Assembly (NCBI GenBank): GCA_905182275.1
Contig: CAJJAU010000005.1
Span: forward strand, 1-56,669
Length of the DNA stretch: 56,669 nt
Direction of reading: 5' to 3'
Source of the DNA: a gamma proteobacterium HTCC2207
Lineage (GTDB): Bacteria; Pseudomonadota; Gammaproteobacteria; Pseudomonadales; Porticoccaceae
In this document: positions 1 through 56,669 of the stretch, piece after piece
Position numbering within the stretch: the stretch's first letter is position 1
How the letters are laid out: the number at the start of each line of letters is the position of its first letter
Position numbers and translations under genes: made by a program
Notes under the pieces: generated by a model
The model's database searches: none
What the model saw: only the letters and a program-made list of their open reading frames with translations
What the model was told of the DNA's origin: nothing

Positions 1-210
1 TAAAAATAGTATTCGCAAAAAACTACAGCGGCCCTTCATAAACGCAAACCGAATAGTTCAAGCAGGCGTATTCTTTTATGAATTAGTCTTAATTACAAGC
101 CTAACCGTATTCTAGTTGGCTATTTGAGGGGCTTCAGCGTTAAAATGCGCCACAAATTTTAGCTTACCTATAAAAAATGGCGTATTTCCACGCCGTCACA
201 GGATATTCCC

Positions 211-2481
211 ATGACCGACTCCTTTAAAGAGAGTGCACTTAAATACCATACTCATCCAGTTCCTGGAAAATTAGAGATTAGGCCAACTAAACCATTAGCC
301 AATAAACGAGATCTTTCGCTGGCTTATTCTCCAGGCGTGGCCTATGCCTGTGAGCTGATACAAGAAAACCCCACTAACGTGGCAGCGGTGACCGCGAGAG
401 GTAATTTGGTCGGCGTGATTACCAATGGTAGTGCCGTTTTAGGTCTAGGTAATATTGGCCCATTGGCATCTAAGCCGGTCATGGAAGGTAAGGCGGTACT
501 GTTTAAGAAATTCGCCAATATTGACGTTTTTGATATAGAGATTGATGAAACAGATGTCGATAAATTAGTCGACATTATTGCCTCACTTGAACCCACCTTT
601 GGCGGTATTAATCTGGAAGATATTAAAGCCCCTGAATGCTTTATGGTCGAAGAAAAACTTCGCCAACGGATGAAAATCCCAGTTTTTCACGATGACCAAC
701 ACGGTACTGCCATTGTCGCCGCGGCAGCTATTTACAATGGCCTTCGTATTGTCGAAAAGAAATTTGAAGATGTAAAACTAGTGGTGTCTGGTGCTGGCGC
801 TGCCAGTATTGCCTGTGTCGACTTACTAGTGAGTATGGGGCTTCAAAAGAAAAATGTGCGCATGATCGATCGTACTGGTGTTATCTATAAGGGCCGCACC
901 AAGGGTATGAACCCCTGGAAAGAAGACTACGCCATAGAAACCAATGACCGCACTATAGAAGATGCGATTGAGGGCGCAGACCTATTTATGGGCCTCTCAG
1001 GCCCCGGTGTTCTTAATGGTGATCTGCTGAAAAAAATGGGTGAAAAACCTATTATTTTGGCCATGTCTAATCCAATTCCAGAAATTATGCCCGAAGAGGC
1101 TATGGCTGCGCGCCCCGACGCGATCTTAGCCACTGGCCGATCAGATTATCCCAACCAGGTAAACAATGTACTCTGCTTTCCGTTTATCTTCCGAGGCGCC
1201 TTAGATTGCGGTGCCTCAACCATTAACGAAGAGATGAAAATGGCAGCGGTGCGCGCTATTGCTGATCTTGCCACCATGGAAACATCCGACGTTGTTGCTG
1301 CCGCCTACGCTGATGAAAAACTGAAGTTTGGCCCAGAATACCTTATCCCCAAGGCCTTTGATCCACGTTTAATAGAAGTAGTTCCCATGGCGGTGGTCAA
1401 GGCAGCCATGGCCAGTGGTGTCGCGACTAGACCCATCGAAGACTTAGAAGCGTACCGGCAAACTCTGCATGAGTTCGTTAATCAGGCCGGACTATTTATG
1501 CAGCCGATTATCGAGGTCGCTAAAAAAGCGCCTGCGAGAATTGTGTATGCCGAAGGTGAAAATGACGATGTCCTATTGGCCGTTCAGGCCGTCATTGATG
1601 AAGGGATTGCCACCCCAGTTTTGATCGGCGCCCGCGAGCGGATGGCCACGAAAATTGATCGTCTTGGACTGCGTATCGATCTTGATGAGCAAGTAGAAAT
1701 TTTCAATCCAGATGATAATGATAAGTATGAAGAGTATGCAGCTCTATACCACCAGATGGTTGGCAGAGATGGGGTTTCAGTGGCAGCTGCTCGAAAGATT
1801 ATGCGTGATGACAATACTGCGATTGCCGCTGTCATGGTAGCTAACGATGACGCAGATGGTCTTATCTGTGGCAAAGTTGGTCGTTTTGACTTTCATCTTA
1901 GAGAAATCATGCATTTACTGGGCCCCGAGGATAAGAGCCAATTAGTCTCTTCCGCTGCTGTTCTATTAATGCCGGATGGCCCTTTGTTTTTGGCCGATAC
2001 TGCCATGAACGTCGATCCATCTGCGGAAGATCTAGTAAAAATCACCGAAGCCAGCGTTGATTTGGTGGCGCGCTTTGGTATCGAACCCAAGGTTGCACTG
2101 TTATCGCATTCAAATTTTGGTACATCCAATGCAGGTTCGGCGAAAAAGATGCGTAAAGCATCGGAATTGTTGCGCGAAAAATACCCCGAATTGCAGCTTG
2201 ATGGTGAAATGCATGTGCTCAGTGCATTGAATCCAGCGCTGCGAGACACTATTTATTCGCAAGCAAACTTACAAGGTCGTGCCAATGTGTTGGTTATGCC
2301 AAATCTGGACTCAGCCAATATCGCTATGGGTCTAATCCGTTCATTAACGGATGCCCTGCTGATCGGCCCGTTTATCAATGGTTTTCGCAAACCTGCACAC
2401 ATTGTCATTCCATCGGTTTCCTCGCGGGGAATCTTTAATATGACCGCCTTGACTGTCGCCGATATCCATGCCGGCAAGTAA
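211..2481 (+). CDS. maeB: NADP-dependent malic enzyme with C-terminal phosphotransacetylase-like domain
   Basis: Oxidatively decarboxylates malate to pyruvate, making NADPH in the cytosol. The 756 residues match the long MaeB form (about 760 aa). The malic enzyme N-terminal half carries the SPGVAYACE and [13 protein letters not shown] segments and a Rossmann dinucleotide loop ([11 protein letters not shown], about residue 195). From about residue 430 a Pta-like domain follows ([20 protein letters not shown]), which in this family is usually regulatory, sensing acetyl-CoA, rather than catalytic. The ATG is preceded by AGGA about 7 bases upstream. It converges on rsmI, and the two stop codons share one hairpin. 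The 210 bases before it hold no recognisable gene and presumably contain its promoter. Family assignment is firm; cofactor choice is from family knowledge. Confidence 0.95.
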
Positions 2482-2500
2482 CTCTGTTTAGAGTTACTTG
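2475..2500. terminator. Perfect hairpin holding the stop codons of maeB and rsmI
   Basis: An 11-bp perfect inverted repeat (CAAGTAACTCT, loop GTTT, AGAGTTACTTG). The left arm contains the maeB TAA (2479-2481) and the right arm contains the rsmI stop on the other strand (2494-2496). The T-tract is poor on both sides, so it may work as a weak bidirectional terminator or as a 3' end stabiliser. Confidence 0.65.
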
Positions 2501-3342
2501 TTCTGTAGTGTTAATGCCAACTGATAGAGCTGCTTTTTGTCGTCGCCAGTAATTTTGGCGGCGAGAGATGCTGCTTTTGCGAGCGGCAACTCTTTGATTA
2601 ACAATTTCAGTATTTTTTCAGCGTCGGCAGAGAGGTTTTCTTTGCTGGCGGTGTTGCCTGCTAGCACTAAAACGATCTCTCCTCGCTGCTGGTTACTATC
2701 GGCGCTAACTTGCACAAGCAATTCCTCAATAGTCCCATATAGATAGGTTTCAAAGGTTTTACTAATTTCCCGAGCCATAAAAGCGATGCGTTCCGAACCA
2801 AACACCTCCAGTAGATCGTTGAGAGCGGCGCAAATACGATGCGGAGCCTCATAAAAGACCAGAGTGTCAGATACAGACTTAAGTGTCTCTAATACTTTTT
2901 GACGTTGTGTCGACTTGGCCGGCAAGAAACCCACGAAACGAAATTTGTCGGTAGGTAGTCCAGACACACTTAAGGCGGAAATAGCCGCACAGGCACCCGG
3001 AATAGGTATCACCGGGATGTCTTGGGTACGTGCTTGAGCCACAAGCCGGTACCCAGGGTCTGAAATAAGCGGCGTGCCCGCGTCAGAAATTAGAGCGACG
3101 TCATCACCATCAGCTAAACGATTAAGGATTTTGTATGCACTCTTCTCATCTGTATGGTCATGATAAGCAATGCAGGGCGTATTTATACTAAAATGCTCGA
3201 GGAGTTTTTTACTGTGGCGAGTATCCTCGCAGGCAATTACACTAACAGACTGGAGAGTATGGACCGCGCGAGGTACCATATCAGCTAGATTGCCTATTGG
3301 CGTGGCGACAACATATAACGTACCGGATTGATTTGAATTCAT
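2494..3342 (-). CDS. rsmI: 16S rRNA 2'-O-ribose C1402 methyltransferase
   Basis: SAM-dependent methyltransferase that 2'-O-methylates C1402 of 16S rRNA in the decoding centre. About 282 residues, the usual length. Family marks are TLYVVATPIGNLADM near the N terminus, EDTRHSKKLL, and the SAM-binding ISDAGTPLISDPGY about residues 85-98. The ATG at 3342 lines up with other RsmI proteins; a TTG two codons upstream is an alternative. The start codon overlaps that of divergent lpoA in one CATG tetramer, so each promoter must lie in the other gene. The rsmI/lpoA neighbourhood is the same as in E. coli. Confidence 0.95.
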   Translation of the reverse strand: MNSNQSGTLYVVATPIGNLADMVPRAVHTLQSVSVIACEDTRHSKKLLEHFSINTPCIAYHDHTDEKSAYKILNRLADGDDVALISDAGTPLISDPGYRLVAQARTQDIPVIPIPGACAAISALSVSGLPTDKFRFVGFLPAKSTQRQKVLETLKSVSDTLVFYEAPHRICAALNDLLEVFGSERIAFMAREISKTFETYLYGTIEELLVQVSADSNQQRGEIVLVLAGNTASKENLSADAEKILKLLIKELPLAKAASLAAKITGDDKKQLYQLALTLQNK

Positions 3343-5176
3343 GGGCAAACTATTTCTTCCACAGATTATTTATTTAGGGTGCATCTTAGCCTTTATTAGC
3401 GGTTGTACGCCAACTGCAACGAACGACAGCGGTAGGGTTCCCGTTGCCTATATCTCTGACTCTATAAATGTAACAGTAGAGCAGGAAATAGAGCTCTTGT
3501 TTGCTGAGGCTCAAAAACTGGAAGCGCGCGACAAATCGCTACTTGATGTTGCAATACTGTTTGCCCAAAACGGTAATATTAAAAGAAGTTCTGAGTCTCT
3601 AGTAGTTATCAACACTGATAAACTTGATGACCGGATGTTTGTCGAGTTCTCTCTGCTCAGTGTTGAGTTAAATTTACAGGCTAATAATCCGGCTGCGGCA
3701 CTTCTCAATCTTGATAATGAGCGTTTTTTAAATCTACAACTATATTTTGGCCAACAATACCTGCGTCGCGTACTTAGCGTTCGCAGTGATATAAATGCGC
3801 AACGTGGAGACGGTTTAGCCAGTATTGCCAACTCTATCGCGCTCAGCGCGCTACTAGAAACTAGAGCTGATATTGCTAATGTCCATAACAAAATTTGGCG
3901 TCAATTAGCGCGTCAAACCTACAGTAACTTGCAGACCTGTCAAACAAGCGCTGATGAAATAATGGCTGGCTGGTGCCGGCTAGCGTACGATAATCGTCGC
4001 TATCAAAATAACCAACAGGTCCAACGGATACAGTTTGGCGCATGGAAAGCATCTAATAGTAATCACCCTGCGGCTTTAGTGAGTCCCTCCTGGTTCAAGC
4101 AAAGTTTGGATAATTCCACACCTTTGCAGGTTGCGATTTTACTGCCACTGCAAGGTCAGTATAAAGGCCCCAGCACAACATTCTTAGATGGTTTTATGGA
4201 AGCTTATTATCAACTTCACCGGCAGGATAATAGTTCAACACCAAACCTGAGAATTCACGACACTTCCTCACTGCCCATTGAGCAGGCCTACAGTAATGCA
4301 GTGGCAGAGGGTGCAGACATGGTCATAGGCGGCATTCGTGAGTCTGAAGTCCAAGCACTGATGGATATGCCAGTTCTAGAAGTACCCACTATTAGTTTGA
4401 ATCGCATCCAAAATAAGCGGCTTGATAAATCCTCAAACCTATTCCAGTTTGGTAATTCACAACGCGATGAAATGGATCAGATCGCTGACGCAGCCTGGGC
4501 GAAAGGTCACCGTTCAGTATTTTTGATCGCTCCGAACCAAAACTGGGGCCAACAAGCCACAGCTTATTTTGCTCGCTCCTGGCAAGCCAAAGGTGGACGT
4601 GTTGTTAGCTCAACGCTCTACTCAGACTCGATAAAAGACTTTACTAAATTTCTCAAACAACCATTACAAATAGATCTGAGTGAACAGCGTGGCGTTGAAC
4701 TGAGACGTTTCGTAAACAGTCAGGTCATTTATACTCCTCGTCGTCGTCAGGACATAGACTTCGTTGTTGTATTGGGTTACCCGGATAGGGCTCGTCAGAT
4801 CAAACCCGCATTAGAATTTCTCTATGCATCCGACTTACCCGTCTATTCAAGCTCTAAAATTTACAATGGTATTCAACGTTCAGACCTAGATAGAGATCTA
4901 AGTGGCATCCAATTTACTGCTATGCCATGGACGCTCCCAGGCTATTTAAGCGCAGAACTTGAATCTGATGCCACTATGCATACGGCATACCGTCAACTCT
5001 ATGCAATGGGCTATGACGCCTTTTTAGTTCATCGCAATATAGATAACCTAAAATTAGAGCCGAAAATGCCGTTATTCGGATCGACCGGCATACTCAGCCT
5101 CGAAAACGGTGTTATTACTCGTCAAACACAATGGGGTGAATTTCGAAAAGGGAAGGTACGCCCAGCAACACCTTAG
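3341..5176 (+). CDS. lpoA: Penicillin-binding protein activator lipoprotein LpoA
   Basis: Outer-membrane lipoprotein that reaches the periplasm and stimulates a class A penicillin-binding protein. A lipoprotein signal peptide ends in a lipobox (ISGC, Cys about 22). The N-terminal part (about 35-240) looks helical and TPR-like. From about residue 262 (VAILLPLQGQYKG) a type I periplasmic-binding-protein fold follows, including NQNWGQQATAYF and a closing FDAFLVHRN-like segment. At 611 residues it is shorter than E. coli LpoA (about 680), mostly through a smaller linker and N-terminal part. It is first in a lpoA-yraN-SIS-dolP series as in enterobacteria. Its start overlaps that of rsmI on the other strand. 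Confidence 0.9.
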   Translation: MGKLFLPQIIYLGCILAFISGCTPTATNDSGRVPVAYISDSINVTVEQEIELLFAEAQKLEARDKSLLDVAILFAQNGNIKRSSESLVVINTDKLDDRMFVEFSLLSVELNLQANNPAAALLNLDNERFLNLQLYFGQQYLRRVLSVRSDINAQRGDGLASIANSIALSALLETRADIANVHNKIWRQLARQTYSNLQTCQTSADEIMAGWCRLAYDNRRYQNNQQVQRIQFGAWKASNSNHPAALVSPSWFKQSLDNSTPLQVAILLPLQGQYKGPSTTFLDGFMEAYYQLHRQDNSSTPNLRIHDTSSLPIEQAYSNAVAEGADMVIGGIRESEVQALMDMPVLEVPTISLNRIQNKRLDKSSNLFQFGNSQRDEMDQIADAAWAKGHRSVFLIAPNQNWGQQATAYFARSWQAKGGRVVSSTLYSDSIKDFTKFLKQPLQIDLSEQRGVELRRFVNSQVIYTPRRRQDIDFVVVLGYPDRARQIKPALEFLYASDLPVYSSSKIYNGIQRSDLDRDLSGIQFTAMPWTLPGYLSAELESDATMHTAYRQLYAMGYDAFLVHRNIDNLKLEPKMPLFGSTGILSLENGVITRQTQWGEFRKGKVRPATP

Positions 5177-5204
5177 CTAGATAACTCTATCATAGGACTG
5201 TGAA

Positions 5205-5603
5205 ATGGAATTCACTAGCAAGCATAATCAGCAGGCGGGTAGTTCAGCTATCGGCATCAAAGCCGAGCAAATTGCCTATGATTATCTACTTTTAAAGGGA
5301 CTTACTCCTGTCGAACGAAACTTTAGTACTCGACGTGGTGAGATTGACATAATAATGAATGATGGCAAGCAGCTCGTGTTCGTGGAGGTACGTTATCGAC
5401 AGTCGACTCTCTTTGGCGGTGCAGAGGAATCGGTCACTGCAAAGAAATGTCAGAGACTAAAAGCGGCGGCCTCGGCCTACATGCAAACTCATAGATTAAC
5501 CAATAATACTGCAGCCCGATTCGATGTAATCGCTTTGACGGGGGATTTAAGTCGCAGAGAACTTTATAGTGTAAACTGGATAGAAAATATCTTAGTCGCT
5601 TAA
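5205..5603 (+). CDS. yraN: YraN family (UPF0102) nuclease-fold protein
   Basis: Small cytosolic protein of the UPF0102 family with a restriction-endonuclease-like fold; biochemical role not established. The 132 residues show the family signature: GIKAEQIAYDYLL, then NFSTRRGEIDIIM and VFVEVRYRQ, with the D and E-x-R positions that form the presumed metal site. AGGA sits 8 bases before the ATG. It follows lpoA by 28 bases and is probably cotranscribed with it. Confidence 0.92.
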   Translation: MEFTSKHNQQAGSSAIGIKAEQIAYDYLLLKGLTPVERNFSTRRGEIDIIMNDGKQLVFVEVRYRQSTLFGGAEESVTAKKCQRLKAAASAYMQTHRLTNNTAARFDVIALTGDLSRRELYSVNWIENILVA

Positions 5604-5675
5604 CTACGGGTATCATAGAAACGCCTGTTTAACTCGTAACCGACGCCAACCTTATCTGGAATTTCTCTGTCAATC

Positions 5676-6239
5676 ATGAAAGAAAAAATATTTAGTCAGT
5701 TTCAGGGAATGATCGAAACGACCATGGTGGTGGGTGATCTATTTTCTGATTCACTTTCCAATGCTGCTGAACTAGTCAGTGGTACTCTGCTAACAGGCGG
5801 TACCATTTTTACTTGTGGTGAAAAATCGGGGCGCGTGATTGCCAAACTCTTGTGCGATTATCTTACAGCCGGCTTTGAGATTGAGAGGCCGGGATTCCCG
5901 GCACTGAATATCCATGATTTGTGCAATCATACTGGCGGCCAAGATCAGTATTCGGATGTTTTAAATATCCATGCTAACAGTAACGATTTATTAGTCATTG
6001 CAAGCGCAGGCAATGATGATCACCGACTACTCAAGGTGATTGAGTCCGGCATTGAAAGAGGGATGTCGGTAGTGTTATTGTCATCTGTAAATGATGAGCA
6101 ATTGGTAGACGCGGTGGGTTACAATGATGTTCACATTAGTGTCGCCAACTTTTCAGGTCAGTTGGCAGTGCTCGCTCAGTTCCAGATCGTGCAATGTTTG
6201 TGCTCTTTGGTCGATGATAAAATTTTGGGAGGATCGTAA
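5676..6239 (+). CDS. diaA: SIS-domain protein, DiaA/GmhA-like
   Basis: A 187-residue sugar-isomerase (SIS) domain protein at the position of diaA, the DnaA-binding initiation regulator, in the lpoA-yraN-diaA-dolP block. Visible SIS features are the glycine-rich TGGTIFTCGEKSG near residue 45 and LLVIASAGNDD near residue 110, where DiaA and GmhA have a serine-rich phosphosugar loop. The sequence is quite divergent: the usual CGNGTSAA-type loop reads CGEKSGRVI, so sugar-phosphate binding may be altered. The DiaA name rests mainly on synteny. No clear ribosome-binding site precedes the ATG. The stop codon abuts the dolP start. Confidence 0.75.
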   Translation: MKEKIFSQFQGMIETTMVVGDLFSDSLSNAAELVSGTLLTGGTIFTCGEKSGRVIAKLLCDYLTAGFEIERPGFPALNIHDLCNHTGGQDQYSDVLNIHANSNDLLVIASAGNDDHRLLKVIESGIERGMSVVLLSSVNDEQLVDAVGYNDVHISVANFSGQLAVLAQFQIVQCLCSLVDDKILGGS

Positions 6240-6806
6240 ATGCGGAATTTCGTGGTGATATTCAGTTTGATTGCCTTAGTCTCCGGCTGTACTTCTATCG
6301 TAAATAAAGTGACCAAAGAGCCTTTTAAACCTGATGCTTACGGCCGTACCTTAGGGGCCGATATTGACGATACTAAGATGAGAACATTTATTGGCGTGAA
6401 TCTTAAAAAGGCAGACCCGCAACTGGATAAAGCCCACATTAATGTCTCAATCTTCAACGGTTTAGTTTTGCTAACAGGAGAGGTTTCTAGCACAACGTTG
6501 AAAAGCTTGGCCGGTGATGTGGCGCGAGAATATAATGGCGTACGTCAAGTCTATAATGAGCTGCAAATCCGCGGAAAGACATCCATTATATCCCGTACAA
6601 ATGACACCCTTATTAGCGGTAAAATTAAAACCAAATTGGCTTTTAATAAGGGCGTGGATTACTCTGACCTCACGCTCATCACCGAAGACAGTATTGTGTA
6701 TTTACTTGGCACTGTATCTAAAAGCACCGGAGATCTAGCAGCTGAAATAGCCAGCAATACCAGCGGTGTTAGCAAAGTCGTTAAATGTCTAGAATACGTT
6801 GACTAA
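6240..6806 (+). CDS. dolP: BON-domain outer-membrane lipoprotein DolP (YraP)
   Basis: Division- and outer-membrane-linked lipoprotein with two BON domains. The signal peptide ends in a lipobox (LVSGC, Cys 17). BON1 spans about 60-118 (VSIFNGLVLLTGEVS) and BON2 about 122-188 (VYLLGTVSKS), matching the family length of about 190. The ATG directly follows the stop of the SIS gene and has a strong GGGAGGA site at 6227-6233, so the two genes should be coupled. In E. coli DolP helps outer-membrane integrity and septal amidase activation; that role is carried over by homology. Confidence 0.9.
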   Translation: MRNFVVIFSLIALVSGCTSIVNKVTKEPFKPDAYGRTLGADIDDTKMRTFIGVNLKKADPQLDKAHINVSIFNGLVLLTGEVSSTTLKSLAGDVAREYNGVRQVYNELQIRGKTSIISRTNDTLISGKIKTKLAFNKGVDYSDLTLITEDSIVYLLGTVSKSTGDLAAEIASNTSGVSKVVKCLEYVD

Positions 6807-6830
6807 ACAGTAGCTCTATTGCCACGTGTT

Positions 6831-8009
6831 TTAAATTATCTCAATAGCCATCGCGGTAGCTTCTCCACCGCCGATACATAGGCTCGCTACACCCTTCTTA
6901 TCACCGCGGCGAATCATCGCATGAATCAGGCTAACAACGATACGTGCGCCACTGGCACCTATTGGATGCCCCAAAGCACAGGCGCCTCCGTGCACATTGA
7001 GTTTTTCATGGGAAATACCAAGCTCATGCATCGCAGCCATTGCCACTACGGCAAAAGCCTCATTAATCTCCCATAGATCGACTTCATCAAGAGTCCAACC
7101 CACTCGTTTTAGGGTGTTTTGAATAGCGGTCACCGGCGCAGTGGTGAACCACTCAGGTTCCTGCGCTGACTCATCATAGCCATGAATTAATGCTATCGGC
7201 TTCAAGCCTTGTTCCGCCGCTTGATCCGCCATCATCAATGTCAATGCCGCCGCGCCATCGGAAATTGAGCTGGCATTAGCCGCAGTAACAGATCCGTCTT
7301 TTTGAAACGCCGGTTTCAACTGAGGGATTTTATCCGGCCTCGCATTTCCTGGCTGCTCATCACTGGACACTAATACACTGCCACGGCGAGACGTCACAGT
7401 AACGGGGACGATTTCAGCGGCAAAATAATCTTGGTCAATCGCTTGATTTGCTCGACGCAATGACTCCAGCGCATAGGCATCTTGCATCTCACGACTGAAT
7501 TGATATTTGTTAGCGCAGCTTTCGGCGAAAACACCCATAGCAACATCTTGATAGGCGTCCTGCAAGCCATCATATTGCATATGATCAAGCATCTGAGCAT
7601 GACCAAAACGATAGCCTTGACGCGCTTGAGGTAAAAGATAGGGAGCCTTACTCATGCTCTCCATGCCACCAGCCACCAACACTTCAGACTGACCGGAACG
7701 AAGCGCATTGCCTGCAAGCATGATGGACTTCATTGCTGAACCACAGACTTTGTTAATTGTGGTACATGAGGTGGATTTTTCGAGCCCTGCTTTCAGCGCA
7801 GCCTGCCTGGCAGGTGCCTGCCCTTGACCCGCAGTCAACACAGATCCCATGATGACCTCGTCCACCTGAGAGGCCTTTAATCCACTTTTTTCCACGGCAG
7901 TGGCTATTGCTATGCCGCCAAGATCCGACGCTGAAAGAGAGGATAAGCTACCCATCAATCCACCGATAGGTGTCCGGACGGCAGATAATATAGCGATTGG
8001 CTTAGACAT
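6831..8009 (-). CDS. Acetyl-CoA C-acetyltransferase (thiolase)
   Basis: Degradative/biosynthetic thiolase that condenses or cleaves acetyl-CoA/acetoacetyl-CoA. The three catalytic regions are visible: nucleophile Cys 89 in INKVCGSAMKS, His in ALGHPIGASGARI, and the C-terminal Cys in CIGGGEATAM. The 392 residues are the normal length. The ATG at 8009 has GGAG six bases upstream; a TTG two codons earlier is less likely. It ends 24 bases from convergent dolP and lies downstream of sspAB. No phaB or other acetoacetyl-CoA genes are adjacent, so the pathway (amino-acid breakdown, PHB or ketone use) cannot be read from context. Confidence 0.93.
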   Translation of the reverse strand: MSKPIAILSAVRTPIGGLMGSLSSLSASDLGGIAIATAVEKSGLKASQVDEVIMGSVLTAGQGQAPARQAALKAGLEKSTSCTTINKVCGSAMKSIMLAGNALRSGQSEVLVAGGMESMSKAPYLLPQARQGYRFGHAQMLDHMQYDGLQDAYQDVAMGVFAESCANKYQFSREMQDAYALESLRRANQAIDQDYFAAEIVPVTVTSRRGSVLVSSDEQPGNARPDKIPQLKPAFQKDGSVTAANASSISDGAAALTLMMADQAAEQGLKPIALIHGYDESAQEPEWFTTAPVTAIQNTLKRVGWTLDEVDLWEINEAFAVVAMAAMHELGISHEKLNVHGGACALGHPIGASGARIVVSLIHAMIRRGDKKGVASLCIGGGEATAMAIEII

Positions 8010-8046
8010 GAACAACTCCTTGTCGCAAGAGGTTAAAAAGAACGGT

Positions 8047-8469
8047 CTATTTGACCACTCTCAGAGAAGGTTTTGATTTACTGGTCGACTCAGTACTCTC
8101 CGGCTTAGGCATGCTTTTACGCTTGACGATTGCTGGTGGAGCCGGCGGTGGCGCGATACTTTCTTCAGCCTCAAACATCATGCCCTTACCATTTTCTTGG
8201 GCATAAATGCCTATGATGGATAAAGTAGGAATAAATAGGTCCAACGGCATGCCATTAAAGCGAGTCGAGAACTCAACAGAAGTATCATTAATAGAGAAGT
8301 TAGAAACAGCACGAGGCGCTATATTGAGAACAATCTGCCCGTCGTTCACAAATTCTTGTGGAACTTCCACCCCAGCGTAGTAAGCGTCGACAATAATGTA
8401 GGGCGTACATTGGTTGTCGACGATCCAGTCAAAAAAAGCTTTCAGCAGATAGGGGCGATTGGAGTGCAT
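8047..8469 (-). CDS. sspB: ClpXP adaptor SspB (stringent starvation protein B)
   Basis: Adaptor that delivers ssrA-tagged and other substrates to ClpXP. The 140 residues contain the SspB core (YLLKAFFDWIVDN, then FNGMPLDLFIP and GIYAQENG), a proline/serine-rich flexible linker, and the C-terminal ClpX-docking tail LRVVK, identical to the known tail motif. It lies 15 bases after sspA, as in most gammaproteobacteria. smpB, needed for the tagging that feeds SspB, is at 38.7 kb. Confidence 0.95.
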   Translation of the reverse strand: MHSNRPYLLKAFFDWIVDNQCTPYIIVDAYYAGVEVPQEFVNDGQIVLNIAPRAVSNFSINDTSVEFSTRFNGMPLDLFIPTLSIIGIYAQENGKGMMFEAEESIAPPPAPPAIVKRKSMPKPESTESTSKSKPSLRVVK

Positions 8470-8484
8470 ATTAAAGTCGCATTC

Positions 8485-9105
8485 TTACTCGCGAATCTCT
8501 CTCTCAAGGTCAGTCAAACTTTCTTCAAAAGAGGGACGCTCAAAAAGTCGATCCATGTAATCTAATAATGGTTTGACTTGGCGGTTATTGGGCAGTGAGA
8601 TACCAAGCTCCGGCAATCGCCAAAGCATCGGCGCCAAACAGCAGTCTACGAGAGTGAATTCTTCACTCATAAAGTAGGGCATTTCATCGAAAATACTCGC
8701 CACAGTCACTAGCGATTCACGAAACTCTTTGCGAGCTTCATCTGCTTTTTTACCCTCTGGGTTAGCTATGATTGCGTCTAACAAACCACACCAATCTCTT
8801 TCAATACGATAGATCCACAACCGACTTTCCGCTCTAGCAACAGGATAAACGGGTAAAAGTGGCGGGTGAGGGAAACGCTCATCGAGATACTCCATAATCA
8901 CCTTAGACTCATAGAGTGCAAGATCACGATCAACCAACGTTGGAAGAGTACCGTACGGGTTGGCCTCGAGTATTTCTTCGGTCACCGATTTAGGATCTGT
9001 ATCTTCGATCTCAACAGTCACGCCTTTCTCTGCAAGTACAATACGAACGCGGTGGCTATATTGGCAAGTCGGATCTGAAAATAATGTCATTGAAGAACGG
9101 CGCAC
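8485..9105 (-). CDS. sspA: Stringent starvation protein A (GST-fold RNA polymerase partner)
   Basis: RNA-polymerase-associated protein with a glutathione-transferase fold that acts in stress and stationary phase. The 206 residues include the SspA N-terminal thioredoxin-like part ([20 protein letters not shown]) and the [12 protein letters not shown] segment. The GTG at 9105 is chosen because AGAGG lies five bases upstream and it matches the N terminus of pseudomonad SspA; the ATG at 9090 is the alternative. It follows the cytochrome bc1 genes after about 105 bases containing a short G/C-rich inverted repeat. Confidence 0.93.
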
Positions 9106-9212
9106 ACATACCTCTCAAGGGATATTTAATTAGTCATACAAAACTGGGTGGGGGTTGTACCCCAACCGAAGAAATCGAATAAATGGGCTAAACTACACTG
9201 ATTGAGCAATGG

Positions 9213-11249
9213 CTAGTGAATGCCTTTCCAATATTCTCTATTTAGCAACACAACGAACACTAACAATAGTAGCAGAAATAAGATAACCAGTTTACCTATA
9301 TGTTTGCGCTCTTCCGCCATAGGCTCCGCAACGTAGGTTAAAAAATTTACCAGATCAAAGACGGCCACATCAAACTCTTCAGGTGAAAGACTCCCAGTCT
9401 GTTCTATCTTGTAACTACCACAGGGATCATCAAGAATATCTTCGCCGGTCAAAAGATCTCTTTTTAGCCCGCCATAGGCAGAGGTAGCTTGACCAAACTG
9501 ACACTCTGGAAGACCTTGTAGATCTAAAAGTGCATGCGGCATACCAACGTCCTTGTAGACCTTGTTGTTTACCCCTAATGGCCGAGAATCATCTTTATAA
9601 AAATTTCGTAGGTAGGTATATACCCATTCTGGTGATTTCGATCTCGCGACTAACGTTAGGTCCGGAGGAACAGCGCCAAACCAAGATTTAGACTCTTCAG
9701 GTGGCATGGAAATATCCATTAACTCACCAATTTTCTGACCGGTGAATATCATATTATCCATCATGATACCGTGGGGTATGCCAATATCATCAGCTACTCT
9801 CTGCCATCGAGAGTATTTAAATGAATGGCATCCCATACAGTAATTAACCGCTAACTTGGCCCCATTTTGTAACGAAGCATCATTGCTCAACTGCGCTTCA
9901 AAGGGATCACAATCAATCGTGCCGCAAGAGTAATTGCTCTCTGCACCCACTACCTTAATGGGTATAATCACCATGAGTGCCACAATCAATACAGCACCTA
10001 AGGTTTTGGTAAACCCCATCCCTCCATCCATTGTGATGCGGTCTGGCTCTGGTTTAGTCTTTTCTATTTTGGTCCAGAAGTAGATACCAAAAAAGTAGCT
10101 AAAGTATAGAGCAGTACAAATTTGAGTCAGGATCGTGCGCCCTTCTGTCGGCGCTTTAACACCCAGGTAACCAAGGATAATGAACACAGCTGCCAATGCC
10201 AGCAGCGCTATTCGACTAAAGGTGCCTTTATAGCGAATTGAACGTACCGGACTGCGATCCAACCAAGGTAGAACATACAGAATAGCAATGGCAGCCGCCA
10301 TAACAATAAAGCCACCCAGTTTATCTGGGACCGCGCGAAGCATCGAATAGAACGGCGTAAAATACCAGACCGGAGCAATATGCTCGGGAGTCTTGAGGCC
10401 ATTGGCTATCTCAAAGTTAGCATACTCTAAAAAGTAACCGCCCATCTCAGGCATAAAGAATAAGATTGTGCAAAATACCAGTAAAAACACAACAATCGGT
10501 ACGAGATCATGAATCACAAAGTATGGAAAGAAAGGTATGCCATCTATAGGATTGCCGTCTTCGTTCTTGTATTTTTTGATACTGACGCCATCGGGGTTGT
10601 TTGAGCCCACGTCATGCAGAGCAATAATATGCATAAGCACTAGGGCAATCAAAATGATCGGTATCGCCACCACATGCAGAGACATAAATCGATTCAAAGT
10701 AATGCCGGAGATCAAATAATCACCCCGAACCCAAGTGGTGAGGTCCTCGCCCACCACTGGAATTGCTCCGACCAATGAAATGATCACCTGGGCACCCCAG
10801 TAGGACATTTGACCCCAAGGCAACACATACCCCATAAAGGCTTCGGCCATTAGGGCAACATAGATTGTCATTCCAAAAATCCACACTAACTCGCGCGGTG
10901 GTTTGTAAGATCCATACATCAACCCACGGAACATATGCATATAGACCACAAGGAAAAACATCGAGGCGCCTGTGGAGTGGGCATAGCGAATCACCCAGCC
11001 AAGTTCAACATCACGCATAATATATTCCACAGAGGCAAACGCCTGTTCTGCAGATCCTTGATAGCTCATCAAAAGCCAAACGCCAGTAACCAATTGAATG
11101 ACCAACACCACCATTGCCAAAACACCGAAGTAGTACCAGAAGTTAAAGTTCTTGGGTGCGTAGTACTGCGCCATATGCCGGTTCCACTCGCGCTTGAGTG
11201 TTGGCATCCGAGAATCTAACCAGGCGGCAAATCCTTTTTCTTCACTCAT
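9213..11249 (-). CDS. petBC: Fused cytochrome b / cytochrome c1 of the bc1 complex
   Basis: One uninterrupted 678-codon frame covers two normally separate bc1 subunits. Residues 1 to about 410 are cytochrome b, with paired haem-ligand histidines in the HSTGASMF/MHMFRG and SLHVVAI/MHIIALHD helices and a PVWYFTPFY Qo-site motif. A hydrophobic segment then ends in VGA (residue 436), like a signal peptide before a leader-peptidase site. Cytochrome c1 follows, with CMGCH haem attachment (Cys 471, Cys 474, His 475), the Met-containing VGMPHALLDLQG and a C-terminal anchor helix (LVILFLLLLLVFVVLL). The layout resembles FbcH of Bradyrhizobium, where one precursor is cleaved into b and c1. It starts 2 bases after petA. 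Confidence 0.93.
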   Translation of the reverse strand: MSEEKGFAAWLDSRMPTLKREWNRHMAQYYAPKNFNFWYYFGVLAMVVLVIQLVTGVWLLMSYQGSAEQAFASVEYIMRDVELGWVIRYAHSTGASMFFLVVYMHMFRGLMYGSYKPPRELVWIFGMTIYVALMAEAFMGYVLPWGQMSYWGAQVIISLVGAIPVVGEDLTTWVRGDYLISGITLNRFMSLHVVAIPIILIALVLMHIIALHDVGSNNPDGVSIKKYKNEDGNPIDGIPFFPYFVIHDLVPIVVFLLVFCTILFFMPEMGGYFLEYANFEIANGLKTPEHIAPVWYFTPFYSMLRAVPDKLGGFIVMAAAIAILYVLPWLDRSPVRSIRYKGTFSRIALLALAAVFIILGYLGVKAPTEGRTILTQICTALYFSYFFGIYFWTKIEKTKPEPDRITMDGGMGFTKTLGAVLIVALMVIIPIKVVGAESNYSCGTIDCDPFEAQLSNDASLQNGAKLAVNYCMGCHSFKYSRWQRVADDIGIPHGIMMDNMIFTGQKIGELMDISMPPEESKSWFGAVPPDLTLVARSKSPEWVYTYLRNFYKDDSRPLGVNNKVYKDVGMPHALLDLQGLPECQFGQATSAYGGLKRDLLTGEDILDDPCGSYKIEQTGSLSPEEFDVAVFDLVNFLTYVAEPMAEERKHIGKLVILFLLLLLVFVVLLNREYWKGIH

Positions 11250-11251
11250 AA

Positions 11252-11857
11252 TTAAGCAACCTCTGCGTCGACGCCGATAATAACAACATTATCTGATTCA
11301 TACATATGGGGTGGAACCTCTAAATTCTTTGGTGCCGGAACACCCGCAAAAACGCGTCCGGAAAGATCAAACTTGGAACCATGACAAGGACAGAAAAAAC
11401 CACCCATCCATGAATCACCGCCGAGATCTGCGGCACCAACATCAGGCCGGAATAAAGGGGCGCAGCCTAAATGAGTACAGAGCCCAACTAAAATCAAATA
11501 CTCCTCTCTGCCGGCCAAAGTGCGTGCACTGCCATCAACATAATCTGGTTGTGAGGCTTCTTGAGAATCAGCATCCCTCAAAATATCATCACCAATTTCA
11601 CTGATCGCTGCGAGCGTTTCTGCAGTTCTTCTTACGATATATACGGGTTTTCCACGCCATTCCACGACCATGCGTGCGCCGACTTCAAGCTTGGATATAT
11701 TGACCTTTACAGGGGCTCCTGCAGCCTTCGCTTTTGCGCTGGGCTGCCAAGAAGCGACGAAAGGGACCGCGGCACCGACGACACCGGCTCCTCCAACGAC
11801 AGAGGTTGCACCTAATAAAAACTTTCGGCGGCTCTCATTGACAACTTCACCATTCAT
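11252..11857 (-). CDS. petA: Ubiquinol-cytochrome c reductase Rieske iron-sulfur subunit
   Basis: Carries electrons from ubiquinol to cytochrome c1 in the bc1 complex. The 201 residues begin with a Tat-type signal/anchor (ESRRKFLLGATS followed by a hydrophobic stretch to about 40) and end in a Rieske domain with both cluster-binding boxes, CTHLGC and CPCHGS. Its stop is 2 bases from the fused b/c1 gene, so the complex is made from two adjacent cistrons. The promoter should lie in 11858-12030, upstream of the S9 terminator. Confidence 0.96.
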   Translation of the reverse strand: MNGEVVNESRRKFLLGATSVVGGAGVVGAAVPFVASWQPSAKAKAAGAPVKVNISKLEVGARMVVEWRGKPVYIVRRTAETLAAISEIGDDILRDADSQEASQPDYVDGSARTLAGREEYLILVGLCTHLGCAPLFRPDVGAADLGGDSWMGGFFCPCHGSKFDLSGRVFAGVPAPKNLEVPPHMYESDNVVIIGVDAEVA

Positions 11858-12035
11858 GGCGGTTCCTCAACATAGATATTTGGTTATAGGGTAGATAAAT
11901 AGAAAGAAAAGAGCTTTTTTTAAGGAAAAAAGTACGCAATTTCTTTCGCGGGAATTTTACCGGATTTGTATTTTTTACGCAACAGAGCAATTCAGTAAAA
12001 ATAGGTTAACTGCCTGATTTTATTAGACAAAAAAA

Positions 12036-12057
12036 AGCCCGACCAATGGGTCGGGCT
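12036..12057. terminator. Intrinsic terminator of the rplM-rpsI operon
   Basis: A 9-bp perfect stem (AGCCCGACC / GGTCGGGCT) with a 4-base AATG loop, flanked by an A-run on the left and T-run on the right, so it can stop transcription in both directions. On the minus strand it follows rpsI by 18 bases. Confidence 0.9.
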
Positions 12058-12074
12058 TTTTGGTAATTCTAAAA

Positions 12075-12467
12075 TTATCGCTTGGAGAACTGTGGACGTT
12101 TACGCGCCTTATGCAGACCAACCTTTTTACGCTCAACCTGGCGGGCATCACGAGTCAGGAATCCCGCTTTTCGCAATGGAGATCGCAGATTTTCATCATA
12201 GTTTACCAACGCTCGGGCAATACCGTGACGTATAGCACCGGCCTGACCAAAGTTTCCGCCGCCGGCTACAGTGATGTTTAAATCAAACTTTTCTACCATG
12301 TCAACAACTTCAAAAGGCTGTCTAATAATCATGCGAGCCACTTCACGGCCGAAGTAAACTTCGATGCTGCGGTTATTGATTTTAATATTACCGTTTCCAG
12401 AGGTCATGAAAACACGTGCGGCGGATGTCTTGCGACGTCCAGTGCCATAAAATTGGGTATCTGCCAT
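12075..12467 (-). CDS. rpsI: 30S ribosomal protein S9
   Basis: Ribosomal protein uS9, 130 residues, the bacterial length. It starts with [14 protein letters not shown] and ends with the conserved basic [11 protein letters not shown] tail that reaches into the P site. It lies 12 bases after rplM, forming the universal rplM-rpsI pair, and is followed by a strong intrinsic terminator. Confidence 0.98.
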
Positions 12468-12479
12468 AATCGCTTTCCG

Positions 12480-12908
12480 TTACAGGTCGAGTGTTTGAGG
12501 TTGCTGTGCAGTATGCGGATGATTCGCACCTACATAGACCTTCAACTTTCTAAACATTTCTCGGCCCAATGGACCGCGGGGCAACATGCCCTTAACTGCT
12601 TTCTCAAGAACGCGCTCAGGCGCTTTCTCAATCAACTTTTCAAAAGTCATGTCTTTAATTCCGCCTGGATAACCAGTGTGGGAATAATAAATCTTGCCCT
12701 TAGCCTTGTTACCGGTAACGGTAATTTTCTCAGCGTTGACGATGACAATGTAATCGCCGGTATCGACATGGGGGGTAAATTCTGGCTTATGCTTTCCACG
12801 AAGACGTGAAGCCACTTCGGTCGCCAGGCGCCCCAAGGTCTTTCCGTCGGCGTCAACCACAAACCAATCGCGTTCTACTGTTTCTGCTTTTGCACTAAAT
12901 GTTTTCAT
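12480..12908 (-). CDS. rplM: 50S ribosomal protein L13
   Basis: Ribosomal protein uL13, 142 residues, full length ([20 protein letters not shown] at the N terminus, [18 protein letters not shown] in the C-terminal half). First gene of rplM-rpsI. The 111 bases between it and zapE should hold the promoter and leader; a purine-rich AGGTAGGAAA lies just before the ATG. Confidence 0.98.
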
Positions 12909-13019
12909 TATTTCCTACCTGGATTTGGGACATCCCCAAAAAGGGTGCGAATTGTAATGATCAGAGAGCCCTAATACAAGGGCTGTTTGCAGCAAAGTTT
13001 AACTTTTTTACAAAGTAGA

Positions 13020-14129
13020 TTAAGGACGGTGTGGTCTAGCAAGATATTCATGGCTCTGCATCTCAAGTAAACGGCTCTGAGTTCGCTCAAATTCAAAACT
13101 TAGTCTACCGCCAGAATATAGTGTCTGCAGGGGTTCTGCAGCTGATATCGCCAACTTTACGTTGCGGTCGTAGAACTCATCAACCAGATTCACAAAACGT
13201 CTTGCGGCATCATCGTTAGCAGCCCCCATAACCGGCACGTCAGATATAATGACAGCGTGAAATTCGCAAGCAATGTCGATGTAATCATTTTGACTGCGCG
13301 GCCCTTCGCACACTGAGGCAAAATTAAACCAAACAATATCCTCTGAGAGCTTAATAACCGGTATTGAACGACCCTCTACCTCCAAGTTAACGTCAGTTTT
13401 TATTTCGCCCTCTACTGGCACCAAGCGGTGAAAAATATCGGCAATATCTGCTGCGGATTGTTCATTCAGTGGATAACAATAAAGAGGCGCTTTTTCAAGT
13501 GCCCTTAGCCGATAATCAGTCCCACCATCAACGTTGATGACTTTGCACTGTTGTTCAATTAAATCGATCGCAGGCAAAAACCGAACACGCTGCAGACCAT
13601 CTCTATAGAGCCGCTTCGGGACAATGTTCGAGGTAGTAACAAGACATACTTGGCGCGCAAACAATTGCTCGAGTAAAGTCGCAAGGATCATTGCATCGGC
13701 AATATCGCTGACAAAAAACTCATCAAAACATATAATACAGGTCTCACCGGCAATCTTTTCTGCCACTTTAGTAAGCGGGTTAATTTCACCTTTGAGTTCC
13801 GTCAATTCTTGATGAACTCTGCGCATAAACCGATGGAAATGTACCCTCATTTTATTATCAAAGGGTAAGCTCTCGTAAAAATTATCCATCAGATACGTTT
13901 TACCTCTGCCAACCCCTCCCCATAAATAAAGGCCCTTAGGTACTGGCAGCGGCGCATAAAATAATTTATGGATTAATTTTCGCGAGGGACTCTTCAAAGA
14001 ATATTGATGTCTTTGTATCAACACTAAATACAGGTTCTCAAAATCGTCCACGGCAGAGGCTTGAGAGATATCCGTCGTAAAACCCTGCTGTTTTAGGTCA
14101 TTTTCATAACGTTGTCGGGGAGATGGCAT
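13020..14129 (-). CDS. zapE: Cell division ATPase ZapE (AFG1-like)
   Basis: AFG1/YhcM-family P-loop ATPase that in E. coli binds FtsZ and is needed under low oxygen or heat. The 369 residues show Walker A (GGVGRGKTYLMD, about residue 72), Walker B (CIICFDEFFVSDIADA) and the family-specific FRFERTQSRL-like end (LSFEFERTQSRLLEM). It is divergent from the YhcB/ZapG-like gene, the same pairing as in E. coli, which links both to the divisome. Confidence 0.93.
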   Translation of the reverse strand: MPSPRQRYENDLKQQGFTTDISQASAVDDFENLYLVLIQRHQYSLKSPSRKLIHKLFYAPLPVPKGLYLWGGVGRGKTYLMDNFYESLPFDNKMRVHFHRFMRRVHQELTELKGEINPLTKVAEKIAGETCIICFDEFFVSDIADAMILATLLEQLFARQVCLVTTSNIVPKRLYRDGLQRVRFLPAIDLIEQQCKVINVDGGTDYRLRALEKAPLYCYPLNEQSAADIADIFHRLVPVEGEIKTDVNLEVEGRSIPVIKLSEDIVWFNFASVCEGPRSQNDYIDIACEFHAVIISDVPVMGAANDDAARRFVNLVDEFYDRNVKLAISAAEPLQTLYSGGRLSFEFERTQSRLLEMQSHEYLARPHRP

Positions 14130-14287
14130 CTACTGATCATCGAACTAGGGCTTGAAGGCAACTGTAACTAGCAAACTAATTTCTTTCAACTAGAACACCT
14201 TAGCGCCACAAAATTAAAATCTACGGTATAATAATTGTTCACAAACAATAAACGTCTTGCTTATAAATAGTTAACGACTCGACGAAC

Positions 14288-14926
14288 TTGACTTTTACTC
14301 AGATTATAAATGAAGAGGCTCTATCTTTGGACGTACTAACAACACCCCTCGCAGCCCCGGCAATGGCTGATGCCGCCGCTACTGTAGCTCCGGCTATTGC
14401 TGGATGGTCAGGGTTTACAGTATTCATGATAGCGGGCTTAGCATTTCTGGTCGGCGTGGCTGCGGCTTTTGTTTTTTTGCGCTCAACTGATACCAATACT
14501 GACAATACAGATGATATTCAGAAAAAGTTACTGAAAAGTGATCAGCAACTGAAACGTTACCAACAAGAAGTGTCTGAGCACTTTATTACAGTATCTCACT
14601 TGACTACCAATATTGCTCAAAGCTATCGGCAAATACATGAGCATTTAGCAAGCAGTGCGATACGCCTAGCAAGTCCAGAAATCGGGCGGCAGCTACTAAA
14701 ATCTGGCGGCGCTGATATATCACTGCTCGATGCAGAGGGAAACCCGTTGATCAGTATGGAGGATGTCGAAATCCCGCGGGATTATGCTCCCAAGGTCCCA
14801 GGTGGCATTTTGAGTGAGAGTTATGGTTTGGCTGACACTGAAACAGATGGTGAGTCGGACCTGTCTGCACCGAACGGTGTGAACAACTTAGACGCGGAGT
14901 CGGACCCAACCGAAAATATGAGCTAA
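14288..14926 (+). CDS. zapG: YhcB/ZapG-like (DUF1043) membrane protein
   Basis: Inner-membrane protein of the YhcB/ZapG type, implicated in cell division and envelope growth. One transmembrane helix (about 42-66, FTVFMIAGLAFLVGVAAAFVFL) is followed by a coiled-coil-like stretch (LLKSDQQLKRYQQEVSEHFITVSHLTTNIAQSY in parts, about 80-120), the DUF1043 hallmark, and an acidic tail. The start is unsure: the longest frame opens with TTG at 14288 and gives an Ala/Pro-rich extension before the helix that typical family members lack; the in-frame ATG at 14363 gives 187 residues. Neither has a clear ribosome-binding site. Confidence 0.78.
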   Translation: MTFTQIINEEALSLDVLTTPLAAPAMADAAATVAPAIAGWSGFTVFMIAGLAFLVGVAAAFVFLRSTDTNTDNTDDIQKKLLKSDQQLKRYQQEVSEHFITVSHLTTNIAQSYRQIHEHLASSAIRLASPEIGRQLLKSGGADISLLDAEGNPLISMEDVEIPRDYAPKVPGGILSESYGLADTETDGESDLSAPNGVNNLDAESDPTENMS

Positions 14927-14963
14927 ATGTTATGTAGGTTTCGGGTAAACATGGAGGTTTGCA

Positions 14964-15734
14964 TTGAAGTCGCACCTAGACGGCGTCCAAAATGATGGGC
15001 GAGGCACCATTTTCCCAAGTCTCTGCTGCCTATGTAGAGACGTCATAAGATCACCAAATTATTGTCTCTGTGATTTATGTATTGGTAATCTGCCATGGAT
15101 TAAAAACCACTGCCCTCAATGTGGCATCAGCTTTCAGCCTAACCAATTGTGCTCCCAATGCCAAATATCTCCGCCACCTTTTCGACGATGTGTGGCAGCT
15201 TTTGAATATCAACATGGCTCAATCGATCAGCTTATTCTGGCCATAAAAACCAATCCGTCCTGTCCAGAGGTCAAGCAACTTTCGGCACTACTAGTTCGAG
15301 TGATCGAACAGGCTTACCAGGGCGTTGCTATGCCCGAGATTGTAATTCCAGTGCCATTGCATTGGCGGACAATGCTAAAAAGAGGTTTTAATCAAACAGA
15401 CGGCATAGCAATTGCCCTAGCGAGACATTTCAACTCACTAAAAATCGATAACAACCTTTGTCTTCGCCAAAGCTACTCAAGCCCTCAACACCTAAAAACC
15501 AAGAAGCAACGTATCAACGATATGCATAATGCGTTTGCAATAAGGCCCGCGAGACACAGCTCTTCAAAAAAAACTTCGTTATCTTTACCCGTTTTGGACA
15601 ATAAAACGATAGCTATTATTGATGACGTGGTGACTACCGGCGCCACGGCCAGTGCTCTAGCCTCGGTATTGACCGATGCTGGCGCAAAATACGTTGATGT
15701 TTGGGCTCTCGCAAGAACAAGCTGGCATATTTAG
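14964..15734 (+). CDS. comF: ComF/GntX family phosphoribosyltransferase-like protein
   Basis: ComF-family protein (GntX/YhgH in E. coli), needed for DNA uptake or DNA use in some competent bacteria. An N-terminal zinc-ribbon (CCLC, CDLC, CPQC, CSQC within residues about 20-65) leads to a PRTase fold with the PRPP loop IAIIDDVVTTGATA near 215-228. The TTG at 14964 is accepted because GGAGG (14953-14957) lies six bases upstream. Its 3' end overlaps the upstream reading frame of cysE but ends before the preferred cysE start. Confidence 0.9.
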   Translation: MKSHLDGVQNDGRGTIFPSLCCLCRDVIRSPNYCLCDLCIGNLPWIKNHCPQCGISFQPNQLCSQCQISPPPFRRCVAAFEYQHGSIDQLILAIKTNPSCPEVKQLSALLVRVIEQAYQGVAMPEIVIPVPLHWRTMLKRGFNQTDGIAIALARHFNSLKIDNNLCLRQSYSSPQHLKTKKQRINDMHNAFAIRPARHSSSKKTSLSLPVLDNKTIAIIDDVVTTGATASALASVLTDAGAKYVDVWALARTSWHI

Positions 15735-15757
15735 ACCAGCTGACGGAAAATGTCGCC

Positions 15758-16555
15758 ATGACGATTAAATTGAAATTATCTCCTCAAGAAATCTGGCAAA
15801 GAATTACTGCTGAAGCTAGGGTATCGGCAACGGCCGAGCCTAATTTTGCCAACTACTTTGCAACCACGATCCTGGATTATAACGATTTGGGTACTGCGCT
15901 GAGTAACCATCTAGCAAGAAAACTAGCTAGTGCGGCAGCGACCAAGCCGATGTTGCAAGAAATTATGCAAGCGGTTTTTGCTAAGGAGCCCATTATGGCG
16001 ATGGTCGCCAGGGACATACAGGCTACAGTCGACCGGGATTCAGCATGTGACCTCTACAGCTCCCCTTTTCTCTATTTTAAAGGGTTTTTATCACTGCAGG
16101 CATACCGCGCCGCACACGAATTGTGGCTCCAGGGAAGAACCTCACTAGCACTACTTCTGCAACATAGAATCTCTATTACCTTTGCTGTAGACATCCATCC
16201 TGCGGCCATCATTGGCAGTGGAGTAATGATTGACCACGCAACTGGATTAGTTATCGGTGAAACTGCGGTGATTGAAGATTCCGTCTCGATCATGCAATCA
16301 GTGACGCTGGGTGGAACTGGAAAAGATAGTGGCGATCGCCATCCGAAAATTCGTAAAGGCGTTTTAATTGGGCCCGGTGCTACCATTCTTGGCAATATCG
16401 ACATCGGAGAGGGCGCTATGGTCGCCGCGGCAAGTGTGGTACTAAAAAACGTGGCTGCCCATAAAGTGGTTGCCGGGGTGCCCGCAGTCGAAGTTGGCGA
16501 TCTTAAAGAGGCCAACCCAGCAAAGGCGATGAATCACTATTTCTCGGCTAAGTAA
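15758..16555 (+). CDS. cysE: Serine O-acetyltransferase, copy 1
   Basis: Transfers acetyl from acetyl-CoA to L-serine, first step of cysteine synthesis. The N-terminal helical domain (about 1-135, including RDSACDLYSSPFLYFKGF) is followed by a left-handed beta-helix of hexapeptide repeats with catalytic Asp/His in VDIHPAA and His in IDHATGLVIGETAV. The ATG at 15758 has GGAAAA seven bases upstream and fits the CysE N terminus. It ends in MNHYFSAK: the usual tail after this point, ending in Ile and docking into CysK, is absent. A second, different cysE lies at 21.2 kb. Confidence 0.92.
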   Translation: MTIKLKLSPQEIWQRITAEARVSATAEPNFANYFATTILDYNDLGTALSNHLARKLASAAATKPMLQEIMQAVFAKEPIMAMVARDIQATVDRDSACDLYSSPFLYFKGFLSLQAYRAAHELWLQGRTSLALLLQHRISITFAVDIHPAAIIGSGVMIDHATGLVIGETAVIEDSVSIMQSVTLGGTGKDSGDRHPKIRKGVLIGPGATILGNIDIGEGAMVAAASVVLKNVAAHKVVAGVPAVEVGDLKEANPAKAMNHYFSAK

Positions 16556-16568
16556 TTCAACAACAGCA

Positions 16569-17531
16569 TTAGCAACGCACCCAAGAAAAAGCCAGCACCT
16601 GATCAATTGAATCAACACCTAAGATTCCCATCAGAAGACGATCTAAACCAATAGCAACACCTGCGCACGCTGGGATGCCGCTATTAAGCGCAGCAAGGAA
16701 GTTTTGATCTATGCCTAAAGTAGGCCTATCAAGGCGCTTTCTGGCTTCTGTGTCGCGCTCAAACCTCATAGCTTGCTCGTTAGCATCAATTAACTCGAGA
16801 TAACCATTAGCTATTTCGACACCATTAAAGAATGCTTCAAATCTTCGGCTAATAGTTTGCCCTACACTGTTTTTTCCCATCTTTGCTAATGCCGCCTGGC
16901 ATTCAGGGTAATCATAAATAATAGCCACCCCCAGAGGGAGCTGCGGTTCAACCTGAACACTAAAGATAAGGTCTAAGCAATTAGCACGAGTCTCATCCAA
17001 CCAACTCTCTGAGGCCAACTTAGCGGCCAGCAATTGTAAATCACTGAGGTCTGCACTGTGGGGATCAAATCCAAGACTATCGAAAAAACAGTCTGCGTAA
17101 CTCATTTTAATCACGTCGCACGTGGTGCCATCCTCACTAGCTAGGAGCAATTTCATTAACTCGGCTACCTCAGACATTAATTGATGGTCGTCCCATCCAC
17201 ACCGATACCACTCAAGCATTGTAAATTCAGGATTATGCTTTATACCAATTTCACCATCTCGAAATGCCTTACCCATCGAATAAATATCGCCACTGCCCGA
17301 AGCCAGCAACCGTTTCATAAAATATTCAGGAGAAGTTTGAAGATAGCCTTGCTCACCGTCGGAGGAGATCGCAATACTATCAATATTGAGGTCAGTAACA
17401 GTAGACCTTCCCAGCACCGGAACATCCACCTCAAGCACTGAGCGATGTTTGAAAAATTCGCGTATGGAGGAGAGCATTACCGCACGCCGACGCAAGGTGT
17501 TTAGACTAGCTCCCGGCTGCCATTTATTCAT
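16569..17531 (-). CDS. epmA: EF-P (R)-beta-lysine ligase EpmA (PoxA/GenX)
   Basis: LysRS-like class II enzyme that attaches (R)-beta-lysine to EF-P Lys34 and lacks an anticodon-binding domain. The 320 residues match the EpmA length (about 325). Class II motifs visible are FLQTSPEYFMKRLL-type motif (YLQTSPEYFMKRLLASG), FRDGEIGIKHNPEFTMLEWY (motif 2) and GVAIGLDRLLM (motif 3). It lies directly downstream of its substrate gene efp, 49 bases away. EpmB, which makes beta-lysine, is not in this window. Confidence 0.95.
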   Translation of the reverse strand: MNKWQPGASLNTLRRRAVMLSSIREFFKHRSVLEVDVPVLGRSTVTDLNIDSIAISSDGEQGYLQTSPEYFMKRLLASGSGDIYSMGKAFRDGEIGIKHNPEFTMLEWYRCGWDDHQLMSEVAELMKLLLASEDGTTCDVIKMSYADCFFDSLGFDPHSADLSDLQLLAAKLASESWLDETRANCLDLIFSVQVEPQLPLGVAIIYDYPECQAALAKMGKNSVGQTISRRFEAFFNGVEIANGYLELIDANEQAMRFERDTEARKRLDRPTLGIDQNFLAALNSGIPACAGVAIGLDRLLMGILGVDSIDQVLAFSWVRC

Positions 17532-17580
17532 TATGAAGCGCCATTACTGCTTGCCAAAAAAGAGATTAAATCGCTGACAA

Positions 17581-18147
17581 CTATTTAACACGGCCTTGAT
17601 ATTCGCCTGTTCGTGTATCGACCTTAATCACGTCACCTTGATCAAGGAATAGTGGCACTTTCACCACGGCACCGGTCACTAACTTGGCTGGTTTACTGCC
17701 GCCCTGTGCTGTATCACCACGCAATCCAGGATCTGTTTCAATGATTTCAATTTCGACATGATTAGGCGGCATTACGGAAAGCGGCGATCCGTTGTACAAA
17801 GTCACCATACAGACGTCTTGCTCGCTTAACCACTGCAGCGCGTCGCCAACTGCGTTCTCAGTAGCCTGATGCTGCTCAAAGGTGTCAGGTTCCATGAAGT
17901 ACCAAAAATCGCCATCGGTGTACAGATATTGCATATCTTGGTCCATCACATCAGCGCCTTCCAGTGACTCTCCAGATTTAAAGGTTTTTTCCAGCACTCG
18001 AGAAGTCTTTAAATTGCGCAGTTTTACTCGACTAAACGCTTGGCCCTTACCCGGTTTGACGAATTCATTTTCCAGTATTGAACAGGGATCACCATCAAGC
18101 ATGACTTTGAGTCCAGAGCGGAATTCATTAGTAGAATAATTGGCCAT
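17581..18147 (-). CDS. efp: Translation elongation factor P
   Basis: Rescues ribosomes stalled at polyproline. The ATG at 18147 gives 188 residues beginning [11 protein letters not shown], exactly the EF-P length, and puts Lys34 at the tip of the PGKGQAF loop where EpmA modifies it; an upstream in-frame start at 18162 would break that alignment. KOW-like N-terminal domain and two OB domains to the end ([16 protein letters not shown]). Confidence 0.97.
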
Positions 18148-18232
18148 CGTTGTTATTTCCAAAAATTAGTGTGGGCAGCATGATAACTGAAGTTTAGTAG
18201 TGTTTTTTAAGTTTTACGACGAATATCCAATT

Positions 18233-19468
18233 TTATCCTGTGGCATTGCTATGTAAGTTGACAATGTCTTTGTCGCTGTAACCCAGCAAATAGAGTATTC
18301 CGTCCAGGCCAACATTTGAAATTGCCTGTTTAGCCGACGCTTTCACCAAAGGCTTGGCCCTAAAGGCTATCCCTAAACCAGCAATATTCAGCATGGGCAG
18401 ATCATTCGCTCCATCGCCCACCGCAATCACTTGTTCAAGGCTAAGGCCAAGCTCCCTAGCTATCTCGACGAGTATTTCGGCTTTGCGCTGTCCGTCAATG
18501 ATTTCGCCTGCAACTTTACCCGTGACAACTCCTCCAGCAACATCCAACTCATTAGCATAGACATAATCGACACCCAATTTATCCTGTAAATGGCGCCCAA
18601 AAAAAGTGAAGCCACCTGAAACAATGGCGGTTTTGAACCCCAGTTGTTTTAAACTCTTCAGTAGGTACTCAGCACCATCATTGAGACGTAAGCGATCGGC
18701 AACCGTCTGCAAAACGCTTTCACGCAGCCCCTCAAGCAATGCTAAGCGCTGTTTAAAGCTCTCCTTGAAATCTACCTCTCCACGCATTGCTGCTTCCGTA
18801 ATAGCGGCAACCTGCTCACCTACGCCTGCTTCAATGGCAAGTTCATCGATAACTTCTGCATCAATCAGGGTAGAGTCCATATCAAAAACTACCAACTGCC
18901 GACTGCGACGGAAAATATTATCTTCCTGGTAGGCGACATCAATATTGTGCCGCCCCGCTAGCTTAAGTAGCGATTTACGCAGGTCATCTGCACTATCTGG
19001 CTCGCCGCGCGCAGAAAATTCTATGCACGCCTGTCCATGGATGTCGGAATGACTAAGAGATATACGCCCTGACAAGCGGACTATTTTATCAATATTGAGC
19101 CCTTGCTCTGCTGTCACCTTAGTAACTGCGGCAAGATGAGATGCCTCTAAATTCCGCGCCAAAAGAGTCACTATATGACGAGGTTTACCTTGCAGGCCTA
19201 CCCAGTTTTGGTAGCGCTCATTGGAAATAGGCAAAAAAATAGCCTGCATATCTAACCTGTGGAGAGTGGCTAAAACATTAGAAGTGAGGTTCGCGACACT
19301 CTTATTGGAGGGTACCGACACCAAAATACCCATATTTAGTTGGTCATGAATAACGGCTTGACCAATATCTAACAAGGTTACGCCGAATTGAGCCAAAGTT
19401 TCGGTAACCGCATTGGTCACTCCCGGCTGGTCTTCACCAGACACGTTAATCAGTAAAACATTCGACAC
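18233..19468 (-). CDS. serB: Phosphoserine phosphatase with N-terminal ACT region
   Basis: Last step of serine synthesis. The 411 residues have an ACT-type regulatory region (about 1-180; GEDQPGVTNAV and a second repeat near 98) and a HAD phosphatase domain with motif I FDMDSTLIDAE (196-205), motif II VSGGFTFF and motif III/IV AVGDGANDLPML. Length agrees with pseudomonad SerB (about 404). It is divergent from the YtjB-like gene, a pairing also found in E. coli. Serine made here feeds the two nearby serine acetyltransferases. Confidence 0.96.
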   Translation of the reverse strand: MSNVLLINVSGEDQPGVTNAVTETLAQFGVTLLDIGQAVIHDQLNMGILVSVPSNKSVANLTSNVLATLHRLDMQAIFLPISNERYQNWVGLQGKPRHIVTLLARNLEASHLAAVTKVTAEQGLNIDKIVRLSGRISLSHSDIHGQACIEFSARGEPDSADDLRKSLLKLAGRHNIDVAYQEDNIFRRSRQLVVFDMDSTLIDAEVIDELAIEAGVGEQVAAITEAAMRGEVDFKESFKQRLALLEGLRESVLQTVADRLRLNDGAEYLLKSLKQLGFKTAIVSGGFTFFGRHLQDKLGVDYVYANELDVAGGVVTGKVAGEIIDGQRKAEILVEIARELGLSLEQVIAVGDGANDLPMLNIAGLGIAFRAKPLVKASAKQAISNVGLDGILYLLGYSDKDIVNLHSNATG

Positions 19469-19563
19469 AGTGGATAATCCCGTTAATTTTTAGATGCCTA
19501 TTATATAAAAACTTATCGAATAGGATAGAATAGAGAGAAAATAAATTGTTTAAGGGCTCGAGG

Positions 19564-20766
19564 ATGCAGCGTCAATACGCTACCAACGTGAAACTGCCGT
19601 CTATCATTGCCTCTAGCCTATTACTATTCGGCTTTTTGAGCTGGGTGATCATAGAAACCCAGACATCAAGGCTCTCTCATCAAAGGGTTGAGGAGAAAAG
19701 CCATGCGACGCTCAGTCAATTAGCCGAAGTCATTAGAACACCTTTATTTAGCAGCGACATCATTGCTGTTCAATTTACTCTGCGTAATGCAACCAAAGAT
19801 ACGGCTATATACAGTGCCAGCTTGTACGATGTTGAAAATACTCTCATAGCACAAAGCTCTCGGGCTCAAAAGGCGCCAGCTAATCTGGAAATATTTAAAC
19901 GTAACATCCTCCTTGAGGACTCCCTAGCTGGGACTTTAGTGATAGCTGTTAATAGCGGGCCAATCTACGCAGCCTACTCAAATGTATTTTTTTTATGGGC
20001 TCTTTTATGGCTGCTATTTTCAGCAGCTTGCACCTATGCTTGCTATCGACTCACTGACCGAATTTCCCGCCGCTTGCGATCCCTAACCAATCGTTTACCT
20101 GGAAGCAGCGATCCCATGATTGACGAAATACTTGAACTGGAAACAAGGCTTCAACCACTATTGTCTAACTCTCGGGAGTTAGACAATCATTCAAATGGCG
20201 GCTATTACTGTTCAGTCGTCACTGGAACGATTAAAAATCGGAAAAGTTTAAATAAGCAACTTAATCACGAAAATCTAGAATTGCTATTCGAGCATATCGA
20301 CCTTTGTGTGGACAGAACAATTGAGCTTTACGGAGGTCAGCGATTAGAGGGCAGCAACGGAGGAATATGTTTTTCCATCCGCTCAACACAATGCTCAAAA
20401 CAACATATTTTAGTTTGCTTAATGGCCATGTACTCGCTGCAACAGCTACTTGAGCGGCTTTCAGTCAAACTTGGCATTGAACTGGCGATCAACTGGACAC
20501 TTTGCAGCGACAACATTTCATCATTGCCGACCTTTAGATATCACGAAAGTATATCCACCTTAAAAGCAGCCTCACTATTGTTATCGAATCGTATCGACAG
20601 TAGCATTATTGCCTTATCAATCGTCGAGTATGACATTGATCAATTAAGTTCTATCGCCAGATTTAGCAAACTGGAAGAGCACTCCTTTGTATTCCAAGGC
20701 TTCCCTGAACAAAGACAGCTGTTACTTGAAAAACAAATATCCCATCTCGCCTCGATTTGCCTTTAG
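19564..20766 (+). CDS. YtjB/Smp-like (AhpA) inner-membrane protein
   Basis: About 400-residue membrane protein, assigned to the YtjB/Smp family from its position divergent to serB and its layout: an N-terminal helix (about 11-30), a periplasmic region of about 110 residues (LAEVIRTPLFSSDIIAVQ), a second helix (about 145-165), then a cytoplasmic part with no recognisable catalytic motif. The architecture resembles a sensor without its kinase, and function is unknown. The ATG at 19564 has AAGGG seven bases upstream; a TTG at 19546 would add six residues. It converges on dgkA. Confidence 0.72.
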   Translation: MQRQYATNVKLPSIIASSLLLFGFLSWVIIETQTSRLSHQRVEEKSHATLSQLAEVIRTPLFSSDIIAVQFTLRNATKDTAIYSASLYDVENTLIAQSSRAQKAPANLEIFKRNILLEDSLAGTLVIAVNSGPIYAAYSNVFFLWALLWLLFSAACTYACYRLTDRISRRLRSLTNRLPGSSDPMIDEILELETRLQPLLSNSRELDNHSNGGYYCSVVTGTIKNRKSLNKQLNHENLELLFEHIDLCVDRTIELYGGQRLEGSNGGICFSIRSTQCSKQHILVCLMAMYSLQQLLERLSVKLGIELAINWTLCSDNISSLPTFRYHESISTLKAASLLLSNRIDSSIIALSIVEYDIDQLSSIARFSKLEEHSFVFQGFPEQRQLLLEKQISHLASICL

Positions 20767-20771
20767 CGTCT

Positions 20772-21155
20772 TTAGAATCGGCTAATATTTTCGCTGAGAA
20801 TAAGACCCCAAACCATAAAGAAATAGACGAGGGATATCAGAACGGCGGCAGATCCAACATCTTTTGCCCGTCCGGACAATTCATGAAAATCTAGCCCTAT
20901 TCGATCAACTATTATTTCAATTCCGGTATTGAGTAACTCCGTGGTCAATACAAATAGTAGCGCACCGATCAGTAAAATTAATTGCAGTTTAGATTCTGCC
21001 AGCCAAAAGGCTGACGGCATAAGTACAGCGCAAGCACCCACTTCACACCGGAATGCTTCCTGTGTTTTAACTGCCGCTGAAAGACCATGCAATGAATGAG
21101 TGGTGGTCTGAACAATACGTCGATGAAGTAATCCCAAAATACCTTTTTCAGCCAT
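20772..21155 (-). CDS. dgkA: Diacylglycerol kinase DgkA
   Basis: Small trimeric membrane enzyme that phosphorylates diacylglycerol, recycling the by-product of periplasmic glucan modification. 127 residues, three membrane helices. The catalytic/signature stretch is intact: EAFRCEVG near 32, then TELLNTGIEIIVDRIG and HELSGRAKDVGSAAV near 85-105. AGGGG lies before the ATG. It sits 11 bases downstream of the second cysE. Confidence 0.95.
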   Translation of the reverse strand: MAEKGILGLLHRRIVQTTTHSLHGLSAAVKTQEAFRCEVGACAVLMPSAFWLAESKLQLILLIGALLFVLTTELLNTGIEIIVDRIGLDFHELSGRAKDVGSAAVLISLVYFFMVWGLILSENISRF

Positions 21156-21166
21156 TTCATTTACCC

Positions 21167-21949
21167 CTAGCCGTCTAAATTTTGATTCATATTTAATGCG
21201 GGAATCTCATCAAGTGGCATTCCAACAACGGAGGCAGGAACACCCACCACGGTTGCATGAGCTGGCATTGACTTAAGTACCAAGCTGCCAGCGCCAATCT
21301 TGGTGCCCTCGCCGATAGTAATGTCACCAATAAGTTTTGCGCCGGCCGAAATCATCACTCCATCGCCAATGGTAGGATGACGTTTACCCCCGCTATTGCC
21401 ATTCCCACCCAGTGTTACAGAGTGCAAGACTGAAACGTTATTTCCGATTATCGCGGTTTCACCAATAACCAATCCAGTAGCATGATCAAGCATAATGCCT
21501 GAGCCAATTTTTGCTCCTGGATGAATATCAACATGAAATACTTCTGCCATTTTACTTTGTAAAAAAAATGCGACTTCACACCTATCATTTTTCCAGAACC
21601 AGCTGGCTACACGTTGTAATTGCAGGGCTTGAAAGCCCTTGTAATAGAGCAACGGCGTAAGATATTTATCACAGGCTGCATCGCGCTCAAAACTGGCCGA
21701 CAAATCTAAGCAAGCATTAGTCGCAATCTGGCGGTCGCACTCAAGTGCTTCGCCTATGATTTCACTTAGACTAGCGCTAGTCCAATCCGAATCAATTAAC
21801 TGATCAGCCAGAGCATGTCCAAGCGCCTCTGAAAAACGCGAATGGTCAAGTATAGATCTTTGCAAAAATACTGACATTGCAGGTTCGGACTCAACCAGCT
21901 GATTAGCCTCATCTCTAATATGCTGCCAAACAAATTCTTGTGTAACCAT
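21167..21949 (-). CDS. cysE: Serine O-acetyltransferase, copy 2
   Basis: Second full CysE-type enzyme in the window. The helical N-terminal domain (FVWQHIRDEANQLVESEPAM at the start, DAACDKYLTPLLYYKGFQAL) and beta-helix are intact, with VDIHPGAK and LDHATGLVIGETA carrying the catalytic residues. The ATG at 21949 aligns with E. coli CysE; a GTG at 21961 is possible. It differs clearly from copy 1, so it is not a recent duplicate. It stops at MNQNLDG, the point equivalent to the start of the CysK-binding tail in E. coli, so the tail with its terminal Ile is missing. Which copy serves cysteine synthesis cannot be told from sequence. Confidence 0.9.
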   Translation of the reverse strand: MVTQEFVWQHIRDEANQLVESEPAMSVFLQRSILDHSRFSEALGHALADQLIDSDWTSASLSEIIGEALECDRQIATNACLDLSASFERDAACDKYLTPLLYYKGFQALQLQRVASWFWKNDRCEVAFFLQSKMAEVFHVDIHPGAKIGSGIMLDHATGLVIGETAIIGNNVSVLHSVTLGGNGNSGGKRHPTIGDGVMISAGAKLIGDITIGEGTKIGAGSLVLKSMPAHATVVGVPASVVGMPLDEIPALNMNQNLDG

Positions 21950-21976
21950 CGATAAAAACACCTTTTGGGGATTGAG

Positions 21977-22726
21977 TTACAACTTTACAAAGCGCTCCAT
22001 GATTTCATCAATGTGCGCAATGACAGTATCAAGGTACATTAGTTTTCCATCATCAAGTAACTGCTGAGTGATAATGGCAGAACTCAACTGCTCGGCGTAA
22101 CCATCAGCAATCGGCCGATAACTTAAATGCCATGGCTCAGGCGCCACTCCGCCACGGTCAACCGCATAGGGTCGATAAAAACCATAGAGATCTTTTTTGG
22201 TGCTGAGCAGCATGCTACTTAACCATCCATGCATGGGTGCGAAAACGCCGGTGCCTTCACATTCCTCAGGCACCAATTGAATTTGATAATCGGCACTTAT
22301 GGCTCCAGCATCATAGATATCAAAATCTGTACCCCAGTGATGACGCGATGCTCCAGGCAAAGCCGACCAACGCAATACCGCTTGAATTTTCTGCCACTCG
22401 TCAAGCTGGCTTAGGTCAATGGGGTTACTAAACTGATCGAGCACCGGCCGCAGCCCTGCTAACTTGTCATTCCAAATAACCCTCTGGCGGTCAAATGATC
22501 GATAGGCGCTGCAGATACAAAGGTCAAAGCCCTCAATAGCGGCAGCGGCTTTTAACGCCATGAAAGGCTGCAACACTTTTTGGTGAATTCGCATCTTTAA
22601 GGGTGTCATTTGGGCACCTTTAGACTTATCTGGAGTCAAGTTAACCAAATGTCGATTACCTGTTCCGGTCAGAATATCTGTGCCAATAGCTTTGTTTGCC
22701 AGCATAGTGTTGTCAGGCCTTTGCAT
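21977..22726 (-). CDS. M15 family (VanY/LdcB-like) peptidase
   Basis: Zinc D,D- or L,D-carboxypeptidase-like protein of family M15, 249 residues. The zinc site is visible: SRHHWGTDFDIYD (about 124-137) supplies His and Asp, and EPWHLSY (about 209-215) the second His; SAYRSF near 67 is also typical. No signal peptide is evident, so it may act in the cytosol on recycled muropeptides or enter the periplasm by another way. It ends 16 bases before the cysE/dgkA pair. Confidence 0.85.
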   Translation of the reverse strand: MQRPDNTMLANKAIGTDILTGTGNRHLVNLTPDKSKGAQMTPLKMRIHQKVLQPFMALKAAAAIEGFDLCICSAYRSFDRQRVIWNDKLAGLRPVLDQFSNPIDLSQLDEWQKIQAVLRWSALPGASRHHWGTDFDIYDAGAISADYQIQLVPEECEGTGVFAPMHGWLSSMLLSTKKDLYGFYRPYAVDRGGVAPEPWHLSYRPIADGYAEQLSSAIITQQLLDDGKLMYLDTVIAHIDEIMERFVKL

Positions 22727-22820
22727 GTAACTGCCAAATCTAGAGTTTATACCTCGCTGGCAAATAAAAGTAAATAATCGTTTAAAATCAGGTCGTTAAT
22801 TGGTCACTAGCGATCGTAAT

Positions 22821-23540
22821 CTAAGGCGAATTCAGAACCTCAATCGCCTGATGTAAACTAATGCCGTTAGCGTCTATATTTGTTCTCCACGCTATAACCT
22901 CGACCCCTCTAGCGACCGCCAGCACCATGGTTTTAGCGTACTCAGGGTCAATATCGGCGGCAACTTCAACTCGTTCGGCAGTATTTAACTGTACACAAAA
23001 TAACAATACTGCACGGTGTCCTAGACTGACCATCTCTATTAATTCGCGCAAATGCTTGGTGCCGCGAGCAGTCACTGAATCGGGAAACATGGCAAGACCA
23101 TCTCCCATATCAAGGGTGACGTTTTTCACTTCAACATAACAGTCTGGTAGCTGCCCAACTGACGTTTGAAGCAAAAAATCAATCCGGCTTTTTTCAGACC
23201 CATAGCGGACTTCTGGCGTGACTAAATCATATGCTTTTAATTGTGGGATTTGATTTTTGGCCAAAGCAGCGGCGACTAAACGATTGGTTCTGATGGTATT
23301 AATTCCAGCCAGCTGACCATGGCTAGTTGTGACAATTTCTAGAGTACCAGGCAATTTACGCTTAGGGTTATCTGATAACGAATACCAGCAACTAGAGTCC
23401 TCTACCTGACAATTTTTCATTGACCCCGTATTCGGACAATGAACGGTTATTAGATTACCTTGGCCATCAATAATATCCGCGAAAAAGCGCTTGTAGCGCC
23501 TCACAAATGTCGCCGGAAACAACTGAGGAGAATCTAACAT
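22821..23540 (-). CDS. sfsA: SfsA family DNA-binding/nuclease-like protein
   Basis: 239 residues with SfsA features: FVRRYKRFFADI near the N terminus, HCPNTGSMKNC about 35-45, and the nuclease-fold-like RIDFLLQ...CYVEVKNVTL region about 125-145. Originally named as a sugar fermentation stimulation protein; true activity unclear. It lies upstream of dksA as in E. coli (sfsA-dksA-gluQ), but here on the opposite strand. Confidence 0.93.
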   Translation of the reverse strand: MLDSPQLFPATFVRRYKRFFADIIDGQGNLITVHCPNTGSMKNCQVEDSSCWYSLSDNPKRKLPGTLEIVTTSHGQLAGINTIRTNRLVAAALAKNQIPQLKAYDLVTPEVRYGSEKSRIDFLLQTSVGQLPDCYVEVKNVTLDMGDGLAMFPDSVTARGTKHLRELIEMVSLGHRAVLLFCVQLNTAERVEVAADIDPEYAKTMVLAVARGVEVIAWRTNIDANGISLHQAIEVLNSP

Positions 23541-23765
23541 CAGACGCGGAACCCTTAAAATTAAGCAGTACTATACCTTGGTGATATTAAAAAAAGTTCA
23601 TTGCAGTGCGATATTGTATTAATGGTCTACTATTATCACAGCCCTTAGACGTACTCTTTTTTGCATAGATTCTGCAAATTCGAAATTTTTACTTGCTTAA
23701 TTGTTAAAATATCTCTATAAACTCTCGTCGTTTTTTTGGCGATACACCAACAGCGGAATGTATTC

Positions 23766-24248
23766 ATGAGCACAGCAAAAGCAACAGCAAAACCAGCAGC
23801 AAAGAAAGGGAAGGTAGCTCCTACAAGTTCAGTCACACTTCATGGATTGAGTCCCTACGTGGAAATAAAGAATGAAGAGTACATGAATGAAAATCAGCGC
23901 GAGCATTTTAAGCAGATTTTGAAAGCATGGCGCCATGAGTTGATGGAAGAAGTTGATCGTACTGTTACCCACATGAAAGACGAAGCGGCTAATTTTCCCG
24001 ACCCCGCCGACCGCGCTACCCAAGAGGAAGAATTTAGTTTAGAGCTGCGTACTCGCGATCGAGAACGTAAACTCATTAAGAAAATTGACAAAACACTGAT
24101 TCGTGTCGAAGACGATGACTACGGATTCTGTGATCAGTGTGGTATCGAAATTGGTATACGAAGATTAGAAGCCCGGCCGACTGCAGATCTTTGTGTCGAC
24201 TGTAAGACCTTAGATGAAATCAAGGAAAAGCAGCTTACTGGGGGTTGA
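23766..24248 (+). CDS. dksA: RNA polymerase secondary-channel regulator DksA
   Basis: ppGpp cofactor that binds RNA polymerase and controls rRNA and amino-acid promoters. From the ATG at 23766 the protein has 160 residues: a Lys/Ala-rich N-terminal extension, the coiled coil with tip acidic residues in FPDPADRATQEEEF, and a four-cysteine zinc finger (CDQC ... CVDC) followed by KTLDEIKEKQL. The start is chosen because it begins MSTAKATAKPAAKK as in related proteins. It is followed by gluQ after 57 bases, a common pair. The 225 bases upstream should contain the promoter. Confidence 0.96.
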   Translation: MSTAKATAKPAAKKGKVAPTSSVTLHGLSPYVEIKNEEYMNENQREHFKQILKAWRHELMEEVDRTVTHMKDEAANFPDPADRATQEEEFSLELRTRDRERKLIKKIDKTLIRVEDDDYGFCDQCGIEIGIRRLEARPTADLCVDCKTLDEIKEKQLTGG

Positions 24249-24305
24249 TACCAGCCTAATTGTTAGCTGATCTCAGCTTGAGCGCAAAACTCATTGGCAC
24301 TAGGC

Positions 24306-25199
24306 ATGGTACAAGAAAAATTCGTTGGTCGATTTGCGCCCTCTCCTACAGGACCTCTCCATTTTGGCTCACTAGTGTGTGCCCTTGCGAGTTACCTTGA
24401 TGTAAAAATTCACGGCGGACGTTGGCTGGTGCGCATGGAGGATCTGGATCCTCCTCGCGAAATCAGTGGCGCAAGTCAGCATATCCTAACTCAACTTGAA
24501 GCCCATGGCTTGTGCTGGGACGGCCAGGTTCTTTACCAAAGTCACCGACTGCAAGCCTATGCTGAAGCATTATCCTTATTAAAAGATAAAAATTTGGCAT
24601 ACCACTGCCAATGCAATCGCAAGCGTATATCTGAATTAAATGGTGTCTATGATAACCGCTGTCGTACCCTAGGTTTGGATGCACAAAACCACGCTACGCG
24701 GCTAGCGTTGCATGACCAAATTGACGCGGTCACTTTTGAAGACCAAATTATGGGTCACATTAGCCAAAACATTCATTCAGCAGTAGGTGACTTTATCATT
24801 CAACGGCGTGATAAATTATTTTCATACCAACTTGCCGTTACCGTGGATGACGCATTTCAGGGGGTTACGCGAGTGGTACGAGGTACTGACTTACTCGACT
24901 CCACTGCTCGCCAAATCTATATGCAGCAATGTCTTGGATACAAAAAACCTTCCTACGCTCATGTTCCAATCGCAGTAACTAAAGATGGGCAAAAATTGAG
25001 TAAACAAAATTTGGCTACCGGCTTACCGCCAGGTAATGAGTCTTTTAACCTATGGGTCGCGCTAGACTGGCTAAAGCAGTCTCCTCCAAACTATTTAAGT
25101 GCTCTTGCGCCTGCTGAGGTAATATCTTGGGCCACTGAAAACTGGGATCAAAGCAAATTGCCCGCCACCTTAACAGTACCTGCGCCCGATGGATTTTAA
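24306..25199 (+). CDS. gluQ: Glutamyl-Q tRNA(Asp) synthetase
   Basis: GluRS paralogue without an anticodon domain that glutamylates queuosine of tRNA-Asp. About 297 residues from the ATG at 24306 (a TTG at 24294 is possible). Class I motifs: FAPSPTGPLHFGS (HIGH-type) near residue 10 and KDGQKLSKQN (KMSKS-type) near 230. The zinc-binding cysteines CQC ... C are present about 102-120. Its position after dksA is characteristic. Confidence 0.95.
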   Translation: MVQEKFVGRFAPSPTGPLHFGSLVCALASYLDVKIHGGRWLVRMEDLDPPREISGASQHILTQLEAHGLCWDGQVLYQSHRLQAYAEALSLLKDKNLAYHCQCNRKRISELNGVYDNRCRTLGLDAQNHATRLALHDQIDAVTFEDQIMGHISQNIHSAVGDFIIQRRDKLFSYQLAVTVDDAFQGVTRVVRGTDLLDSTARQIYMQQCLGYKKPSYAHVPIAVTKDGQKLSKQNLATGLPPGNESFNLWVALDWLKQSPPNYLSALAPAEVISWATENWDQSKLPATLTVPAPDGF

Positions 25200-25288
25200 A
25201 GTTCATCACGGGGCTTTGTTTGCTTTGCGGAGCAACCTTCAATACCATCAAAGATCGACTCGGTGTAACCATTTAAAAAACGGCGTCT

Positions 25289-25459
25289 ATGTTTAATTAT
25301 CGATTAGTTGCAACACTACTACTGTTATGTATTGTCGTTTTCCCTCTCGCCATTCAATGGGCGCTGGAGCCCTCTGGACATTGGTTCAGGCTCTTTTTAG
25401 TGTGGGGGTTATTGGTATTTTCCACTTTTATTTTACAGCGTGAGCGAACTAAAAAATGA
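25289..25459 (+). CDS. CbrX-like 56-residue membrane micro-protein coupled to the sensor kinase
   Basis: A short frame (ATG 25289, TGA 25457-25459) whose stop overlaps the start of the following sensor kinase in ATGA, the classic layout for translational coupling. The product has two strongly hydrophobic segments (LVATLLLLCIVVFPLAI about 7-23 and FRLFLVWGLLVFSTFIL about 34-50) and a basic end (QRERTKK). In Pseudomonas putida I recall a small protein, CbrX, encoded just before and overlapping cbrA. Position, size and overlap fit it. Function is unknown; it resembles the small partner subunits of some sodium/solute symporters, which is relevant because CbrA starts with a symporter-like domain. 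Confidence 0.75.
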   Translation: MFNYRLVATLLLLCIVVFPLAIQWALEPSGHWFRLFLVWGLLVFSTFILQRERTKK

Positions 25460-28326
25460 ACAACCAGATCGCTCTTTTTACCCCACTGATCATTGTAATC
25501 GCCTGTCTCATAACACGGAAAATCAGTGCGAGGAGTGACCCGAAAAGCCAAAGTTTTATTTTAGCGCTGGCGCTTTTCGCAAGCACTGGCGTACTCCTAG
25601 CGACAAGCTCTATCGAAATGGCTGGGCGCTACGGCTATACCATGATTTTAGCGTTGTTTGGCTTTTCCTTAGTGTTTGTCATCGCGCCCCTGGTGCTGTT
25701 TCCTATTCGTCGACTCAGCAGCGTAGTCAGACTAGCGACTTCAGTAGATTTCTTGACGTTTCGTTATCGCGGAAAAAGCGTCGCTGTCATCAGTTGCGTG
25801 GCAACTATACTGGCCATTACGCCACTAATTGTTGCCCAGGTACTGGCAGCAGGCTCTTTAGTCAACAGCATTTTTAATGTCGACATCAAACTAATCACCT
25901 GTTTGCTCTTGCTAATTGCGGTTGGATTAACAGTGCGAAAATCAATTAAAATAGGCGGTGTACAGCAACTTAGATGGATAATGGCTGCCGCAGGAATTCT
26001 GCTTATCATCGCATTGAGTCTATCAACATGGGTTGCTGTACATGCAGAATTTGGGAGTATTTCTCAGATGAACTTGTGGGTGATGGACAGCGGACAGCAA
26101 TCAATCATAAAACGTTTTGATTCATCTTATAGTTTATTCATCATTTTCCTGGCTGCTGGCGTTTCTTTTCCCGCTAACTTTAATATGCTTGTCTCTGAAG
26201 CTATAACAGATCGCCAAGCCAGCACAATGTCGTGGGCATACCCTTTATTGATGCTTTTAGCCTGCATACCTATTTTCCCCTTATTGTGGAGCGGGCTATC
26301 GCTGCAAACTAGTTCTACCTTTCAAGAATACCTTTTTGCTTTACCCCTAGCGCTAGAACAGCCAATCATCGCTAGCCTAGGTGCGGCCAGTGTCATTCTT
26401 ATGGCTCTAGCACTTTGTTGCAGCCTCATACTGCTTTCCACAAGGATGATTCTTAATAGTTTTGTATTGCCTGGCAAGGAGCTCTCTGAACCCAAGAATT
26501 TAACGCAGTGGATTGATCGTCGCTACTTTACCATTGCAATCGGCCTGATGATGTTTTGTATTCTGCTAAGTTTTATCGCTAAAAGTCGAAGCATCACCGA
26601 TCTATATCTCGTTGGGTTTGCTGGGTTGGCGCAGCTAATGCCGGGAATGATAGCTGCCATTTACTTGCCCAAGGCCAGTAGACGAGGATTTGTCGCAGGT
26701 CTCTGTGGCGGCATGTCTGTATGGATGATCACTCTCGCACTGCCGCTAATATTTGGTGATTGGTATTGGCAGGTGCCATTAATTGAAAAACCACTACTGT
26801 TTGGTATGCAGGCTTGGGAGGTCTGGGCAATTGAGGCCTTGATACTCAATATAACCCTGTGCACCTTATTTTCTATTTTTAACAAAATGGATGAACAACA
26901 ACAAATCTTTGCCTCCATCTGTATGGCTGACAATGTCTACATACCTGTGCGCGTGGAGATAAATCAAAAAAACATTGCCGAAATAAACCAACAACTACTT
27001 TTAGTACTGGGTAATGAGGCAGATACCGAGATTCAATCAGCACTAACTAGTCTGGGTTTTGACAGTACTGAAACAAGGCCGGGAGCCCTTCGCCAAGTTC
27101 GAGATACCATTAATGCCTCTTTGAATCTGCGTTTTGGAGTACTTGCGGCAGATAAGATAATGAGCCAAGCACTTCCGCTGCCTACCCCCTCTGGTACCCG
27201 ACAAGAAGATATTTTACTCCTTGAATCTGTACTAGCCGTCCACGGAGATCAGTTGACTGGTATTGCTAGCGAACTCAACAAGCTTCGCGTACACCATAGT
27301 GAAATACTGGATAAATTGCCTATTGGTATTATTGCACTTGATCAAAATGGAGAAATTCTAAAGTGGAATGCGGCCATCTCAAACTATACCTGTATAAATG
27401 CGGTTACCGCTTCAGGAAGTTCCCTCCAAGATCTACCTGACCCCTGGAGAACTGAGCTTACTGCATTTATCTCCAGCGGTGATGTGAGCAGAGATAACGT
27501 GCGATTGGATCTCGGTGGCAGCATTCGCTGGTTCAGCTTTCAGAAATCGTCACAGATATCGATGGAAGAAATCAATGATAATATTATTCTGCTAATCGAA
27601 GAAAAAACTCAATCTGTGGTGCTAATCCAAAAAGCAATCGACAATGAACGGCTTGCATCTATGGGTCGGCTCGCTGCTGGAGTTGCTCATGAGATAGGTA
27701 ATCCAGTGACCGGAATAGCCTGTATTGCTCAGAATTTAGAACATGAAACACAGCCGGAACAAATCAGTGAATCCGCTCAGCATATACTTTCGCAAACAGA
27801 TCGTATTAAACGTATCGTTGAATCACTGATTGGTTTTTCACGCGGCGATAAGTTCACTGGACATCATTTCAAGAGGGTTAATTTACATAACGCATGCCAA
27901 GAATCAATTCAGCTTTTAACTCTCGCCGATAATGAATCAACGCTGAGCTTTAGCTGTCATATAGCGACAGAACTAGACATATTGGGTGACCATCACCAAC
28001 TTATCCAAGTCTTTCTGAACCTACTAAGCAATAGCCGAGACGCGTCTCCGCCCAATAGCGAAGTCACCATATTGGCAACTTCAATCGATGATAAAATAAA
28101 GGTGACTATTAATGACTCGGGCACCGGCATCGCAGAAGATCTTCAATCGCAATTGTTTGAGCCCTTTGTTACATCCAAAGATCCAGGGAAAGGCACTGGG
28201 CTGGGCCTCTGGGTTGTGTTCAACCTGGTTAAGGGTCTGGGTGCCGACATTGAAATTTTAAGTCCCGCACAAGATAGCGACTGCGGCACTACTGTTGCCC
28301 TAACTTTTGACAAGTTTGAAGAGTAA
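25456..28326 (+). CDS. cbrA: CbrA-like sensor histidine kinase with SLC5 symporter domain
   Basis: 956-residue hybrid of transporter and sensor kinase, close in length to pseudomonad CbrA (about 980). Residues about 1-480 form 12-13 membrane helices of the sodium:solute symporter type. A linker/STAC-like region, a PAS-like domain (about 610-715, IGIIALDQNGEILKWN), a dimerisation domain with His 745 in GVAHEIGNPVTGIACIAQNL, and an ATPase domain (NDSGTG, GTGLGLWVV) follow. The H-box is the distinctive CbrA version. In Pseudomonas CbrA controls carbon/nitrogen balance and histidine use. It is coupled to the micro-gene upstream; cbrB follows after 70 bases. Confidence 0.9.
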   Translation: MNNQIALFTPLIIVIACLITRKISARSDPKSQSFILALALFASTGVLLATSSIEMAGRYGYTMILALFGFSLVFVIAPLVLFPIRRLSSVVRLATSVDFLTFRYRGKSVAVISCVATILAITPLIVAQVLAAGSLVNSIFNVDIKLITCLLLLIAVGLTVRKSIKIGGVQQLRWIMAAAGILLIIALSLSTWVAVHAEFGSISQMNLWVMDSGQQSIIKRFDSSYSLFIIFLAAGVSFPANFNMLVSEAITDRQASTMSWAYPLLMLLACIPIFPLLWSGLSLQTSSTFQEYLFALPLALEQPIIASLGAASVILMALALCCSLILLSTRMILNSFVLPGKELSEPKNLTQWIDRRYFTIAIGLMMFCILLSFIAKSRSITDLYLVGFAGLAQLMPGMIAAIYLPKASRRGFVAGLCGGMSVWMITLALPLIFGDWYWQVPLIEKPLLFGMQAWEVWAIEALILNITLCTLFSIFNKMDEQQQIFASICMADNVYIPVRVEINQKNIAEINQQLLLVLGNEADTEIQSALTSLGFDSTETRPGALRQVRDTINASLNLRFGVLAADKIMSQALPLPTPSGTRQEDILLLESVLAVHGDQLTGIASELNKLRVHHSEILDKLPIGIIALDQNGEILKWNAAISNYTCINAVTASGSSLQDLPDPWRTELTAFISSGDVSRDNVRLDLGGSIRWFSFQKSSQISMEEINDNIILLIEEKTQSVVLIQKAIDNERLASMGRLAAGVAHEIGNPVTGIACIAQNLEHETQPEQISESAQHILSQTDRIKRIVESLIGFSRGDKFTGHHFKRVNLHNACQESIQLLTLADNESTLSFSCHIATELDILGDHHQLIQVFLNLLSNSRDASPPNSEVTILATSIDDKIKVTINDSGTGIAEDLQSQLFEPFVTSKDPGKGTGLGLWVVFNLVKGLGADIEILSPAQDSDCGTTVALTFDKFEE

Positions 28327-28396
28327 GATGTGGAGCCCTGACCATAAACTGCTTAAAATACAGAAATACACCTAAATTAATTGAGCGTATCAAGAA

Positions 28397-29665
28397 GTGA
28401 ACCGTATCAGTAAAAAAATTTTAGTCGTAGAAGATGAAGAGATCATTCGAATCTCTCTTGTCAAACTACTTGAACGTCATCACTATCAAACCGAACAAGC
28501 AGTCAGTGTTAAAGCAGCCTTAAAAACGTTTAACCTTAATGAATTCGACCTAATTATTAGTGACCTGCGACTTCCAGGAGGCTCTGGCGCAGAGCTCATC
28601 GGCGCTGTTGGTAATGTACCTGTTCTAATTATGACTAGTTTTGCAAGTTTAAGGTCAGCCGTCGATATTATGCGACAAGGCGCGGCTGATTATATTTCTA
28701 AACCCTTCGATCATGAAGAATTAATCAGTTCAGTAAAACGAATCATAGATCATGAGTCTCATAAAAGCTCACCCATCACCACAACTCAAGCCCCTCTTTT
28801 AGGGAATAGCCCTGAAACTCTCGACATTTTAAACACTATTCGCAAAGTAGCACCCACCAACGCCCCGGTGCTAATCGCTGGCGAAACCGGCAGCGGTAAG
28901 CAGGCTATTGCCAGAGCCATTCACCACGCCAGCGCCCTGAGCGACAGGCTGTTTACAGTCATTAATTGCGCAACTGCGTCAGAAGATGAAATCAAACAGT
29001 ATTTTGATCTAGTAACCAAACAAAATGAACCAGCAAGTATTTTTTTAAGAGACCTATGCCAACTTCCAGCTAACTTGCAAGATAATATATTGAAATTGAC
29101 CAAAATCAGTAATGTTCGCTGCGTGGCGTCTACGACGAGAGATTTACATGAACTCTGTGAAATAGGCCTGTTTCGTGAGGATCTCTTACTCGCCATTAAT
29201 GTTGTCCATATAGACGTTCTGCCATTAAGAGCGCGGCTAGCCGATATTGTTCAGTTGACCGACTATTTTTTAGGTCAATTTAGCAACCAACTAAACTGCA
29301 CCGTCACGATATCTAAAGACGGCATGCAGGCGCTGAGTCAAAATACATGGTCGGGCAATATTAAGGAGCTGAAAAATACGCTTTACCAGGCGGCGATTTT
29401 GCTCGAAGCAGGAGAACAAATTTCTCCCGCCCTGTTAGGTTTAAATAATCAATCACGCAGTTCCCTTCAAAAACAGCATCAAACCTTGTTAGCCATGTCT
29501 GCCAATGGTGAAGACGCTCTATCGCTCACCAATTACTTTACGCAATTTGTTTTAGACAACCAAGACGCTATGAGCGAAACCACACTGGCAGAAAAACTAG
29601 GCATTAGCCGAAAGAGCCTTTGGCAACGACGCAACAAACTCGGAATTAGCCGTAAAACGGATTAA
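28397..29665 (+). CDS. cbrB: CbrB-like response regulator with degenerate AAA+ domain
   Basis: 422-residue NtrC-type regulator. Receiver domain 1-120 is intact: acidic pocket E12/D13, phospho-acceptor D56, T80, K102. The AAA+ domain keeps Walker A (GETGSGKQ, 162-169) but is about 30 residues short: between NCA (190) and the Walker B region the GAFTGA sigma-54 contact loop is missing, Walker B reads IFLRDL (215-220) instead of LFLDEI, the loop before sensor I is shortened, and after FREDL the second arginine finger is Ala 266. The Fis-type helix-turn-helix (about 394-416, LAEKLGISRKSLWQRR) closely resembles pseudomonad CbrB. GTG start. It probably regulates DNA without sigma-54, like HupR or TyrR. 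Confidence 0.88.
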   Translation: MNRISKKILVVEDEEIIRISLVKLLERHHYQTEQAVSVKAALKTFNLNEFDLIISDLRLPGGSGAELIGAVGNVPVLIMTSFASLRSAVDIMRQGAADYISKPFDHEELISSVKRIIDHESHKSSPITTTQAPLLGNSPETLDILNTIRKVAPTNAPVLIAGETGSGKQAIARAIHHASALSDRLFTVINCATASEDEIKQYFDLVTKQNEPASIFLRDLCQLPANLQDNILKLTKISNVRCVASTTRDLHELCEIGLFREDLLLAINVVHIDVLPLRARLADIVQLTDYFLGQFSNQLNCTVTISKDGMQALSQNTWSGNIKELKNTLYQAAILLEAGEQISPALLGLNNQSRSSLQKQHQTLLAMSANGEDALSLTNYFTQFVLDNQDAMSETTLAEKLGISRKSLWQRRNKLGISRKTD

Positions 29666-29722
29666 GAACACTTAACAAAAAGCTAAAACCACAGAAATTA
29701 TCATAAAAAGTGTACGAAAGGC

Positions 29723-29751
29723 TTGAAGTGGATAGATTTATAACTGAGAAT
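29723..29751 (+). promoter_or_regulatory. Predicted sigma-70-type promoter of the CrcZ-like RNA
   Basis: TTGAAG (29723-29728) and GAGAAT (29746-29751) are 17 bases apart, each matching 4 of 6 consensus bases. A better -10 alone, TATAAC, sits at 29739-29744 without a -35, which would suit an activator-dependent promoter. I find no GG-N10-GC (-24/-12) element between the end of cbrB and the repeats. Prediction only. Confidence 0.4.
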
Positions 29752-29757
29752 AGGTAT

Positions 29758-29885
29758 TCCACATGTTTTGTGTGGGTAATAATAATAACTAATAATAATA
29801 ATAATGTTGGATTGCGAAAGGGTTTGGTGGCTTAGGCCTCAAAGCTCATTTAAAGGGGTTGTCTTTTGACAGCCCCTTTTGCTTT
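29758..29885 (+). ncRNA. CrcZ-like Hfq/Crc-sequestering small RNA (candidate)
   Basis: A roughly 125-nt transcript predicted in the cbrB-pcnB gap, the position of crcZ in Pseudomonas. It would hold a 5' hairpin (CCACA 29759-29763 / TGTGG 29771-29775), then two A-rich triplet tracts at 29777-29805: four TAA units, a C, and five TAA units. These contain five overlapping AAYAAYAA octamers, the Crc/Hfq target motif, and read as (AAN)4 and (AAN)5 for the Hfq distal face. A 12-bp terminator hairpin closes it. No convincing coding frame spans it. CrcZ of Pseudomonas is longer (about 400 nt) with spaced motifs, so this would be a compact analogue. Ends are estimates. Confidence 0.65.
29852..29885 (+). 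terminator. Intrinsic terminator after the CrcZ-like RNA
   Basis: Stem AAAGGGGTTGTC (29852-29863) pairs with GACAGCCCCTTT (29868-29879) with one G-U pair and a TTTT loop, followed by T and GCTTT. It separates the cbrB/sRNA region from pcnB. The remaining bases to 30001 are the pcnB leader; I see no clear promoter consensus there. Confidence 0.88.
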
Positions 29886-30001
29886 GAAGGGGCCATAATA
29901 TACTCGTAAAGCTACCATGTTCTGCAAAGCTAATAAGTCACACTGAGAGCCCAATCCTCTGTTAAACTGCCTACTCAACAAAGACTATTGGTCAGCAATC
30001 A

Positions 30002-31357
30002 ATGCTTAAGCGCATCATCAATTATTTTGACGATAAAACCCGATCATCAAACCCATCGATTATTGATGGCGCCGCCTACTCTCTAACCGCCAACATGATC
30101 AGTAGAGACGCACGAAAAGTCGTCGAAACTTTACAAAATGCGGGATTTGATGCCTACGTGGTCGGTGGAGCTGTGCGCGACTTACTCCTGGGCATTAAGC
30201 CCAAAGACTTCGATGTAGCGACCAATGCGGAGCCCTCAGAAGTTAAGTCTTTATTTAGACGCTCACGTATCATTGGACGTAGATTCCAAATTGTTCATGT
30301 GCAGTTCAGTCGCGAACTTATCGAAGTAACCACCTTTCGCTCTAATGACCAAGCGAGCCAAGGCGCGGGTAATAAAAACATAGGCCTGAGACAGCAAAGT
30401 AAGACGGGAATGCTAACCCGAGATAATATTTTTGGATCAGTGAATGAAGATGCTAGTCGTCGGGATCTTACGGTGAATGCGCTTTATTACAATCCCAGCG
30501 ACAACAGTATCCACGACTTTACCAGTGGACTGGATGACATTAATAGCCGGACTATCCGAATCATTGGAGACCCGTCTACCCGCTATCGCGAGGATCCAGT
30601 GCGACTTCTTCGCGTAGTCCGATTTGCGGCTAAATTAGGATTCGGCATTGACTCACGTAGCGCAAAGCCTATGAGTAAGTTATCTGCTGATTTAGCTCAG
30701 GTATCCCCACCCCGATTATTTGATGAGACGCTAAAGTTGTTTATGAGCGGAAAAGGCGCGGCAATTTACGCCTTACTGAGAGAATACAAACTGTTCGATT
30801 ATTTAGTACCTCAAGCTAATCGCCTTGCCAATGACGGTAGTAACAATGCTAACTGTTTGTTTGAGCAAGCATTCATAAATACCGACCGTCGTATTAGCTC
30901 AAATCAAAGAGTCACTCCGGCCTTCATCTACGCCGCATTGCTCTGGCCTGCGGTAGAGAAATTGGCCGAGCAGTTAAGGGAAAAAGGAAATTCGGCGAGT
31001 TATGCGCTGAGCAAAGCATCCAGTGACGTTATTTCCAAACAGGTGCATATCACCGCTATTCCAAAACGCTTTACTATCCCAATGCGGGAAATTTGGGATC
31101 TGCAATTACAGTTACCAAGACGCGGAGGCCAGCGTGCGAAACGCTTAGCGGAGAACCCTCGTTTCCGCGCCGGGTATGATTTTATTTTACTGCGCGAACA
31201 AGCAGGTGAAGACCTTGATGGTCTAGGCGAATGGTGGACAAGGTATCAAGAGGTTAGCCCGGAGGAGCAGCAACAGATGGCTGATGAAGCCGGTAAAACT
31301 GTTAAAAAAAGGCGTCGCAGTCGAGGCCCAAGAAAGAACAAAACCTCCGAAGCCTAA
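30002..31357 (+). CDS. pcnB: Poly(A) polymerase I
   Basis: Adds poly(A) tails that promote RNA decay. 451 residues. Nucleotidyltransferase core: VVGGAVRDLLLGIKPKDFDV (about 51-70) with the catalytic DFDV aspartates, GRRFQIVHV, and RRDLTVNALYY; RYREDPVRLLR starts the neck region. A basic C-terminal tail (KKRRRSRGPRKNK) fits RNA binding. It overlaps folK by one base (TAATG). The first 30 residues are variable in the family. Confidence 0.96.
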   Translation: MLKRIINYFDDKTRSSNPSIIDGAAYSLTANMISRDARKVVETLQNAGFDAYVVGGAVRDLLLGIKPKDFDVATNAEPSEVKSLFRRSRIIGRRFQIVHVQFSRELIEVTTFRSNDQASQGAGNKNIGLRQQSKTGMLTRDNIFGSVNEDASRRDLTVNALYYNPSDNSIHDFTSGLDDINSRTIRIIGDPSTRYREDPVRLLRVVRFAAKLGFGIDSRSAKPMSKLSADLAQVSPPRLFDETLKLFMSGKGAAIYALLREYKLFDYLVPQANRLANDGSNNANCLFEQAFINTDRRISSNQRVTPAFIYAALLWPAVEKLAEQLREKGNSASYALSKASSDVISKQVHITAIPKRFTIPMREIWDLQLQLPRRGGQRAKRLAENPRFRAGYDFILLREQAGEDLDGLGEWWTRYQEVSPEEQQQMADEAGKTVKKRRRSRGPRKNKTSEA

Positions 31358-31845
31358 TGAATACCTCCTATATCGGTCTCGGCAGTAACCTCTCTGGCTC
31401 AATGAGTGATCCGCAGCATCAATTAAATAGAGCAGTGGAGACGATCTCACAGAACGCTCACATCCATCAGTTCAAGCTATCCTCGTTTTACAGTACCAGC
31501 CCCATAGGCCCTAAAGATCAACCCGATTATGTTAATGCAGTGGCGCGACTCAAAACCACGTTGCAACCGCTCCAACTTCTGGATTTCCTGCAGGAAATTG
31601 AAGACCAACACCAGCGCAAGCGTGAGCAGCGCTGGGGGGCAAGAACGCTTGATCTCGACATATTGACTTACGCAGATTTCGAAATAATCAGTCAACGATT
31701 AATTATTCCGCATCCCCGAATGGAAGAGCGTGCATTTGTTTTGGTGCCATTGTTAGAGTTAGATGGCAATTTTTTCAGTTCACAAGGTAAAAGCACGGCC
31801 GATTTGTTGGCAAACTGTGCCGATCAAGGTATCGTAAAGCTTTAG
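31357..31845 (+). CDS. folK: 6-hydroxymethyl-7,8-dihydropterin pyrophosphokinase
   Basis: Folate pathway: pyrophosphorylates hydroxymethyl-dihydropterin. 162 residues with the family start YIGLGSNLSG, SSFYSTSPIGPKDQPDYVNAV and the signature RWGARTLDLDILTY followed by IPHPRMEERAFVLVPL. The start overlaps the pcnB stop, so the genes are coupled. Confidence 0.96.
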   Translation: MNTSYIGLGSNLSGSMSDPQHQLNRAVETISQNAHIHQFKLSSFYSTSPIGPKDQPDYVNAVARLKTTLQPLQLLDFLQEIEDQHQRKREQRWGARTLDLDILTYADFEIISQRLIIPHPRMEERAFVLVPLLELDGNFFSSQGKSTADLLANCADQGIVKL

Positions 31846-31875
31846 TGACTATAAAGAATTATATTGAGGTCATCC

Positions 31876-32592
31876 GTGGACGATAGTCTATTAGTGAATC
31901 TAAATTTAGAACGATCGGCTATATCCATACCCAGTTATATTGCCGTTGAAGGCCCTATCGGTGTCGGTAAAACCACGCTAGCCAAACGCCTCGCTACCAC
32001 TTTTAACTATGATATTTTGTTAGAGGAACCTGAGACCAATCCGTTTCTTGAGCGCTTTTACAGAGACCGACGAACGCATGCCCTACCTGTCCAATTGCAT
32101 TTTTTATTCCAGCGTATGCAAAAACTACAGGCATTGCGGCAGGGTGACATTTTTCAGCAGGTACGTGTTTCAGACTTTTTGATCGATAAGGACCCATTGT
32201 TTGCAAGAGTAACCCTAGAGGATGATGAATACCGACTCTATCAAACAGTTTATGACAATATTATTACCGATCTGCCAAAACCTGATCTAGTGATCTATTT
32301 GCAAGCACCAACAGCAACCTTGTACGAGCGACTACAGCGTCGAGGAAATGCTATTGAGAAACCCGTCGAAGAATCTTATTTACAACAGCTGAACGATGCA
32401 TACACGCAGTTTTTTTATCACTATGATGACACTCCGCTGCTAATTGTGAATACTTCAGAGATAAATCTAGCCAATTGTGAAAATGAAAGTGATTACCAAA
32501 ACTTAGTTCGCTACATATTGCAAACACGTTCAGGTCGCCACTACTACAATCCACACCCAATGGGAGAGACACTCAGCGTGTCTTCCATGTAA
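31876..32592 (+). CDS. Deoxynucleoside kinase
   Basis: Deoxynucleoside (dGuo/dAdo-type) salvage kinase of the dNK family, about 238 residues. P-loop GPIGVGKTT near residues 25-33, the LLEEPETNPFLERFY region, and DFLIDKDPLFA in place of the DRS motif region; the LID-type arginines appear in YERLQRRG. The GTG at 31876 has GAGG six bases upstream; a TTG at 31864 would add four residues. Location between folK and panB is seen in several gammaproteobacteria; nucleotide specificity is not readable from sequence. Confidence 0.87.
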   Translation: MDDSLLVNLNLERSAISIPSYIAVEGPIGVGKTTLAKRLATTFNYDILLEEPETNPFLERFYRDRRTHALPVQLHFLFQRMQKLQALRQGDIFQQVRVSDFLIDKDPLFARVTLEDDEYRLYQTVYDNIITDLPKPDLVIYLQAPTATLYERLQRRGNAIEKPVEESYLQQLNDAYTQFFYHYDDTPLLIVNTSEINLANCENESDYQNLVRYILQTRSGRHYYNPHPMGETLSVSSM

Positions 32593-32648
32593 TACTAGAA
32601 ACATAGTACTCTGGGTCATTGCGTCACGTTCGAGGTCATGTCGACACT

Positions 32649-33440
32649 ATGAAAACAATTTCCATAAGCACATTAAGTGCGATGAAAGAGAATGGCGAAA
32701 AGTTCGCAGCAATTACCGCCTATGACTACACTTTTTCACGCTTAATCGAAAATTCTAGCATCGAAGTATCACTGGTAGGTGACTCACTGGGCAATGTTAT
32801 TCAGGGCCGGGACAGCACGATCCCAGTCACTGTTGATGAAATGGCATACCACACTACTGCCGTTAAGCGAGGTAACAATCGCTCTCTTTTGGTGACTGAT
32901 ATGCCATTTATGTCTTACTCCACTGAAGTTAATGCCCTTGATAATGCCGCGGTTATTATGCAGGCCGGCGCACAAATGGTTAAGCTCGAGGGCGGCGAAT
33001 GGCTGGCAGATACAGTCTATTTACTCAGCGAGAGGGGCATTCCGGTCTGTGGACATGTGGGTCTCACTCCGCAATCAGTGCATAAGCTCGGCGGCTACAA
33101 GGTGCAAGGCAAGGAAGATGCAGCGGCTGATAAAATGATTCAAGAAGCGCTGATTCTCGAAGAAGCTGGCGCTGACCTTATAGTGATAGAATGCGTCCCC
33201 TCATCTCTGGGTGCCGCTTTAAGCCGCGCATTAAGTATTCCTGTTATTGGTATTGGCGCTGGCGCTGATACTGACGGGCAAGTTCTGGTATTGCATGACA
33301 TGCTCGGTATTTCACAGCGGCTACCCAAATTCACCAAAAACTTTCTTGCTGGCAAAGACAGCATTCAAGAGGCTATCACTGCCTACGGCAACGACGTTAG
33401 AAGCGGTACTTTCCCAGCGTCAGAGCACTGCTTTAAATAA
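32649..33440 (+). CDS. panB: 3-methyl-2-oxobutanoate hydroxymethyltransferase
   Basis: Uses methylene-tetrahydrofolate and ketoisovalerate to make ketopantoate for pantothenate and CoA. The ATG at 32649 gives 263 residues beginning KTISISTLSAMK, matching E. coli PanB; the frame is open upstream to a TTG at 32619. Motifs: ITAYDYTFSRL, LVGDSLGNVIQG, GHVGLTPQSVHKLGGYKVQG, and GIGAGADTDGQVLVLHD. panC, usually next, is not here; a glutathione peroxidase gene follows. Confidence 0.95.
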   Translation: MKTISISTLSAMKENGEKFAAITAYDYTFSRLIENSSIEVSLVGDSLGNVIQGRDSTIPVTVDEMAYHTTAVKRGNNRSLLVTDMPFMSYSTEVNALDNAAVIMQAGAQMVKLEGGEWLADTVYLLSERGIPVCGHVGLTPQSVHKLGGYKVQGKEDAAADKMIQEALILEEAGADLIVIECVPSSLGAALSRALSIPVIGIGAGADTDGQVLVLHDMLGISQRLPKFTKNFLAGKDSIQEAITAYGNDVRSGTFPASEHCFK

Positions 33441-33464
33441 CTTTTATCGATAAGGATGTTAACC

Positions 33465-33950
33465 GTGACAAGCTCAACAACCATTTATGATTTCACTGTA
33501 CCCACCAGCAATGGCCAAGAACAATCCTTGGCTGACTATAAAGGCAAAGTAGTCCTTATTGTGAATACGGCTAGTCAGTGTGGCTTTACGCCGCAGTATG
33601 AAGGTTTAGAGGCACTGCACAACAACTACAGCGAACGGGGGCTTGTAGTAGTGGCAATGCCCTGCAATCAATTCGGTGCGCAAGAACCGGGTAATAATGA
33701 CTCTATTCAAGAATTCTGCCAACTAAACTATGGGCTTAGCTTTCCAGTGATGGGGAAGATTGACGTTAATGGCGCTGGGCAACACCCTCTTTATCGCTAC
33801 CTGACTAAACAGGCTAAAGGGCTTATAACAGACAGCATTAAATGGAACTTTACCAAGTTTTTAGTTAATCGTGAAGGTCAGGTAATAGAGCGCTTTGCAT
33901 CGGTCACTAAGCCTGATGCACTTGCCCAGCACATTGAAAAACTACTGTAA
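33465..33950 (+). CDS. Glutathione peroxidase family (thiol) peroxidase
   Basis: Peroxide-reducing enzyme of the GPx/BtuE family with Cys, not selenocysteine, at the active site: Cys 39 in NTASQCGFTPQYEGL. The Gln (MPCNQFG) and Trp/Asn (KWNFTKFLV) of the catalytic tetrad are present. About 161 residues. The GTG at 33465 is preferred because AAGGA lies eight bases upstream; the ATG at 33456 is too close to it. In such bacterial enzymes thioredoxin is often the reductant. The stop codon abuts that of the convergent symporter. Confidence 0.92.
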   Translation: MTSSTTIYDFTVPTSNGQEQSLADYKGKVVLIVNTASQCGFTPQYEGLEALHNNYSERGLVVVAMPCNQFGAQEPGNNDSIQEFCQLNYGLSFPVMGKIDVNGAGQHPLYRYLTKQAKGLITDSIKWNFTKFLVNREGQVIERFASVTKPDALAQHIEKLL

Positions 33951-35333
33951 CTAGTCTTTGTTACGCAGCGCAGCAAAATAAATCTTCGCCGCTTGATTGA
34001 CCTTTGGGGATAGATACAAAGCAGAAATCATCGTCGGTATGGCCATCGTTGCATAGGTGGCCAGAATAAGTCCGTTAACAATATCCATTGAAACCACAGC
34101 ACCCCCAAGCAGTAGTGCCAAATAGACCGGCGTATAATAATGCTGGCGATGAGAGCCGAGAAGAAACCCCGTGCATTTAGCGCCATAGAACCACATGGTG
34201 ACCATGGTGCTAAAGCTCAACAAACCCACCATGACTAATAATAGATAAATTCCGGTATTTGGAAACACTTGCTGGATCGCTCGAGCGGTCATGGTCACGC
34301 CTTCAACGCCCTCGGCACTCTGCCATACACCGGTCAGTAGAATAATTAAGGCGGTGCAGGTACACACAACTAAGGTGTCTATCACTGGCCCCACCATGGC
34401 TACAATACCCTCTCTAATCGGTTCTTGCGTTTTAGCCGCACCATGGGCCATCGACTCCGTGCCAATGCCGGCCTCATTAGAGAAAGCACCACGCCGTACA
34501 CCAATCAAAATAACCGCTCCTACAGAGCCTCCGGCTACCGCTTCGCCGGTAAAGGCATCAGTAACTATTAGTAGGAGAGTGGCAGGAATATCTGCAGCAA
34601 AGGTATAGAGAACCGTACCTGCCATGTAAAGATACAACAGCACCATCGAAGGAACTAACTTAACGGTGATTCGCCCAATGCGTTCAATACGCCCAGCTAC
34701 CACGAGCCACACCAAAATGGCCACCACTGAACTAGACACTAGATCAAAAGCAAAATGATTTTCAGCTGTCGCTATTCCAGCAGGAATTGCCACAACGTCG
34801 CGCAGTAGTTGAATAAACTGATTAGCTTGGAAAAGTGGCAGAGCGCCAATGGTGCACGCCAGCGCGAATACGGCAGCTAGAGGGTACCAACGTTTCCCCA
34901 TACCCTCGGTGATCACATACATAGGACCGCCTTGCACTGTCCCATCAGCATCCTTTCCCCGATACATAACCGCTAGTGATGCAGTATAAAATTTGGTCGA
35001 AACACCAACAATGGCAGTCACCCACATCCAAAACACTGCACCCGGCCCGCCCATACTAATGGCAATAGCGACACCGGCAATATTGCCCAAACCAAGGGTG
35101 CCAGAAAGAGCCGTTGCTAGGGCTTGAGAATGGGGAATATGACCAGGGTCATTGGGGTCACTGTACTTACCACGCAAAAGATCAATCGCATGGCCAAAAT
35201 AACGATAGGGCCGGAAGCGCGAATAAACCATAAAGAACATACCACCGCCCACTAACAAAACAACGAGTGGAGTGCTCCACATTAGATCCGCCCATGCATT
35301 GAGAAAATCTTCTATTTGCTTCAGTGTTGGCAT
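33951..35333 (-). CDS. AGCS family sodium:alanine/glycine symporter
   Basis: Inner-membrane Na+-coupled amino-acid symporter, about 460 residues with 10-11 hydrophobic helices. Family signs are YFGHAIDLLRGKYSDPNDPGHI and SGTLGLGNIAGVAIAISMGGPGAVFWMW, and GAFSNEAGIGTESMAHGAAKT in the middle. The ATG at 35333 is used; a TTG at 35357 would add eight residues. A GTAAGA tandem repeat lies 27-57 bases upstream of the start, in what should be the leader or promoter. Substrate (Ala, Gly, D-Ser) cannot be assigned. Confidence 0.93.
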   Translation of the reverse strand: MPTLKQIEDFLNAWADLMWSTPLVVLLVGGGMFFMVYSRFRPYRYFGHAIDLLRGKYSDPNDPGHIPHSQALATALSGTLGLGNIAGVAIAISMGGPGAVFWMWVTAIVGVSTKFYTASLAVMYRGKDADGTVQGGPMYVITEGMGKRWYPLAAVFALACTIGALPLFQANQFIQLLRDVVAIPAGIATAENHFAFDLVSSSVVAILVWLVVAGRIERIGRITVKLVPSMVLLYLYMAGTVLYTFAADIPATLLLIVTDAFTGEAVAGGSVGAVILIGVRRGAFSNEAGIGTESMAHGAAKTQEPIREGIVAMVGPVIDTLVVCTCTALIILLTGVWQSAEGVEGVTMTARAIQQVFPNTGIYLLLVMVGLLSFSTMVTMWFYGAKCTGFLLGSHRQHYYTPVYLALLLGGAVVSMDIVNGLILATYATMAIPTMISALYLSPKVNQAAKIYFAALRNKD

Positions 35334-35360
35334 AGGGCCAGATTCAATTCCATTCAAAGA

Positions 35361-35390
35361 GTAAGAGTAAGAGTAAGAGTAAGAGTAAGC
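35361..35390. repeat. Hexanucleotide tandem repeat (GTAAGA)5
   Basis: Five consecutive hexamers, the last with C instead of A, between fur and the symporter gene. Tracts like this can change length by slippage. Six-base steps would not shift a reading frame but would change promoter or leader spacing for the minus-strand symporter gene, whose start is close by. Confidence 0.9.
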
Positions 35391-35403
35391 TGATTTTAAA
35401 TAC

Positions 35404-35808
35404 TTAGATTGGCTTTACATACAACACTAGGCTATGGCCAACAACTATGTAACCGTTGTCTTTAGCAATTTTTGCCTGAATCTTTTGAATTTCAGCATCT
35501 TGAAACTCAACGACCTTACCTGTCTCAGTGCAAACCATATGATCATGACCATCACCACGATCTAATTCATAGACCGCAGGACCGCTGTCAAAACTGTGTC
35601 GAGTAATAAGTCCGGCCGCTTCAAACTGAGTAAGAACTCGATAGACCGTTGCTATACCAACATCTTCTTGAGCATCACGCAACGCTTGATAGATATCTTC
35701 TGCAGTCATATGCCATTCGGGAGTACTCTCCAGAATTTGCAGTATCTTGATCCGCGGCAGAGTGACCTTGAGACCGGCCTTTTTTAGCTCCTGATCTTTA
35801 TGATTCAT
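35404..35808 (-). CDS. fur: Ferric uptake regulator Fur
   Basis: Iron-responsive repressor, 134 residues from the ATG at 35808 (a longer frame to 35850 would add 14 residues with no family match). Winged helix AGLKVTLPRIKILQIL, HMTAEDIYQAL, GIATVYRVLTQFEAAGL; metal-binding GHDHMVCTETGKVVEF. Only one Cys of the usual C-x2-C is present, as in pseudomonad Fur. It is divergent from bamE with 69 bases between, the common fur/omlA arrangement. Confidence 0.96.
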   Translation of the reverse strand: MNHKDQELKKAGLKVTLPRIKILQILESTPEWHMTAEDIYQALRDAQEDVGIATVYRVLTQFEAAGLITRHSFDSGPAVYELDRGDGHDHMVCTETGKVVEFQDAEIQKIQAKIAKDNGYIVVGHSLVLYVKPI

Positions 35809-35877
35809 GGTTTGCTCTTCTTTATTTTTGAGTATCCGGTTATTATCCATGTTCTCGACTCTAACTGGAACCCCACC

Positions 35878-36225
35878 ATGCGAATAATTCTTTTGAGCCT
35901 TGTGTTTTTATCGCTCCTCTCATCTGGCTGCACTTGGGTGAAGTTTCCTAGCGTCCACAAAATTGACATTCAGCAAGGTAATATTATCGATCAAGAAATG
36001 ATCGATAAATTGAAGATAGGCATGACCAAAGCTCAGGTGAAGTTCGTTCTGGGGACCCCTCTTATTGCCGATACATTTAACCAAGCACGCTGGGATTATC
36101 CATTCCGACGTCTCTCGGCGAAAGGAATTGAAACCAAAGAAGACGTCATCGTCTATTTTGACGACCAAGGGTTATTAAAAGAAATTGCCGGCAATTACAC
36201 ATTGACCGAAACAGCGACCGAGTAG
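35878..36225 (+). CDS. bamE: Outer membrane assembly lipoprotein BamE (OmlA/SmpA)
   Basis: Small lipoprotein of the BAM complex, 115 residues from the ATG at 35878. Lipobox LSSGC (Cys 19), then the BamE fold with QEMIDKLKIGMTKAQVKFVLGTPL and WDYPFRR. The start is chosen so that the signal peptide is at the N terminus; the frame is open upstream. Divergent from fur. Confidence 0.94.
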   Translation: MRIILLSLVFLSLLSSGCTWVKFPSVHKIDIQQGNIIDQEMIDKLKIGMTKAQVKFVLGTPLIADTFNQARWDYPFRRLSAKGIETKEDVIVYFDDQGLLKEIAGNYTLTETATE

Positions 36226-36294
36226 CTGTTGGCGAAAAAAGGCTGTCAATCAAAGAGCCACTGAGGCAATAAACTAACAGCGAAGGTGAGCCTT

Positions 36295-36351
36295 ATGAGT
36301 GAACTAGAGCTTTCGCAAGCCATCGAAACCTCCAAGCCAGCGACGCTTTAG
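36295..36351 (+). other. Possible 18-residue micro-ORF
   Basis: A short frame (ATG 36295, TAG 36349-36351) with AAGGTGAG eight bases before the ATG, in the 196-base gap between bamE and rnfH. The product would be acidic (SELELSQAIE...). Nothing else in this gap is recognisable. It could be a micro-protein, a decayed gene start or chance; no homology is claimed. Confidence 0.2.
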
Positions 36352-36421
36352 TTTCGGCCCATTCGGTTGTTATATGACCTATGGAGCTAGGCAACAACTC
36401 AAACGACCTTAGAGGGTCACT

Positions 36422-36733
36422 CTAGAGCTCTGCTTGCCGTTTCTTTTTGGCTTCCTCCGCTCGGCGGCGGCGGATTTCTTTTGGGTCTAGGGTTAAGGGA
36501 CGGTAAATCTCCACTCGGTCACCTTCCTGCAACTTATAGACATCCGCTTCGGCAAGACCTTTACTGCCCAACACCTGAGAGAAGATACCCACTTTACTGA
36601 TATCCAGCTCAGGGAACTTCTGTCGCAAATCAGATTTATCAATGGCCTGTAAAGCGGTGGTGCCGGAAGACACTTTAAGTGAAATCAGAAATTGCCTGTC
36701 AGGCAGCGCATAGGCCACCTCGACGTTAATCAT
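36422..36733 (-). CDS. rnfH: RnfH family protein (RatB, UPF0125)
   Basis: Ubiquitin-like beta-grasp protein. The ATG at 36733 gives 104 residues beginning INVEVAYALPDRQF, matching the E. coli start closely; the frame is open upstream into ratA, with another ATG at 36763. Family core VGIFSQVLG, GDRVEIYRPLTLDPKEIRRRRAE. It follows ratA by 10 bases, the standard ratA-rnfH pair. Role is uncertain; an old link is to the Rnf complex. Confidence 0.93.
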   Translation of the reverse strand: MINVEVAYALPDRQFLISLKVSSGTTALQAIDKSDLRQKFPELDISKVGIFSQVLGSKGLAEADVYKLQEGDRVEIYRPLTLDPKEIRRRRAEEAKKKRQAEL

Positions 36734-36743
36734 GGCGGCAGTC

Positions 36744-37187
36744 TCAGGCACTATTCTTCCCATAGACTTTGTCTGCTCGCAGGCACAGAGAGTCAACCAA
36801 ACTATTGGCTACTCCAGCAAACAAATTAGAGGCGGCAAAACTCAAGCTTCTGCTACTGAAATCAAATTCCATATCAAGCTCAACCTTACAGGCTTTTTCA
36901 GTCAACGCCGTAAAAACCCAGTCACCACGAAAGGTTTTAAAAGGCCCATCTTCCAGTGTCATTTTTATCTGCGAGGGCGCCTGCAAGTGATTGCGTGTCA
37001 TTAGGCTCAGACTCACGCCCGCCTTTTTTAAATCTAGGCGTGCAAGCATCGTCAGGTCAGTATGTTCAAACACTTCTACGCCGTAGCACCCATCCATAAA
37101 AAAGGGGTAATTAGACACGTCATTGACCAAATCATACATTGCCTGAGCAGAATGCATAACTAGTGCGGAACGCTTTATCTCGGTCAA
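36744..37187 (-). CDS. ratA: RatA-like SRPBCC (START-type) protein, COQ10 family
   Basis: 147-residue START-fold protein of the COQ10/RatA family: SALVMHSAQAMYDLVNDVSNYPFFMDGC at the N terminus (in parts), and WVFTALTEKACKVELDMEFDF. E. coli RatA was reported as a 50S-binding toxin that blocks subunit joining; mitochondrial Coq10 binds ubiquinone. Which role applies is unknown. The start is TTG at 37187 with AGGT about eight bases upstream. Classic position near smpB. Confidence 0.9.
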   Translation of the reverse strand: MTEIKRSALVMHSAQAMYDLVNDVSNYPFFMDGCYGVEVFEHTDLTMLARLDLKKAGVSLSLMTRNHLQAPSQIKMTLEDGPFKTFRGDWVFTALTEKACKVELDMEFDFSSRSLSFAASNLFAGVANSLVDSLCLRADKVYGKNSA

Positions 37188-37200
37188 GACTGATTACCTA

Positions 37201-38574
37201 TCATGCAAAAAATTTGTCATACACACCCATTATAAACACCAGCGCAATCGCAAAAGGAGCAATGTACTTGATGGTCAATTGCCAAACTTGCATGACTCTT
37301 GCTGAGGTGCCCTGCATCTCAAAATCAATGACATCGCGCTTGATAACGTAGCCCACAAAGAGCGTAATCAGCAGCCCACTGATCGGCAACATAATGTTAG
37401 CGGTCAGAAAATCAAGGAAGTCGAAGAAGGTGAAACCGGCGACTTTATACTCAGCCCATATGTTAAACGAAAATACGCTGCCCAAACCCAGTATCCATGC
37501 GATACCAGCAATGACAAAATTCGCCTTGGCACGACCAATATGTTTTGCCTCCATCAACCAAGCAACACAGGGTTCAAGTAGAGAAATTGCCGAGCTCCAT
37601 GCAGCAATAGACACTAACACAAAGAACACCGCACCAATCAGCAACCCTCCAGGCATACTACCAAATGCGACAGGGAGGCTAATAAACATTAGTCCCGGAC
37701 CAGCACTAGGCTCAATACCTGGTGTCGCAAACACAATGGAAAAAATAATTAATCCAGAAATGATCGCTACTAAACTATCAAAAAATGCGACGATAAGAAT
37801 GGTTTTACCAATATTCGCATTCTGTGGCATGTAGGCACCGTACGCCATAATCGCACCCATACCAATACTAAGCGTAAAGAACGCCTGTCCCATGGCCTCA
37901 AGCACACCACGCCATGTCAAAGCCTCTAAATCAAAGCTAAACAAAAAATTAACCGCGGCAGAAAAGTTACCTTTAAAAACTGCAAAGCCCAGCAACATCA
38001 ATAACATAATAAATAGCAGCGGCATCAGAGTTTCTACCGCAATGCCAAGGCCTTTTTTAACACCACCCACCACCACGGCAACACAGAGGCACATGAAGAT
38101 GGTTTGCCAAAAGATAAGTCGACTGGGATCAGATAAAAGAGTGTTAAATGCAGCGGCCGCAGACTCACCATTAATCCCCTGCAGTTCGCCAGAGGAGATT
38201 AAAAATATGTAATCCAGTGCCCAGCCAGCAATAACCGCATAGAAAGATAGAATCAGTAATCCGGCAAGTACGCCAAGCCAGCCAACACTTCGCCACAGTG
38301 CGTTGGCGTTGCTATGGGTAACAGCTTCATTCATCGAGTTGATGGGACTTTGACGACCATTGCGGCCAATCAACACTTCGGACATCATAACTGGCACGCC
38401 AATCAACAAAATGCAACCAAGGTAAATCAGTACAAAGGCACCGCCACCATTACTCCCGGCCACATAGGGAAATTTCCACATATTACCCAGTCCCACAGCT
38501 GAGCCCGTGGCGGCCATAATAAATGTCCATCGACTAGTCCAGGTTCCGTGCATTCCTTTTTGTTGCAGTGCCAT
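37201..38574 (-). CDS. NSS family sodium-dependent transporter
   Basis: Na+-coupled amino-acid/osmolyte transporter of the neurotransmitter:sodium symporter family. 457 residues with about 11 helices. Helix 1 has the sodium/substrate motif GSAVGLGNMWKFPYV and SNGGGAFVL; helix 6 region reads FFTLSIGMGAIMAYGAYMP. It ends 13 bases from ratA and is divergent from smpB. Substrate not assignable. Confidence 0.93.
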   Translation of the reverse strand: MALQQKGMHGTWTSRWTFIMAATGSAVGLGNMWKFPYVAGSNGGGAFVLIYLGCILLIGVPVMMSEVLIGRNGRQSPINSMNEAVTHSNANALWRSVGWLGVLAGLLILSFYAVIAGWALDYIFLISSGELQGINGESAAAAFNTLLSDPSRLIFWQTIFMCLCVAVVVGGVKKGLGIAVETLMPLLFIMLLMLLGFAVFKGNFSAAVNFLFSFDLEALTWRGVLEAMGQAFFTLSIGMGAIMAYGAYMPQNANIGKTILIVAFFDSLVAIISGLIIFSIVFATPGIEPSAGPGLMFISLPVAFGSMPGGLLIGAVFFVLVSIAAWSSAISLLEPCVAWLMEAKHIGRAKANFVIAGIAWILGLGSVFSFNIWAEYKVAGFTFFDFLDFLTANIMLPISGLLITLFVGYVIKRDVIDFEMQGTSARVMQVWQLTIKYIAPFAIALVFIMGVYDKFFA

Positions 38575-38711
38575 ACCATGTTCTCCGATAATTCAGATCA
38601 AATTGTACTCATTCAAAGACTAACTACCTAATAAATGGCCAATGTATTTAGATTGCTAAAGCAATTAGCAATAATTGATGAAAAACATGCAGTGCCACGT
38701 ATAATCGCGCC

Positions 38712-39185
38712 ATGACAAAAAAGAAACCGAAGCAGCCCTCAAGCACAATTGCCCTAAACAAAAAGGTCAAGCACGACTACTTTATCGAAGAGACATTCGA
38801 GGCGGGCTTGGTGTTGCTCGGCTGGGAAGTTAAAAGTCTGCGCGAAAGTAAAGTTAACCTCACTGACACATACGTATTTGTTCGCGATGGTGAAGCCTGG
38901 TTAATCGGCACTAACATAACACCACTCCTATCAGCCTCAACTCACTACGTCACTGATGCTAAGCGAACACGTAAATTGTTGCTCAATCATCGAGAGTTAC
39001 AGAAGCTTGAAGAAGGCGTCAACCAAAAAGGTCACACCGCCGTCTGTACCGCCCTGTACTGGAAAAATCATCTAATCAAATGTGAGATCGCGTTGGCTAA
39101 AGGTAAGGCCAGCTACGATAAACGCATGGACGACAAAGAACGTGACTGGAATCGCCAAAAGCAACGCCTAATGCGCCATTCTTAA
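38712..39185 (+). CDS. smpB: tmRNA-binding protein SmpB
   Basis: Partner of tmRNA in trans-translation. 157 residues: [30 protein letters not shown], then [12 protein letters not shown] and the basic tail [13 protein letters not shown] that enters the decoding site. The ssrA gene is not next to it here. Products tagged by this system are delivered to ClpXP by SspB (8.0 kb). Confidence 0.97.
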
Positions 39186-39229
39186 TTTCGGATGATCCCA
39201 AAACCTGCTCATCCGAAGGAGCTATTAAG
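39181..39229. repeat. Long inverted repeat after smpB
   Basis: Outer arms CTTAAT (39181-39186) and ATTAAG (39224-39229) and inner arms TTCGGATGA (39187-39195) and TCATCCGAA (39209-39217) form a 15-bp stem with a six-base bulge and 13-base loop. It spans the smpB stop. There is no T-tract, so it is not a standard intrinsic terminator; it may stabilise the smpB mRNA end. Confidence 0.6.
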
Positions 39230-39310
39230 TAAAACTATCAACGCGCTACAATTAACCTTTGGCTTTCAAAGGACATTATCATCAATAAACAACCAACCAT
39301 AATCAATGCA

Positions 39311-40048
39311 GTGACCGGCGGACCCTCACTTATGCTTGAGGGTTTGAGAATGCTCTGGCGGCGAGATATTCGCTGGCTAGTTGTGATTCCGTTACTGATT
39401 AATGTTGCCCTATTTTCCTCAGCTACCGGATTTGCTGCCAGTTGGCTACAAAACTGGATTACCACCATTACTACGTCAGTCCCTGATTGGCTGCAGTGGC
39501 TCGCATGGGTAATTTGGCTTCTGTTTGCGATCTTGGCGCTCGCTGTTTATGCCTTTACCTTTACCATTTTAGCTAACCTTATTGGGTCGCCGTTTTATGG
39601 GGTGATTGCTCAAAGGGTAATTGCGACAGAAGTCGCCGACGGGCAGAGTAATCTGTTAGCTGACAGTGGGTTGCTTAGCGGCGCATGGAATAGTCTAGTT
39701 CGAGAAATTCAGTTAATTGGCTATTTTCTACCAAGAACCTTGGTTGTTGGGATAGTGACTGTGATGCTGAGTTTTATCCCAGTGCTAAACTTGCTTGCGC
39801 CTATCATCGCCGGGACCTGGGCGGCTTGGTGTTTGTGTCTGCAGTATTTAGATTATGCCGCGGACAGCCAGGGCGTCACGTTTTTAGCGCTGCGTAAAAA
39901 GGTCAGTGACAATCGGTTAAATTCGATGGGGTTCGGACTGAGCGCAATGCTAGCCTCGGCCATTCCACTGGTAAATCTGGTGATGTTGCCAGCGTCAGTG
40001 GTTGCCGGCAGCCTGTTGTGGTGCCGACAACATCGCGATATAGACTAG
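39311..40048 (+). CDS. cysZ: CysZ-like EI24-domain membrane protein
   Basis: Inner-membrane protein similar to the CysZ sulfate channel: LVVIPLLINVALF, PDWLQWLAWVIWLLF, SPFYGVIAQRV, and YFLPRTLVVGIVTVML in the expected order, four to six hydrophobic segments, 245 residues. The GTG at 39311 has no ribosome-binding site. The family match appears to extend several residues upstream, where only ATT/ATC codons are in frame behind AAAGGA (39268-39273). The TAG stop shares a CTAG tetramer with the rhlB stop. With two cysE genes, it adds to the cysteine theme, though CysZ homologues may have other roles. Confidence 0.85.
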   Translation: MTGGPSLMLEGLRMLWRRDIRWLVVIPLLINVALFSSATGFAASWLQNWITTITTSVPDWLQWLAWVIWLLFAILALAVYAFTFTILANLIGSPFYGVIAQRVIATEVADGQSNLLADSGLLSGAWNSLVREIQLIGYFLPRTLVVGIVTVMLSFIPVLNLLAPIIAGTWAAWCLCLQYLDYAADSQGVTFLALRKKVSDNRLNSMGFGLSAMLASAIPLVNLVMLPASVVAGSLLWCRQHRDID

Positions 40049-41463
40049 GGCGCTGTTTGTTCTGGGGTGTCCGCTTTAGGCGCTTCTGCTTTGGGTTCTT
40101 CTACTTTGGGCGCACTGACTGGCTTTTTCTTGGCCATTGGTTTGGGGGCTGCTACTGGTTGAATAAGATGCTCTTCAGGCATGGTACAAGACAGCTTCAT
40201 ATCTAATAGTTTTTCTATAGGCTCCAACAGAAAAGCATCATCCTCGCAGGCAAAGCTTATAGAGATACCGGTCTTCCCCGCGCGACCTGTGCGACCAATA
40301 CGATGTACGTAGTCTTCAGGCTCTTCAGGTAGGGTGTAGTTAATAACATGGCTTACACCATCGACATGAATGCCACGTCCGGCAACATCCGTTGCAACCA
40401 TAACGGTCAAAGCACCTGATTTGAATGAATCTAAGGCTCTCATACGGCGATTTTGAGGCACGTCACCGGATAGGATACCTACTTTAAAACCCTGCTTCTT
40501 AAGCTTTTCATGCAGGGTTCGGCAAATATCTCGGCGATTAGCAAACACCATGACACTCTCAACGTTATCACCCAAAAGTATGTTATTTAAAACAGTAAAT
40601 TTTTCTTTTGCGGTGGTAATTAATACCTGCTGATCAACCGTGTCGGTAGCAACGCGTTCGGCGCCCACGTCGACCGTAACTGGTTTATCTGTCCAGGTTT
40701 CAGACAGGCGTAACACTTCAGGGGTGAAGGTGGCAGAGAATAAAAGTGATTGACGATCTTCACGCTTAGGCGTTAGGTTGACTAGGCGTCGCACTTGAGG
40801 AATAAAGCCCATGTCGAGCATTCGGTCAGCTTCGTCGATTACCAGCACTTCAACTCTGTCAAGATAGATATCTCGATTGTTGGCGAAATCCAATAGCCTA
40901 CCCGGCGTACCCACCAAAATATCGCAGTCATACTTTTTCATTTTTTGCAGTTGTTTGCCATAGTCCATCCCACCCACCAGCGTGTGTGCGGTTAGATTGG
41001 TATGCTTTAAAAGCTGTGTTGCATCATCACCAATTTGAATGGCCAACTCTCTGGTCGGCGCCAAAATTAGAGTTCGGGCTTCACCCACAAACCGCTCATC
41101 TTCTATCGGGTGATTAATTAAATCAGTAATAATATTGATTAAAAATGCGGCGGTTTTACCGGTGCCGGTTTGTGCCTTGCCAACAATGTCATGGCCGTTA
41201 AGCGTATGTGGTAATGAAGCTGCTTGAATGGGCGTACAGAATTCAAAACCGGCATCTTGAATGCCGCGCATAAGTTGCGGTGGCAAATCGAAATCATGGA
41301 ATCTAGCCTTACCTTCTTCGGGTTCAACATTAAAGCTGGTTATATCCCAAGGTTTGGTAGTACGAGATTTACGGTTGTTGGCCGGTTTATTTTTTGGCGC
41401 TTCAACGCCTATGGCGTTGATCTCAGCAGATGGAGCAGTAGTTTCTTCAGTCAATTTAATCAC
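40045..41463 (-). CDS. rhlB: ATP-dependent RNA helicase RhlB-like (DEAD-box)
   Basis: DEAD-box helicase, in E. coli part of the RNA degradosome. 472 residues: N-terminal variable region to about 55, Q motif FCTPIQAASLP, Walker A AQTGTGKTAAF, VLVIDEADRMLDMGF, SAT in LLFSATF, and HRIGRTGRAGKTG. The C-terminal tail (about 430-472) is low-complexity, rich in Lys/Pro/Ala/Glu with PKAEAPKA-like repeats, a likely disordered interaction tail. GTG start at 41463. RhlB rather than RhlE is favoured by the FHDFDLPPQLMRGIQDAGF start. Confidence 0.9.
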   Translation of the reverse strand: MIKLTEETTAPSAEINAIGVEAPKNKPANNRKSRTTKPWDITSFNVEPEEGKARFHDFDLPPQLMRGIQDAGFEFCTPIQAASLPHTLNGHDIVGKAQTGTGKTAAFLINIITDLINHPIEDERFVGEARTLILAPTRELAIQIGDDATQLLKHTNLTAHTLVGGMDYGKQLQKMKKYDCDILVGTPGRLLDFANNRDIYLDRVEVLVIDEADRMLDMGFIPQVRRLVNLTPKREDRQSLLFSATFTPEVLRLSETWTDKPVTVDVGAERVATDTVDQQVLITTAKEKFTVLNNILLGDNVESVMVFANRRDICRTLHEKLKKQGFKVGILSGDVPQNRRMRALDSFKSGALTVMVATDVAGRGIHVDGVSHVINYTLPEEPEDYVHRIGRTGRAGKTGISISFACEDDAFLLEPIEKLLDMKLSCTMPEEHLIQPVAAPKPMAKKKPVSAPKVEEPKAEAPKADTPEQTAP

Positions 41464-41657
41464 GCAATTTGGTTATCGAAATTTAAAGGAGGGCAGATGA
41501 AATTTCTACCGCCCTCACGGGCGCGGAGTGTAGCAGAATTGTACATTGATCGCTGAAAAGAATAGATGCAGGCTTTGCTGTCCAAGCAGTGTAAATTTTT
41601 CTTTCTTTGCCTGACCTATTCAAGGACACTAGAAACTCATCACTTAAAGACCGCTTT

Positions 41658-43082
41658 ATGTCCTTAGCACCCATCCAAAATAAACCAGTGGCCGCATTAA
41701 AAAGGCCGAGATTCGCCGATAATGCGCGAACTCTTATGCGTCTAGCCGCCCCTTTGATTATGGGTCAGATCGCTGTGGTTGGTATGACCGTGACCGATAT
41801 TTATATCGCCGGCCAGGTGGATGCAGATACGCTGGCCGCACTGCAGTTGGGTGGCAGTGTATGGTCGCTAATCAATCTAATGGTGATTGGCATTATGATT
41901 GCCAACAGCCCAATTATTGGCAATTTTTGGGGTGCCAGGCAGTTTGATCGAGTGCGTTTTCAATTTCAGCAGGTATTGTGGCTCGCTCTGCCCATAGGGC
42001 TTGTAGTGGTGGGTGCGGTACTAGCAGGTATCTTTGCACTGAGTTACTTAGAGGTTTCAGACCGCGTCTATCAAATTGCCACTGGCTACCTGTATCCCTT
42101 TGTGATTACTGGCTTTATGTTTCCTGCATTCTTCGCGTTCCGTACCACCTTTGAAGGTATGGGCGATACTCGTCCGGTACTTGTGTTTAATAGTGCGGCA
42201 TTTATTCTCAACGGTATTCTTGATTACGCCCTGGTATTTGGTCATTTTGGATTACCGCAACTCGGTGGCGTTGGCGCTGCATGGGCAACCGTAGTGGTGA
42301 TGTTTTTCTTACTCTGTTGCATGGCTATTTATGGTCGGCGCTCTAAAACCATGAGAACGATTGATCTGTACCAAAATTTCGCTGGCCCCAATCTGGCCAG
42401 TCTAGCCGAAACGCTCCGTCTGGGTATCCCCATTGCTCTAAACATTGCCGCAGAATTCAGTTTTTTTGCGGTGATCCCCTTTATGATTGCCCACCTTGGT
42501 GCTGAGGTTGTCGGTGCTCATGCTATCGCTATAAATATCGACTCTTTGGCCTTCATGGTGCCATTGGGGCTTGCTCAGGCACTTACTATTAAAGTCTCTC
42601 ATGCCCAGGGTAGCGGTAATCCAGCAGAAGCTAGAGTCTTTTGTCTTGCTGGTTTTAAGCTGGTATTGATGCTTGGTTTGATGATGAGTGTGGCCAAAAT
42701 AGTATTTCGCCACGATATTGCAATGCTGTTTAGTTCGAACGTCAACGTGCAGTTAATCACGGCTAATTTATTTTTCTTTGCAGCAGCATTAGGGGCAGTT
42801 GATTGCTTACAAATGGCTTGCAGCGGAGCGCTCAGGGGCTACAAGGATACGCGAGTACCTCTAGTTATTCAGGTGATCGCGTTCTGGGTTATCGCCTTTC
42901 CAATTGCTTACAGCCTAGCATTAACGGATTTTTGGGGGCCGCCACTGGGAGTTTATGGGTTCTGGATAGGCACGGTTATTGCCGCCAGCGTGGCCGCCAC
43001 ATGCTTAATAGTCCGCTGGAATTTAGTATCGAAAAGGGAAATTAGATTGGCTAGTCAGCCTTTGGCAAGCAACCCATTGTGA
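41658..43082 (+). CDS. MATE family multidrug/Na+ antiporter (NorM-like)
   Basis: Cation-coupled exporter of the MATE family, about 475 residues and 12 helices in two repeats (RLAAPLIMGQIAVVGMTVTDIYIAGQV in the first, LRLGIPIALNIAAEFSFFAVIPFM in the second). The ATG at 41658 is used; the frame is open upstream to a TTG at 41607. No ribosome-binding site is clear. The last 32 bases overlap the end of prmC on the other strand. Confidence 0.92.
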   Translation: MSLAPIQNKPVAALKRPRFADNARTLMRLAAPLIMGQIAVVGMTVTDIYIAGQVDADTLAALQLGGSVWSLINLMVIGIMIANSPIIGNFWGARQFDRVRFQFQQVLWLALPIGLVVVGAVLAGIFALSYLEVSDRVYQIATGYLYPFVITGFMFPAFFAFRTTFEGMGDTRPVLVFNSAAFILNGILDYALVFGHFGLPQLGGVGAAWATVVVMFFLLCCMAIYGRRSKTMRTIDLYQNFAGPNLASLAETLRLGIPIALNIAAEFSFFAVIPFMIAHLGAEVVGAHAIAINIDSLAFMVPLGLAQALTIKVSHAQGSGNPAEARVFCLAGFKLVLMLGLMMSVAKIVFRHDIAMLFSSNVNVQLITANLFFFAAALGAVDCLQMACSGALRGYKDTRVPLVIQVIAFWVIAFPIAYSLALTDFWGPPLGVYGFWIGTVIAASVAATCLIVRWNLVSKREIRLASQPLASNPL

Positions 43083-43911
43083 TGCGTTCTAGTTGGTTAA
43101 AATCAGTCATGGTTTCAATAGTGATAAAACCTGCCGCTTTAAATAATTCTCTGACGGCGCTGCCCTGCCGATAGCCATGCTCAACCAGTAACCAACCAAA
43201 CGTCTCTAAATATTTGACACTGCTATTGATCACTTCTCTTAGATCGTCCAAACCATCGACACCGGATACAAGCGCTGAAGCCGGCTCAAAGCGCACATCG
43301 CCCTGCATGAGGTGTGGATCATCAATTTCAATGTATGGCGGATTACTAACAATTAAATGATAGTTCGATAGTCTTCCAAGCAGAGGCACCTGACTGAACC
43401 AATCACTTTGATAAACCATTACATTGTCAATCTGACAGTAGTGGCTATTTAATTCCGCGAGTTTTACCGCCGCAGGTTCAGAGTCGACCGCCGTTAACTG
43501 CCAGTTGGGTCGCTCTTTAGCCAACGCCAAGGCAATTGCACCAGTGCCGGTACCAAGGTCAATAGCGCGACAATCAGCAGGTAAATCTAAGGCCAGTGAT
43601 GTCTCAACCAGTAATTCAGTTTCGGGCCTCGGGATCAGTGTCTGAGGAGTTACTTTTAAATCAAGACTCCAAAATCCTTGGCTGCCGATTATGAAAGCGA
43701 TGGGCTCACCGGTTAGGCGACGCGCAAACAAGTCTTCGAAAATACTCACCTGTGCTGACAACAGAATATGCTCCGGCCAAGTCTTCAACCACGCTCGATC
43801 AACATCCAAGGCATGGCTCAACAAAAGCTCCACATCTAAAACTGCCGTGTCACTAATCTCCATTAGCTGATCAGCATGTTTTAATAAGGTGGCAACCGAA
43901 TTAATTTCCAT
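43051..43911 (-). CDS. prmC: Peptide chain release factor N5-glutamine methyltransferase
   Basis: Methylates the GGQ glutamine of RF1 and RF2. 287 residues from the ATG at 43911, placed 10 bases after prfA; the frame continues open into prfA but without family match. Motifs: SAM site AIDLGTGTGAIALALA and the catalytic SNPPYIE. Standard hemA-prfA-prmC operon. It overlaps the convergent MATE gene by 32 bases at its 3' end. Confidence 0.95.
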   Translation of the reverse strand: MEINSVATLLKHADQLMEISDTAVLDVELLLSHALDVDRAWLKTWPEHILLSAQVSIFEDLFARRLTGEPIAFIIGSQGFWSLDLKVTPQTLIPRPETELLVETSLALDLPADCRAIDLGTGTGAIALALAKERPNWQLTAVDSEPAAVKLAELNSHYCQIDNVMVYQSDWFSQVPLLGRLSNYHLIVSNPPYIEIDDPHLMQGDVRFEPASALVSGVDGLDDLREVINSSVKYLETFGWLLVEHGYRQGSAVRELFKAAGFITIETMTDFNQLERITMGCLPKAD

Positions 43912-43921
43912 TCCCGCCAAC

Positions 43922-45004
43922 CTACTGCGACAACTGCGCGAGTTGCTCAGCCTGAAATTCATTCACGAGGGGCTCAACAATCTCAGTGAGAGAGCCTTCC
44001 ATAATTTCCCCCAGCTTATAAAGAGTCAGATTAATTCGATGATCAGTGACCCTACCCTGTGGAAAATTATAGGTGCGAATACGCTCAGAACGATCCCCGC
44101 TGCCAACCAAACTTTTACGCTGATCAGACTGCTCTTTCGCCACCGCCTCGTCTTGGGCTGAAGTTAATCTGGCTTGCAGTACTGACATCGCCTTAGCGCG
44201 ATTTTTATGCTGTGAACGCTCATCCTGACATTCAACTACCATACCGCTAGGTAGGTGCGTTAACCGAATTGCCGAATCAGTTTTGTTTACATGCTGACCA
44301 CCAGAGCCCGACGCTCGAAAGGTATCTACACGAAGATCGCCTTTATTAATTTCAATAGCGTCCTTCTCATCAGCCTCAGCCATAATAGCCACGGTACAGG
44401 CAGAGGTGTGAATTCTGCCCTGCGACTCAGTATCCGGTACTCTCTGAACTCGATGAGCGCCAGATTCAAACTTAAGTTTAGAATAAACGCCCTGACCCAC
44501 TATTCTGACAATAATTTCTTTGTAACCACCGTGATCACCCTGATTCTCGCTGATCACTTCAACTTTCCAACGGTTTGACTCGGCAAACTTGCTGTACATC
44601 CGAAATAAGTCGCCTGAAAAAATAGCCGCTTCATCGCCCCCAGTTCCGGCACGAATTTCTAAAAATACATTTTTCCCGTCGTTGGGGTCCTTAGGCAATA
44701 GTAAGCGCTGTAAGTCCACTTCCAACGACTCTAATTGTGCTTGGCCGTCTTGAACTTCGTCATTCGCCATGGCGCGCATATCTGGATCAGAATCTTTAAG
44801 TAGTAGCTTGGCCTCTTCGATATCTGAGAATACCTCGAGGAAGCTTTGGTAACTTTTCACCACAGGCTCAAGCTCCGCATACTCCTTGGAGAGCTCGCGA
44901 TACTTATTTTGATCACTGATTATTTCAGCATCACTCAAAAGCGCACCGACTTCTTCATAGCGCTCGGAGAGCAGATCTAACTTACTCAAAATTGATGCTT
45001 TCAT
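43922..45004 (-). CDS. prfA: Peptide chain release factor 1
   Basis: Recognises UAA and UAG. 360 residues, normal. The PxT anticodon-like motif reads PDT ([14 protein letters not shown]) and the catalytic GGQ is in [14 protein letters not shown]. It is followed by prmC, which methylates that Gln. A single uninterrupted frame; no programmed shift is expected (that belongs to RF2). Confidence 0.97.
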
Positions 45005-45056
45005 GCAGTTTTAAGGCCTAGGTTATTTTAGAAAATTAATTTGTAGTAGGAACTAA

Positions 45057-46316
45057 CTAATGCTTTTTGTTGGTCAGATCAAACAGCTCATTAGCAACAT
45101 TAATAGCATCATCTCGACCTTCTTCGCCGGCCTTTTTAAGTTGAGTAGTCGGTTTGTGAAGGAGTTTGTTAGTGAGATTTCGTGCTAGCGTGGTAATCAC
45201 TTCAGCTGAATCCTTACCCTGCTGTAGCGAAGCCATCGCTTTGTCAATCTCCGCATCGCGGATCAACTCAACACTATTGCGAAATGCCCGTATCGTATCT
45301 ACAGCAGCCAATGCGCGGTGCTGCTTTACCCAGCTTTCAACTTCTTGGTTTATTATTTCTAAGGCCAGGTCTGCAGCGCTACTTCGAGCTCGCATATTGT
45401 CTTGCACGACCTCTTCAAGATCATCAACTGTATATAAGTAGACATCTGGCAGCTCTTCTACCTCAGCTTCAATATCTCTTGGGACTGCAATATCAACCAT
45501 AAAGAAGGGTTTGAATTTACGTTTCTTTAACGCTGATTCCACCGCACCCTTACCGAGTATAGGCAACTGACTGGCTGTTGACGAAATAATGATATCTGCG
45601 TGGGGTAAAAAGTCGGGGATGTCGGCTAATAAAATCGCATCGGCTGAATAAACTTCAGCGAGTTCTTGGGCGCGACTTAAGGTTCTATTAGCAACGGTAA
45701 TTTTACCAATTTGTTGGTCGCACAAATGTTTGGCGACCAAATCTATAGTCTCTCCAGCGCCAATCAACAAGGCGTGGGCATCCTTTAAATTAGTAAAAAT
45801 CTGCGCCGCTAAATTAACCGATGCATAGGCTACTGAAACAGGATTTTTGCCAATTGCTGTCTCAGAGCGCACTCGCTTTGCCGCTGAAAATGCTTGCTGA
45901 AATGCTTGATTGAGAAAGGTTGATACGGTGCCCGCTTCGCGCCCCACCGAATAGGCCGACTTTATCTGACCAAAGATTTGCGGTTCGCCTAAAATAAGCG
46001 AATCCAGGCCGCTGGCGACGCGCATCATATGCGTAATGGCCTGTTCATCGCGATGACAATAATAGCAGTCCTGTAGCTGACCGATTTCGACTCCTTTGAT
46101 CATTGATAGCCAGGTTAGCAACTGAACATCTGTGGTTTCGCCGAACAAATACACTTCGGTGCGGTTACAGGTCGATAACAGAGCTACTTCTTGAACATGC
46201 AGAATCGACCGAGCGTCTTGCAGTACCTGAACCACTATTTCAGGGGCGAAGGAAATCCTTCCGCGAAGATCCACAGAAGCCGACTTATGATTGATACCAA
46301 AGGCTAAGATACCCAT
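45057..46316 (-). CDS. hemA: Glutamyl-tRNA reductase
   Basis: First step of C5 haem synthesis: reduces Glu-tRNA to glutamate semialdehyde. 419 residues. Catalytic Cys 50 in LLSTCNRTEVY, then LDSLILGEPQIFGQIK and the NADPH-binding LLIGAGETIDLVAKHL; C-terminal dimerisation helix to the end. First gene of hemA-prfA-prmC and divergent from the TPR lipoprotein gene with a 199-base shared upstream region. Confidence 0.97.
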   Translation of the reverse strand: MGILAFGINHKSASVDLRGRISFAPEIVVQVLQDARSILHVQEVALLSTCNRTEVYLFGETTDVQLLTWLSMIKGVEIGQLQDCYYCHRDEQAITHMMRVASGLDSLILGEPQIFGQIKSAYSVGREAGTVSTFLNQAFQQAFSAAKRVRSETAIGKNPVSVAYASVNLAAQIFTNLKDAHALLIGAGETIDLVAKHLCDQQIGKITVANRTLSRAQELAEVYSADAILLADIPDFLPHADIIISSTASQLPILGKGAVESALKKRKFKPFFMVDIAVPRDIEAEVEELPDVYLYTVDDLEEVVQDNMRARSSAADLALEIINQEVESWVKQHRALAAVDTIRAFRNSVELIRDAEIDKAMASLQQGKDSAEVITTLARNLTNKLLHKPTTQLKKAGEEGRDDAINVANELFDLTNKKH

Positions 46317-46515
46317 CGCTGTTAGAGAATAACCCTACTTTTCAAAGCCTACCTACCCACTATCTTTATAGAATTTCTTTTATTAGTGGCAATTTTACAC
46401 AAGTATCCCTCGGGAATGCAGTTTAAACTCAAAACATTTACTAAGAATGGCCTAAAAACCACCGAGTTTTACGATAGCAATTGTCTTACGGGCAGATATC
46501 TATGAAAATAAGATC

Positions 46516-48261
46516 ATGAAAGCAACTATAAAACTCAGTCTTGTCTTATTCAGCAGTGTTCTTGCTAGCTGCGCCAGCCAACCGCCTTTAATTGATGCGG
46601 AATTATTGGCTCACGAGGGTGTGGAATCCAGTTTAGCCCTAGAAAAAGTAGATCTTCCGCTGAAAAAAATACCCCGCGAAAGTCTCTATGACCTTCTCGT
46701 GGGCGATGTTGCGCTGAGCCGTAACCAATTTGATACCGCTCTGGCTAAATACAGCCACCAAGCCCGAGTGACTAGTGATCAAGAAGTGATTAAATTGGCC
46801 CTGCGTATTGCTGAGCATTTAGAAGACCAGCCAACCCGTATGGAAATGGCCCGACTATGGTTGGAGCTGGTACCTAATAGTGCTGAGGCTCGGCGTGCAG
46901 CACTGGACACTTTTATGGCCAGTGGCCATATTTTAGATGCACTAGATCAAGGCAGCTGGCTGTACCAAAACCGTGATGATTTGGATGCTTTTATTTTTGT
47001 CTCTACGGCACCTGTTGCGTCGCTACAATTATTTACGGCGATTATTGACCACCTTGCAACATTGTCATTGAGCGATGAAAAGAAGCCAATCATTCAGTTT
47101 ATCGAGGCTATCTTTTATCAAAAAAGCAATCAAGTGATTGAGGCTGAGACCAAGGTCCGGGAATTTTTAGCGCTCAGAGGCAAAGATCAGCGCGGCTTGT
47201 TGCTTCTGGCGCAGTTATTACATCAGCAACAGAAAAAAGATGAGGCCATAGCCGTCTTGGAAGAGGCCTTGGAAGATGGACCCTCAGCTCGTAAGTTGCG
47301 CCTGCAATACGCGCGCTTTTTGGCCGCTGATTCGGTGGACGAAGCCATCGTCCAATTTAAACTATTGCAAGCGGAGGATCCTGACGACCAAGAGGTGAGC
47401 TTATTACTGGGTCTACTGCGTCTCAGCCAGAACAAACTTGACCTGGCAATTCCATTATTTGAACAGGCCTCAAATACGCCCAGCCTGAGGGCCAATGCAC
47501 AATATCATCTGGGCACTATCGCCGAACGGCAGAAAAGAATTGTCGACGCTATAAACCACTACACTCAAGTACGGTTTGGGCGTAATTACATTGTTGCAGC
47601 ATCCAGAGTCAGCACGCTACTGGCGACGCATCGTAATATCAGTGAAGCGCGCCAATATTTGCAGCGACTTCGCTACAGTCAGCCAAAACAGGCTGTCAGC
47701 CTTTTTCAGGTAGAATCTAGCCTTCTTATAAGCTTGCAACAGCCGGCGCAGGCTCTGCAAATACTGTCATCCGGGCTAGAAACATTTCCGAATGACCCAG
47801 AATTACTCTATGCACGCTCAATGGTGGCCGAGCAACAGGATAACTTTGCTCTGGCTGAAAGTGACCTCAGATTACTGTTAGCCCAGGATAAAAATAACGC
47901 CACCATTCTCAATGCCTTAGGCTACACCATGGCACTGCATACTGATCGACAACAAGAAGCTTACGACCTCATAATCCGCGCCTACAACTTGAGCCCCGAG
48001 AGTCCGTCTATTATCGACAGTCTGGGCTGGGTGCTATTTAAGCTAGGCCGCACCCCAGAGGCACTAACCTATCTTAAACAAGCCTATACCATGGTACCCG
48101 ATCCCGAAATAGCGGCCCATCTAGGGGAAGTTTATTGGGCGCTGGGAAATAGCGAGCGGGCACTGGCACTATGGTCACAAACGCTAGATCAATACCCCAA
48201 TCATCGGGCAATTGTTCAGACTATGCTGCGCTTAGGTGCTTCGGCGTCGATAACCCCATGA
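46516..48261 (+). CDS. TPR-repeat lipoprotein upstream of lolB
   Basis: 581-residue protein with a lipoprotein signal peptide (VLASC, Cys 19) and many tetratricopeptide repeats between about 55 and 560 (for example LLAQLLHQQQKKDEAIAVLEEAL, LNALGYTMALHTDR-type and SLGWVLFKLGRTPEALTYLKQAY segments). The homologue in Pseudomonas (PA4667) occupies the same place between hemA and lolB. Probably an outer-membrane-anchored scaffold; function is not known. It ends 10 bases before lolB, suggesting cotranscription with it. Confidence 0.88.
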   Translation: MKATIKLSLVLFSSVLASCASQPPLIDAELLAHEGVESSLALEKVDLPLKKIPRESLYDLLVGDVALSRNQFDTALAKYSHQARVTSDQEVIKLALRIAEHLEDQPTRMEMARLWLELVPNSAEARRAALDTFMASGHILDALDQGSWLYQNRDDLDAFIFVSTAPVASLQLFTAIIDHLATLSLSDEKKPIIQFIEAIFYQKSNQVIEAETKVREFLALRGKDQRGLLLLAQLLHQQQKKDEAIAVLEEALEDGPSARKLRLQYARFLAADSVDEAIVQFKLLQAEDPDDQEVSLLLGLLRLSQNKLDLAIPLFEQASNTPSLRANAQYHLGTIAERQKRIVDAINHYTQVRFGRNYIVAASRVSTLLATHRNISEARQYLQRLRYSQPKQAVSLFQVESSLLISLQQPAQALQILSSGLETFPNDPELLYARSMVAEQQDNFALAESDLRLLLAQDKNNATILNALGYTMALHTDRQQEAYDLIIRAYNLSPESPSIIDSLGWVLFKLGRTPEALTYLKQAYTMVPDPEIAAHLGEVYWALGNSERALALWSQTLDQYPNHRAIVQTMLRLGASASITP

Positions 48262-48271
48262 GGTGCTATTG

Positions 48272-48862
48272 ATGCGATGGTTAAAGTTAGTCTTTGCAGT
48301 AGTTTTTGTCAGTGGCTGCAGTTCTCTGCCGACCAAGGCCATCCAAGACGACGTATTGAGCTATGACCCCATCGAAATTAGTCAAATTAATCACTGGCAA
48401 ATAAAGGGTAAGCTGGGATTTAAATCTACAACTCAGGGTGGCAGCGCTACGATTAATTGGCAGCAGCATAAGGCTAACTACACAATAACGCTCAGCGGCC
48501 CCTTTTCCTCGGGAAAGGCCATTATCAGTGGTGACCAGCAAATCGCCGAAATGCAAAGTGGTAGTAAAATAGTTAGGAACACTCCACAACAATTGGTAAT
48601 GCAACTCACCGGCTTGCCCCTCCCTGTAGATTTTCTAAGCTCTTGGGTAAAAGGTCTGCCCTCCAAAGATCGCCAGTCTTTACAAAATTTTGTCGCTAAT
48701 AAAAACGGTAGCGCCGCCAGTTTTCAACAACATAACTGGCAATTATCGTTTTCTAACTATCGCTTCACCCAGCAAGGATACTTGCCCAAAAAAATAATCG
48801 GCCAACAGGGTGAACAAAGCTTTAAACTACTCATATCACAATGGATGTTTACAGATAATTAA
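48272..48862 (+). CDS. lolB: Outer-membrane lipoprotein receptor LolB
   Basis: Accepts lipoproteins from LolA and inserts them in the outer membrane. About 196 residues from the ATG at 48272, which has GAGGTG six bases upstream; a GTG at 48263 is less likely. Lipobox VSGC (Cys about 16), then WQIKGKLGFKSTTQGGSATINWQQ and GLPLPVDFLSSWVKGLP. Sits between the TPR lipoprotein and ispE as in pseudomonads. Confidence 0.93.
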   Translation: MRWLKLVFAVVFVSGCSSLPTKAIQDDVLSYDPIEISQINHWQIKGKLGFKSTTQGGSATINWQQHKANYTITLSGPFSSGKAIISGDQQIAEMQSGSKIVRNTPQQLVMQLTGLPLPVDFLSSWVKGLPSKDRQSLQNFVANKNGSAASFQQHNWQLSFSNYRFTQQGYLPKKIIGQQGEQSFKLLISQWMFTDN

Positions 48863-48863
48863 A

Positions 48864-49751
48864 ATGACTCTCGCTACGGAGCCTATGCAAAGTCTCAGCT
48901 TACCGTCACCGGCAAAGATTAATCTTTTCCTGCACATTACCGGCCAGCGAGCAAACGGCTATCACGACCTGCAAACCATCTTTCAACTACTCGATTTTGG
49001 CGACAATCTCACTTTTCATTGCAATGGGTCTGGAAAAATACAGTTAAACGGAAATATTGACGGCGTTGATGAAAAAAATAATTTAATTATTCTTGCTGCA
49101 AAATTACTTCAAGCATCAACCGGTTGTGTCAAAGGCTGTATTATCGATTTGGATAAAAAACTACCGCTGGGCGCTGGTTTAGGCGGTGGAAGCAGTAACG
49201 CTGCGACCACGCTTATGGCGCTCAATACCCTTTGGGAATGCGGCCTAACCACTGATGCTTTAGCTGAACTAGGGCAAAAACTCGGTGCCGATGTGCCTGT
49301 TTTTATTCATGGCCAGAGCGCCTTCGCTGAGGGAGTTGGCGAAATATTGACCCCCTTAGAACTGCCAAAAAAGTGGTTTTTGGTCATAACGCCCAACTGC
49401 CAGGTCTCGACTGAGGAAATTTTTTCACATCCTCAATTGACAAGGAACTCTTCACCGATCAAAATACGCGCCCTCTCAGAGGGACAGTACAGAAATGACT
49501 GTCAAGAGGTAGTAGTAAGTCTCTACCCAGCGGTTGAAAAAGCGCTGAAATGGGCAGGTAATTTTGCGGCCCCTCTGATGACTGGAACAGGTGCAAGCGT
49601 ATTTTGTAGCTTTGACAACCGAGCAGATGCCGATAAGGTCCTTGCGCAGTTGCCAGAGCAATGGAGTGGGTTTGTGGCGAGGAGTGTGAATAACTCTCCG
49701 CTACACCTAAAATTGAGTAACTGTTTTACTGGGGCGTCGCCAAGCGGTTAA
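48864..49751 (+). CDS. ispE: 4-diphosphocytidyl-2-C-methyl-D-erythritol kinase
   Basis: GHMP kinase of the non-mevalonate isoprenoid pathway. About 295 residues from the ATG at 48864 (288 from the ATG at 48885). Motifs: [23 protein letters not shown] near the start in parts, the ATP loop [15 protein letters not shown], and [12 protein letters not shown] near the end. The stop TAA lies in the D-loop of tRNA-Gln, so the last seven codons (TGASPSG) are read from tRNA sequence and the two genes overlap by 22 bases. Confidence 0.94.
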
Positions 49752-49804
49752 GGCAACGGGTTTTGATCCCGTCATCGGAGGTTCGATCCCTCCCGCCCCA
49801 GCCA
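49730..49804 (+). tRNA. glnT: tRNA-Gln (anticodon TTG)
   Basis: 75-nt tRNA including encoded CCA (49802-49804). Acceptor TGGGGCG pairs with CGCCCCA, D-stem GCC/GGC, anticodon stem ACGGG/CCCGT with loop TTTTGAT giving anticodon TTG at 49763-49765, T-arm GGAGG-TTCGATC-CCTCC, discriminator G. Position between ispE and prs is conserved in Pseudomonas. Its 5' 22 bases also encode the end of ispE. The gene symbol is nominal. Confidence 0.97.
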
Positions 49805-49837
49805 TTTCAAACTATCACGAGCATTGGGAAACATGAC

Positions 49838-50779
49838 GTGGCTAGATTAATGATCTTTACTGGAAACGCAAATCCAGAGTTAGGCAATGAAATTGCTCGT
49901 TCACTGGGTGTTAGTCCTAGCGATGCCCATGTTGGACTCTTCTCAGATGGTGAGATAAATATCGAGATTCGCGATAATGTTCGCGGACATGATATCTTTA
50001 TTGTTCAACCAATCTGTGCACCAACTAACCGAAACCTGATGGAATTGGTTCTGATGATCGACGCTCTAAGGCGCGCATCAGCCGGCCGTATCACTGCAGT
50101 TGTTCCATACTTCGGTTATGCTCGCCAAGACAGAAGAGTACGCTCTGTCCGTGTCCCTATCAGCGCCAAAGTCGTTGCGGACATGCTATCTAATGCTGGC
50201 GTCGACCACGTGTTAACTGTCGACTTACACGCAGAGCAGATTCAAGGATTTTTCAACTGTACTGTAGATAATGTCTACGGTGCACCTGTATTGCTCGGTG
50301 ACATAGAGCGTAGAAATTACTCCAACCTTCAGGTTGTTTCTCCCGATATTGGTGGTGTGGTTAGAGCGAGAGCAGTAGCTAAGCATTTGGGTTGTGACCT
50401 AGCCATTATTGATAAACGCCGTCCCTCTGCAAATGAGAGCGAGGTAATGAATCTCATTGGTGAAGTTGAAGGGCGAACCTGCGTGTTGGTTGATGATATG
50501 GTGGATACCGCAGGCACTTTGTGCAAAGCCGCCCAAGCACTCAAAGAAAAAGGCGCCACTAAAGTGGTTGCCTATGCAACCCACGCAGTTTTATCCGGCG
50601 CAGCGATAAAAAATATTGCCAACTCAGAGCTTGATGAATTAGTCGTCACCAACAGTATTCCACTGAGAGACGACGCCAAGCAATGCGATAGAATTCGCGT
50701 TCTTCCTCTGGGCCCTCTTCTCGCTGAATCAATACGTCGGATTAGCAACAAAGAATCAATCAGCGCCATGTTTTTATAA
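49838..50779 (+). CDS. prs: Ribose-phosphate pyrophosphokinase
   Basis: Makes PRPP for nucleotide, His and Trp synthesis. The GTG at 49838, with GGGAAA upstream, gives 313 residues starting [15 protein letters not shown], the normal length; the frame is open into the tRNA. Motifs: [24 protein letters not shown] and the PRPP loop [13 protein letters not shown], ending in [10 protein letters not shown]. Follows tRNA-Gln by 33 bases, so its mRNA may derive from RNA processing at the tRNA 3' end. Confidence 0.97.
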
Positions 50780-50796
50780 CAGGGCATGATGTAACC

Positions 50797-50850
50797 GCCT
50801 CATAAGAGGCTCTTAAACTCCATTACAGGTCTGGTCGCGGTCTGCAATGG
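50797..50850 (+). promoter_or_regulatory. Two inverted repeats in the prs-rplY gap
   Basis: First, GCCTC-ATAA-GAGGC (50797-50810) followed by TCTT, possibly a weak terminator of prs. Second, CCATTACAG (50820-50828) and CTGCAATGG (50842-50850), eight of nine pairs, ending 20 bases before the rplY start. Either could be a leader element controlling L25; evidence is structural only. Confidence 0.35.
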
Positions 50851-50869
50851 CATAACTTTGGAGACTAAA

Positions 50870-51526
50870 ATGTCTACTGATTTTACATTACATGCGAAAG
50901 GTCGCGAAGACACAGGGAAAGGTGCGAGCCGCCGCCTGCGTCGTCTGGCCGGAGAAATACCTGCAATTGTCTATGGTGGAAAGAAAGATCCCGCCAAATT
51001 GACTCTTCTTCACAAAGACGTGGTTAAGGCGCTAGGAAATGAAGCGTTTTACTCTCACATTGTGTCTTTGAACATAGATGGCTCATCTGAAGATGTGATT
51101 CTTAAAGATGTGCAGCGTCACCCTGCTAAGCAGATTGTTTTGCACGTTGATTTCTTGCGCGTCAACAAATCAACCAAACTGCAAACCAAAGTACCGTTGC
51201 ACTTTACCAATGAAGATATCTGCGCAGGCGTTAAGATTGGCGGCGGCATAATTGCCCACACCATGACTGATCTAGAAATTTTCTGTTTGCCTAAAGATCT
51301 TCCTGAGTACATCGAAGTTGATATGACTGCTGTTGAAATTGGGCAGAATGTCCACATTTCAGATATTAAACTGCCTAAGGGTGTTGAAAGTGTTGCTCTA
51401 AGCCATGGTCCTGATCATGACTTATCTGTAGTTACTATCAACAAGCCAAAAGAGATAGTCATAGAAGATACAGCGCCTGAAGCTCCAGCAAATGCAGATG
51501 ATTCAGAGGACGCAGGCGAAGAGTAA
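50870..51526 (+). CDS. rplY: 50S ribosomal protein L25 (CTC form)
   Basis: 5S rRNA-binding bL25 of the long general-stress (CTC/TL5) type: 218 residues with the L25 N-terminal domain (GKGASRRLRRLAGEIPAIVYGG in parts) and a second beta domain (about 95-190), ending in an acidic tail. The ATG at 50870 has GGAG eight bases upstream; an upstream in-frame ATG at 50858 is less well placed. Position prs-rplY-pth-ychF is standard. Confidence 0.95.
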   Translation: MSTDFTLHAKGREDTGKGASRRLRRLAGEIPAIVYGGKKDPAKLTLLHKDVVKALGNEAFYSHIVSLNIDGSSEDVILKDVQRHPAKQIVLHVDFLRVNKSTKLQTKVPLHFTNEDICAGVKIGGGIIAHTMTDLEIFCLPKDLPEYIEVDMTAVEIGQNVHISDIKLPKGVESVALSHGPDHDLSVVTINKPKEIVIEDTAPEAPANADDSEDAGEE

Positions 51527-51556
51527 TCTTCTCCTACTGACGAAAAGGCCCTGACA

Positions 51557-52141
51557 TTGGATGCGCCCGTAGAGTTAATCGTAGGGCTGGGAAACCCCGG
51601 CTCTACCTATCATCGAACGCGTCACAATGCTGGGGCTGATTTCGTATTGGCCCTAGCAAACTCATGCAATGTGGTTATTAAGCCAGAAGCCAAGTTTTTT
51701 GGTGGTACCGCCTTACTGCAGTTAGAAGGGCAAACATTAAGGCTGTTGATTCCAAGTACTTTTATGAATCTCAGCGGCAAGTCTGTCGCAGCCATAGCAG
51801 GTTTTTACAAAATACCCACCAGCCGTATCCTGATCGCCCATGATGAGCTTGATCTATCGCCAGGCACAGCGCGTTTTAAAAAGGGCGGCGGCCATGGCGG
51901 CCACAATGGACTGAGAGATACTGTTCAATGTTTGGGTAATAGTAAAGAGTTTGCGCGTCTTAGGATTGGCATAGGTCATCCAGGTAATGCTAAACAGGTG
52001 GCTGATTACGTTCTAAAGAAAGCTCCCGCCAAGGAACAAGAACTTATTGGCCATAGCATGGACGACGCCATGCGATCTCTGCCGTTAGCAGTATCAGGCC
52101 AATGGGAAAAAGCCATGACCGCGCTTCACAGTACAGAATAA
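51557..52141 (+). CDS. pth: Peptidyl-tRNA hydrolase
   Basis: Recycles peptidyl-tRNA released from ribosomes. 194 residues: LIVGLGNPGSTYHRTRHNAGADF with the catalytic His, and LIAHDELDLSPGTARFKKGGGHGGHNGL. It starts with TTG at 51557, the only start in register with the conserved VELIVGLGNPG, with AAGG nine bases upstream. Follows rplY by 30 bases. Confidence 0.96.
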   Translation: MDAPVELIVGLGNPGSTYHRTRHNAGADFVLALANSCNVVIKPEAKFFGGTALLQLEGQTLRLLIPSTFMNLSGKSVAAIAGFYKIPTSRILIAHDELDLSPGTARFKKGGGHGGHNGLRDTVQCLGNSKEFARLRIGIGHPGNAKQVADYVLKKAPAKEQELIGHSMDDAMRSLPLAVSGQWEKAMTALHSTE

Positions 52142-52191
52142 ATTTATAGCTGGCGATTCCAGCTGTCACCACTAGTCACAAGGATTTCATT

Positions 52192-53283
52192 ATGGGTTTT
52201 AATTGCGGCATTGTCGGCCTACCCAACGTTGGCAAATCAACCCTGTTCAATGCACTTACCAAAGCCGGCATTAGTGCTGAAAACTTTCCATTTTGTACTA
52301 TCGAACCGAACACCGGTGTAGTGCCGATTCCAGATCCGCGCCAAGATAAGATTTCTGTAATTGTTAAGCCAGAAAAAATCATCCCTACCAGCATGGAATT
52401 TGTTGATATTGCAGGTTTAGTGGCCGGGGCCTCCAAAGGCGAGGGTTTGGGTAATCAGTTTTTGGCTAATATTCGTGAAACTGACGCCATTGCTCATGTT
52501 GTGCGCTGTTTTGACGATGACAATGTCATTCACGTAGAAGGTAAAATAAGCCCTGTAGATGATATTGACGTTATCAATACGGAACTGGCGCTGGCTGACC
52601 TTGAGAGTGTTGAAAAGGCGCTACTGCGCGTTGCAAAGTCTGCCAAAGGCAAAGACAAAGATTCAATCGCACTGCAGGCAGTACTTGAAAAGATTCTTCC
52701 TCATCTTAACGAGGCAAAACCACTGCGCTCGTTTGGACTCAATGACGACGAATTAAAACTACTCAGACCTCTCAGCCCATTAACACTCAAGCCGACCATG
52801 TACATTGCAAATGTCGACGAGGAAGGTTTTGAAAACAACCCCTATCTAGATTCAGTCATCGCTATAGCCGAAAGTGAAGGCGCTATAGTGGTCCCTATTT
52901 GTAACAAGTTAGAGGCTGAAATAGGCGAGCTTGAAGATGATGAGCGAGACGAGTTTTTACAAGAACTAGGGATGGAAGAGCCTGGCCTAAATCGCGTTAT
53001 TAGAGCCGGTTACACGCTGCTAGGCTTGCAGACCTACTTCACCGCCGGTGTTAAAGAGGTGCGCGCATGGACTATTCCAGTGGGTGCAACCGCCCCTCAG
53101 GCTGCCGGTAAGATTCATACTGATTTTGAAAAAGGCTTTATTCGCGCTGAGATTGTAGGTTACGACGACTATATTGCCGGCAACGGCGAGCAGGGCGCAA
53201 AAGATGTCGGTAAATGGCGTCTTGAAGGCAAAGACTATGTTGTTAAAGACGGGGACGTTATTCACTTTCGGTTCAATGTTTAG
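52192..53283 (+). CDS. ychF: Redox-regulated ATPase YchF (OLA1)
   Basis: Obg-family P-loop protein that prefers ATP. 363 residues: Walker [20 protein letters not shown], switch region [22 protein letters not shown], a coiled-coil insertion (about 125-200), and a C-terminal TGS domain ([11 protein letters not shown] ... DVIHFRFNV). Last gene of the lolB-to-ychF series. Confidence 0.97.
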
Positions 53284-53301
53284 CCCCTTAGCTAGTATCT
53301 T

Positions 53302-54216
53302 ATGAACCTCCTTTCTGGGCGCTGGAAGTTTGGTTTATTTTTAGCCGCTTGTACCGCCTTTATGTGGGGAGTTCTGCCAATTGCACTAAAGGGCGTACTC
53401 ACTACGCTGGACCCCATGACCACCACCTTTTTCCGGTATTTTATTGCCGCAGCATTAATTACCCCCTTCCTTTTAATCCGCAAAAAACTAGTCAACCGGC
53501 ACAAATTTCGTTCCGTTAAATTAAACCTACAGCTTCTGTTCGCAGGTTTATTGCTCGCCGGTAATTACGCGCTTTACATTTTTGGCCTTGAACGCACCAC
53601 ACCAGAGGCGGCACAACTAATGATGCAGGTTGCACCAGTCATGCTGCTGCTGGCCGGCGTAGTGGTATTCAAGGAGCGGTTCTCAATCCTTCAATGGTTG
53701 GGTTTCGCCATCTTTTTGTCTGGTTTGTTGATGTTTTTCAGCCCTCGATTTGCAGACATCTTTGTATCTCTGAGTGCTTACGGCATTGGTTTACTCATGT
53801 TGGCTACCGCCGCGACCACTTGGGTCGGTTATGCCATTATGCAAAAATTCCTTATCAAGGAATTTAACCCCGAAGAGACCATGTTGGTTTTTTACTGGAT
53901 TGGCGCCATGGTCTTCCTGCCTTTTTCAAGCTTCGATGCACTATCTGAACTTACAAACATTCAGTGGTATTTACTGGCTTTCTGCGGGCTTAATACACTC
54001 GTCGCCTACGGTTGTTTCTCGGAGGCCCTAGCCCACATTGAAGCCTCTAGAGTCAGCGCAGTGATCGCCATGACACCCTTAGTCACTCTATTGCTTGTGC
54101 AGTCAATTCCAATGCCAGACATAGTGGTTGAATCCCTGCAGACCATCACCATACTCGGAGCAATTTTTGTGGTCACTGGGTCTATTATGACCGCGACACT
54201 AAAAGGACGCAGGTGA
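53302..54216 (+). CDS. EamA/DMT family transporter
   Basis: Ten-helix drug/metabolite transporter, 304 residues with two EamA repeats (about 8-140, AACTAFMWGVLPIALKG; and about 155-295, ALAHIEASRVSAVIAMTPL near the end of the second). It starts 18 bases after ychF without a clear ribosome-binding site. Substrate is unknown; position next to ilvY/ilvC may be chance. Confidence 0.9.
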   Translation: MNLLSGRWKFGLFLAACTAFMWGVLPIALKGVLTTLDPMTTTFFRYFIAAALITPFLLIRKKLVNRHKFRSVKLNLQLLFAGLLLAGNYALYIFGLERTTPEAAQLMMQVAPVMLLLAGVVVFKERFSILQWLGFAIFLSGLLMFFSPRFADIFVSLSAYGIGLLMLATAATTWVGYAIMQKFLIKEFNPEETMLVFYWIGAMVFLPFSSFDALSELTNIQWYLLAFCGLNTLVAYGCFSEALAHIEASRVSAVIAMTPLVTLLLVQSIPMPDIVVESLQTITILGAIFVVTGSIMTATLKGRR

Positions 54217-54234
54217 ATTGTCGGTAACCGATAA

Positions 54235-55134
54235 CTAATTGAGCGTTAGACCGTCGCTCTGCGGTACCATGCTTAAGAATGCTGAGACAACCGGGTCTTC
54301 CAAATTGCGTTTAAAACAGCAAAGCCCCAAATCGAAGGGGGCAATTTTCGTATCTGGTAACAGCTCCACCAGATCTTTCACCGGACTATTATCAGCCACC
54401 ACAATGGGTGATAAGCCTATGCCAAAGCCCAAGGCTACCATACTCACCAATGCCTCCTGCCCCGACACCTGAGCATAGACATTTGGCCGCCCTGCGTGTT
54501 TGTGCCTAAACCACTGTTCAAAGCGTTTTCTGGCAACCCCGTGTTCAGGCAAAATAATAGGTACATTTGCCCAATCGACGCTATCGGCCTGAAGTGCTTT
54601 TTTTACCACACAGTTTATCTTGGGTGCTGCAATGCCGAGGGGCACAGTGGCTATGCTCTGAAAATGAATGCTGCTTGAGAGATCATCCGGTTTCGCCGCT
54701 ATGGCAAGGTCAACGCCTCGGTTCTTAATTTGGTCAATACCATCCGCCGCATCGCCGGTATCAAGATAAATATCTACATTGGGGTGCGCTTGTCTGAACT
54801 TCTCCAATAGCGGCGGTAAATAGGCATAGGATGCCGTCACAGAACAATAAATATTTAACGAACCCGACAATTGTTTCTGCGTCTGGTTAAGTGACTGCTT
54901 GAGTAATTCGAGCTGATCTAGTTGCTGCTCAACATAGGTTAAAAACTGCTGGCCCTCCTTGGTCAAAAGAACCGACCGATTATCACGAATTAACAACTGG
55001 CTACCCAGCTGCTCTTCAAGCCGTTGGATGGCTCGACTTAAAGTGGATGGGCTGACGTGATTGGCCGCCGCAGTTTTACCGAAGTGCAAACTGCCCGCAA
55101 GGTGTTGAAACAAGCTCATTGATCGAATATCCAT
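54235..55134 (-). CDS. ilvY: IlvY-like LysR-family activator of ilvC
   Basis: LysR-type regulator, 299 residues: winged helix at 1-60 (SLHFGKTAAANHVSPSTLSRAIQRLE in parts) and a substrate-binding domain (about 90-295). It is divergent from ilvC, as ilvY is in E. coli, where IlvY activates ilvC in response to acetolactate or acetohydroxybutyrate. The assignment uses both the N-terminal HTH and this arrangement. Confidence 0.93.
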   Translation of the reverse strand: MDIRSMSLFQHLAGSLHFGKTAAANHVSPSTLSRAIQRLEEQLGSQLLIRDNRSVLLTKEGQQFLTYVEQQLDQLELLKQSLNQTQKQLSGSLNIYCSVTASYAYLPPLLEKFRQAHPNVDIYLDTGDAADGIDQIKNRGVDLAIAAKPDDLSSSIHFQSIATVPLGIAAPKINCVVKKALQADSVDWANVPIILPEHGVARKRFEQWFRHKHAGRPNVYAQVSGQEALVSMVALGFGIGLSPIVVADNSPVKDLVELLPDTKIAPFDLGLCCFKRNLEDPVVSAFLSMVPQSDGLTLN

Positions 55135-55146
55135 GCTTAATAGTAC

Positions 55147-55193
55147 GCAATACCCATGGTTATTGCAAAATGTGAAACACTATGTTGTATACA
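55147..55193. promoter_or_regulatory. Candidate IlvY operators in the ilvY-ilvC gap
   Basis: An imperfect 20-base palindrome at 55147-55166 (arms GCAATACCCA and TGGTTATTGC, one mismatch) lies just before ilvY, and a second palindrome, TGTATACA, is at 55186-55193. E. coli IlvY binds two operators in the same gap, so these are natural candidates. The first fits the LysR T-N11-A style. Confidence 0.5.
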
Positions 55194-55302
55194 TATCGTT
55201 TTAAGCAACGCTAGTTTTTAGTTACACTGCGCGCTCAAGGCTAATACGCCTGACATGAACACACTTGAACAACCAACCGCACAGCGGTTACTGGAGAACA
55301 CA

Positions 55303-56669
55303 ATGGCTAACTATTTCAATACTCTCAGCCTCAGCAGCAAACTGAGCCAGCTGGGCAAATGTCGATTTATGGATCGCAGTGAATTTACCGATGGTTGCGA
55401 CCTCATTAAAGACTGGAACATCGTCATTATTGGTTGCGGTGCTCAAGGCCTCAATCAAGGCCTCAATATGCGCGACTCAGGGCTCAACATATCCTACGCA
55501 CTGCGGGCCCAAGCTATTGCTGAAAAGCGTCAGTCTTATCTTTGGGCCTCTGAGAACGGCTTTACCGTAGGCACCGCAGAAGAATTGGTCCCTGCCGCTG
55601 ACTTGGTACTCAACTTAACTCCAGACAAGCAACACACGGCCGCAGTAACTTCGGTGATGCCGTTAATGAAGCAAGACGCCACACTGGCCTACTCTCACGG
55701 ATTTAATATTGTCGAAGAAGGCATGCAAATTCGTCCTGATCTCACCGTTATTATGGTTGCTCCCAAGTGCCCCGGCACTGAAGTGCGCGAAGAGTACAAG
55801 CGTGGCTTTGGCGTACCGACACTGATTGCTGTGCACCCAGAAAACGACCCCAGAGGCAACGGCCACGCCATTGCTAAGGCCTATGCCTCTGCTACCGGTG
55901 GTGACCGCGCCGGTGTACTGGAATCCTCTTTTATTGCCGAAGTTAAGTCTGACTTAATGGGCGAGCAAACTATTTTGTGTGGCATGTTGCAAACTGGTGC
56001 GATCTTAGGACACCAACAGCTCCTCAACCTAGGCGTTGATGCAGCCTATGCTCGCAAGTTAATTCAGTATGGTTGGGAAACAGTCACTGAAGGACTCAAG
56101 CACGGCGGCATTACCAACATGATGGACCGTTTGAGTAACCCAGCCAAAATCAAAGCATTCGACATGGCAGAAGAGCTAAAAGTTATCTTGGCGCCGTTGT
56201 TCCAAAAGCACATGGACGACATTATTGAAGGTGAATTCTCTCGCACCATGATGGTTGACTGGGGTAACGACGATGCCAACCTCTTAAAGTGGCGAGCCCA
56301 AACCGCAGACACCAGCTTTGAGCAAGCCGCAGATTGCGACACCGAGATAACCGAACAAGAGTACTATGACAAAGGCATTTATTTGGTAGCCATGATCAAA
56401 GCTGGCGTTGAGCTAGCCTTTGACACAATGGTTGCCTCAGGCATTATCGAAGAGTCTGCCTACTACGAGTCACTGCACGAAACGCCGTTAATCGCCAACT
56501 GCATTGCTCGTAACAAGTTGTATGAAATGAACGTGGTTATCTCTGATACCGCCGAATACGGCAACTACCTGTTTACCCACGCCGCTGTGCCACTATTGCA
56601 AGCACATGCTGATGCACTAACCCTAGAAGACTTAGGCGGCGGTTTAACCGACCCCTCAAATGCGGTAGA
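55303..56669 (+). CDS. ilvC: Ketol-acid reductoisomerase, class II (3' end cut by window)
   Basis: Second step of branched-chain amino-acid synthesis, NADPH-dependent isomeroreduction of acetolactate. The frame opens at ATG 55303 (with GGAG upstream in CTGGAGAACACA) and stays open to the window end, 455 codons; the class II enzyme has about 490, so roughly the last 35 are missing. Visible: [19 protein letters not shown], nucleotide loop [21 protein letters not shown] in parts, and [20 protein letters not shown]. The two C-terminal knotted domains identify the long E. coli-type form. Confidence 0.96.

Follow-up and report, generated by a model that had tools for sequence, protein, structure and literature searches.

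The window (the whole 56,669-nt stretch of DNA analysed here) carries genes of the cbrA and cbrB types followed by pcnB, all on the plus strand. The cbrB stop lies at 29665 and the pcnB start at 30002, which leaves an intergenic gap of 336 bp; this gap appears to hold a conserved, structured, and apparently free-standing RNA gene of ~125 nt. As the initial annotation had it, the RNA gene sits downstream of cbrB, at the crcZ position. The features of the locus and the evidence for each are as follows.

25456..28326, plus strand: cbrA-type histidine kinase, 956 aa (HATPase_c and HisKA domains)
28397..29665, plus strand: cbrB-type response regulator, 422 aa (receiver, AAA+ remnant, and HTH; GAFTGA loop and second AAA+ loop deleted)
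29722..29751, plus strand: putative sigma-70-like promoter, TTGAAG at 29723-29728, 17-nt spacer, GAGAAT at 29746-29751 (conservation)
29759..29775, plus strand: 5' hairpin of the RNA (a stem of 6 bp when the window copy is folded)
29777..29805, plus strand: AAN run of nine TAA units with five AAYAAYAA octamers (repeat count, shuffles, alignment)
29807..29823, plus strand: conserved block TTGGATTGCGAAAGGGT (GGATGGATTGC in many relatives), a candidate seed (15/17 positions invariant)
29820..29847, plus strand: second hairpin, its size varying among relatives (fold and alignment A1)
29852..29880, plus strand: intrinsic-terminator-like hairpin of 12 bp, the predicted RNA end (fold at 29852-29879, and covariation)
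29928..29967, plus strand: conserved stretch before pcnB (26/40 positions invariant vs 4/47 in the preceding spacer)
30002..31357, plus strand: pcnB, polynucleotide adenylyltransferase (TIGR01942, 498.7 bits)

The nearest named PcnB records are 94%, 91%, and 91% identical to that of the window and place it in the SAR92 clade (Porticoccaceae). Its source, hereafter the own genome, is a 2.0-Mb draft (90.9% complete). Of the 79 other family genomes, 29 have a CbrA relative at E ≤ 1e-60. The window's only Rfam match at gathering level is a tRNA at 49730-49801.

The AAN run is made up of two adjoining blocks, (TAA)4 at 29777-29788 and (TAA)5 at 29790-29804, with octamers starting at 29778, 29781, 29791, 29794, and 29797. 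The short hairpin, the nine TAA units, and the five octamers that had been described from the letters alone are all present in the gap. Five octamers were reached in 0 of 2000 dinucleotide shuffles of the gap, and four within 40 nt in 0 of 500 shuffles of the whole window. Taken by itself, an unbroken AAN stretch as long as the longest one here (15 nt) is no rarity, being reached in 34 of 2000 shuffles; it is therefore the octamer cluster together with its conservation that counts, and not run length alone. The predicted fold of the RNA beats its shuffles (z = -3.69; 2/200 fold equally well). Within predicted folds the unpaired probability of the AAN run is 0.56 in the window and averages 0.77 over 32 sequences, and that of the conserved block is 0.30 and 0.49, respectively.

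The ends of the RNA are less obvious to a consensus search. The promoter hexamers, TTGAAG-17-GAGAAT, match the consensus at 8/12 positions, with pairs such as TTGATG/TAAAAT and TTGAAC/TACAAT at other SAR92-type loci, and the terminator of the window copy has only four T in a row. A consensus scanner of promoters and terminators called neither the conserved promoter nor the terminator in the window copy, and the three promoter-like sites it did report are close to the chance number (mean 1.2, s.d. 1.0). We call a putative promoter and terminator because both elements are conserved in relatives; the promoter and 12-bp terminator of the initial annotation are thereby supported by comparison, but both were missed by the scanner.

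Conservation was assessed in the window and five near relatives (PcnB identity 75-94%). Pairwise identity is 0.86 from promoter to terminator, compared with 0.495 in the preceding and 0.445 in the following spacer. The invariant positions number 20/30 in the promoter vs 12/56 in the upstream spacer, 15/17 in the block, and 24/31 in the AAN run. In an alignment of 32 RNAs, 547/567 cells at the AA positions of the run contain A, and 200/284 cells at its third positions contain the majority base. Fixed AA with a free third base is what A-R-N recognition by the Hfq distal face would be expected to produce, and the alignment suggests that the run is under selection, unlike a microsatellite. The sequence of the 5' stem is poorly conserved (0.67), yet 5/5 of its consensus pairs change on both sides, as do 6/11 in the terminator hairpin among the 32 RNAs. 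For the whole structure, 0/500 shuffles reached the covariation score and slid controls were exceeded as well, on all five measures, with the bias in its favour that the structure is the consensus of the same alignment. The gap thus behaves across relatives as was anticipated, with AAN run and terminator kept and the flanks drifting among near relatives. We take the stretch at 29928-29967 to be a probable promoter of pcnB itself, in which case the RNA and the pcnB leader would be distinct; because this stretch is conserved separately, the RNA is probably no leader of pcnB.

The distribution of the RNA was followed with a covariance model, R1. Of 41 named SAR92-type loci (L120-L160), 33 give a full R1 match; the model was built with 31 of these 33, and alignment A1 holds the window and 31 of the 41. 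L132 (106.5 bits) and L158 (88.6 bits), both outside the model's alignment, are matched by it. Contig ends cut L131 (partial match, 27.9 bits) and L138. The remaining six loci (L142, L144 [HTCC2207], L146, L147 [MOLA455], L148, and L150) have no R1 match, and there cbrB, lacking GAFTGA, ends 90 or 167 bases before pcnB. Records of SAR92 strains H231 and H921 carry the RNA, and those of HTCC2207 and MOLA455 do not.

Among 80 family genomes R1 matches 43, in 42 of them just upstream of pcnB; in the other, G043, the pcnB contig ends before the RNA and the match follows cbrA on contig C4. In the order 4/293 genomes match, all in the window's family, which has at least 12 members in that sample. 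All R1 counts are lower bounds, since strict filtering discards weak matches and scores are low for the sigma-54-type relatives. The window's own genus has the RNA in 13/18 sampled genomes; R1 finds none between adjacent cbrB and pcnB in G010, G021, G029, and G048, and in G061 the contig ends inside the RNA. Genus g7 has two tandem copies upstream of pcnB in 6/7 loci (L064, L056, L059, L073, L074, and L063); Crc is present in these genomes, and neither a -24/-12 site nor cbrB was seen at the locus. In the 1.3-Mb g4 genome G003 (L087), neither the RNA nor Crc nor cbrAB was found, and the whole circuit seems lost.

For promoter type and the state of CbrB we tabulated 62 family loci (the window, 60 loci, and L020) out of the 80 family genomes, the other 18 having PcnB missing, partial, or lower-ranked. 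A -24/-12 promoter (TGGCAY-N6-TGC) is present at 15/62 loci, 13 of which have an intact GAFTGA CbrB frame; the other two are G002 (GAFTGA present, frame broken) and G011, the one clear exception, whose CbrB has an internal deletion. G019, with a GAFTGA CbrB, has only a variant -24/-12 site. No such site was found at the 16 other loci with a GAFTGA-less CbrB, at the five with a CbrB frame of 184-200 aa, or at the 25 where cbrB was not seen (G043, G061, and G066 among these being cut by contig ends). The window locus has no TGGCAY-N6-TGC. Its CbrB has the receiver, AAA+, and HTH order of NtrC-type sigma-54 activators and lies beside cbrA, but differs from them in the two deleted loops, lacking the ELFGHEKGAFTGA stretch and the second loop, and its Walker-B-like FLDE has become FLRD. 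GAFTGA is missing in 16/16 genus members with readable cbrB (18 sampled). In G074, G076, G009, G020, and G042, four of which were aligned, the CbrB frame is just 184-200 aa and the AAA+ part is gone. We considered whether the promoter change followed from a loss of rpoN and rejected this, rpoN being present in 78/80 family genomes including that of the window. In genus g4 (e.g. L071 and L075) a GAFTGA CbrB and a -24/-12 promoter occur with no CbrA at E ≤ 1e-60.

CbrB subsites are given in excerpts of PMC6296734 as TGTTAC and GTAACA, 20-25 bp apart centre to centre. A closer-spaced pair, TGTTWC-N5-GTAACA at ≥10/12, lies upstream of the RNA in 10/34 SAR92-type copies (window counted), centred 61.5-81.5 nt before the model start, and also in both g6 genomes. 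The locus of strain H921 (L143) is one that has this pair. In part of the genus, CbrB-type sites of this kind lie upstream of the sigma-70-like promoter, and on a tentative reading CbrB would act there as a sigma-70 regulator. In the window itself a CbrB operator was sought and not found (best 8/12; another scan 7/12, a score reached by 199/200 shuffles), so that CbrB control of the window RNA is unsupported.

A search for crc, which the initial annotation had recommended, gave no Crc-level protein in the own genome, where the sole PF03372 protein found is exodeoxyribonuclease III, and no hit above 29% identity in any of the 18 genus genomes. Two of these (G029 and G074) are single contigs; draft gaps therefore do not explain the missing Crc. 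In the family at large a Crc-like protein (40-48% identical, E < 1e-58) is present in 38/80 genomes. No hit above 31% was obtained in the genomes of g6 (2), g10 (14), or g13 (3), Crc was not found in five g4 genomes (G003, G056, G062, G070, and G077), and 23 of the 43 R1-positive genomes have no Crc-level hit. Genera g5, g7, and g12 keep both Crc and the RNA, with cbrB not seen at the locus and CbrA not found.

Absence of hfq had been named as a point that would speak against the annotated reading; hfq is present in the own genome (G000:C8). The encoded protein (L214) has a VNGIKLQ stretch and F at distal-face position 25, which is Y in E. coli and P. aeruginosa. Three other family Hfqs examined (L031-L033) likewise have F there. 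Hfq Y25D mutants are described in excerpts of PMC4063720.

The idea that the CbrAB-CrcZ-Crc circuit reaches this organism is not supported by these comparisons, as Crc was not found, no -24/-12 promoter was found, and CbrB has lost GAFTGA. For the same reasons "Crc/Hfq target" cannot be what the octamers mean here. Elsewhere the cassette fares differently. In Cellvibrio, Microbulbifer, and Gilvimarinus, a -24/-12 promoter upstream of pcnB is followed by a long AAN-rich region. Outside the SAR92-type group, pcnB is preceded by TGGCAY-N6-TGC at 38 of the 39 named loci (L161-L199); from that promoter to pcnB, with the whole interval counted, 37 loci contain 10-33 AANAANAA sites. Limited to the 28 loci not titled as Pseudomonadaceae genera, the numbers are 27 with the promoter and 26 with at least ten AANAANAA sites. 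Simiduia (L162) lacks both promoter and AAN sites. A Cellvibrionaceae draft (L161:843-1357) shows a -24/-12 promoter followed by the 3' part and no AAN sites, a deletion or an assembly collapse. A carbon-control cassette outside Pseudomonadaceae, as initially proposed, is thus apparently intact in other relatives, but not in the window's organism.

Membership of the window RNA in the Rfam CrcZ family (RF01675) was rejected: it scores 7.9 bits in the window against a gathering score of 95, has 0 matches in the own genome, and reaches at most 18 bits among the matches listed for family loci (11 of 58). Four sub-threshold matches at the RNA position (14.9-18 bits, E 1.2-9.5) are too weak to count. 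At E ≤ 0.001 the Rfam model matches 59/293 order genomes and 24/118 genera; 14 matches exceed the cut-off, confined to two families (f21 and f2), with none in the window's family.

We nonetheless infer from its position and build that the window locus looks descended from a CbrAB-CrcZ cassette. Like CrcZ, CrcY, and CrcX of Pseudomonas and Azotobacter, the RNA lies just after cbrB and before pcnB, has cbrA and cbrB as neighbours, and is an RNA gene with a terminal terminator-like hairpin and A-rich AAN sites. It differs from CrcZ in having one AAN run as compared with six A-rich stretches, the number given in the part of PMC4063720 that deals with CrcZ. It is also shorter (~125 nt vs ~400), has a sigma-70-like promoter in place of the RpoN promoter, and lies in a genome in which no Crc was found. 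At the sequence level it further resembles class II Hfq-dependent sRNAs (MgrR, ChiX), with an ARN-type run, a terminator tail, and a conserved candidate seed; unlike these, its locus looks derived from the CrcZ cassette.

The best explanation of these observations, to which we give a probability of roughly 0.55, is a ~125-nt, CrcZ-derived, Crc-independent Hfq-binding small RNA. The RNA would be transcribed from its own sigma-70-like promoter, carry a 5' hairpin, and end at the intrinsic terminator. Its AAN run at 29777..29805, with about nine triplets, would dock about one Hfq hexamer by occupying the distal face with its six A-R-N pockets. If abundant, the RNA would, like CrcZ but without Crc, prevent Hfq from occupying A-rich ribosome-binding sites. 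In P. aeruginosa, CrcZ titrates Hfq via A-rich stretches, according to excerpts of PMC4063720. Hfq from that organism binds a six-ARN amiE RNA with a Kd of 43.2 nM alone vs 33.9 nM with Crc, in the values excerpted from PMC5815094. Titration by CrcZ, combined with this near-equal affinity of Crc-free Hfq, makes a Crc-free Hfq-binding RNA plausible. A single run amounts to about one hexamer site, compared with the six stretches of CrcZ, and stoichiometric titration would therefore need high expression. Against the explanation as a whole stand the absence of the RNA between adjacent cbrB and pcnB in 6/41 SAR92-type loci and the Rfam CrcZ score of just 7.9 bits; against a pure decoy stand the equally conserved block, the unpaired probability of only 0.56 for the window run, and AAN sites that are not clearly enriched genome-wide.

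These last points, with the low capacity of the RNA, keep alive a base-pairing role, which we hold to be possible but clearly less probable than an Hfq-titrating RNA. It would be a class II sRNA bound by Hfq through its AAN run (distal face) and its terminator tail (proximal face), with the GGATTGCGAAAG block as a seed pairing with mRNAs, the decoy role of CrcZ having been lost. The block is conserved like the run (15/17 and 24/31 invariant), a pure decoy needs no block, and one run suits one hexamer. GGATGGATTGC is common to the family's sigma-54-type RNAs as well (e.g. G011, G022, and G030), and class II sRNAs competing for Hfq are known from E. coli, MgrR being described in excerpts of PMC6239178. 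The predicted folds count against such a seed, as the block is about half unpaired in them on average and less so in the window.

Readings without an acting RNA fare far worse. That the element is a mere terminator and spacer of the cbrAB operon accords with its position just after cbrB; we consider this improbable, because the RNA persists in g5, g7, and g12, where cbrB was not seen at the locus and CbrA was not found, and occurs as tandem copies in most g7 loci. Slightly less probable again is a mini-ORF or leader peptide starting in the conserved block. Copies with GGATGGATTGCGAA read ATG GAT TGC GAA, and the window copy is open for 20 codons from TTG. The codon before GATTGC/GATTAC is, however, TTA, TTT, GTT, or TAT in L123-L127, L129, L153, and L160, the frame length varies, and single-base gaps fall just after the GATTGC core of the block (GGATGGAT copies are read from GAT, not ATG, in our frame listing). 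A chance trinucleotide microsatellite or pcnB leader, the alternative named at the outset, is the least probable of all. The TAA units are indeed repeated and the position is just upstream of pcnB, but near-fixed A positions beside varying third positions, drifting flanks, covarying hairpins, and an octamer count seen in no shuffle disfavour a microsatellite, and the terminator precedes the separately conserved stretch before pcnB.

Candidate targets of an Hfq-titrating RNA were sought in the own genome. A genome-wide search for long AAN sites gave no clear enrichment: AANAAYAAYAAYAA has 12 matches vs 9 for the reversed pattern. One match sits ahead of the gene for a PQQ-dependent methanol/ethanol dehydrogenase (TIGR03075), 23-37 nt from its start codon. 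This run (L208, own genome C20:2993-3006, minus strand) is a candidate Hfq site, and a AATAATAATA-like run precedes the dehydrogenase in 4 of the 18 loci that could be read (own, L218, L219, and L220), of 20 retrieved; as a putative target site it is an anecdote. Another match overlaps the opening codons of a frame of 90 aa (L204), and others lie inside reading frames.

Taken across the family, we tentatively put forward, at less than even odds, that this is a decoy RNA changing its way of working. The CrcZ cassette of SAR92 and sister lineages would have lost Crc, the -24/-12 promoter, and most Hfq sites, while the AAA+ domain of CbrB decayed in parallel (its loops, and in some genomes the whole domain). 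The RNA would survive as a compact, single-hexamer, seed-bearing Hfq RNA and may be a Crc-free regulator of carbon use.

The cbrA-cbrB-crcZ arrangement is described only in Pseudomonas and Azotobacter, according to excerpts of a 2022 review (PMC8871633). The literature we searched, with most subscription journals outside it, holds no report of CrcZ for Cellvibrio or Porticoccaceae and none on small RNAs of SAR92, and two wider searches gave nothing on CrcZ outside Pseudomonadaceae among the matches listed. Apparently the same cassette is now seen in Cellvibrio, Microbulbifer, Gilvimarinus, and others, with a reduced form in SAR92. The strains H231, H921, HTCC2207, and MOLA455 are, we assume, cultivated (in part judged from titles without a MAG label). 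As the genome collection includes strains with the RNA (H231 and H921) and strains without it (HTCC2207 and MOLA455), a test is practical. The SAR92 RNA is a natural case in which to test whether Hfq can be titrated in the absence of Crc, and its locus is one in which to ask how a sigma-54 activator persists after a change of its promoter.
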